A stretch of 35,556 nucleotides of DNA from Formosa sp. (lineage in GTDB: Bacteria; Bacteroidota; Bacteroidia; Flavobacteriales; Flavobacteriaceae), in the NCBI GenBank assembly GCA_018673215.1, contig JABHDE010000062.1, positions 1-35,556 on the forward strand, written 5' to 3'. The notes below the pieces were generated by a model that saw only the letters and a program-made list of their open reading frames with translations, searched no databases and was not told the DNA's origin. Position 1 is the first letter of the stretch. Each line of letters begins with the position of its first letter. The position numbers were made by a program, and so were the translations under genes. Positions 1-35,556 of this stretch are shown here, one piece after another.

Positions 1-222
1 AATCGCCGATCCGTTGCTATCTTTTAGAGAGGTATTCATCACACCTTTGGCATCGTTAAAAATGCGGAGATTGGTCAGTTTGTTGCTCATCCATTGAATG
101 TCTTCTGAAGTATCTGAATCAATTATACCTAAAAGCACTAATAATCCTGAGTTGATATCGGCCACTTTATTTCCATCAATGCTGACACTGGCTTCTGTGA
201 CTCTTTGGACGACTGCTCTCAT
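1..222 (-). CDS. dtd: D-aminoacyl-tRNA deacylase, 5' part (cut by window edge)
   Basis: Hydrolyses D-amino acids wrongly attached to tRNA, in the cytoplasm. Only the first 74 codons lie in the window; the 3' end runs off position 1. The N-terminus MRAVVQRVTEASVSIDG is the highly conserved beginning of the DTD family and is followed by the usual hydrophobic strand GLLVLLGI. The catalytic C-terminal motifs lie outside the window. The ATG at 222-220 overlaps the TGA of rsgA as ATGA, so the two genes are translationally coupled and share a transcript. The family call rests on the N-terminus alone, but that segment is very characteristic. Confidence 0.93.
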   Translation of the reverse strand, partial: MRAVVQRVTEASVSIDGNKVADINSGLLVLLGIIDSDTSEDIQWMSNKLTNLRIFNDAKGVMNTSLKDSNGSAI

Positions 223-1169
223 TTTGGTTCGTAGTTATCCGTTCGATAATGTTCGTCATCCCCTTCCAGAATTTGGGTATAACTTTTATAACGTGAGGCT
301 GCCACTTCTCCATTTTCGAGGGCTATTTTGACCGCACATAGAGGCTCGTGCAAATGCAGGCAATTATGAAATTTACAGGACTGTTTTAAGGCAAATAGCT
401 CTGGGAAATAATGATCCACTTCCGCTGGTTCCATATCCACAACGCCAAATCCTTTGATCCCGGGGGTGTCTATAATTCGAGCATCAAAACTCAAATCAAA
501 CATTTCGGCAAAGGTCGTTGTATGTTGCCCTTGTTTGTGCTGCTCTGAAATTTCTTTTGTTTTGATATTTAAACCCGGTTCAATCGCATTTACCAAAGTT
601 GATTTACCAACGCCTGAATGTCCCGCAAACATGCTTGATTTTCCAGTCATCAAGGTTTTTACGGCTTCAATATTCTCGCCGGTTAAAGCAGAAATACTTA
701 AGCATGGGTATCCAATACTTTCGTAGAGTTCTGATAGCTCTTGCACTATTTTTTGAGTGGCTTCGTCGTTCACATCCACCTTGTTAAAAAGCAAAATAGC
801 ATTAATGGAGTACGCTTCGGTCGTGGCTAAAAAACGATCGATAAAACTTGTGAGGGTGGGAGGACTATCGATGGTAATCAATAAAAATACTTGATCAATA
901 TTACTCGCAATGATATGGGTTTGTTTGGAGAGGTTCACCGATTTCCGAACGATGTAGTTGGTACGCGGATGAATGGTAGTGATGACTCCAGTTTCTGTAT
1001 TATTACTCGTTTCTAAATCAAAATCTACTCGATCGCCAACCGCTAAAGGATTGGTGCTCTTGATTCCTTTGATGCGGAATTTTCCTTTGATGCGGCACTC
1101 ATAGAACGTCCCATCTTGGGATTTAATAGAGTACCAACTACCCGTAGATTTATATACTATTCCTGTCAT
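219..1169 (-). CDS. rsgA: Small ribosomal subunit biogenesis GTPase RsgA
   Basis: Circularly permuted GTPase that helps late maturation of the 30S subunit. The 316-aa product starts with an OB-fold (MTGIVYKSTGSWYSIK). The permuted G motifs follow: G4 as FNKVDV, then G1 as GHSGVGKST, then G3 as DTPG. A C-terminal zinc-binding knuckle has the CKFHNCLHLHEPLC pattern. I chose the ATG at 1169-1167 because RsgA proteins begin at MTGIV. The frame stays open up to 1241, but the extra 24 residues are basic, unrelated to the family and would run into the divergent promoter of the next gene. The gene ends in an ATGA overlap with dtd. Confidence 0.96.
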   Translation of the reverse strand: MTGIVYKSTGSWYSIKSQDGTFYECRIKGKFRIKGIKSTNPLAVGDRVDFDLETSNNTETGVITTIHPRTNYIVRKSVNLSKQTHIIASNIDQVFLLITIDSPPTLTSFIDRFLATTEAYSINAILLFNKVDVNDEATQKIVQELSELYESIGYPCLSISALTGENIEAVKTLMTGKSSMFAGHSGVGKSTLVNAIEPGLNIKTKEISEQHKQGQHTTTFAEMFDLSFDARIIDTPGIKGFGVVDMEPAEVDHYFPELFALKQSCKFHNCLHLHEPLCAVKIALENGEVAASRYKSYTQILEGDDEHYRTDNYEPK

Positions 1170-1225
1170 TCTTGATTTTAAATATCTAAACAAAGAAACA
1201 CATTTCTTTTTAATATTTTTTGTTC

Positions 1226-1233
1226 TACCTTTG
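1226..1233 (+). promoter_or_regulatory. Bacteroidota-type -7 promoter box (TAnnTTTG)
   Basis: TACCTTTG matches the Bacteroidota primary sigma -7 consensus TAnnTTTG at every fixed position. It lies 23 nt before the ATG of the secreted unknown at 1256, giving a predicted leader of about 17 nt. No convincing -33 TTTG was seen at the usual distance, so this is a half-supported promoter. Confidence 0.5.
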
Positions 1234-1255
1234 AAATCCAATTTAACTTTAGATT

Positions 1256-2062
1256 ATGAAAAAAACTACACTATTTGTCTTACTACTTACGTTAGTAATG
1301 CAATTCTCTAACGCACAAGAGGTTATCACCAATGCCTCGATCATTCAAATGAAAGAATTAGGTTTTGATGAAACCATTATTTTAAGCAAAATTAACTCTT
1401 CAGATGTTGATTTTGACTCTTCTATTACGGCATTGTCAAAACTAAAAGAGTCTGGAGTATCTTCTGAGGTGATCGCCTTAGTGATGCAAAAAGCGCAGTT
1501 TAGCACAAAATCTAAAACAGGTATTTATTATTTAGCAGCAGATGATACACTTAAACCCATCTTAGCTTCTGTATTTTCTGGAACGAATCAAAATGCGGTG
1601 GCACAACAGTTAGTTTCTGGTTTGATAAATGCGAAAGTAAAATCACAATTACCAAAAAGAACGTCTAACAATGTGATCAACTCAAGATCTCCAGAGTTTA
1701 CATTTATATTTGACCCTGACACAGGTGCTGATAATATGCAAAATTTCCAAGGAGATGGCCCAGGTTTATTTAACTGGTGGTTTAGAGTTGCGACCTCTCC
1801 AAATGAGTTTGTATTAGTAAAGATGAGAGTCAAAAAATCTAAGAATTTAAGAGAAGTCATTACTTCAAAATCGAATATGTTTACAAGCAGTAATGGAATC
1901 GATCCAAAAGCATCCCTTCCATTTAAGATTGAAACCATTGGAAACAACAAATTTACAGTGGTTCCTGAAAGTTTAGAGCCAGGCGAATATTGCTTTATTT
2001 ACCAAGGGAATGTACCTCAAGGACGTACGAATCAGTCCGTTTTTGATTTCTCTATTAAATAA
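1256..2062 (+). CDS. Secreted protein of unknown function
   Basis: 268 aa with a clear Sec signal peptide (MKKTTLFVLLLTLVMQFSNA, cleavage near residue 20). Residues 22-75 (ITNASIIQMKELGFDE, then SSDVDFDSSITALSKLKESG) resemble a short helical module that is common at the start of secreted Bacteroidota proteins, with the pattern 'I..M...G..E..I..KI......FD.....L..L...GV...VI..M'. The rest, roughly residues 85-268, looks like beta strands and matches nothing I recognise. It has its own promoter and terminator and is transcribed away from rsgA, so it is a single-gene unit inserted between two minus-strand operons. No enzyme motif is visible; the product is probably periplasmic or surface-exposed. 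Confidence 0.85.
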   Translation: MKKTTLFVLLLTLVMQFSNAQEVITNASIIQMKELGFDETIILSKINSSDVDFDSSITALSKLKESGVSSEVIALVMQKAQFSTKSKTGIYYLAADDTLKPILASVFSGTNQNAVAQQLVSGLINAKVKSQLPKRTSNNVINSRSPEFTFIFDPDTGADNMQNFQGDGPGLFNWWFRVATSPNEFVLVKMRVKKSKNLREVITSKSNMFTSSNGIDPKASLPFKIETIGNNKFTVVPESLEPGEYCFIYQGNVPQGRTNQSVFDFSIK

Positions 2063-2099
2063 GAATTCAGAGCCTAGAAGATAGGTTATAGGTATTATT

Positions 2100-2136
2100 A
2101 AAACCCCGTGGAGCGCGCTTCACGGGGTTTTTTTTG
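2100..2136 (+). terminator. Intrinsic terminator after the secreted unknown
   Basis: An 11-bp perfect stem (AAAACCCCGTG pairing with CACGGGGTTTT) encloses a 10-nt loop and is followed by more T residues. It sits 38 nt after the stop codon at 2062. Confidence 0.9.
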
Positions 2137-2163
2137 TGGATAATTTTGAGATTTTAAACGCAT

Positions 2164-2193
2164 AAAAAAAGGCCCGCATCGCGAGCCTTTTTT
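2164..2193 (-). terminator. Intrinsic terminator of the aromatic amino acid operon
   Basis: A-rich and T-rich arms flank GGC/GCC and CGC/GCG pairs around a small loop; the T tract on the minus strand directly follows the stop codon at 2196. It faces the terminator at 2100-2136, so the two convergent units are separately insulated. Confidence 0.85.
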
Positions 2194-2195
2194 GT

Positions 2196-3278
2196 TTACT
2201 TATTCAAGATCAATTCTTGGTGATTGATCGATTCTTGGTGCACTGCTTTAAACAGTTTGAGGATAAACTCTTCACTCAAATTGTGTTGTTCGCCTTCGAG
2301 GACCATCTTCCCTAAAATCTCATTCCAGCGTTTGCTTTGTAACACTGCCACGTTTTCTTGTTTTTTGAGAGTGCCAATGCCTTCTGCAACTTTCATGCGT
2401 TTTCCTAAAATTTCGAGCAACTGGTTGTCCATCACGTCTATTTGTGCCCGTAAATTTTTAAGCTGATCGTTGTAAGCAACTTTTGGGGTCGATTCTTTTC
2501 GGATTTTTAAATCTTTCATAATTTGAACTAATGTACTTGGCGTCACTTGTTGTGCGGCATCACTCCATGCATTGTCAGGATCAAAATGGGTTTCGATCAT
2601 CAGACCATCAAAATTCAAATCGAGGGCTGTCTGAGACACATCAAAAATCATATCACGTTTTCCTGTAATATGAGAAGGATCGTTGATTAATGGAAGGTCT
2701 GGAAACTTAGTTTGCAATTCAATCGCCATTTGCCATTCAGGCGTATTTCTATATTTTGTTTTTTCATAAGATGAAAATCCTCTGTGAATGACCCCTAAGT
2801 TTTTGATGTTTGCTGTTGCCAAACGCTCGATAGCCCCTAACCATAAGGCTAAATCTGGGTTGACAGGGTTTTTAACCAACACCACTTTGTCAGTTCCTTG
2901 TAAGGCATCCGCAATTTCTTGTACAATAAATGGACTCACTGTAGAGCGGGCACCAATCCATAGCAAATCGATATCGTGTTCTAATGCCAATTCAACATGG
3001 GCTCTGTTGGCAACTTCAGTGGCTGTTTTTAGACCCGTTTCCGCCTTTACTTTTTGAAGCCATTTGAGACCCAATGCGCCGACGCCTTCAAAATTTCCTG
3101 GACGTGTTCGAGGTTTCCAAATTCCTGCACGGTAATAGCTTACATCTGTGTCTTTAAGCTCATGCGCAATTCTTAAAACTTGTTCTTCGGTCTCGGCACT
3201 ACAAGGCCCAGCAATTACTAAAGGGTGGTCGAGATTTAACTCAGTTAACCAATTTCCTAGTTCTTTTTTGTTTTCCAT
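2196..3278 (-). CDS. Bifunctional DAHP synthase / chorismate mutase
   Basis: 360 aa. Residues 15-265 are a type I (KDO8P-synthase-like) 3-deoxy-7-phosphoheptulonate synthase: PLVIAGPCSAET, YRAGIWKPRTRPGNFEG, LLWIGARST, VLVKNPVNPD, GVIHRGFS and NDPSHITGKR carry the phosphoenolpyruvate and metal sites. Residues 268-360 are an AroQ-type chorismate mutase helix bundle (LRAQIDVMDNQLLEILGKRM, then LQSKRW). The protein makes DAHP from PEP and erythrose 4-phosphate, and converts chorismate to prephenate. In related fusions the mutase domain mediates prephenate or end-product feedback on the synthase; that is family knowledge, not visible here. It is the last gene of the operon, 12 nt after tyrA. Confidence 0.96.
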   Translation of the reverse strand: MENKKELGNWLTELNLDHPLVIAGPCSAETEEQVLRIAHELKDTDVSYYRAGIWKPRTRPGNFEGVGALGLKWLQKVKAETGLKTATEVANRAHVELALEHDIDLLWIGARSTVSPFIVQEIADALQGTDKVVLVKNPVNPDLALWLGAIERLATANIKNLGVIHRGFSSYEKTKYRNTPEWQMAIELQTKFPDLPLINDPSHITGKRDMIFDVSQTALDLNFDGLMIETHFDPDNAWSDAAQQVTPSTLVQIMKDLKIRKESTPKVAYNDQLKNLRAQIDVMDNQLLEILGKRMKVAEGIGTLKKQENVAVLQSKRWNEILGKMVLEGEQHNLSEEFILKLFKAVHQESINHQELILNK

Positions 3279-3290
3279 TTTTTGTTATTA

Positions 3291-4142
3291 TTAAGCAATT
3301 CCTTTTAATATTTGTTTTATGTGATTTGTATTTTTCATTTCGTTGTATACCGCTTCAAAATCGTCTTGTTCCATATAGGCCTTAAACTGATTCAAATTGT
3401 GAATATACTCTGTAAGCGTTTCTATAACATTGGCTTTATTTTGTTCAAAAATAGGCGTCCACATATCGGGCGAACTTTTCGCCAATCGTACGGTAGATTC
3501 AAATCCACTGCCTGCCATGTCAAAGATATTACGTTCGTTTTGTTCTTTGTCAATCACTGTTTTTCCCAGCATAAAGGAACTGATGTGTGACAAATGCGAT
3601 ACATAAGCAATGTGTTTATCATGATCATTCGCAGGCATAAAACGCAGATGCATTCCCATGTTTTTAAACAGGGTCAAAACCACTTCTCCTAAGGCTGGCA
3701 AGGTTTTTTCGACCTCACAAATGATGTTGGTCTTATTCTCAAACAAGCCCTTTATTGCTGCGGAAGGTCCAGAAAATTCAGTACCGGCAATGGGATGTGT
3801 TGCTAAAAATTGAGGACGTTTTGGATGTGTGGATACTACCTTACATATCGCTTCTTTAGTAGAGCCCATATCAATCACCACCGCTTGGTCTGAAATCAAA
3901 TTTAAAACCTGAGGCAATACCTTTAAAGCGGCGTTTACGGGAATTGCCAACACGACTAAATCTGCTATCTTAAGGGAGTCAAAATCCCCTATTTGGTCGA
4001 TGATCCCGAGTTCTAAGGCTTCAAACAAATGTGCCTCATTGTGATCAATTCCTGTGACACGAGCTTCTGGGATGTGTTGCTTTAAATCCAATGCAAAACT
4101 TCCTCCTATCAATCCAATCCCTATGATGCTTATCTGTTTCAT
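3291..4142 (-). CDS. tyrA: Prephenate dehydrogenase
   Basis: Oxidises and decarboxylates prephenate to 4-hydroxyphenylpyruvate with NAD(P)+, the tyrosine branch. The 283-aa product opens with a Rossmann dinucleotide fold, IGIGLIGGS, and carries THPIAGTEFSGPSAA with the conserved His of the family and SHLSHISSF in the helical domain. I placed the start at the ATG at 4142-4140: it gives the typical MKQISIIGIG N-terminus and overlaps the TGA of the upstream aminotransferase as ATGA. The frame is open to 4316, but those extra 58 residues merely read through the aminotransferase gene. No ACT domain is present, so direct tyrosine sensing by this protein is not expected. Confidence 0.95.
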   Translation of the reverse strand: MKQISIIGIGLIGGSFALDLKQHIPEARVTGIDHNEAHLFEALELGIIDQIGDFDSLKIADLVVLAIPVNAALKVLPQVLNLISDQAVVIDMGSTKEAICKVVSTHPKRPQFLATHPIAGTEFSGPSAAIKGLFENKTNIICEVEKTLPALGEVVLTLFKNMGMHLRFMPANDHDKHIAYVSHLSHISSFMLGKTVIDKEQNERNIFDMAGSGFESTVRLAKSSPDMWTPIFEQNKANVIETLTEYIHNLNQFKAYMEQDDFEAVYNEMKNTNHIKQILKGIA

Positions 4143-5281
4143 AACACTCGATTTATAGCGGATTGAATACTTTCTTTGGGGGCACATAATGAGAATCTGA
4201 TATAGCCTTCGCCATTGCTGCCAAAGATGGTGCCTGGGGCTATAAATATATGATGCTTTTGTAATAAGTTGTCTATAAATGTTTCTGATTTTAAGCCAGA
4301 AGGCAGCTTGGCCCATACAAACATTCCTGAAGTTGTGGTTTCAAAGGTACAGTTGAGAGCGGTCGCTAATTCCCACACCAGCGCACGGCGCTCCGAATAA
4401 ATTTTATTTAAATCCTTAAACCAGTTTTTTGAACTGTTTAGAGCTTCAACAGCACCCTTTTGAATGCCGTAAAACATTCCCGAATCCATATTACTTTTCA
4501 CTTTAATGACATTTTGTAAATGTACTGCTGAGCCTGTCAACATCCCCACTCGCCATCCGGCCATATTGAAGGTTTTACTCAACGAATTGAGTTCTAAACA
4601 GACGTCTTTTGCACCTTCGATATTAAAAATACTAGAAGGATTGTCATTTAAAATGAAACTATATGGGTTGTCGTTGATGAGTAAAATAGAATGTTTTTTA
4701 GCGAAATCTACCAATGCTTTTAATACGGTTTGATTGCCTAAAGTCCCCGTTGGCATGTGCGGATAATTGACCCACATGATTTTTACCTTTGACAGATCAA
4801 TGGCTTCTAAGGCTACTAAATCAGGCTGCCAATTAGAACTCGCTTTTAGATCATAAAAAACAGGTTCTGCTCCTACCAATTTCGTAACTGAAGTATAGGT
4901 TGGATAGCCTGGATTTGGGATTAAAACGGCATCGCCTTCGTTGAGGTATGCCATAGAGATATGCATAATCCCTTCTTTACTTCCTATGAGAGGCAAGACT
5001 TCGTTTTCAGGATTTTGACTTACATTATAATGGGTTTGATAAAAATCTGCCATAGCCGACCGAAGTTCTGGCAGGCCTTGGTAACTTTGATATTTGTGGG
5101 CTGAGGCATCCGCTAAACTATCGTTAATCGCAGAAATAACCGCTTTTGGCGGCGCCAAATCAGGGCTTCCGATGCCTAAATTGATTATTGGTGCGCCAGC
5201 AGCTTTCATGGCATGGACTTCTCTTAATTTTTTAGAAAAGTAGTATTCTTCAACGGTATGTAATCGATTGGCAGTGACCAT
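4139..5281 (-). CDS. Aromatic/prephenate-type aminotransferase (class I/II, PLP)
   Basis: 380 aa, fold type I PLP aminotransferase. Visible features are the substrate-binding N-terminal arm INLGIGSPD, the cofactor region GSKEGIMH, NPGYPTY, the loop NYPHMPTG in place of the usual NPxNPTG, and SLSKTFNMAGWR with the PLP lysine at about residue 236. Lying between pheA and tyrA it most likely transaminates phenylpyruvate and 4-hydroxyphenylpyruvate, or prephenate, but the exact substrate cannot be read from the sequence. Its ATG shares one base with the TAA of pheA (TAATG), and its stop overlaps the tyrA start. This tight coupling argues that the four genes are translated from one message. Confidence 0.93.
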   Translation of the reverse strand: MVTANRLHTVEEYYFSKKLREVHAMKAAGAPIINLGIGSPDLAPPKAVISAINDSLADASAHKYQSYQGLPELRSAMADFYQTHYNVSQNPENEVLPLIGSKEGIMHISMAYLNEGDAVLIPNPGYPTYTSVTKLVGAEPVFYDLKASSNWQPDLVALEAIDLSKVKIMWVNYPHMPTGTLGNQTVLKALVDFAKKHSILLINDNPYSFILNDNPSSIFNIEGAKDVCLELNSLSKTFNMAGWRVGMLTGSAVHLQNVIKVKSNMDSGMFYGIQKGAVEALNSSKNWFKDLNKIYSERRALVWELATALNCTFETTTSGMFVWAKLPSGLKSETFIDNLLQKHHIFIAPGTIFGSNGEGYIRFSLCAPKESIQSAINRVL

Positions 5282-6108
5282 TATTTTTTTGCGTTTTTAT
5301 ATTCCCCTAAAATTTTAAATTCTTCTGCCATGAGTTTCATAATGGCTTTGCCCTTTTCATAATCAGAGAATTTATCAAAAGTGATGTCCACAAAAAAGGC
5401 ATATTTCCACGGGGTATCAATTTTTGGTAGGGATTGGATTTTTGTTAAATTCAAATTACAATCACTCATCACATTGAGCATTGCTGCCAAGCTTCCGCGT
5501 TTGTGATCCAACAGGAATTTGACAGAGGCTTTATTTGTTGTTGCTGTATTATGTTTGACTTGGTTTCTTTCGACAATGACAAATCGAGTTTCGTTGTGTT
5601 TAATTGTTTGGATGCTTTTTGCGAGAATTTCCAACCCAAATAGTTGAGCCGCTTGTTCACTCGCAATGGCAGCAACACCTTGAAGTTGACCCTCTGAAAT
5701 TCGTTTGGCAACCTCTGCAGTATCGGTGTCTTCGATTAATTTTATATGAGGATATTGTTTGAAAAACTCTTTACATTGTAACAATGCCATGGGATGAGAA
5801 AACACTTCTTTGATCTCTTGAATCGATTGCCCTTTGAGTGCCATCAGATTGTGTTGAATTTCTAAAAAACACTCTCCCGTAATGTGTAAATCCTGATCAT
5901 TAATGTGTGCATAATTCGGAATGATAGAACCAGCGATAGAATTCTCTAAGGCCATAATAGCCACATCTGATGTTTTGGAAATTAAACTTTCCACAACTTC
6001 ACTGAATGAAAGATAGGGTTGCACCACAACGGATTCCTCAAAATATGTTTGAGAAACAATGTGATGGAACGATCCTTCAATTCCTTGTATGGCTACTTTT
6101 TTGGTCAT
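5281..6108 (-). CDS. pheA: Prephenate dehydratase with C-terminal ACT domain
   Basis: Converts prephenate to phenylpyruvate, the phenylalanine branch. 275 aa: the periplasmic-binding-protein-like catalytic domain covers residues 1-182 (IQGIEGSFHH, ALENSIAGS, FSHPMALLQC, and the TRF motif at 174-176 in ETRFVIV), and an ACT domain follows at about 193-270. In the ACT domain the usual GALx and ESRP phenylalanine-binding motifs read GSLA (205-208) and QSLP (225-228), so the ESRP arginine is missing. No chorismate mutase is fused here; that activity sits on the DAHP synthase downstream. The ATG lies immediately after the T tract of a terminator-like hairpin, as expected for an attenuated operon. 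Confidence 0.95.
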   Translation of the reverse strand: MTKKVAIQGIEGSFHHIVSQTYFEESVVVQPYLSFSEVVESLISKTSDVAIMALENSIAGSIIPNYAHINDQDLHITGECFLEIQHNLMALKGQSIQEIKEVFSHPMALLQCKEFFKQYPHIKLIEDTDTAEVAKRISEGQLQGVAAIASEQAAQLFGLEILAKSIQTIKHNETRFVIVERNQVKHNTATTNKASVKFLLDHKRGSLAAMLNVMSDCNLNLTKIQSLPKIDTPWKYAFFVDITFDKFSDYEKGKAIMKLMAEEFKILGEYKNAKK

Positions 6109-6137
6109 AAAAAAAAATCCCGATGTTTACATCGAGA
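6109..6137 (-). terminator. Attenuator hairpin directly before pheA
   Basis: On the minus strand TCTCGATG (6137-6130), loop TAAA, CATCGGGA (6125-6118) form an 8-bp stem with one G-U pair, followed by nine T residues (6117-6109) that end exactly at the pheA ATG. A factor-independent terminator between a leader reading frame and the first gene, rather than after the last gene, is the hallmark of attenuation. Because it abuts the start codon it could also block ribosome access. Confidence 0.85.
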
Positions 6138-6164
6138 CTTATATTTAAAATTTATATTGATAAA

Positions 6165-6242
6165 TTACATATACAGTGCTTCGATTTCTTTTTTGAAAAA
6201 GAAATAATAAAAGCTATAAAAAATGTAATTTACGGATGTCAT
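6165..6242 (-). CDS. Phe/Tyr-rich leader peptide of the aromatic operon
   Basis: A 25-codon frame (ATG at 6242-6240, TAA at 6167-6165). Codons 6-16 encode Y-I-F-Y-S-F-Y-Y-F-F-F: nine of eleven are aromatic, five Phe and four Tyr. Its stop is 28 nt before the attenuator hairpin. Codons 13-19 also form a hairpin on the transcript (6205-6184, ATTTCTTTTT pairing with AAAAAGAAAT), and ATCGA at codons 20-21 (6185-6181) is complementary to TCGAT in the 5' arm of the terminator (6135-6131). A ribosome stalled on the Phe codons would mask the first half of the leader hairpin and free the second half to compete with the terminator. The peptide itself is probably not functional. It has the architecture of E. 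coli pheL but reads both Phe and Tyr, matching an operon that makes both. Confidence 0.8.
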   Translation of the reverse strand: MTSVNYIFYSFYYFFFKKEIEALYM

Positions 6243-6259
6243 AGTTTTGTAATCGGAAG

Positions 6260-6267
6260 CTAAAGTA
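6260..6267 (-). promoter_or_regulatory. Weak -7-like box upstream of the Phe/Tyr leader
   Basis: TACTTTAG on the minus strand differs from TAnnTTTG at one fixed position. It would start transcription about 10-15 nt before the leader ATG at 6242. No good -33 element at normal spacing was found. It is the best candidate in an A/T-rich stretch where such matches arise easily. Confidence 0.3.
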
Positions 6268-6640
6268 TATATATTTTGTACAAAAAAAAACTTAATTTCT
6301 TTTTTTTGTGACTTGTCTAGAAAATTTATAGATAATTCAATGAAAATAGACCTGAAATCCATAAATTATATTTTTAAGGGCTTATTTTAGAGAATTAATT
6401 TAAGAGATGGTTTTTCAGAATAAGCTTAAAATGTGATGCTTAGTAAATTCCTATCAACACAAAAACAGCAAGCATACGGGATAGCGCTCCTTTACCTTTA
6501 CCACTAGGGGTTTAGACACACTAATTACATTGGCTACACTTCTAATGTCAACTTTTAAATATTGACCGAAGGTGACTACTAAGAATTAAATATTTAAACA
6601 CTTAGTGCAGAGATATGGGTTCTGACTTTTTTATTCATTC
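6268..6640. other. Divergent intergenic region between the aromatic operon and metK
   Basis: About 370 nt with no credible gene on either strand. It is A/T-rich, with a 12-bp perfect palindrome TTAAATATTTAA at 6586-6597 framed by CTAAG and CTTAG. I recognise no further promoter, RNA or repeat. Confidence 0.5.
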
Positions 6641-6648
6641 TATATTTA
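6641..6648 (+). promoter_or_regulatory. Candidate -7 box for the metK leader
   Basis: TATATTTA matches TAnnTTTG except at the last base. It would start transcription near 6653, which coincides with the first paired base of the riboswitch candidate (6655). That agreement in position is the main support. Confidence 0.4.
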
Positions 6649-6654
6649 GTAAGT

Positions 6655-6745
6655 TTGCAGCTTCATACCGAGGACACATTTGATCTGATTGCAACCTCAA
6701 TAAAAAAAAGCTAAAGCAGTACATACTACTCCACTAGCCCTGCAA
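6655..6745 (+). ncRNA. Divergent SAM-I-like riboswitch candidate upstream of metK
   Basis: The 5' and 3' ends pair as a P1 helix (TTGCAG 6655-6660 with CTGCAA 6740-6745). Inside, GAGG (6670-6673) pairs with CCTC (6695-6698) and the strand between them ends in TTGCAACC, resembling the S-box core in which GAGGGA is followed by GGCAACC. A-rich sequence and GCTAAAGCAG (6710-6719) come next, recalling the conserved GGUGCUAA segment of S-box RNAs, and AGTA/TACT can form a short further helix. SAM riboswitches commonly control methionine and SAM genes, and here the gene is SAM synthetase itself. The lack of the full GAGGGACUGGCCC block makes it a variant. The subclass (SAM-I or a SAM-I/IV relative) cannot be assigned by eye. 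Confidence 0.6.
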
Positions 6746-6747
6746 TC

Positions 6748-6780
6748 CTCATAATGTTCTCATAAAAAAATGTTTATGAG
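6748..6780 (+). promoter_or_regulatory. Start-codon-sequestering hairpin of metK with duplicated anti-start
   Basis: CTCATAAA (6759-6766) is perfectly complementary to TTTATGAG (6773-6780), which contains the metK ATG at 6776; the 8-bp stem has a 6-nt loop. A second CTCATAA copy at 6748-6754, three bases after the riboswitch P1 helix, can pair with the same start region. This is a plausible expression platform acting on translation initiation. Confidence 0.55.
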
Positions 6781-8026
6781 TTATTTATTTACATCTGAAA
6801 GCGTTTCAGAAGGGCATCCAGATAAAGTTGCCGACCAAATTAGCGATGCTTTAATCGACCATTTTTTGGCGTTTGATCCCGACTCAAAAGTTGCTTGTGA
6901 AACCTTAGTAACTACCGGTCAAGTGATTCTGGCGGGTGAGGTGAAATCTAAAACCTATCTAGACGTGCAAAAAATTGCACGCGATACCATAAACAAAATT
7001 GGTTACACCAAAGGAGAATATATGTTTGACGGGAATTCTTGTGGAGTGCTTTCAGCAATTCATGAGCAATCTGAAGACATCAATCGTGGAGTGGACAGAG
7101 GTACTGAAGAACAAGGAGCTGGCGATCAAGGAATGATGTTTGGATATGCGACAAATGAAACTGAAAACTTTATGCCTTTGGCATTAGACCTGTCGCACCG
7201 CATATTAATTGAACTCGCTGCCATGCGTCGCGAAAACTCGGACCTTACTTACATTAGACCCGATTCTAAAAGTCAGGTAACGATTGAATATGATGATGAC
7301 AATACACCCAATCGGATAGATGCCATAGTGATCTCTACCCAACACGATGATTTTGACGAAGAGACGGCTATGTTGGCGAAAATCCGTGAGGATTTAAAAA
7401 CAAAATTAATCCCTAGAGTGGTTGCAAAACTGCCTATACATATCCAAGATTTATTTAACGATGAAATCACATATCACATCAATCCAACTGGAAAATTTGT
7501 GATTGGAGGACCACATGGAGATACAGGCCTTACAGGCCGAAAAATCATTGTAGATACTTATGGAGGAAAAGGTGCTCATGGTGGGGGTGCATTTTCTGGG
7601 AAAGACCCAAGTAAGGTAGATCGTAGTGCGGCCTATGCCACGCGTCACATTGCCAAAAATATGGTGGCCGCTGGAATTTGCTCGGAGGTCTTAGTGCAAG
7701 TGAGTTATGCCATTGGTGTTGCAGAACCTATGGGTGTGTTTGTGGATACGTACGGAACAAGTCCGTTTAATTTAACCGATGGTGAAATTGCTGATAAAAT
7801 CTCAACATTATTTGATTTACGTCCTGCTACTATCGAAAAACGCTTAAAGCTTCGCAGTCCTATTTATAGTGAAACTGCTGCTTACGGACATATGGGTCGG
7901 GAGCCAAAAACTGTATCCAAAACATTTCATCAACCCAATGGCGAAAGTTTGACTTTAGATGTTGAACTGTTTACGTGGGAAAAACTGGACTATGTGGAAG
8001 CAATTAAAAAAGCTTTTGGAATTTAA
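6776..8026 (+). CDS. metK: S-adenosylmethionine synthetase
   Basis: Makes SAM from methionine and ATP in the cytoplasm, a tetramer of three-domain subunits. The 416-aa product has the N-terminal ATP site [15 protein letters not shown], the signature hexapeptide region [12 protein letters not shown] near residues 116-127, the P-loop-like [13 protein letters not shown] and [17 protein letters not shown] prefer the ATG at 6776 because MetK proteins begin [10 protein letters not shown]; the in-frame ATG at 6770 would add Met-Phe and lies in the loop of the start-codon hairpin. The gene sits alone behind a candidate SAM riboswitch, so repression by its own product is expected. It converges with a truncated transporter fragment 8 nt downstream. 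Confidence 0.97.
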
Positions 8027-8034
8027 GCATTCAG

Positions 8035-8152
8035 CTAACTAAGCATCCACGCGCCCAATATTATCATAAATAAAGAGCTGACATAATACCATTTGAAGCG
8101 TTCTTTTAATACAATTACCGCTAGTGTGATTGTAAGTATGGGGGTTGTCATG
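8035..8152 (-). pseudogene. 3' remnant of a DMT/EamA-type membrane transporter
   Basis: Reading on the minus strand, the last ~39 codons encode LAMTTPILTITLAVIVLKER followed by FKWYYVSSLFMIILGAWMLS and a TAG stop. This is the pattern of the last two transmembrane helices of a drug/metabolite transporter: a short loop ending in a basic K-E-R between helices 9 and 10. Upstream of about 8152 the frame stays open but turns into the antisense of an unrelated gene fragment, so the 5' nine-tenths of the gene is missing here. The family assignment from so short a piece is tentative; the truncation is clear. Confidence 0.55.
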
Positions 8153-8308
8153 GCCAAAGTGATGAATGGTGTTGAATTAGCGAGTCCTGGAGATGCACCT
8201 GATTCAATTACGTATATGGCGGCACTTTCAGAAGACGGAAATACTTTAGAATTAGATATTGAAATTACAGGTGGAGGACATTGGTCTTTCAAACTTGTGA
8301 AAGATTAA
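8153..8308 (+). pseudogene. 3' remnant of a beta-glucan-locus repeat protein
   Basis: The reading frame ending at TAA 8306-8308 encodes MNGVELASPGDAPDSITYMA and continues to GGGHWSFKLVKD. This is the C-terminal end of the repeat found in the gene at 34594-35556. At the DNA level 8153-8290 aligns in inverted orientation with 34749-34612, with 63 consecutive identical bases (8173-8235 against 34729-34667). Homology stops abruptly at 8153, exactly where the transporter fragment begins on the other strand. There is no plausible start codon or promoter of its own. The ending KLVKD matches the internal repeat of the 34.6-kb gene rather than its terminal one, so it probably derives from a paralogous gene. 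Confidence 0.88.
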
Positions 8309-8374
8309 TCCTTAAATTTAATACCATAAACCTACCCTTTTAGCAGTGGTTGTTTTAAGTTAGTCTGTTGAAAG

Positions 8375-8401
8375 AAAAACCCGACCCATAGTCGGGTTTT
8401 T
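8375..8401. terminator. Bidirectional intrinsic terminator
   Basis: A perfect 11-bp stem (AAAAACCCGAC with GTCGGGTTTTT) with a 5-nt loop CCATA. It lies 23 nt after the receptor gene that ends at 8425 on the minus strand, and after the remnant that ends at 8308 on the plus strand. Confidence 0.92.
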
Positions 8402-8424
8402 GGGTTTAAATAGCGAAACGTTTT

Positions 8425-11136
8425 TTACAATTCATAACGGACTCTAAAGGTCACATAACGGGGTTGAATAAAATATTCTGTCGCACTTACTGAGATATTA
8501 GAGGCACTACTCTGATTTTGAGAGCGAGTGTCTAACAGGTTCGTTGCTTTGATTTCGTATTCAAATTTAGCATCTTCATCTTTTCGGTAAGATAAGGACG
8601 CATTCCAAAATTCATATGTATTTATCGAGCGGTCTTCATCACTGAAGTCGTTATATGAATAGTCGGTTTTGAGCGTAAATGATTTTAAAATCAAGGCATC
8701 TACTTCAATAGATGGGCTTTTTGTAAAAAACTTGGTGGAGTTCGCTCCAAGATTATTGTCTTGAATAGAATATCTATAACTTAAATCGACATTGGGAGCT
8801 GTTCTAAAGTTGGTGCGTAGTTGTGTTCTGTAAGTTTGTGAAAAACTTTCATTTACGGTTCGCCTGTCTTGCAGGAATTGGTTAAATTTAGAGTAATTCA
8901 AATTTGCCCTGACGGAGGCGCGTAACTTCCCAAAAGTACGCTGAAAACGACCATTGGCAGACAAGCTTTCATCGGCAAAATCTGAATTGAATGGCGTGGA
9001 TACACGAATCACACTTCCAGGCACAAACTGAGATACTGTTCGGACATTGTCAATACTTTTGTTGTAATTGATATTCGCAAATACGTTGGTATAATTAAAC
9101 ATATTAAAACTGTAATAGGACACATTCAAGTTGTGTGAAAGTGCACTTTGCAAATCAGGTGATCCCGAGAACAAGGAGTTGTAGTTGTTAAGAACCAAGC
9201 CACTCGCAAATTGAGATACATCTGTAAACTGTGTTTGCATGCGGTAATTCAAATTCAAAGTTTCACTCTTTTTGATTTGAAAAATAACATTCATATCCGG
9301 CAAAAATCTAAAGAAATTATCCGTCGTCTTTGCACCCATTTGTGTGTTTGAAATTGCATAGGCATGTGCCGCTACTCCAGGAGTAAACGTAAATTTACCC
9401 GATTTTAGTCGGTAATGAAATCCTAAATATACATCCGAGAAGTTATATGCTATATCGTTGGTTGCTGCCACACCTGCCACTGCAGGAGTCGGGTTAACTT
9501 CAGTTTGGTCATCTAAATATTGAAAAATATGAGAGTCAAATTGTTGGTGGCTCAAAATGGTTCCAAGCGTCAAATTAATGTTGCTTTTTTTGTTTAAAAT
9601 ATTCCAATAATCCAATTTAGCATCGACTTGATTGGACTGTACGCGTTTTTCTTGACCAAAGTTATAATCCAGTTGAGCCCCATCTAAACCAAGGATATTT
9701 GCTGTGCTTTCATAATTGGCTTTATCCTCTAGAATCGCATTGTAAAAAGGGTCTTCATCTTTGATAAGATGCTGGGCTTCAAATGCAAAAATATTGGTTT
9801 CATTCAATGTGTAATAATAGTTCAAACTCTGATTAAAACTAAACGGATTGGTGTTTTCTAACTGATTGATAGCGCCATTTAAAGACGAATTGAACCGTTG
9901 GTCTTGTGAGCTTTTAGATAAATTCCCAAGGGCTTCATACTCGAGTTGATTGCTCGCGTTTGGTTGGTACTTAGTGGTTAACTTCAGCATTCCCAAATCG
10001 TTATTCTGAGTGGTGTTACTCTGCGTATCCTCATCTGAAAACCCCGCGGGAGCTTCAACATACTGAACACTTCTGTTTTCTTGCAGTTCGTTTTTACTGT
10101 TTGAAAAAATAGCGAATCCACCAATATCCAAAGTCTTTTTTGGGGACCAACTAAAATTAGCCGCACCAAATTTTGTATTGATGTCCTTGGCACGGTTATT
10201 TTGAAGTAATAAAAATCCAATGTCATTATTTCCTAAACTCAAACTGGTTCCACTGCTTTGACTGGGCGATCGAAAGCCGCCAGAGAAATTAAAATAATCG
10301 CGACGTGAGAAAGCAACTTCTCCAATATTATTGAGGTCTCCAATGAAGTTTACACTGTATTCAGGACTGTAATAAAAAAGTTTGGGCTGAAGTAAATACA
10401 GTGAATTTGCCTGTGCGTCTCCGGCTCCAACAGTAATGTTTCCAAACCAGAAATTTTTCTTACCCTCTTTTAGTTTAATATTGATGGCAATATTATCTTG
10501 GTTGTTGGTAACACTTCCCAATTGCCCTACTTCTGAATAGTTTTTTAATACCTGAACTTTATCCACTGCACTGGATGGAATGTTTTTAGTGGCTAATTTA
10601 GTATCGCCATCAAAGAAATCTTTGCCTTCCACCATCAATTTATTGACGACCTTACCTTCAACCTCCACTTGACCGTCGTCATTAATTTCAACTCCGGGGA
10701 GGTTTTTTAAGACATCTTCTAATTTTCGTTCGGTACCTGTATTAAAAGAATCTGCATTGTACACGAGCGTATCTCCGCTGATGGTAACTGGCATTTCATA
10801 AACCAATTCTACCTCATCCAAAGAATTGTCTTCAAAAAGTATAAAGTCTTTATTGATGTTTTCTTCTTTTGTTTCTAAAACTTCGTCTAAAGATTGCATT
10901 CCAATATAACTGGCTTGGATGGTATAGGTGGTATTCTTTTTTAGATCCAATCGGAACCGACCTTCATCATTGGTAATGCCATAGGAATCCAAGGATTTGG
11001 TCGCTTTGTTAATGGCGATCACATTTGCTAATTCTAGAGGACTTCCCAAGCTGTCTTTAATGATCCCTTCTAGTTTTACTTGAGAAAACCCTGCCATACT
11101 CATTAACAGGAATATAATTGGAATAAAATTTTTCAT
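8425..11136 (-). CDS. TonB-dependent receptor with carboxypeptidase-like regulatory domain
   Basis: 903-aa outer-membrane protein. A signal peptide (residues 1-18, ending SMAGFSQ) precedes a carboxypeptidase-like regulatory domain at about 20-100 (VKLEGIIKDSLGSPLELANV, FRLDLKKNTTYTIQASYIGM). A plug domain follows at about 115-215 (SGDTLVYNADSFNTGTERKL, LPGVEINDDGQVEVEGK), and the rest is a strand-rich barrel ending in the aromatic YVTFRVRYEL expected for outer-membrane insertion. It belongs to the receptor type found next to GLPGLI proteins rather than to SusC: there is no SusD partner here. The substrate is unknown. It is the third gene of a likely operon with two GLPGLI genes, 26 nt after the nearer one. 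Confidence 0.92.
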   Translation of the reverse strand: MKNFIPIIFLLMSMAGFSQVKLEGIIKDSLGSPLELANVIAINKATKSLDSYGITNDEGRFRLDLKKNTTYTIQASYIGMQSLDEVLETKEENINKDFILFEDNSLDEVELVYEMPVTISGDTLVYNADSFNTGTERKLEDVLKNLPGVEINDDGQVEVEGKVVNKLMVEGKDFFDGDTKLATKNIPSSAVDKVQVLKNYSEVGQLGSVTNNQDNIAINIKLKEGKKNFWFGNITVGAGDAQANSLYLLQPKLFYYSPEYSVNFIGDLNNIGEVAFSRRDYFNFSGGFRSPSQSSGTSLSLGNNDIGFLLLQNNRAKDINTKFGAANFSWSPKKTLDIGGFAIFSNSKNELQENRSVQYVEAPAGFSDEDTQSNTTQNNDLGMLKLTTKYQPNASNQLEYEALGNLSKSSQDQRFNSSLNGAINQLENTNPFSFNQSLNYYYTLNETNIFAFEAQHLIKDEDPFYNAILEDKANYESTANILGLDGAQLDYNFGQEKRVQSNQVDAKLDYWNILNKKSNINLTLGTILSHQQFDSHIFQYLDDQTEVNPTPAVAGVAATNDIAYNFSDVYLGFHYRLKSGKFTFTPGVAAHAYAISNTQMGAKTTDNFFRFLPDMNVIFQIKKSETLNLNYRMQTQFTDVSQFASGLVLNNYNSLFSGSPDLQSALSHNLNVSYYSFNMFNYTNVFANINYNKSIDNVRTVSQFVPGSVIRVSTPFNSDFADESLSANGRFQRTFGKLRASVRANLNYSKFNQFLQDRRTVNESFSQTYRTQLRTNFRTAPNVDLSYRYSIQDNNLGANSTKFFTKSPSIEVDALILKSFTLKTDYSYNDFSDEDRSINTYEFWNASLSYRKDEDAKFEYEIKATNLLDTRSQNQSSASNISVSATEYFIQPRYVTFRVRYEL

Positions 11137-11162
11137 ATAATATTGGTTAATTTTGGGCTTGT

Positions 11163-12032
11163 TTAATTTCGGCGCTTGTTTCTACGACCTCCGTACATGG
11201 AGCGCATTTCTTCCATTTTTTTCTTCACTGTTTCATTGTACTCTTTTCGAGAAACCACATCGCCCTTTTCTGGCGCTTTGATCTCAACTTTCTCTTGTGG
11301 GTTCATTATAATTTTTGAACATAAGATAGTGGTCTTATCGGTGTTTACTTCAAGGATGAGTCCTGGAAGTCCCCAGAAATCTCCGGGACCTTGGCTCACA
11401 GGAATCTGTGGGGTGTACCATGCTGTGACTTCAATTTGTTTTGGTATTTCTATATCCTCAGAAACAGAAGTTACTGTAGAGTCTTTTTGAACCTCCGCAT
11501 CTTTAACTTCTTTGGATTTTGGTTTTCTTCGCATGCTTCTCCAATCAAATTCGTCTACTGTTTTGACGGCCGTCGCTTTCATACATAGATATTGACCAAT
11601 TTGTTTTGTTTCAGTTCCCAATTTCCAATCGAGTTTAGACAATGAATCTGTGATTAAAAATTGTTTTCCAAAAAACTCTTGATCCTGTAAATACTGTTGA
11701 GATTTAATATTTTTGTATTGCATTCCTGCAGAAAAACTACTGCCCCACATGCCAAATCCACGTCCTCCGCCAGGCGCTTCTAAAACCTCTTCTTCTTTGT
11801 AGGTGGAAGCCTCTCGATCGAAGTTCAAAATATACGTTTTCTCAAACATGCTGCGCATGCGGTCTGCAATTTGTTTTTTTCGATCTTCACTCATGTTTTG
11901 ACCTCCCCAACTGTCCATATCTACAGACGTTTTGGAAAAGTAGTATGCCTTTCCTTGAAAGTTTTGGGCGAAGCTGGTAGATGTTAAAAACAACATTAAC
12001 CCTATGAGAGGGGTTTTATTTCTAAAGATCAT
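11163..12032 (-). CDS. GLPGLI family protein (first copy)
   Basis: 289 aa, secreted (signal peptide ending TSTSFAQ at about residue 22). It contains the family-defining GLPGLILEVN, preceded by AWYTPQIPVSQGPGDFWG, and the N-terminal F(Q)GKAYYFSKTSVDMD. The C-terminus is strongly basic (YGGRRNKRRN). The molecular role of GLPGLI proteins is not established; they are confined to Bacteroidota and are often encoded beside TonB-dependent receptors, as here. Compared with its paralogue at 12098 it has an extra acidic/basic stretch at about 165-195 (RRKPKSKEVKDAEVQKDST). Confidence 0.93.
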   Translation of the reverse strand: MIFRNKTPLIGLMLFLTSTSFAQNFQGKAYYFSKTSVDMDSWGGQNMSEDRKKQIADRMRSMFEKTYILNFDREASTYKEEEVLEAPGGGRGFGMWGSSFSAGMQYKNIKSQQYLQDQEFFGKQFLITDSLSKLDWKLGTETKQIGQYLCMKATAVKTVDEFDWRSMRRKPKSKEVKDAEVQKDSTVTSVSEDIEIPKQIEVTAWYTPQIPVSQGPGDFWGLPGLILEVNTDKTTILCSKIIMNPQEKVEIKAPEKGDVVSRKEYNETVKKKMEEMRSMYGGRRNKRRN

Positions 12033-12097
12033 ATTTTAAGTTTTTGTTTAACAAAACTACATATTGTTTGAAACATTTAAGTTAAATTTTACCCAAA

Positions 12098-12880
12098 TTA
12101 ATCTCCAATTTTAAGGATAAAAGAATTCTCGTCATTTCTTCCCTCGTTTTGAAATTCCATTTCTTTGATTTTTTTGATCATAATAGCATCGTATTCCGAC
12201 TGGCTAACCACATCTCCATTTGTGGGCTCTTTAATCTTAATTTGTTTTTCCGGATTCAATAAAATCTTACTACACAAAATAGTTTGTGAGTCGTAACTTA
12301 GTTCTAGGATTAGACCTGGTAATCCTTGAAATTCTTCGGGGCCATTGCTCACAGGAATTTGTGGGGTGTACCAAGCCGTCACAGTTTCTGGTTCTTTAAT
12401 GCCTTCATGATCTGATTCTACCTCCCGCTCTAGAGTCGCTTTAAAACAAGTATAAGTGCCTATGTTTTTAGTCTCGCTTTGTAGTTGCCATCCTAATGTA
12501 TTTAAGGAGTCTTGAATCAAAAACTCCTTTCCTAGAAAGTCGGTCTGTTTGACATAACGCTGCTCTTTTATGTTTTTGTATAAAATTCCAGAACCGCTAT
12601 CCGACACAAATACCATCACTCCGCCCTTTGCGGGTGGGGCTAAAGACTCGTCTTCTTTGTAAAAGGATTCATCCTTATTGAATGTCAAAATATAGGTTTT
12701 CTCAAACTGCTTTTTAAGCATGGCCATGATCTCATCTTGCATACCACCAACTTGTGTACTATCTATCTCGATATCCAACTTGCGCTGGGTTTTGTAGGTG
12801 GCTATTCCTTGAAAATCTTGTGCTATTAATGAAACTGTCGTAAAAAAAAGTAAGAATGTAATTTTGATGTTTGTATTCAT
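12098..12880 (-). CDS. GLPGLI family protein (second copy)
   Basis: 260 aa. I start it at the ATG at 12880-12878, which gives a normal signal peptide (MNTNIKITFLLFFTTVSLIA); the frame is open to 12922 but the added residues would bury the signal. The motif is GLPGLILELSYD, preceded by AWYTPQIPVSNGPEEFQG, almost the same block as in the neighbouring copy, so the pair arose by tandem duplication and then diverged. It is probably the promoter-proximal gene of a three-gene unit ending in the TonB-dependent receptor; 65 nt separate it from the next copy. Function unknown. Confidence 0.92.
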   Translation of the reverse strand: MNTNIKITFLLFFTTVSLIAQDFQGIATYKTQRKLDIEIDSTQVGGMQDEIMAMLKKQFEKTYILTFNKDESFYKEDESLAPPAKGGVMVFVSDSGSGILYKNIKEQRYVKQTDFLGKEFLIQDSLNTLGWQLQSETKNIGTYTCFKATLEREVESDHEGIKEPETVTAWYTPQIPVSNGPEEFQGLPGLILELSYDSQTILCSKILLNPEKQIKIKEPTNGDVVSQSEYDAIMIKKIKEMEFQNEGRNDENSFILKIGD

Positions 12881-12969
12881 GATTTTTAAATTTGTTACAT
12901 GTATAAGACGAGTGAAGTTCAAAAATGTTTCAAATTCGTAATAAAAAAATTTGTACTTTTCAACTCAGA

Positions 12970-13749
12970 ATGAAACATACTTTATATTTACTACTGTTTT
13001 TTAACTATTTGGGGTTCGGTCAAACTCACCTAAGTGCCGACCTAACAAAATCCATTCCTTTCGAGTGGGATCGCTTTGTTGGGGTAGATTCCTTTGAATC
13101 TATTTACTTTCTAAAATCAAATACACTTTACAAAAAAAGCAATCTAGAACTTCAAAATTATAGCAATTTAGAGAGAGGAATTATTGAAAAAGTTTCAGTC
13201 TTTAATGCCCTTAAGCTCGCCTTGTTTTATAAAGATTTTAATAGTGTTACCCTTTTAGACAATCGTTTAGCAGACCTGATTACTATTGACTTTAACAGCT
13301 TAAATCCATTGCGAACACTGTCGCATATCTCATATGGAAATGACACCACTTTTTGGTTGTTTGATTCTAATGCACTTCAGTTGGAATTGTTTGACTACAA
13401 CACTTCCAAAATTCGTGTGAGAGCAGCAACGTTCCAAAATGATATTCTGGCTTTAGATAGTGATTACAACAGTTGTTGGGTCCTCACAGAAAAAGAGGTG
13501 CAATGCTATAATTATATGGGGAGTTTAATTTCGAGACTCCCACATGACGGATTTACAGATTTAAAACTATGGAATGGCATCTTATTTTTAAAGAAAAACA
13601 ACTCTATTTACTATAAACAAAAAAACAGTGATGTGTTTGTGATGTTAAACTTACCCAAAGTTTTAGTTAAACAGTTTTTTGTAATCAATCAAACCTTGTA
13701 TATTTATGACGAAGAATTTCTTCATCACTACCAACTATTAAACAATTGA
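12970..13749 (+). CDS. Secreted protein of unknown function, upstream of a deoxynucleoside kinase
   Basis: 259 aa starting at the ATG at 12970 with a short signal peptide (MKHTLYLLLFFNYLGFGQ). The frame is open from 12925, but the longer form hides the signal. The rest alternates short hydrophobic strands with polar turns in units of roughly 40-45 residues (for example SNTLYKKSNLELQNY, DNRLADLITIDFNSL, NNSIYYKQKNSDVF), which could be a small beta-propeller; that is inference. The deoxynucleoside kinase starts 4 nt after its stop, so the two are cotranscribed. Nothing in the sequence shows how they would cooperate. Confidence 0.85.
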   Translation: MKHTLYLLLFFNYLGFGQTHLSADLTKSIPFEWDRFVGVDSFESIYFLKSNTLYKKSNLELQNYSNLERGIIEKVSVFNALKLALFYKDFNSVTLLDNRLADLITIDFNSLNPLRTLSHISYGNDTTFWLFDSNALQLELFDYNTSKIRVRAATFQNDILALDSDYNSCWVLTEKEVQCYNYMGSLISRLPHDGFTDLKLWNGILFLKKNNSIYYKQKNSDVFVMLNLPKVLVKQFFVINQTLYIYDEEFLHHYQLLNN

Positions 13750-13753
13750 TATT

Positions 13754-14368
13754 ATGCATGTTGCAATTGCCGGAAATATCGGGGCAGGAAAAACAACCCT
13801 AACCCAATTACTCGCGAAACATTATAACTGGGAAGCCCAACTTGAAGATGTGGTGGACAACCCTTATTTGGATGATTTTTATAACCAAATGGAACGTTGG
13901 AGCTTTAACCTCCAAGTCTATTTTTTAAACAGTAGATTCCGTCAGGTTTTACAAATTCGCGAAAGCGGAAAAGATATTATACAAGATCGTACGATCTATG
14001 AAGATGCAAATATTTTTGCACCTAACTTGCATGCGATGGGTTTGATGACCAATCGTGATTTTGAAAATTACGCGTCCCTTTTTGGTCTTATGGAGTCTTT
14101 GGTACAAAGCCCTGACCTTATTATTTATTTGAGAAGCTCGATTCCAAACCTCGTATCTCAAATTCATAAACGTGGACGTGATTATGAAAACTCTATTAGC
14201 ATTGACTACCTAAGCCGTTTAAACGAGCGCTACGAAGCATGGATTCATGGGTATTCAAAAGGAAAGTTACTTATTATTGACGTAGATGACTTGGACTTTG
14301 TTGAAAACGAAGAAGACCTTGGTTTTATCATTAATAAAATTGATGCTGAAATAAACGGTTTGTTTTAG
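13754..14368 (+). CDS. Deoxynucleoside kinase (dAK/dGK/dCK family)
   Basis: 204 aa. Phosphorylates deoxynucleosides with ATP for dNTP salvage in the cytoplasm. The N-terminus [20 protein letters not shown] holds the Walker A P-loop, followed by [18 protein letters not shown] for substrate binding, the [12 protein letters not shown] motif (a variant of DRS) and the lid arginines in [11 protein letters not shown]. The size and motifs fit the bacterial deoxyadenosine/deoxyguanosine kinase group; the preferred nucleoside cannot be decided by eye. It ends in a TAG stop. It is coupled to the secreted unknown upstream and followed by a strong terminator. Confidence 0.94.
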
Positions 14369-14390
14369 TAACCAGCTTCTTATATAAACC

Positions 14391-14420
14391 AAAAAAATCC
14401 CGCTTCTGCGGGATTTTTTT
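14391..14420. terminator. Bidirectional intrinsic terminator between dNK and hppA
   Basis: A perfect 13-bp stem (AAAAAAATCCCGC with GCGGGATTTTTTT) around a TTCT loop. It serves the plus-strand kinase and the minus-strand pyrophosphatase that ends at 14448. Confidence 0.95.
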
Positions 14421-14447
14421 ATGTTGTAGTACTCAATTACACCACAT

Positions 14448-16817
14448 TTATTTTTCATTTAAAAATGCATCGACTGCATCTTTAACTTCTTGTTGTGTGC
14501 CTTTAAAGGTTTTTTCAGTAACAACAACAGAACCGTCAACTACTTTACTGTATGTAATAGATGCTTTTGCTGAGTCGACTGTGTCCTCTGAATTATTGTA
14601 TATAACTTCTACATTCACATCGTGTGATGCATGTGCCTCTTCTAGTGAATGCCCTCCTAAGATCGGTGCAATCACCAGTCCAATAAGACATGTAAGTTTA
14701 ATTAAGATATTCATGGACGGCCCTGATGTATCTTTAAAAGGATCTCCAACGGTATCTCCCGTCACGGCTGCCTTGTGCGCTTCCGATCCTTTGTAAGTCA
14801 TGACACCATTGATCTCAACACCTGCTTCAAAAGATTTTTTAGCGTTGTCCCAAGCACCCCCTGCATTGTTCTGGAAAATAGCCCAAAGTACTCCACTTAC
14901 GGTAACACCCGCCATGTAGCCTCCTAGCATTTCAGCTACCAACATATTGCTATCTTGGTATACTAACTTTCCTACCAATACAACTAGTATCGGGAATCCA
15001 ATTGTTAAGATACCAGGTAACATCATTTCTTTCAAAGATGCTTTGGTTGAAATATCGACACATTTATCGTATTCTGGTTTTCCAGTTCCTTCCATAATCC
15101 CTGGAATTTCTTTAAACTGTCTTACCACTTCGTTTACCATTTCCATAGCTGCTTTTCCAACGGCATTCATTGCTAATGCAGAAAACACTACTGGTACCAT
15201 TCCACCCACAAATAACATGGCTAATACGGGTGCTTTAAAAATGTTAATTCCATCAATCCCAGTAAAAGTTACATAGGCAGCAAACAAGGCTAAAGAAGTT
15301 AAGGCTGCAGATGCAATTGCAAATCCTTTTCCTGTTGCAGCAGTTGTATTACCTACAGCATCCAAAATATCCGTACGTTCTCTAACGATGGGATCTTGCT
15401 CACTCATTTCTGCTATACCTCCAGCATTATCAGCAATAGGACCAAAAGCATCAATCGCTAATTGCATTGCTGTGGTTGCCATCATGGCTGAAGCCGCTAA
15501 GGCAACTCCGTAAAATCCAGCTAAGGCATATGATGCCCATATCGCCGCTGCAAATAATAATACAGATGAGAATGTAGAAATCATTCCTGTTGCTAAACCA
15601 GCTATAATGTTGGTTCCTGCCCCTGTACTTGATTGTTGTACAATTTTTAAGATTGGCTTCGAACCTAACCCTGTATAATATTCCGTAAATGCTGAGATTC
15701 CAGCGCCTACTACAAGACCTACTAAACATGCATAAAATACACGGATTGAAGATATTTCTTGAAGACCTTCGCCGAAGAATTCCATTTGCATGGTTTCTGG
15801 TAACATCCAAGTTGCTAATCCAAAACATGCTGCAGCAACCATTGCTATAGATGCCCAGTTTCCTATGTTTAAAGCCTTTTGTACGTCTGCTTCTTTTGCG
15901 TCGTTCGTAGAAATTTTAACTAATAAGGTTCCTATAAGTGAAATGATAATTCCAACTCCAGCAATTGACATTGGTAATAAAATTGGTCCAATTCCACCAA
16001 AATCATCTGCAATACTACCGCCCATATCTTTAATGACATAGTTTCCTAAAACCATAGCAGCTAATACAGTTGCAACATAGGATCCAAATAAATCAGCTCC
16101 CATTCCTGCAACATCTCCAACATTGTCACCAACGTTATCAGCAATTGTTGCCGGGTTTCTTGGATCATCTTCAGGAATATCTGCTTGTACTTTTCCTGCT
16201 AAATCAGCACCAACATCAGCTGCTTTAGTGTAGATTCCTCCACCAACTCTTGCAAATAAGGCAATAGACTCAGCTCCTAAAGAGAACCCTGCTAATGCTT
16301 CTAAAACAATTGTCATATCAGTAGTGTTTGTCCATTCGCCTCCCATAAACAATTGAAAGAAGATAATAAAGAAAAGTGTCAAACCTAAGACCGCTAAACC
16401 AGCAACGCCTAGTCCCATCACCGTACCGCCACCAAAAGAAATTTTTAATGCATTTGGCAAACTCGTTTTAGCCGCTTGTGTTGTTCTAACATTTGTTTTT
16501 GTAGCAATTTTCATCCCTATGTTTCCTGCAAATGCAGAAAATATAGCTCCAATCACAAAGGCTACTACAATGAGGTAAGTAGTATCCATATAAAAAGCAA
16601 TTGCGGCAAGAATAAGGCTGGCTCCAATCACAAAAAACGTTAGTAATCTGTATTCAGCTTTTAAAAATGCCAAAGCACCTACATAGATGTGGTCCGAAAT
16701 TTCTTTCATTTTACCATCACCAGCATCTTGTTTCATTACCCAAGATTTTTTAACTAGCATGTAAATTAATCCTAAAAGTGCCATTGCAATTGGCATCCAA
16801 ATCATCATTGATTCCAT
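14448..16817 (-). CDS. hppA: Membrane-bound, probably K+-dependent, ion-pumping pyrophosphatase
   Basis: Integral inner-membrane protein that uses pyrophosphate hydrolysis to pump H+ and/or Na+ out of the cytoplasm. 789 aa with about 16 hydrophobic segments. The pyrophosphate and Mg site is intact: [19 protein letters not shown] at 201-219, [12 protein letters not shown] at 227-238 and [16 protein letters not shown] near the C-terminus. In [10 protein letters not shown] (489-498) the residue after GNTT is Ala, the mark of K+-dependent members; K+-independent ones have Lys there. Na+ versus H+ cannot be settled from sequence, although the Glu in GAES (183) lies near the ion gate. An unusual soluble tail of about 65 residues follows the last helix. 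A TACATTTA box at 16846-16853 (minus) may be the promoter. Confidence 0.96.
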
Positions 16818-16961
16818 AATGTAATTTTGTTTATTTTTACGGGCGTAAATGTAGTAAATTGATAAGGAACTAAAAAACCTAATTTAACATTATTACAACA
16901 GGTGGATTTCAACCTATATTACAAGTCAATAAAAAACAAATAAACTGTGTTGTTTTCCTTC

Positions 16962-19460
16962 TTAAAAGTCAGGAGAGATTTTTAATCGGACTCCAAAGTT
17001 GGGTGTAGAGCTGTTGAGATTCACAAATTCGGAGCGCCATATACAATCCACTCGAAATATTCTTAGGTTTCCAAAACCAATGTTTTCTATTCCAAATCCA
17101 TATTCATAGTAAAGCTCCTTTGGGGTGTTATAAACAATAGAAGATCGATTAATGCTTCTGTTTCGATCTGATATATTTCCTATAATTCCTCTGAAGGTCA
17201 CAACACTTCTTAGTTTGAGTTTATTAATGAGGGGGATTCTATTTAAAATAATGCCGTTAAAATGATGCTCAAAATGTCCTACCAAAAATTGGTCGACCAC
17301 AAAATCATAATAATTTAAGAGCGAAAAGGTGTTGGGCACAAGAGAATAAGTTTGATTGGCTGGGGCGGGACTCAAAACGGATAGTGGTGCATCTCCAAAT
17401 ATTTTACCGACAGCTAGTGTGTTATCAAGAACTCCAAACTTACCGAGTTTTAAAGGTTGGTTATACGAAAACAACAGCTTTGAATAATCGGTCTGTCCAG
17501 AACCAATTTTTAAACCTTTCTGAAAACTTAATAAGAATGTTGGGAAAAGGTTGAGTCCAAATTTTCTTTCAACTCCATATCCAAAAATGTTTCGATTGGG
17601 AGTAAAAGAAAAATACAGTTCTGCATTATTATCAACTAAACTCGACTTGACCTTTTGCTCTGTCTCATCAAAATAATCGATTGAAAACTTATCTGGAGCT
17701 GCAGATTTGATGCGGTTGTTTGAGTAATTGACGCCAATAATGAAATTTCTGTAAACCTCAACATTTATATTTGCAGATACTTCATTAATACGAGACAAAA
17801 AGTAGTTTTCCCCTCTACTAAAAAGTGAAGAGCTGCCAAATCTCCCTGAAGTAGTCCCATAACTGTCTATTAATTTAGACCCCAACTGATCGGTGTCATT
17901 TAGATAGCTAAAGCCCACCGAAATTCTTGGCTTGTAACTCAATAAATATTTAGTGTCTAAATAATATTTGAACTGCTCGTCCAAAAAACCATAAGCTACC
18001 TTTCCTTTTACCCTAAATCGGTCGTCTAAAGTTTTGAATGATCTAAATCCTGCGGAGACCTTAATTCCCTCCACATCGTTAAAAGCAACTGTATTCCAAA
18101 TAGATCCAAATTCAATGTAGTTAGAAACTTTAAAATAGCCACTAGACAGGGTCCGTATCAAACCTGTTATATTTTTAATTTTCTTGTTGTCTTTTAGGTT
18201 TGAAAGTACCGACTCTGAATCGCTATTATTAATACTTTCTGGTAAATTCTCTTTCCAAAATTCCTCACTTTTTTCAAACTGATCATGTCTGTATTTTACA
18301 ATTTTAGTATTGTAAAAATCTATTGTTTTTTTCTTTGTGAAATCATAATTTTCAAAAGTTTCGGTCCGCTTTACGTAGAGTCCTTTTTCTTTATCATTTT
18401 TAGTTAACAAGGTGATATCTGCTTCATATACATTATTTTGAGGCAAAAATACGCTGTCATTTTCAATCGAAAATGTTTTTTCAAAATACAAATTTCGAAT
18501 CAGGTTTAAATTGATTTTAGGATTCACACGCATACTAATGGAATTCACGGCAAAGACACTATCCGTAACAACAAAATTTCCTTCGAATACTAAATCGCCT
18601 TCTTTGCGTGGAAAAAAGTAGATCCGATATTTAGTCCTAGAATTTGACACAATACTATCCTGAAGTACATAATCATATGAACCAAATCCTTCCGTAGAAA
18701 GTGGACTCACAAACGACCTATTTAGAAGTGCAATATTGTTTTCGTAAATATTGATCTCTTTGAAAATATTACTAATACGGTCAAATACAAAACCATCTTG
18801 TTGAACCCCCACCTCATTTTCAGCACTGATGAGTTCAGTTTTTTTATTTAATAAGTTGTCGCCATAAACGTTCTGAATTTTTTCGTTTAGGTAAACAGGA
18901 ATAAAGAACTTTTTATTTCGCTTGTCCTGTTTGATAATAGAAATGACAGAGTCATAATCATTTCTTAAAAGACGCTTTAAAAATTTCTGGTCAATGTTAT
19001 TGAGTCCTATTTCAGTGGAAGCATATTTCTTGTATTCGTAATGTTCAACCAGACTGAGTCCATTCTTCTTTTTATGCGCCCAAATCCCTCTCATTATTTT
19101 GTAGGCAGGGTTTTCTTTCTTTTTTAAACGTTTTTTAGGTTTGTTAACAATCAAAACTTCATCTAGCTCAAAGCCTGTTTGCAGCACAATTTTAAGACCT
19201 GTACTGGTTTTAGATTTAAGTTTTAATTCGGTTGTTTCAAACCCTACAAAAGACACCACTATTGAAGAGTGGTTGTTTTCAGACTCTAGTAAAAAATTGC
19301 CATCAAAATCGGAGATGACTCCTTCGGAAGAATTCTTAAAAAGAACATTTGCAAACGCAACTGGCTGGTTGTCTTGATCATAAACAGATCCACTAACTTT
19401 CGTTTGAGCAGAAAGATGTATTGACAGCATCAATACCATACATAATAAATAGTATCTCAT
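16962..19460 (-). CDS. DUF5686 outer-membrane protein with carboxypeptidase-like regulatory domain
   Basis: 832 aa, starting at the ATG at 19460-19458 so that the signal peptide (MRYYLLCMVLMLSIHLSA) is at the N-terminus; the frame extends 8 codons further upstream. Residues 20-105 form a carboxypeptidase-like regulatory domain (VSGSVYDQDNQPVAFANVLF, DFDGNFLL, VVSFVGFE). A basic linker (KPKKRLKKKENPAYKIMRGI) and a long strand-rich DUF5686 region follow; the last ~300 residues look like a beta-barrel. Such proteins are widespread in Bacteroidota outer membranes with no agreed function. The gene follows pdhB by 45 nt on the same strand, so readthrough is possible, but no functional link is evident. 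Confidence 0.87.
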   Translation of the reverse strand: MRYYLLCMVLMLSIHLSAQTKVSGSVYDQDNQPVAFANVLFKNSSEGVISDFDGNFLLESENNHSSIVVSFVGFETTELKLKSKTSTGLKIVLQTGFELDEVLIVNKPKKRLKKKENPAYKIMRGIWAHKKKNGLSLVEHYEYKKYASTEIGLNNIDQKFLKRLLRNDYDSVISIIKQDKRNKKFFIPVYLNEKIQNVYGDNLLNKKTELISAENEVGVQQDGFVFDRISNIFKEINIYENNIALLNRSFVSPLSTEGFGSYDYVLQDSIVSNSRTKYRIYFFPRKEGDLVFEGNFVVTDSVFAVNSISMRVNPKINLNLIRNLYFEKTFSIENDSVFLPQNNVYEADITLLTKNDKEKGLYVKRTETFENYDFTKKKTIDFYNTKIVKYRHDQFEKSEEFWKENLPESINNSDSESVLSNLKDNKKIKNITGLIRTLSSGYFKVSNYIEFGSIWNTVAFNDVEGIKVSAGFRSFKTLDDRFRVKGKVAYGFLDEQFKYYLDTKYLLSYKPRISVGFSYLNDTDQLGSKLIDSYGTTSGRFGSSSLFSRGENYFLSRINEVSANINVEVYRNFIIGVNYSNNRIKSAAPDKFSIDYFDETEQKVKSSLVDNNAELYFSFTPNRNIFGYGVERKFGLNLFPTFLLSFQKGLKIGSGQTDYSKLLFSYNQPLKLGKFGVLDNTLAVGKIFGDAPLSVLSPAPANQTYSLVPNTFSLLNYYDFVVDQFLVGHFEHHFNGIILNRIPLINKLKLRSVVTFRGIIGNISDRNRSINRSSIVYNTPKELYYEYGFGIENIGFGNLRIFRVDCIWRSEFVNLNSSTPNFGVRLKISPDF

Positions 19461-19505
19461 ATTTTGTACTTCATCAACAATCAAACCAAAAAAGTGACAA
19501 GAAAT

Positions 19506-20483
19506 TTATTTATATAATACTTTCTTTACCGCTTTTACTACATCATCACTATTAGGCAACCATTCTTTTAATAAATTGGGGGAGTATGGTGCAGGTGTAT
19601 CGGCCGTGTTAATTTTTATAATTGGAGCATCTAAAAAATCAAATGCTTTTTCTTGAACTTGGTAAGTAATTTCAGTTGATACGTTTCCAAAGGGCCATGC
19701 TTCTTCAAGAACTACCAAGCGGTTAGTCTTTTTAACAGAGTCCAAAATAGTATTAATATCCAAAGGACGAACGGTTCTTAGGTCGATCACCTCACATGAG
19801 ATTCCTTCTTTTGCTAATGCATCCGCAGCCGTATAGGCTTCTTTTATAATTTTCCCAAAAGATACGATAGTCACATCGGTTCCTTCACGTTTGATCTCAG
19901 CAACTCCAATTGGCAAAATATATTCGCCTTCTGGAACTTCTCCTTTATCACCATACATTTGCTCACTCTCCATAAAAATAACAGGATCGTCATCACGGAT
20001 AGCTGCTTTTAACAATCCTTTTGCATCGTATGGATTAGATGGCACTATCACTTTAAGACCTGGGCAATTAGCAAACCAGTTTTCAAAAGCTTGTGAGTGC
20101 GTTGCTCCTAACTGACCTGCTGAACCTGTTGGACCTCTAAATACTATAGGACACTTAAACTGTCCGCCAGACATTTGCCTGATTTTTGCCGCATTATTTA
20201 TAATTTGATCAATTCCAACTAAGGAGAAGTTAAAAGTCATAAACTCCACAATAGGACGGTTGCCTGTCATGGTAGATCCTACAGCAATTCCTGAAAATCC
20301 TAACTCTGCAATAGGCGTGTCAATAACACGTTTAGCACCAAATTCATCCAACATTCCTTTGGATGCTTTATAAGCCCCATTGTACTCGGCAACTTCTTCA
20401 CCCATTAAATAAATGCTCTCATCGCGACGCATTTCTTCACTCATCGCTTCACATATTGCTTCTCTAAACTGAATTGTTTTCAT
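19506..20483 (-). CDS. pdhB: Pyruvate dehydrogenase E1 component, beta subunit
   Basis: 325 aa. With the alpha subunit (not in this window) it decarboxylates pyruvate on thiamine diphosphate and reductively acetylates the lipoyl domain of E2. Typical features are LMGEEVAEYNGAYKASKG with the cofactor-activating Glu, DTPIAELGFSGIAVG, EFMTFNFSL, RGPTGSAGQLGATHSQ and the C-terminal transketolase domain (VIDLRTVRPLD, EEAWPFGNVSTEI). I chose the ATG at 20483-20481 (MKTIQFREAI), the family's usual start, over the open extension to 20525. It has its own exact TAnnTTTG box at 20504-20511 and diverges from etfB across a 28-bp palindrome. Confidence 0.95.
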   Translation of the reverse strand: MKTIQFREAICEAMSEEMRRDESIYLMGEEVAEYNGAYKASKGMLDEFGAKRVIDTPIAELGFSGIAVGSTMTGNRPIVEFMTFNFSLVGIDQIINNAAKIRQMSGGQFKCPIVFRGPTGSAGQLGATHSQAFENWFANCPGLKVIVPSNPYDAKGLLKAAIRDDDPVIFMESEQMYGDKGEVPEGEYILPIGVAEIKREGTDVTIVSFGKIIKEAYTAADALAKEGISCEVIDLRTVRPLDINTILDSVKKTNRLVVLEEAWPFGNVSTEITYQVQEKAFDFLDAPIIKINTADTPAPYSPNLLKEWLPNSDDVVKAVKKVLYK

Positions 20484-20503
20484 TAATTGATTTTTATGAG
20501 GGA

Positions 20504-20511
20504 CAAAAATA
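20504..20511 (-). promoter_or_regulatory. -7 promoter box of pdhB (TAnnTTTG)
   Basis: TATTTTTG on the minus strand is an exact TAnnTTTG match. A CTTG at 20538-20535 lies 23 nt upstream and may be the -33 element. The predicted leader to the ATG at 20483 is about 15 nt. Confidence 0.55.
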
Positions 20512-20547
20512 AGAATAATACTCAATTATAATTACAAGATTTCACTA

Positions 20548-20575
20548 AAATTTCCTATGCATGCATAGGAAATTT
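20548..20575. promoter_or_regulatory. Perfect 28-bp palindrome, probable operator between pdhB and etfB
   Basis: The left half AAATTTCCTATGCA (20548-20561) is followed without spacer by its exact reverse complement TGCATAGGAAATTT (20562-20575). It lies in the divergent promoter region, about 10 nt upstream of the pdhB -33 candidate and overlapping the expected -33 position of etfB. A dimeric or tetrameric repressor site fits best; there is no T tract to make it a terminator. The cognate regulator is not encoded in the window. Confidence 0.65.
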
Positions 20576-20588
20576 AAAGTTTTTTATT

Positions 20589-20596
20589 TACTTTCG
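20589..20596 (+). promoter_or_regulatory. Candidate -7 box of etfBA
   Basis: TACTTTCG differs from TAnnTTTG by one base. It is 26 nt before the etfB ATG at 20622, and its upstream -33 region falls inside the 28-bp palindrome. Confidence 0.4.
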
Positions 20597-20621
20597 TTGA
20601 CTATTATAAAGAGAATAAAAA

Positions 20622-21368
20622 ATGAAACTATTAGTCTGTATTAGTCATGTTCCCGACACGACTTCTAAAATTAATTTCACAGAAGGAGATACTAAATTTG
20701 ACACCAATGGAGTTCAATATGTTATCAATCCTAATGATGAGTTTGGATTGACCCGTGCCATGTGGTTTAAAGAAAAACAAAACGCAACTATAGATATCAT
20801 CAGTGTTGGTGGCGCAGAAACGGAGCCAACGCTCCGAAAAGCCCTCGCTATTGGTGCAGATGCCGCAATTCGCATAAACGCAGAAGCAATAGATGGGCAC
20901 ACAGTCGCTACGTATTTAGCTGCCGCTGCAAAAGGAGGCGGTTATGACCTTATCATAGCAGGTCGTGAATCTATTGATTACAATGGAGGAATGGTTCCTG
21001 GAATGTTAGCAGCAATGCTAGACGCCAACTTTGTAACCAATTGTATCAGCTTAGAAATTGAAGGTACAAACGCCACAGCAGTGCGTGAAATTGATGGAGG
21101 AAAAGAAACCATTTCAACGGTTTTACCACTGGTTATTGGTGGACAAAAAGGATTGGTAGAAGAAAGTGATTTAAGAATCCCAAATATGAGAGGGATTATG
21201 ATGGCTCGAAAAAAACCACTCACTGTGGTTGAGCCTGCAGCTGAAGCGTCCCAAACCCACTCTGTTTCTTTTGAAAAACCAGCTCCCCGAGGTACTGTTA
21301 AATTAGTGGAAGCCGATCATATTGATGAACTCATCAACCTACTTCATAACGAAGCAAAAGTTATTTAA
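20622..21368 (+). CDS. etfB: Electron transfer flavoprotein, beta subunit
   Basis: 248 aa. With EtfA it carries electrons from acyl-CoA and related dehydrogenases to ETF:quinone oxidoreductase. The sequence begins MKLLVCISHVPDTTSKI and has VINPNDEFGLTRA, the AMP-binding stretch DIISVGGAE and ALAIGADAAIRI, LIIAGRESIDYNGGMVPGML and the partner-interaction loop DLRIPNMRGIMMARKKPL. Length and motifs match the family from end to end. etfA follows after 21 nt. The pair is transcribed away from pdhB; both feed or drain central carbon and electron flow, which may explain a shared operator. Confidence 0.96.
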   Translation: MKLLVCISHVPDTTSKINFTEGDTKFDTNGVQYVINPNDEFGLTRAMWFKEKQNATIDIISVGGAETEPTLRKALAIGADAAIRINAEAIDGHTVATYLAAAAKGGGYDLIIAGRESIDYNGGMVPGMLAAMLDANFVTNCISLEIEGTNATAVREIDGGKETISTVLPLVIGGQKGLVEESDLRIPNMRGIMMARKKPLTVVEPAAEASQTHSVSFEKPAPRGTVKLVEADHIDELINLLHNEAKVI

Positions 21369-21389
21369 TTCATTTTAAAAAAAAGAAAC

Positions 21390-22346
21390 ATGTCCGTTTT
21401 AGTATATACAGAATCTGATCAAGGAAATTTCAAAAAAGCAGCCTTAGAAGCTGCATCCTATGGTAAGGCCGTAGCAGAAGCTATGAACACTAACCTAGTA
21501 GCGCTCACCTTTAACGCAGGCGAAGCTTCTGAACTGGGAACTTATGGCGTAGAAAAAGTATTAAACATAAATTCCGTGAATGCGTTTAATGCCAAAATAT
21601 ATGCAGATGCGATCAAACAAGCTGCAGAAAAAGAAGCAGCAACGGTAGTCATTTTAAGCGCAAGTGCCGACAGTCGTTATATTGCACCTCTTTTAACGGT
21701 TGGTTTAAAAGCTGGTTACGCATCTAATGTGGTGGCAGCACCTTCAAGCCTAAGCCCTTTTGTTGTAAAACGAACTGCTTTTACGAATAAGGCCTTTTGT
21801 AATACTGAAATCTCCACCGCTATAAAAATTATAGGCGTCTCCAATAACTCCTTTGGATTGTTAGAAAATCCAACCACTGCTCAGATGGAAGATTTTTCAC
21901 CAAATTTAGTGAGTTCCACTACAAGTGTAACCTCCGTTGATAAGGCAAGTGATAAAGTCAGCATTGCTGATGCAGAAGTCGTCGTATCGGCAGGTCGCGG
22001 ATTGAAAGGGCCTGAAAACTGGGGAATGGTTGAGGAATTGGCAGACGTTCTTGGAGCAGCAACAGCCTGTTCAAAACCTGTTTCGGATTTGGGTTGGAGG
22101 CCCCATAGCGAACATGTTGGGCAAACAGGAAAGCCTGTGGCAACAAACTTGTACATAGCTATTGGAATTTCGGGAGCCATACAACATTTGGCAGGGATCA
22201 ATTCATCCAAAATCAAAGTCGTTATTAACACCGATCCTGAAGCGCCGTTTTTCAAAGCTGCTGATTACGGGATTGTAGGAGATGCTTTTGAAGTGGTTCC
22301 AAAATTGATTGAAAAATTAAAGGTTTTCAAAGCTCAGAATTCATAA
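21390..22346 (+). CDS. etfA: Electron transfer flavoprotein, alpha subunit
   Basis: 318 aa. The C-terminal domain binds FAD: VVVSAGRGLKGPENWGMVEE, GWRPHSEHVGQTGKPVATN, LYIAIGISGAIQHLAG and VVINTDPEAPFFKAADYGIV. The N-terminal domain (SVLVYTESDQGNFKKAALEA) is the usual alpha/beta fold that packs on EtfB. The position commonly Pro in GKPVAPxLYIA is Thr here (VATNLYIA), a mild variation unlikely to matter. Second gene of the etfBA operon; 114 nt separate it from the nuclease gene that follows. Confidence 0.96.
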   Translation: MSVLVYTESDQGNFKKAALEAASYGKAVAEAMNTNLVALTFNAGEASELGTYGVEKVLNINSVNAFNAKIYADAIKQAAEKEAATVVILSASADSRYIAPLLTVGLKAGYASNVVAAPSSLSPFVVKRTAFTNKAFCNTEISTAIKIIGVSNNSFGLLENPTTAQMEDFSPNLVSSTTSVTSVDKASDKVSIADAEVVVSAGRGLKGPENWGMVEELADVLGAATACSKPVSDLGWRPHSEHVGQTGKPVATNLYIAIGISGAIQHLAGINSSKIKVVINTDPEAPFFKAADYGIVGDAFEVVPKLIEKLKVFKAQNS

Positions 22347-22460
22347 AACTTACAAGTGGCTATTCCATATAAAGCAGTATTTGCAATCACTGTAATACAA
22401 AACTAATTTGTCTTGGGTTTGGTACTTTACGAATTAAAACTGTTCTTTGTCTTATAACTC

Positions 22461-23081
22461 ATGAGCTTAGTTCGTCTTAACATAAAAGGTATTTCCTACA
22501 GCCAAACTCAAAGCGGTGCTTACGCTTTGATTTTGAGTGAAGTAGATGGGCAGCGAAAACTTCCAATTGTTATAGGAGCTTTCGAAGCACAGTCTATTGC
22601 TATTGCTTTAGAAAAAGACATCCAACCTCCAAGACCTTTAACGCACGATTTATTTAAAAACTTTTCCGATCGGTTTGATATCGTCGTTAAACAAGTCATC
22701 ATTCACAAACTAGTGGATGGTGTTTTTTATGCCTCTCTTATTTGCGAACACGATAAAGTTGAAGAAATTATCGATGCTCGAACCAGTGATGCGATTGCAC
22801 TCGCATTGCGTTTTTCTGCACCCATATTTACCTATAAAAACATTTTAGAAAAAGCTGGAATCATACTAAAAACAGATTCCAAAAAAGATGATGATGAAAA
22901 TCAACCTGAAGATGTATTGTTATTTGATGACTTAGAGTTTGAAACTGAGGAAATAGAAATTTCCAGCGACGGATACTCCTCCAAATCTGTTAAAGAATTA
23001 CAAGAATTACTAACAAAGGCAGTTGCTAATGAAGACTATGAAACTGCTGCTAAGATAAGAGACGAGATCTCTAAACGCTAA
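22461..23081 (+). CDS. Bifunctional nuclease family protein (DUF151) with UVR motif
   Basis: 206 aa. Residues 1-135 match the bifunctional nuclease domain: GISYSQTQSGAYALILSE, KLPIVIGAFEAQSIAIALE, RPLTHDLFKNF, VDGVFYASLICE and DARTSDAIALALRFSAPIF. The acidic linker at about 145-170 is followed by a UvrB/UvrC interaction motif (VKELQELLTKAVANEDYETA, AAKIRDEI). The domain was named after a plant protein with RNase and DNase activity; its bacterial role is not well settled, but the UVR motif suggests a partner in DNA repair or protein quality control. The gene lies 11 nt before the nucleoside transporter, so the two are probably cotranscribed. Confidence 0.93.
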   Translation: MSLVRLNIKGISYSQTQSGAYALILSEVDGQRKLPIVIGAFEAQSIAIALEKDIQPPRPLTHDLFKNFSDRFDIVVKQVIIHKLVDGVFYASLICEHDKVEEIIDARTSDAIALALRFSAPIFTYKNILEKAGIILKTDSKKDDDENQPEDVLLFDDLEFETEEIEISSDGYSSKSVKELQELLTKAVANEDYETAAKIRDEISKR

Positions 23082-23092
23082 CAACACACAGA

Positions 23093-24490
23093 ATGAAAAA
23101 AATAATGGTCATTGTATTTGTAATATTTACAAATATTCAATCGATTGCTGCACAGCAATCAACTTCCGAAATTGTATCGAGTCAAGGGTTTACAATTGAA
23201 AGTCTGTTAAGAGGACTTCTTGGAATGTTTGTCTTAATTTTAATTTCATATCTTTTTAGTGCGAACAAAAAATCCATTAATTGGAGGACGGTTGGTTTGG
23301 GTTTAGGAGCTCAAATCATTTTAGCTATTGGAGTTCTAAAAGTGTCCGTTGTTCAATCCTTTTTTGAGTGGGTCGGAAGCTTATTTATTGCCGTTTTAGA
23401 TTTTACAATGGAAGGTACTAAGTTCCTGTTCGCTGCGTTTTCTACAGGTGAGATTGAAGCACCTTTAATAACATTTGCCATTTCAATTTTACCAACTGTT
23501 ATTTTCTTTTCTGCACTGACGTCTGTATTATTTTATTTAGGAATCATTCAACGAGTAGTGAAGGGACTGGCTTGGCTACTTAGTAAGCTCCTTCAGGTTT
23601 CTGGAGCAGAAAGCTTGAGTGTCGCAGGAAACATATTTTTGGGTCAAACAGAATCGCCTTTGATGATTAAAGCATACTTAGAAAAAATGAACCGTTCCGA
23701 AATATTATTGGTTATGATTGGCGGTATGGCAACGGTTGCTGGTGGTGTATTGGCGGCCTATATTGGATTTCTAGGAGGAGAAGACGAAGCCTTGCGTTTA
23801 TTTTATGCTAAACATTTATTAACGGCTTCTGTAATGGCAGCTCCAGGTGCAATTGTGATTTCAAAAATACTCTATCCGCAAGTAGAAGCTATTGACAATG
23901 AAATTCATATATCTCAAGAGAAAATTGGTTCAAATATTTTAGAATCCATTGCAAACGGCACCACCGAAGGTTTGAAGTTAGCCTTAAATATTGGCGCAAT
24001 GCTCTTGGTGTTTTTAGCGTTTATCGCCATGATTAACGGAATGCTAGGATGGGTAGGAGACTTCACAACTCTTAACAACTGGGTAGCTTCAAATACTTCA
24101 TATAAGTCGTTTTCACTAGAATTTATTCTAGGATATGCCTTTGCTCCTCTTATGTGGTTAATTGGAATCGCTAAAGAAGATATTGCTCTAATGGGACAGC
24201 TTTTAGGAATAAAACTTGCAGCGAGTGAGTTTGTTGGATATATTCAGTTAGCTGATTTAAAAAACCCCTTAAATATATTGCACTTAAAATATGAAAAATC
24301 AATCATCATGGCAACCTATATGTTATGTGGATTTGCCAATTTTGCTTCTATAGGAATTCAAATTGGTGGGATCGGGTCGTTGGCACCAGGGCAAAGAAAA
24401 ACACTTTCTGAATTTGGAATCAAAGCGCTAATTGGAGGGACTATTGCCTCCCTTTTATCGGCCACAATTGCTGGCGCTATTATCGGCTAA
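23093..24490 (+). CDS. NupC/CNT-family nucleoside transporter
   Basis: 465-aa inner-membrane symporter that would import nucleosides with H+ or Na+. It starts with a signal-like first helix and a short external segment (AAQQSTSEIVSSQGF), then about ten hydrophobic helices. CNT landmarks include ILPTVIFFSALTSVLFYLGI, VAGNIFLGQTESPLMIKAYL, GGMATVAGGVLAAYI, ASVMAAPGAIVISKIL and MLCGFANFASIGIQIGGIGS. The GQTE and NFxSIGIQ motifs carry the nucleoside and ion contacts known from CNT structures. It lies next to thyA and a few kilobases from the deoxynucleoside kinase, which supports a nucleoside-salvage role. Confidence 0.92.
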   Translation: MKKIMVIVFVIFTNIQSIAAQQSTSEIVSSQGFTIESLLRGLLGMFVLILISYLFSANKKSINWRTVGLGLGAQIILAIGVLKVSVVQSFFEWVGSLFIAVLDFTMEGTKFLFAAFSTGEIEAPLITFAISILPTVIFFSALTSVLFYLGIIQRVVKGLAWLLSKLLQVSGAESLSVAGNIFLGQTESPLMIKAYLEKMNRSEILLVMIGGMATVAGGVLAAYIGFLGGEDEALRLFYAKHLLTASVMAAPGAIVISKILYPQVEAIDNEIHISQEKIGSNILESIANGTTEGLKLALNIGAMLLVFLAFIAMINGMLGWVGDFTTLNNWVASNTSYKSFSLEFILGYAFAPLMWLIGIAKEDIALMGQLLGIKLAASEFVGYIQLADLKNPLNILHLKYEKSIIMATYMLCGFANFASIGIQIGGIGSLAPGQRKTLSEFGIKALIGGTIASLLSATIAGAIIG

Positions 24491-24517
24491 ATAGTTAATA
24501 ACTTTTAAAATTATTAC

Positions 24518-24551
24518 AAGCTTCAATTTCTTTAAGATTGAAGCTTTTTTT
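24518..24551 (+). terminator. Intrinsic terminator after the nucleoside transporter
   Basis: A 10-bp stem (AAGCTTCAAT with ATTGAAGCTT), a 9-nt loop, then a run of T residues. It lies 27 nt after the stop codon at 24490 and separates the transporter from thyA. Confidence 0.9.
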
Positions 24552-24580
24552 ATTTTTAACTTTACAAAATAACACTGAAA

Positions 24581-25405
24581 ATGAAACAATACTTAGAACT
24601 TGTATCCCATGTGCTAGAAACAGGAAATGAAAAAGGAGACCGTACCGGAACAGGCACTAAAAGTGTATTTGGGCATCAAATGCGTTTCGATCTTAGTGAG
24701 GGTTTCCCGATGGTGACCACTAAGAAATTACATCTTAAATCGATTATTTATGAATTGCTTTGGTTTTTAAAAGGTGATACAAATACCGATTACCTCACCG
24801 AAAATGGTGTTAAAATATGGAATGCTTGGGCGGATGAAAATGGCGACCTCGGCCCTGTGTATGGACACCAATGGCGCAATTGGAATAGTGATGAAATTGA
24901 TCAAATCACAGAAGTTATTGAAACCCTAAAAACAAATCCAAACAGCCGACGTATGTTGGTATCTGCTTGGAACCCTTCTGTACTTCCCGATACTTCAAAA
25001 TCATTCAGCGAAAATGTAGCAAATAACAAAGCTGCACTTCCTCCTTGTCATGCCTTTTTTCAGTTCTATGTGAGTGATGGAAAACTGTCTTGTCAACTGT
25101 ATCAGCGTAGTGCGGATATTTTTCTAGGGGTTCCATTTAATATAGCTTCCTATGCTCTTTTAACTATGATGATGGCACAAGTTTGTGGCTATGAAGCAGG
25201 AGAATTTATTCATACTTTTGGAGATGCTCATATTTACAGCAATCATATTGAGCAAGTGGAAACACAGCTAAGTAGAGAGCTTCGCCCACTTCCGAAAATG
25301 ACTCTGAATCCAGAGATAAAAGATATTTTTGACTTCACATTTGAAGACTTTACCTTAGAAGGATATGATCCACACCCACATATCAAAGGGGCCGTTGCTG
25401 TTTAA
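24581..25405 (+). CDS. thyA: Thymidylate synthase
   Basis: Methylates dUMP to dTMP with methylenetetrahydrofolate, leaving dihydrofolate. 274 aa. The phosphate-binding [13 protein letters not shown], the folate and dUMP contacts (WAWAD-type loop [30 protein letters not shown]), the catalytic Cys in [12 protein letters not shown] and [20 protein letters not shown] are all present. The C-terminus IKGAVAV closes the active site as in the family. Dihydrofolate reductase follows 40 nt downstream and regenerates the folate, a common pairing. Confidence 0.97.
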
Positions 25406-25420
25406 TTTAACAGAAACCCT

Positions 25421-25428
25421 TACTTTTG
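25421..25428 (+). promoter_or_regulatory. -7 promoter box of folA (TAnnTTTG)
   Basis: TACTTTTG is an exact TAnnTTTG match, with a TTG 23 nt upstream at 25395-25397 as a possible -33 element. The first base of the folA TTG start is 18 nt after the box, giving a leader of about 12 nt. Confidence 0.5.
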
Positions 25429-25445
25429 TGCTCTAATTTATTCTA

Positions 25446-25955
25446 TTGAAAACAACAAACCAATTTTCAAATCTCACACTTATTGTCGCCGTATCTGAAA
25501 ATGATGTGATCGGAAAAGACAATGAACTGATTTGGCATTTGAAAAATGACCTGAAACGATTTAAGGAACTCACTTCTGGGCATTGTATCATCATGGGACG
25601 AAAAACCTTTGAAAGTTTCCCGAAGCCTTTGCCCAACAGAACACACATTGTAATTACAAGACAACCAGATTATAAAGCAGCTGAAGGGGTTGTAGTCGTG
25701 AACTCTTTAGAAGCTGCAATCGAAGCCGCTAAACAAGATGAAAATCCATTCATTATTGGAGGAGGCGAAATTTACAAACAAGCCTTAGAGGTCGTGGACA
25801 CCATCGAATTTACCAGAGTACACCACAACTTTGAAGGCGATACTTTTTTTCCTGTTTTAAGCGATACTATTTGGAAAGAAACCAATCGGGTGCATCATGA
25901 AAAAGATGATTTGCATAAATTTGATTTTTCATACATCACTTACAAAAGACGATAA
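25446..25955 (+). CDS. folA: Dihydrofolate reductase with a TTG start codon
   Basis: Reduces dihydrofolate to tetrahydrofolate with NADPH, restoring the cofactor used by ThyA. 169 aa. Conserved blocks are LIVAVSENDVIGKDNELIWH (Met20-type loop with DNELIWHL), KNDLKRFKELTSGHCIIMGR, KTFESFPKPLPNRTHIVITR and IIGGGEIYKQAL for NADPH. The acidic residue after the loop is the Asp in NDLKRF. No ATG exists in frame between the upstream stop (TAA at 25434) and the conserved core, so the start must be non-ATG; TTG at 25446 is the best choice and gives MKTTNQFSNLTLIVAV. The next in-frame ATG would delete the active site. Confidence 0.95.
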   Translation: MKTTNQFSNLTLIVAVSENDVIGKDNELIWHLKNDLKRFKELTSGHCIIMGRKTFESFPKPLPNRTHIVITRQPDYKAAEGVVVVNSLEAAIEAAKQDENPFIIGGGEIYKQALEVVDTIEFTRVHHNFEGDTFFPVLSDTIWKETNRVHHEKDDLHKFDFSYITYKRR

Positions 25956-25975
25956 AAAACAAAAAATAAATAGAC

Positions 25976-26863
25976 ATGAAAGCATATATATTTCCAGGAC
26001 AAGGTGCTCAATTTACGGGGATGGGATTACCACTCTATGAAAATTCAGCTGCTGCAAAATCGCTTTTTGATCAAGCCAATGACATTTTAGGATTCGATAT
26101 TACATCCATTATGTTTGAAGGCAGTGTGGACGATTTAAAAGAGACAAAGGTGACACAGCCTGCAATCTTTTTACACTCTGTGATTTTAGCAAAAAGTTTA
26201 GGAAGCGGTTTTCAACCTGATATGGTTGCAGGGCATTCGCTTGGAGAATTTTCAGCTTTGGTAGCCAATGGGACACTGCGGTTTGAAGATGGACTAAAAC
26301 TTGTTTCTCAACGTGCTCAAGCCATGCAAAAAGCTTGTGATTTGACCAAAGGAACCATGGCTGCAGTATTGGGCTTGGAAAATGAAATTGTTGAAGAAAC
26401 TTGTAATTCCATCGATGGAATTGTAGTGGCTGCAAATTATAACTGCCCAGGTCAATTGGTGATTTCTGGTGCCATAGACGCCATTCATTTGGCTTGTGAA
26501 GCACTAAAAGAAAAAGGCGCAAGACGTGCACTCGTACTCCCTGTTGGAGGGGCTTTTCATTCGCCCTTAATGGCACCGGCTAAAGAACAATTGGCGGCCG
26601 CTATAGAAAATACCGAATTCCACACACCAAGCTGTCCTATTTATCAAAATGTGACTGCGATGCCGGTTCTCAATGAATCTGAAATTAAAGCAAATTTAAT
26701 ATCTCAACTGACAGCACCCGTTAAATGGACACAATCCGTTCAACAAATGATTCAGGATGGAGCTAATGAATTTGTTGAGGTAGGTCCCGGCAAAGTACTG
26801 CAAGGCTTAGTGAAAAAAATAAACCGAGAGATGGACACAAAATCAGCAACTTTCGAAAACTAA
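25976..26863 (+). CDS. fabD: Malonyl-CoA:ACP transacylase
   Basis: Transfers malonyl groups from CoA to acyl carrier protein, the entry step of fatty acid elongation. 295 aa with the N-terminal FPGQGAQFTGMG, the nucleophile Ser at about 88 in VAGHSLGEFSAL, the carboxylate-binding Arg in SQRAQAMQKA (about 113), the catalytic His in GGAFHSPLMAPA and the C-terminal EVGPGKVLQGL. Length and motifs are normal. It follows folA by 20 nt and precedes lspA by 6 nt, so it probably belongs to a housekeeping transcript starting at folA. Confidence 0.96.
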   Translation: MKAYIFPGQGAQFTGMGLPLYENSAAAKSLFDQANDILGFDITSIMFEGSVDDLKETKVTQPAIFLHSVILAKSLGSGFQPDMVAGHSLGEFSALVANGTLRFEDGLKLVSQRAQAMQKACDLTKGTMAAVLGLENEIVEETCNSIDGIVVAANYNCPGQLVISGAIDAIHLACEALKEKGARRALVLPVGGAFHSPLMAPAKEQLAAAIENTEFHTPSCPIYQNVTAMPVLNESEIKANLISQLTAPVKWTQSVQQMIQDGANEFVEVGPGKVLQGLVKKINREMDTKSATFEN

Positions 26864-26869
26864 ACGTTT

Positions 26870-27367
26870 ATGAATACTCGAACTATTTTAATCCTTATTC
26901 TTGTAATTTTAAACATTGGTTTGGACCAGATTTCTAAAGGAATTGTCCGTGAGCAGGTTGTACCTGGCTCAAGAACAGAACTTATAGGAACACAATTACA
27001 ATTGATGAATGTCGAAAACTCTGGAGCATTTTTAAGTCTGGGTAGCGACTCCAACCCTACGGTCAAACTCATCTTTTTACTCATACTGCCTGTGATTGTT
27101 TTGGGAATTGTGTTGTATTATGTATTGACCAATAAAGCACTTGACAACTTATCCGTTACAGGACTGAGTTGTATAGCAGGAGGTGGAATTGCCAATCTTT
27201 ACGATCGCTTTTTATATGGCTCAGTGACTGATTTCTTGTATATAGATCTGGGAGGCGTATTCAAAACAGGGATTTTTAATATTGCAGATTTATCAGTGAC
27301 TACAGGGATGATTTTATTATTATTATGCTCCTTCTTAGATCGCCCTTCAAAAACGATTGAGGAATAA
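26870..27367 (+). CDS. lspA: Lipoprotein signal peptidase (signal peptidase II)
   Basis: Inner-membrane aspartyl protease that cleaves prolipoproteins after lipid attachment. 165 aa with four hydrophobic helices. Family motifs are LDQISKGIV in helix 1, NVENSGAFLSL in the periplasmic loop, GGGIANLYDRFLYGSVTDFL with the first catalytic Asp, and FNIADLSVTTG with the second. The usual GGxxGN reads GGGIAN, keeping the Asn. The substrates would include lipoproteins such as the GH16 enzyme at 33502. It converges with the broken amidohydrolase, whose stop is 1 nt beyond its own. Confidence 0.95.
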   Translation: MNTRTILILILVILNIGLDQISKGIVREQVVPGSRTELIGTQLQLMNVENSGAFLSLGSDSNPTVKLIFLLILPVIVLGIVLYYVLTNKALDNLSVTGLSCIAGGGIANLYDRFLYGSVTDFLYIDLGGVFKTGIFNIADLSVTTGMILLLLCSFLDRPSKTIEE

Positions 27368-27368
27368 T

Positions 27369-28646
27369 TTAATTTTTATAAACCACTCCTTCTTTCATCA
27401 CAAAAGTGACGTTTTCAAGAGTTGAAATCTCATCAATAGGATTGTTTTGAGTAGCTATAATATCTGCTAAATATCCCACTTTCAATTGCCCTAATTCATC
27501 TGATAAACCGAGAACTTGAGCATTGGTAATCGTCGCCGATTGAAGTGCTTCCATTGGAGGCATTCCTACTTCCACCATATAACCAAATTCTTTTGCATTT
27601 AAACCATGAGGGAAAACTCCTGCATCTGTTCCGAAAGCAATTTTAACTCCTCGATTATAGGCTTTGGCAAAGGTGTTTTGAATTTTAGGACCAATTTCGA
27701 GTGCTTTAGGAACTATTATTTCGGGGTAGAAGCCTTTAATTTTGGCATTATCAGCAACAGCTTTACCTGCTGTAATTGTAGGAACTAAATAGGTGCCATA
27801 CTACTTCATTAAATCCATAGTTTTCTCACTCATTTTTGTACCGTGCTCGATGGTGGTTACTCCTCCAATCACTGCGCGCTGCATCCCTTCATCGCCATGT
27901 GCATGGGCAGCAATAATCATCCCATAATCTTTAGCCGTCTCACAAATTGCTTGTACTTCTTCTAGAGTAAACTGTGGATTTTGTCCGTTTTTAGCGACAC
28001 TCAACACCCCACCAGTTGCTGTGATTTTAATGTTATCAGCTCCGTTTTTGTACCGTTGTCGGACAGCTTTTTTGGCCTCGTCTGCACTATTGATCACTCC
28101 TTGTTCTGGCCCAGGATCTCCCATAAATAGTTTTTTCATGCCATTGGTTGGATCGGCGTGCCCTCCTGTAGTTGCTATAGATTTGCCTGCAGTAAAAATA
28201 CGAGGTCCTAAAATATGACCTTGATTAATGGCGTTTCGTAATGAAATATTGACTCCTGATCCTCCCAAATCTCTTACGGTTGTAAACCCAGACATGAGAG
28301 TGACACGTGCAAAATTTACAGATTTAAAAGCGATATCAGCCTCGTTTTCTGTGAAGCGATCCATGTATTTTTTTGGGTTGTATTGACTTTCCATATGGAC
28401 ATGTAAGTCAATCAATCCTGGCATAACAGCGCTTGTTTTTAAGTCGATTGTTGAATCTTCAGGACTCACACTTTCAACATATCCATCTAAAATCGATTTA
28501 ATTTTTGTCCCTGAAACTACAATTGTTTTTTGAGTTAAAACTGTTCCGTTTTCAGTATCAATGAGCTTCCCACAGTGCAAATACAAATCTTGAGCGGAAA
28601 TCATCAGTGAAAACATGCTCAGTAAAATCAACAAAGAGTTTTTCAT
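27369..28646 (-). pseudogene. Secreted metal-dependent amidohydrolase, interrupted by an in-frame amber codon
   Basis: Codons 1-281 (28646-27804) and 283-425 (27800-27372) form one uninterrupted frame apart from a TAG at codon 282 (27803-27801). The protein has a signal peptide (MKNSLLILLSMFSLMISAQ), the metal ligands HVH in GLIDLHVHMES (about 78-86), AAHAHGDEG near 241-249 and FGTDAGVFPHG beyond the stop; these fit imidazolonepropionase-like peptidases/amidohydrolases. The amber sits in MDLMK-stop-YGTYLVPT. Related proteins normally have a polar residue such as Lys or Gln there, so a single CAG-to-TAG or AAG-to-TAG change explains it. The part beyond the stop carries an active-site Asp, so the truncated product should be inactive. 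The decay looks recent, as the rest is intact. Confidence 0.88.
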
Positions 28647-28653
28647 AACACAA

Positions 28654-29808
28654 TTATTTAGACAAAAAGTTAATAATGGTTGAAGTGATAAATTCTATTT
28701 GATCATCGTCTAATTCGGTGTGCATTGGTAACGAAATCACTTCATCAATTAAGGCATTTGTAACCTTAAAATCTGCATCGTCATAACGATCATCTACATA
28801 AGCTTTTTGCTTGTGTAATGGGATTGGATAATAAACCCCACAAGGAATGTCTTTTGATTGCAAATGCGCAGCTAGGGCATCTCTATCTGCATTTTGTATT
28901 TTTAAAGTATACTGATGGAATACGTGACAATCACAGTTGTCACAAATAGTTTCACATCCGTTGCCCGCTTTTGGAGTGATTATATTTTGGTGACTTTTAA
29001 AGGCAGCATTGTATTTTCGAGCAGCAGATTGACGGGCTTTATTATAGGCATCAAGTTTTGGGAGCTTTGCATCTAAAATGGCTGCTTGAATGGAATCCAA
29101 TCGAGAATTTACTCCAACTACATCGTGGTGATAGCGTTTGTACATACCATGATTTACAATCCCTCTAATGATGTGTGCTAAGTTGTCATCGTTCGTGAAA
29201 ATAGCTCCACCATCGCCATATGCTCCTAAATTTTTGGATGGGAAAAAAGAAGTGGAGGCTACATGTCCTATGGTTCCAGCTTTGGCTTTTGAACCATTTT
29301 GAGATGTGTAATTCGCACCAATAGCTTGGGCGTTGTCTTCAATTACAAATAAATTATGAGCTTCTGCCAGTTCCATAATGGCATCCATATTGGCACATTG
29401 ACCAAATAAATGAACGGGGACAATGGCTTTTGTTTTTGGAGTGATGGCTTTTTGGATGGCCTCAACATCAATGTTAAATTTATCTGGATCCACATCCACT
29501 AAAACAGGGGTAAGACCTAATAAGGCGATCACTTCAACCGTGGCTGCAAAGGTAAAATCAGCGGTAATGACCTCATCACCCGGTTTCAAACCAAGTCCCA
29601 TCATCGCAATTTGTAGGGCATCCGTTCCGTTGGCACAAGGAATCACGTGTTTGACACCAAGATAGGCTTCTAAATTAGCTTGAAATTCTTTGACCTTTGG
29701 CCCATTAATAAAAGAAGCGTTATCAATAACTTCTTGAATGGAAGTGTTTACAAGCTCTCTTATAGAAGTATATTGACCTTTTAGGTCAACCATTTGAATT
29801 TTGTTCAT
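28654..29808 (-). CDS. DegT/DnrJ/EryC1/StrS-family sugar aminotransferase
   Basis: 384 aa, PLP-dependent. Such enzymes aminate UDP- or dTDP-linked ketosugars for lipopolysaccharide or glycan building. Key features are FINGPKVKEFQANLEAYLG, CANGTDALQIAM, TADFTFAATVEV, PVHLFGQCANMD, VIEDNAQAIGANY with the PLP-ring Asp, and SFFPSKNLGAYGDGGAI with the PLP lysine at about 192. The C-terminal part has HQYTLKI and CGVYYPIPLHKQKAY, where family members contact substrate. A cluster of four Cys (285, 289, 292, 294 in CETICDNCDC) interrupts the usual sequence just before HVFHQY. The adjacent divergent gene is the Kdo transferase, which supports a surface-polysaccharide role, but the sugar is not identifiable. 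Confidence 0.93.
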   Translation of the reverse strand: MNKIQMVDLKGQYTSIRELVNTSIQEVIDNASFINGPKVKEFQANLEAYLGVKHVIPCANGTDALQIAMMGLGLKPGDEVITADFTFAATVEVIALLGLTPVLVDVDPDKFNIDVEAIQKAITPKTKAIVPVHLFGQCANMDAIMELAEAHNLFVIEDNAQAIGANYTSQNGSKAKAGTIGHVASTSFFPSKNLGAYGDGGAIFTNDDNLAHIIRGIVNHGMYKRYHHDVVGVNSRLDSIQAAILDAKLPKLDAYNKARQSAARKYNAAFKSHQNIITPKAGNGCETICDNCDCHVFHQYTLKIQNADRDALAAHLQSKDIPCGVYYPIPLHKQKAYVDDRYDDADFKVTNALIDEVISLPMHTELDDDQIEFITSTIINFLSK

Positions 29809-29899
29809 CTGTTTAAGATTACGTTAGGAAGCAATACATATTGCACAAACAAAAATACAAAATTAGCATTGCTTAGTCATAAAATTAATATAAAGAATG

Positions 29900-29907
29900 T
29901 ATTTTTG
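29900..29907 (+). promoter_or_regulatory. -7 promoter box of waaA (TAnnTTTG)
   Basis: TATTTTTG is an exact TAnnTTTG match. The TTG start of waaA lies 18 nt after the box, the same spacing as at folA. No clear -33 at the usual distance. Confidence 0.5.
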
Positions 29908-29924
29908 CTACAAATAATAGCCTA

Positions 29925-31169
29925 TTGGGACTTTTTTATAACATCATCGTTGATCTTGCTGCAATTTCTGTTCGTCTTTTTGGAGGCCTTCATAAAAAAA
30001 CTCAAAAGGGTCAAGAAGGTCGAAGTAGAAGTCTAAATATTTTAGCTCAAGAACTGAAAGAAACTGATAAGGTTATTTGGATGCATTGTTCGTCTTTGGG
30101 TGAGTACGAGCAAGGATTGCCTTTCTTTGAGCCCTTAAAAAAACAGTATCAAGAACATAAATTTGTGATGACTTTTTTCTCTCCCTCGGGCTATGAAATT
30201 AGAAAAAACAATCCCATTGCGGATGTGGTTGTGTACCTTCCTTTGGATCAAAAATCTGTTGTAAAAAAGTTTTTAGACCTCACCCATCCTGAATTGGTCG
30301 TGTTTGTTAAGTATGATCTTTGGCCCAATTATTTGTTGGAAATAAAACGTCGAAACATCACTTCCATATTAATTTCAGCCTTGTTTAGACCTTCTCAAGC
30401 CTACTTTAAGTTTTATGGGGGTTGGCTTAAACAGTTGCTCTTTACATTTGACCATATATTTACACAGGATACAGGTTCTAAAGTGTTATTGAATTCTATA
30501 GGCTACAACAATGTCACTGTTTCTGGGGATACCCGTTTTGATCGAGTTGGGAATCAAATCAACTCCGATAATACTTTGGATTTTATTGCGGAGTTTAAGA
30601 ATAATAAAACCTGTGTTGTGGCTGGTAGTACCTGGCCAGAAGATGAAGTGCTGTTGATTGATTATATTAATAATTCTAAGGATGATGTCAAATTTGTCAT
30701 TGCGCCACATAATATGGATTTGAATCAGATCAAATCAATGACCAAACAGATTCAAAAACCAACCGTACTTTACTCAAATTATAAAAACGAAACGCTGGTT
30801 AACAAGTCGGTTTTTGTGGTAGACACCATTGGATTATTAACCAAAATATATAACTATGCAGACATTGCTTATATAGGAGGCGCTATGGGAGGTACGGGGC
30901 TTCATAATACGTTAGAGGCCGCTACTTTTGGGGTTCCTATTGTCATTGGTAAAAACTACAAAAATTTCCCTGAAGCAAAAGCCATGCAAACGCTTGGTGG
31001 TTTGATTAGCATCAGCAACTATGATGCGCTGCATTCGGCCTTAGACGAATTTGTTTATAATCTGGAAAACAGAACGAAATCTGGTCAAATAAACAAACAA
31101 TACGTCGAAGACAACAAAGGGGCTTCTGAAATTGTGATGAACGAATTACAAAAGATTTTTAAGAAATAA
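29925..31169 (+). CDS. waaA: 3-deoxy-D-manno-octulosonic acid (Kdo) transferase, TTG start
   Basis: GT30 family; adds Kdo from CMP-Kdo to the lipid A precursor at the inner face of the cytoplasmic membrane. 414 aa: an N-terminal membrane anchor (GLFYNIIVDLAAISVRLFGG), then WMHCSSLGEYEQGLPF with the conserved catalytic Glu at about 60, FFSPSGYEIRK, FVKYDLWPNYLLE, VSGDTRFDRV, VAGSTWPEDE and the CMP-Kdo site GGTGLHNTLEAATFGVPIVI. The start is TTG at 29925: no in-frame ATG lies between the promoter and the anchor, and the TTG gives the family's usual short N-terminus. Confidence 0.95.
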   Translation: MGLFYNIIVDLAAISVRLFGGLHKKTQKGQEGRSRSLNILAQELKETDKVIWMHCSSLGEYEQGLPFFEPLKKQYQEHKFVMTFFSPSGYEIRKNNPIADVVVYLPLDQKSVVKKFLDLTHPELVVFVKYDLWPNYLLEIKRRNITSILISALFRPSQAYFKFYGGWLKQLLFTFDHIFTQDTGSKVLLNSIGYNNVTVSGDTRFDRVGNQINSDNTLDFIAEFKNNKTCVVAGSTWPEDEVLLIDYINNSKDDVKFVIAPHNMDLNQIKSMTKQIQKPTVLYSNYKNETLVNKSVFVVDTIGLLTKIYNYADIAYIGGAMGGTGLHNTLEAATFGVPIVIGKNYKNFPEAKAMQTLGGLISISNYDALHSALDEFVYNLENRTKSGQINKQYVEDNKGASEIVMNELQKIFKK

Positions 31170-31202
31170 TCTACGCTTTCATTCTATAGTTTTTATCCCA
31201 AA

Positions 31203-33500
31203 TTATAAAGTGATTTTGGCTTCCAGTTTTGCATTAGAATCGCCTCCAACAAAAATTGAAAAATCACCTGATTCTAAAACAAAATCGCCTTCATTATTAT
31301 AAAATCCGAGTTCTTTTTCTGTAAGCGTAAACCTGATTTCCTTGCTTTCACTAGGCTCAAGACTGATCAGTTCAAAACCTTTGAGCTCTCTGACAGGACG
31401 CGTGACGCTAGCATAGTGATCTCGAATATATAACTGAACTACTTCTTTTCCTGTGAATTTTCCAGTGTTTTTTAATGTGACCGATACGGTAACTTCTTTG
31501 TCAGATACTACTTGAGCTTGAACATTAGTGTATTCAAATGTGGTATAACTTAGTCCAAATCCGAAAGGGTATAAAGGAGTGTTTTCCACATCTTGATAAT
31601 GAGACCAAAATACTCTGCCTGGTGCTGGTAAAGTAGGACGGCCTGTGTTTTTGTAATTATAATAGATAGGAATTTGACCCACAGCTCTTGGGAAACTCAT
31701 GGGTAACTTTCCACTTGGATTGTAATCGCCATAGAGTACTTGTGCAATGGCATTCCCACTTTGAGTACCTAGTTGCCATGCTTCCACAATTGCAGGGAGG
31801 TGTTGCTGATGCCAATTGAGGACTAAAGGTCTTCCATTATTTAAGACTAAAACAATGTTTGTATTAACCTTGTAAACCGCTTCCAATAGTTCTTGCTGAA
31901 CTCCTGGCAATCCAAGCTCTGTACGGCTTCTACCTTCTCCACTTTGGTAGCCTATTTCACCCAATACCATCACTACCACATCCGCAGATTTGGCAACCGA
32001 TATAGCTTGTGAAAATTCACTTTTATCAGTTGTATTTATTTTAACTTCTTCGGTGAATTTGGTATTTCCTAGACTCACATCGGCACCCTTTGCATAGATT
32101 AATTGATTTCCAGAGTAGGCTTGCATTCCTTCTAAAACAGAAACTGCAGTATTGTCTTTAGCGGCAATTCTCCAACTTCCCAGAGGACTTGTTTTATCGG
32201 ATGCTAAGGCCCCAATTAAGGCAATTTTTTGACCTTGTTTTTTAAGTGGCAAAAGTTGATTTTCGTTCTTTAATAGTACGATCGACTTTTTAGCCATATC
32301 TAAACAGGCATCGTGAAATGCTTGTTGTCCAATCACTTCTTTTTCGCGTTGTGTGTCGCAATATTTATAGGGGTCTTCAAAAAGACCTAACTCGAATTTT
32401 ACACGTAAGATGCGTTTGGCAGCAGCATCAATATAGGCTTCTTTGACTTTTCCTTCTCTTACCAAACTAGCCAGCTCATTAACGTATACATAGGATTCCA
32501 TATCCATATCGGAACCCGCTTTGACTGCAATTTGAGCAGCGTGTTTGTTGTCTTTTGCGTATCCGTGAGATATCATTTCTTCTATAGAACCCCAATCAGA
32601 AACTACAAAGCCATCAAATTTCCATTTATCTTTAAGAATAGTTCTTTGTAGGTAGGAGTTTCCCGTCGCGGGAATCCCATTGAGTTCATTGAAAGAATTC
32701 ATAAAGGTTCTGACGCCTGCATCTATGGTAGCTTGAAAAGGTGGGAAAACAATATTATTTAGGGTAGATGTTCCTACATCAGCTGTATTGTATTCTCTCC
32801 CTGATTCGGCAAACCCATAGGCTGCAAAATGCTTGGCACAGGCTGCTAGTGTGCTGTGTTTCGATAAGTCAGACCCTTGAAATCCTTGCACTCTAGCAAA
32901 CGCTATTTTAGAGCCTAAATAAGGGTCTTCGCCAGCGCCTTCCATGACGCGTCCCCAGCGGGCATCTCGTGAAATATCGACCATAGGTGCAAAGGTCCAA
33001 TTAATCCCTGCAGCGGCAGCCTCTTCAGCAGCAACTGCGGCTGATTTTTTAATAGCCTTCAAATCCCAACTTGCGGACTCCGCTAAAGGAATTGGGCTTA
33101 GAGTTTCATAGCCATGAATGACATCGAACCCAATAATTAAGGGGATGCCTAAGCGGGTTTCTTCAACCGCTATTTTTTGAATTTTAAGAACATTTTCAAC
33201 ACCTCTAAGGTTGAGCATGGATCCCACATAGCCTTTTCGCAGCTGTTCGTATTTTTTAGCCGCATCTCCACTGCTAGGGGCGGGTCCTGTAAGATCCCAA
33301 AACCCATTGTACTGATTCATCTGACCAATCTTTTCTTCAAGGGTCATTTGTTTTAATAAAGCTTCCACTTTTTGCTCTATATCAACAACTGTGGTTATTG
33401 ATGATGCATTAGCTTTAGGGGTACTAGAGCTAAGATTCTGGCTAAAAGTTAATCCTGAAAAGAAAGCTGCTATTAATACTATTAAATTCTTTTTATGCAT
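31203..33500 (-). CDS. GH3 beta-glucosidase (BglX-like)
   Basis: 765 aa, exported (signal peptide ending AAFFSGLTFSQ). Releases glucose from the non-reducing ends of beta-glucan oligosaccharides, probably in the periplasm. The (beta/alpha)8 domain has GFDVIHGYETLSPIPLAESA, FAPMVDISRDARWGRVMEG, CAKHFAAYG and the nucleophile Asp at about 302 in FVVSDWGSIEE. The alpha/beta sandwich domain carries VLGEIGYQSGEGRSRTEL with the likely acid/base Glu and VLNNGRPLVL. A fibronectin III-like domain closes the protein (PFGFGLSYTTFEY onward). It starts 1 nt after the GH16 stop, so both are on one message; together they fit complete breakdown of laminarin. Confidence 0.95.
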   Translation of the reverse strand: MHKKNLIVLIAAFFSGLTFSQNLSSSTPKANASSITTVVDIEQKVEALLKQMTLEEKIGQMNQYNGFWDLTGPAPSSGDAAKKYEQLRKGYVGSMLNLRGVENVLKIQKIAVEETRLGIPLIIGFDVIHGYETLSPIPLAESASWDLKAIKKSAAVAAEEAAAAGINWTFAPMVDISRDARWGRVMEGAGEDPYLGSKIAFARVQGFQGSDLSKHSTLAACAKHFAAYGFAESGREYNTADVGTSTLNNIVFPPFQATIDAGVRTFMNSFNELNGIPATGNSYLQRTILKDKWKFDGFVVSDWGSIEEMISHGYAKDNKHAAQIAVKAGSDMDMESYVYVNELASLVREGKVKEAYIDAAAKRILRVKFELGLFEDPYKYCDTQREKEVIGQQAFHDACLDMAKKSIVLLKNENQLLPLKKQGQKIALIGALASDKTSPLGSWRIAAKDNTAVSVLEGMQAYSGNQLIYAKGADVSLGNTKFTEEVKINTTDKSEFSQAISVAKSADVVVMVLGEIGYQSGEGRSRTELGLPGVQQELLEAVYKVNTNIVLVLNNGRPLVLNWHQQHLPAIVEAWQLGTQSGNAIAQVLYGDYNPSGKLPMSFPRAVGQIPIYYNYKNTGRPTLPAPGRVFWSHYQDVENTPLYPFGFGLSYTTFEYTNVQAQVVSDKEVTVSVTLKNTGKFTGKEVVQLYIRDHYASVTRPVRELKGFELISLEPSESKEIRFTLTEKELGFYNNEGDFVLESGDFSIFVGGDSNAKLEAKITL

Positions 33501-33501
33501 T

Positions 33502-34320
33502 TTACTGATACACTCTTATATAATCTACTTCCATTGAATCGGATGAGAAATTTGGGTCAATTGCACCTCCATTAGTCCCTCCCATTGCGACGTTAAAGAT
33601 AAAAAAGAAATTGGCGTCAAAAGGCATTGTATTGTTTGTAGACATTTCATAAAACAATACATCATCTAAATAGGCTTTAATACTCCCTTCCCTCCAATCT
33701 ATAGAGTATGTGTGAAATTCTGTGGGCGTACTTAAATTTGTTGGAAGACCATAACTCGCAGTTGAACCATTGTTATCCCAATGGCAGGTAGATTGAACAT
33801 ATGTTTTATCTACGAATTGTTCCATGATGTCAATTTCGCCACATCTAGGCCATCCGACCGACCTGAAATTATCTCCTAACATCCACAATGCAGGCCAAGT
33901 TCCGGCAACAGAAGGGAGTTTAGCACGAATGTCAATACGAGCATATTTAAAATCGATCTTGTTTTGAGTTGTAATACGTGCTGAGCTATAAGTTCCATTC
34001 GATTCTTTTATAGCCGTTATTTTCAAAATGCCATTTTCTTTTATAATATTAGCACTACTATTGGAGTAAACTTGCACTTCTTGATTACCCCAGCCACCAC
34101 CGCCGGTTTCATAATTCCAAAATTGGCTATTAATGTATCCATCACCATCAAATTCGTCAGACCAGACTAATACGTCGTTATTTCCTGACCCTACTGGCAA
34201 ATCTGGGTCAGAATATGTATTGTTTTGATTTCCGGCATCATCACTAGAAGAACAATTTACACTAAATAACCCTATTAAAATTGCGTAAAAAAGAATAAAG
34301 ATATTTGATTTATTTTTCAT
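33502..34320 (-). CDS. GH16 beta-glucanase (laminarinase-like) lipoprotein
   Basis: 272 aa. A lipoprotein signal ends at Cys23 (LFSVNCSSSDD); the residues after it (SSSDD) are the acidic stretch that sends many Bacteroidota lipoproteins to the cell surface. The single GH16 domain starts at LVWSDEFDGDGYINSQFWNY and has the catalytic GEIDIMEQ at 161-168 (nucleophile Glu162, Asp164, acid/base Glu167). TWPALWMLG and WREGSIKAYLDDVLFYE are also typical. The Met-containing EIDIME form is usual for endo-beta-1,3(-1,4)-glucanases, so laminarin is the most likely substrate. The neighbouring GH3 and repeat protein support this, but agar- or carrageenan-type specificity cannot be wholly excluded. Confidence 0.94.
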   Translation of the reverse strand: MKNKSNIFILFYAILIGLFSVNCSSSDDAGNQNNTYSDPDLPVGSGNNDVLVWSDEFDGDGYINSQFWNYETGGGGWGNQEVQVYSNSSANIIKENGILKITAIKESNGTYSSARITTQNKIDFKYARIDIRAKLPSVAGTWPALWMLGDNFRSVGWPRCGEIDIMEQFVDKTYVQSTCHWDNNGSTASYGLPTNLSTPTEFHTYSIDWREGSIKAYLDDVLFYEMSTNNTMPFDANFFFIFNVAMGGTNGGAIDPNFSSDSMEVDYIRVYQ

Positions 34321-34531
34321 GAATATGTGTTTAAAGATAAAAGCGAAGAAGTTTCATCACTCTTATTATAATTAATTTGATACTTTATATTTAGCGTAAA
34401 ACGCTGGTTTAACCTTTTGTTTTACTGATCTAATATGTAGCTAGATCGGTGTGATTAATCCGTTCTAATGTACTAACAAAAAGACGTTGTAGTCAAAATC
34501 TTCCTTCTGATTAAAATCATTCTGTAAAATT

Positions 34532-34563
34532 AAACATCCTCCATAAAACATATGGAGGATGTT
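34532..34563 (-). terminator. Intrinsic terminator after the repeat protein
   Basis: AACATCCTCCATA pairs with TATGGAGGATGTT in a 13-bp perfect stem around a 5-nt loop; on the minus strand it is followed by TTTAATTTT. It lies 31 nt after the TAG at 34594 and before the GH16 gene, so GH16-GH3 need their own promoter or readthrough. Confidence 0.88.
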
Positions 34564-34593
34564 CATTTGTTAAATTAATAGGGATTTAAATTC

Positions 34594-35556
34594 CTATTGT
34601 CTTGCGAGTTTGAATGACCAGTGTCCTCCACCTGCAACTTCAATATCTAATTCTAAAGTATTTCCATCTTCTGAAAGTGCCGCCATATACGTAATTGAAT
34701 CAGGTGCATCTCCAGGACTCGCTAATTCACCACCATTCATCGCTTTGGCTAAGCCTAAATAAGCGCCTACACCATTAAGAGTAATCGATCCGGCTGCTTC
34801 ATCGTAAGTATAAGTCGCTGCTGCGGATCCATCATGTGGAGCTACTGGTGCACCACATTCTTCTGAGGCAGCACCTTGCCATCCTTCAATCCAAGTATCT
34901 GCACCCACAACGTTCTGGAAAGAACCGTCTGAACCAAATACATATTCATCATCAAATAAACAAGCTCTTGTTGTTACATCATCTGAAGAGTTTGACCACC
35001 AAGAAATATTGTCTAATTCTGGACCTACTCCAAGTGCTCCTGCTTCTGGAGCTAATTTCCAAGTACCTTCAACACCTTCTGGGATTACATCTTTTACAAG
35101 TTTAAACGACCAGTGTCCTCCATCTTCAAATTCAATGTCTAACTCTAAGGTAAGCCCATCAGCTGAAAGTGCCGCCATATATGTAACTGAGTCTGGTGCA
35201 TTTGCTGGACTTGTGAGCTGTGTGCCATTGACTGCTTTTGCCAAGCCTAAATAAGCTCCAACTCCATTAATTGTAACGGTTGATCCGCTGTATTCGTAAG
35301 TAGCTGTCGCAGTTCCATCATGAGGAGCCACTGGTGTTCCACACCCTTCTGCTGCTGCACCTTGCCAAGTTTCAACCCAAGTATCTGCTCCAAGAACATT
35401 CTGGAACGAACCGTCTGCACCAAATATATATTCATCATCAAATAAACACGCTCTTGTTGCCACATCATCGGTAGTATTTGACCACCAAGAAATATTGTCC
35501 AATTCTGGACCAACTCCAATTGCACCTGCTTCAGGCGCTAATCTCCATGTTCCTGT
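34594..35556 (-). CDS. Tandem-repeat protein of a beta-glucan utilisation locus, 3' part (cut by window edge)
   Basis: The frame is open to the window end, so the N-terminus is missing; the apparent start within PELDNISWW is a TTG inside a repeat, not a true start. The visible 320 residues are two tandem copies of a 162-residue unit beginning GTWKLAPEAGALGVGPE, then LDNISWWS, RACLFDDEYVFGSDGSFQNV, a short Cys-containing loop, APHDG, GVGAYLGLAKA, APDSITYMAAL and GGHWSFKL. Trp-rich repeats next to GH16 and GH3 genes suggest a surface glycan-binding protein, where the exposed Trp pairs would stack on glucan; this is inference. No type IX secretion sorting domain follows the last repeat. It ends at TAG with KLARQ. 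Confidence 0.8.
   Translation of the reverse strand, partial: TGTWRLAPEAGAIGVGPELDNISWWSNTTDDVATRACLFDDEYIFGADGSFQNVLGADTWVETWQGAAAEGCGTPVAPHDGTATATYEYSGSTVTINGVGAYLGLAKAVNGTQLTSPANAPDSVTYMAALSADGLTLELDIEFEDGGHWSFKLVKDVIPEGVEGTWKLAPEAGALGVGPELDNISWWSNSSDDVTTRACLFDDEYVFGSDGSFQNVVGADTWIEGWQGAASEECGAPVAPHDGSAAATYTYDEAAGSITLNGVGAYLGLAKAMNGGELASPGDAPDSITYMAALSEDGNTLELDIEVAGGGHWSFKLARQ
34594..35556. repeat. Two tandem 486-bp repeats within the surface-protein gene
   Basis: The unit LDNISWW recurs 486 nt apart (codons at 35502 and 35016), each copy encoding the same fold with conserved blocks in the same order. The last ~140 bp of the downstream copy also occurs inverted at 8153-8290. More copies may lie beyond the window edge. 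Confidence 0.9.

Follow-up and report, generated by a model that had tools for sequence, protein, structure and literature searches.

A predicted ribosome-mediated attenuator with mixed aromatic codons upstream of the pheA operon in Formosa sp. and other Bacteroidia

We analysed a contig of 35,556 nucleotides from Formosa sp. (JABHDE010000062.1), which in its full length is called the window here. On its minus strand lies pheA, encoding prephenate dehydratase (5281..6108, start ATG 6108-6106; PF00800, E 1e-54), followed on the same strand by a class I/II aminotransferase gene (4139..5281; PF00155, E 8e-64), tyrA for prephenate dehydrogenase (3291..4145, start approximate; NF006307, 383 bits against a cut-off of 295) and a gene for a DAHP synthase-chorismate mutase fusion (2196..3278; PF00793 and PF01817). 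This gene content means that the operon serves phenylalanine and tyrosine synthesis and also encodes the first committed step for all aromatic amino acids. For comparison we used the best 80 of 294 PheA relatives found in genome contigs (the near set; leader counts refer to the window plus 79 of these), and the three genes downstream of pheA have a same-strand tblastn match in 80/80 relatives. On the plus strand, a SAM-II (long loop) riboswitch (RF01726, 6664-6724; 59.2 bits, cut-off 44) lies upstream of the divergent metK (6770-8026).

Upstream of pheA, on the minus strand, a TTTG at 6281..6284 matches the Bacteroidota consensus, and we take it to be a candidate -33 element. The -7 box, TACTTTAG at 6260..6267, was assigned from the consensus TAnnTTTG and from relatives: in 77/80 loci TA[CT][TA]TTAG occurs in the 75 nt that precede the ATG of the leader, and TTTG starts 17 or 22 nt ahead of the box in 67 of the 77 loci that have it. 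In flavobacteria this TAnnTTTG box is placed at -12 to -5 (PMC9723704). From the position of the box, transcription is predicted to start near 6255.

Between this promoter-like box on one side and pheA on the other lies a leader open reading frame on the minus strand, MTSVNYIFYSFYYFFFKKEIEALYM, of 25 codons plus stop (6165..6242; ATG 6242-6240, stop TAA 6167-6165), which we infer to be translated. Nine of the eleven codons from Y6 to F16 (6195..6227, minus strand) are aromatic, five Phe and four Tyr; an earlier note on this DNA had described the leader in these terms, and its coordinates and counts hold. A tenth aromatic codon, Y24, falls outside this sensor block, and 24 bases separate the leader from the terminator in the window.

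The transcript of this region fits the logic of three competing pairings, 1:2, 2:3 and 3:4, that the earlier note had drawn, except in the extent of the 2:3 pairing, which had been put at 5 bp and is longer. All elements lie on the minus strand. The 1:2 hairpin spans the aromatic codons (6178..6214; 6214-6210 pairs with 6182-6178, and 6205-6197 with 6192-6184) and folds at -8.7 kcal/mol (z -2.7; 3/200 shuffles equal or better). Segment 2, the antiterminator 5' strand (6169..6185, core ATCGAAGC), forms an imperfect duplex with 6144-6131 that encloses a 7-bp hairpin AAUUUAU/AUAAAUU found by folding (6149..6166); the motif of this inner hairpin, AATTT...AAATT, occurs in 52/80 rows and hence is not universal. 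Segment 3 (6130..6144) is both the antiterminator 3' strand and, with AAGTCTCGATG at 6140-6130, the 5' arm of the terminator. The intrinsic terminator (6109..6140) pairs 6140-6130 with 6125-6115 and ends in a tract of nine Ts, 6117-6109, that adjoins the pheA ATG. Its stem region, 6140-6115, folds at -12.0 kcal/mol (z -5.1), with 0/200 shuffles as good, and the antiterminator stretch 6195-6126 at -9.6 kcal/mol (z -2.1), with 8/200 shuffles as good.

Two further claims of the earlier note are true of the window but not of its relatives as a whole. The antiterminator had been called the weakest element, and in the window it does fold more weakly than in any other of the 80 loci (-8.8 kcal/mol; the next is -9.3), but averaged over the 80 loci the antiterminator region has -13.1 and the terminator -12.5 kcal/mol. 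The weakness in the window is likely caused by GAA in place of GAG as the Glu codon of segment 2, the sole such case among the 80 loci. An assembly error is an unlikely source of this GAA, since the nearest relative, L211, which lies outside the 80, has it too; a codon-pattern scan of relatives that read the GAA of L211 matched 15/16 loci and missed L213. The terminator lying directly on the start codon had been presented as a distinguishing trait, and we reject it as a hallmark: the U tract adjoins the start codon in only 34/80 loci and is more than 20 nt away in 30/80.

In 79/80 best relatives pheA is preceded by a leader in which 6 or more of 11 codons are aromatic; in the remaining one, L018, the contig starts within the leader, and segment 2 and the terminator are present. 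Counted over the window and the 79, all 80 upstream regions attain this density and 76/80 have at least 8 aromatic codons in 11, while 16 of 400 dinucleotide shuffles reach 6 and none reaches 8, and 0/80 antisense strands reach 6. Aromatic residues are confined to one frame, which has 8.4 per 11 codons where the other two have 2.1 and 3.0, and the 80 leaders comprise 76 distinct peptides. Conservation of the aromatic codons was one of the points on which the earlier note had, beforehand, allowed itself to be refuted, and the comparison came out in its favour: aromatic codons, terminator and 2:3 complementarity are kept or change together, and the spacer drifts. One record in this comparison, L006, is titled 'uncultured Rhodobacteraceae bacterium' and has a pheA locus 88% identical in protein to that of the window, with the same kind of leader; it is mislabelled or a mixed bin.

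The codon recipe is most regular next to segment 2. With codons numbered from the Glu codon of segment 2, all 80 near leaders have Tyr at -8 (in L054 the frame is shifted between core and segment 2, which is kept as RNA, and the segment 2 frame has TTA at -8), and Phe stands at -7 in 78/80, at -6 in 79/80 and at -5 in 74/80. Position -10 is Trp in 56/80 and Phe in 20/80, with Phe in the window; beyond the window's own clade the usual leader form, judged by eye, is ...TYYNWFYFFFSKRNETLYV. The mixed sensing of Phe and Tyr that the earlier note had proposed agrees with the codon counts of the window and has to be widened for its relatives, as 57/80 near leaders also carry a Trp codon. Together with 52 distant leaders, described below, Phe and Tyr codons are present in 132/132, giving the short leader open reading frame rich in end-product codons that is typical of ribosome-mediated attenuators; Trp codons are present in 74/132, 17 of them among the 52 distant leaders.

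Segments 2 and 3 are conserved as RNA. GTCTCG of segment 3 is unchanged in 80/80 near loci, segment 2 is mostly CGAG[AG]C and is encoded in the codons of the leader tail, and the two pair in 99.5% of cells, compared with 21-47% when slid against each other; a column-shuffle control was uninformative (500/500) because segment 3 is invariant in the near set. At the Glu codon of segment 2, 76/80 loci have GAG, two GGG, one GTG and one, the window, GAA. As GAG makes up only 399/1556 Glu codons in pheA of the 80 relatives, its choice in segment 2 looks set by RNA pairing. Six leaders stop early, at -3, and one at -1, and in these segment 2 is still kept as RNA. Over the 79 distinct rows of 80, 99.9% of cells in the terminator stem are paired; two sequences carry a change on both sides of one pair. 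RNAalifold on the alignment recovered only a 5-pair core of the antiterminator, a limit due to the gapped spacer, and we therefore took single-sequence folds instead.

We extended the comparison to 127 PDT (PF00800) loci, not counting the window, made up of the best-scoring loci and 40 hand-picked for family spread. In this sample, whose rates are biased because many further matches lie outside it and 40 loci were picked, leaders precede pheA in 24/24 loci of the window's own family, in 7/9 of other families of the order (f2 and f116 aside) and in 21/34 of other orders of the class, 13/34 there having none by our rule. Five loci with 5 aromatic codons per 11 (L097, L122, L135, L166 and L192) fall just under this rule and were counted as leaderless. 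No leader was found before pheA in 0.6-Mb genomes of family f116 (0/10 loci) or in family f2 of the same order (0/21), whose PheA is divergent at 26-31% identity, nor in 29 loci from other classes of the phylum. By chance, 14/635 shuffles and 3/127 antisense strands pass the rule. Loci in our samples are partly dependent, many coming from one genus and some perhaps from the same species as members of the near set. The distant leaders have 8.1 aromatic codons per 11 in frame, against 2.2 and 2.7 in the other frames.

Of these 52 leaders and that of the window, 47/53 have a terminator by a script rule and 6/53 do not. In the 47, we compared the stretch behind the aromatic block with composition-preserving shuffles of itself, and found it complementary to the terminator 5' arm at p<0.05 in 33/47 and at p<0.01 in 23/47; the other 14/47 miss p<0.05, the window among them (p=0.16). 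A locus's own spacer is a better complement than the mean of foreign spacers in 46/47 loci, and better than at least 95% of them in 31/47. The paired letters differ between lineages (for example CGAGAC/GTCTCG, CCGGGAC/GTCCCGG and AGCGGGA/TCCCGCT), and so segments 2 and 3 have changed together. A terminator and a mutually exclusive pairing upstream of it are thus found across the family, the window's own such pairing being weak (p=0.16, z -2.1). Genus g2 (L121, L124, L183, L186, L188 and L209) has leaders of the type NRFYFSN..FYFFFSRS... and a terminator AATCCTGAT/ATCAGGATT; its segment 2/3 letters are unlike those of the window and its logic is the same, with L183 and L209 of the six missing p<0.05.

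Codon placement was examined by folding. We set the ribosomal A site on each codon of the 80 near leaders, assumed 12 nt to be covered downstream, and scored capture of segment 3 by upstream RNA ahead of segment 4. The predicted antiterminator probability is 0.96 for stalls at -13 to -5, 0.74 at -4 and at most 0.11 from -3 on; further upstream, at codons -19 to -14, it is 0.82 to 0.95. The aromatic block ends at -5 and no leader stops before -3. The sensor codons therefore occupy the last stretch in which a stall leaves segment 2 free, and a ribosome on the stop codon never does so. Computed with this assumed 12-nt footprint, codons and stop are placed such that stalling frees segment 2 and completion covers it; widening the footprint to 15 nt lowers the value for a stall at the last core codon to 0.73.

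For the full RNA at equilibrium, with a ribosome on the first core codon, the terminator is favoured in 68/80 loci (mean 0.85, window 0.80); the antiterminator wins in 12/80, mostly in the window's own clade, the window itself excepted. Hence the switch must be mostly kinetic, the order of synthesis deciding in most loci. When the ribosome is left out and folding is taken before segment 4 is made, the antiterminator has a mean of 0.78 and exceeds 0.5 in 67/80 loci (window 0.27). The calculation therefore neither shows a clearly off state in the absence of translation nor accounts for one.

On the evidence of sequence comparison and folding, the element is in all likelihood a ribosome-mediated transcription attenuator of the pheA-aminotransferase-tyrA-DAHPS/CM operon, and the leader very probably switches the operon on when Phe or Tyr is scarce. 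Transcription would begin near 6255 and a ribosome would translate the leader. With ample Phe-tRNA and Tyr-tRNA it would reach the stop codon and cover segment 2, segment 3 would pair with segment 4, and RNA polymerase would halt at about 6109, ahead of pheA. With either tRNA uncharged, the ribosome would stall in the aromatic block and open the 1:2 hairpin; the freed segment 2 would capture segment 3 ahead of the synthesis of segment 4, and the terminator could not form, leaving the operon to be transcribed. Because a stall on either type of codon would suffice, one leader may serve both branch products. In relatives with a Trp codon one leader probably reads all three aromatic amino acids, which fits an operon in which the initial enzyme of the common pathway is encoded as well.

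Aromatic codons upstream of a terminator could also be read in other ways. The YFFF core conserved in the near set would suit an arrest peptide, for which TnaC is the precedent of sequence-dependent stalling: the leader's own sequence with free aromatic amino acid, and not uncharged tRNA, would hold the ribosome. We consider this very improbable, as in distant lineages the aromatic residues vary freely in both order and identity, the codons behind the block track the RNA pairing, and six leaders stop one codon past the core. We give equally little credence to the idea that the U-rich aromatic stretch is an untranslated pairing strand and that a protein or metabolite operates the terminator; the stretch does pair in the 1:2 hairpin, but its aromatic density is confined to one frame and draws on TTC and TAC codons too, the position of the block matches the ribosome edge, and no riboswitch family reaches its cut-off.

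Hardly more probable is control of translation, in which the terminator stem ahead of pheA blocks initiation and termination is minor. The loci in which the U tract adjoins the start codon, the window among them, would permit such control, but in the 30/80 with the U tract more than 20 nt from it leader and terminator are alike. An initiation block may nonetheless supplement attenuation in loci whose U tract adjoins the start codon. Returning to attenuation, a broader reading has slightly less than an even chance: an old Bacteroidia family of attenuators in which one peptide senses how far three aromatic tRNAs are charged, with Tyr read at -8, Phe at -7 to -5 and, in 56/80 near leaders, Trp at -10, and controls the DAHP synthase operon, with Phe replacing Trp in the window's clade and translation being blocked as well where the terminator abuts the start codon. 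If this holds, it implies tight coupling of transcription and translation in a phylum with little Shine-Dalgarno pairing. The attenuator itself predicts that the leader ribosome closely trails RNA polymerase in Bacteroidota. One operon would respond to two or three amino acids through a codon recipe which lineages rewrite, with Trp or Phe in the same place.

The predicted mechanism is classical, and the family is real, widely conserved and of mixed aromatic specificity. The enterobacterial pheA leader shares the regulated gene and the attenuation logic, but E. coli pheL has Phe codons and is not known to have Tyr codons; scored with Rfam RF01859 (Phe_leader), the pheA leader of the window reaches 14.3 bits against a cut-off of 55. 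Mixed codons occur in the E. coli ilvGMEDA and thr leaders (branched-chain; Thr/Ile) and in the Leu/phe leader RF01743 of Lactococcus, where likewise one leader serves several amino acids of a pathway, but these are branched-chain, Thr/Ile or Leu/Phe and not the whole aromatic family. A T-box or metabolite riboswitch was not found in the pheA leader at cut-off (best PyrR, 25.8 of 54 bits, E 0.13), and eight related loci had no Rfam match at the gathering score. A family without a match in Rfam 15 gains an exact anatomy, a phylogenetic range and testable rules. The Bacteroid-trp leader (RF01692; Weinberg et al., 2010, PMC2864571) is, as described there, also a Bacteroidota leader RNA with a leader peptide before an aromatic amino acid operon, but it has Trp codons and a trp operon, and the pheA leader does not match its model.

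A regulatory element at flavobacterial pheA is already in print. A 2021 study of F. psychrophilum reported a structured 5' element upstream of pheA, kept in other genera and without an Rfam match, and described strong signs that amino acid operons are attenuated through leader peptides (PMC9723704); our attenuator would account for this structured region. We found no leader sequence, codon mix or antiterminator in that study's account of the element, and its Table S7 may hold a prior description; in our literature searches we found no mixed Phe/Tyr/Trp leader described in Bacteroidota. What is new here is the predicted mixed aromatic sensing, the anatomy and the class-wide spread. Leader-peptide-like sORFs are reported in Bacteroides (PMC7366714), and phenylalanine operons under attenuator control in other species (PMC1262725).

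The missing Trp codon of the window leader does not reflect a loss of Trp synthesis, which we considered and rejected, as the same genome has trpE, trpG, trpD and trpC in a row with a leader of their own. Across 56 genomes trpC is absent in four, all four also without a leader Trp codon; they are uninformative on this point, since only 17/52 distant leaders carry a Trp codon anyway. The leader before the trpE-G-D-C cluster (genes by Pfam) is of the Bacteroid-trp kind (L210, 5833-5949 on contig C37), scoring 48.7 bits against a cut-off of 49. Its peptide, MNLTLNNTWWWYSRKQNS, has three Trp codons in a row, and it provides an internal precedent for attenuation in the same organism.
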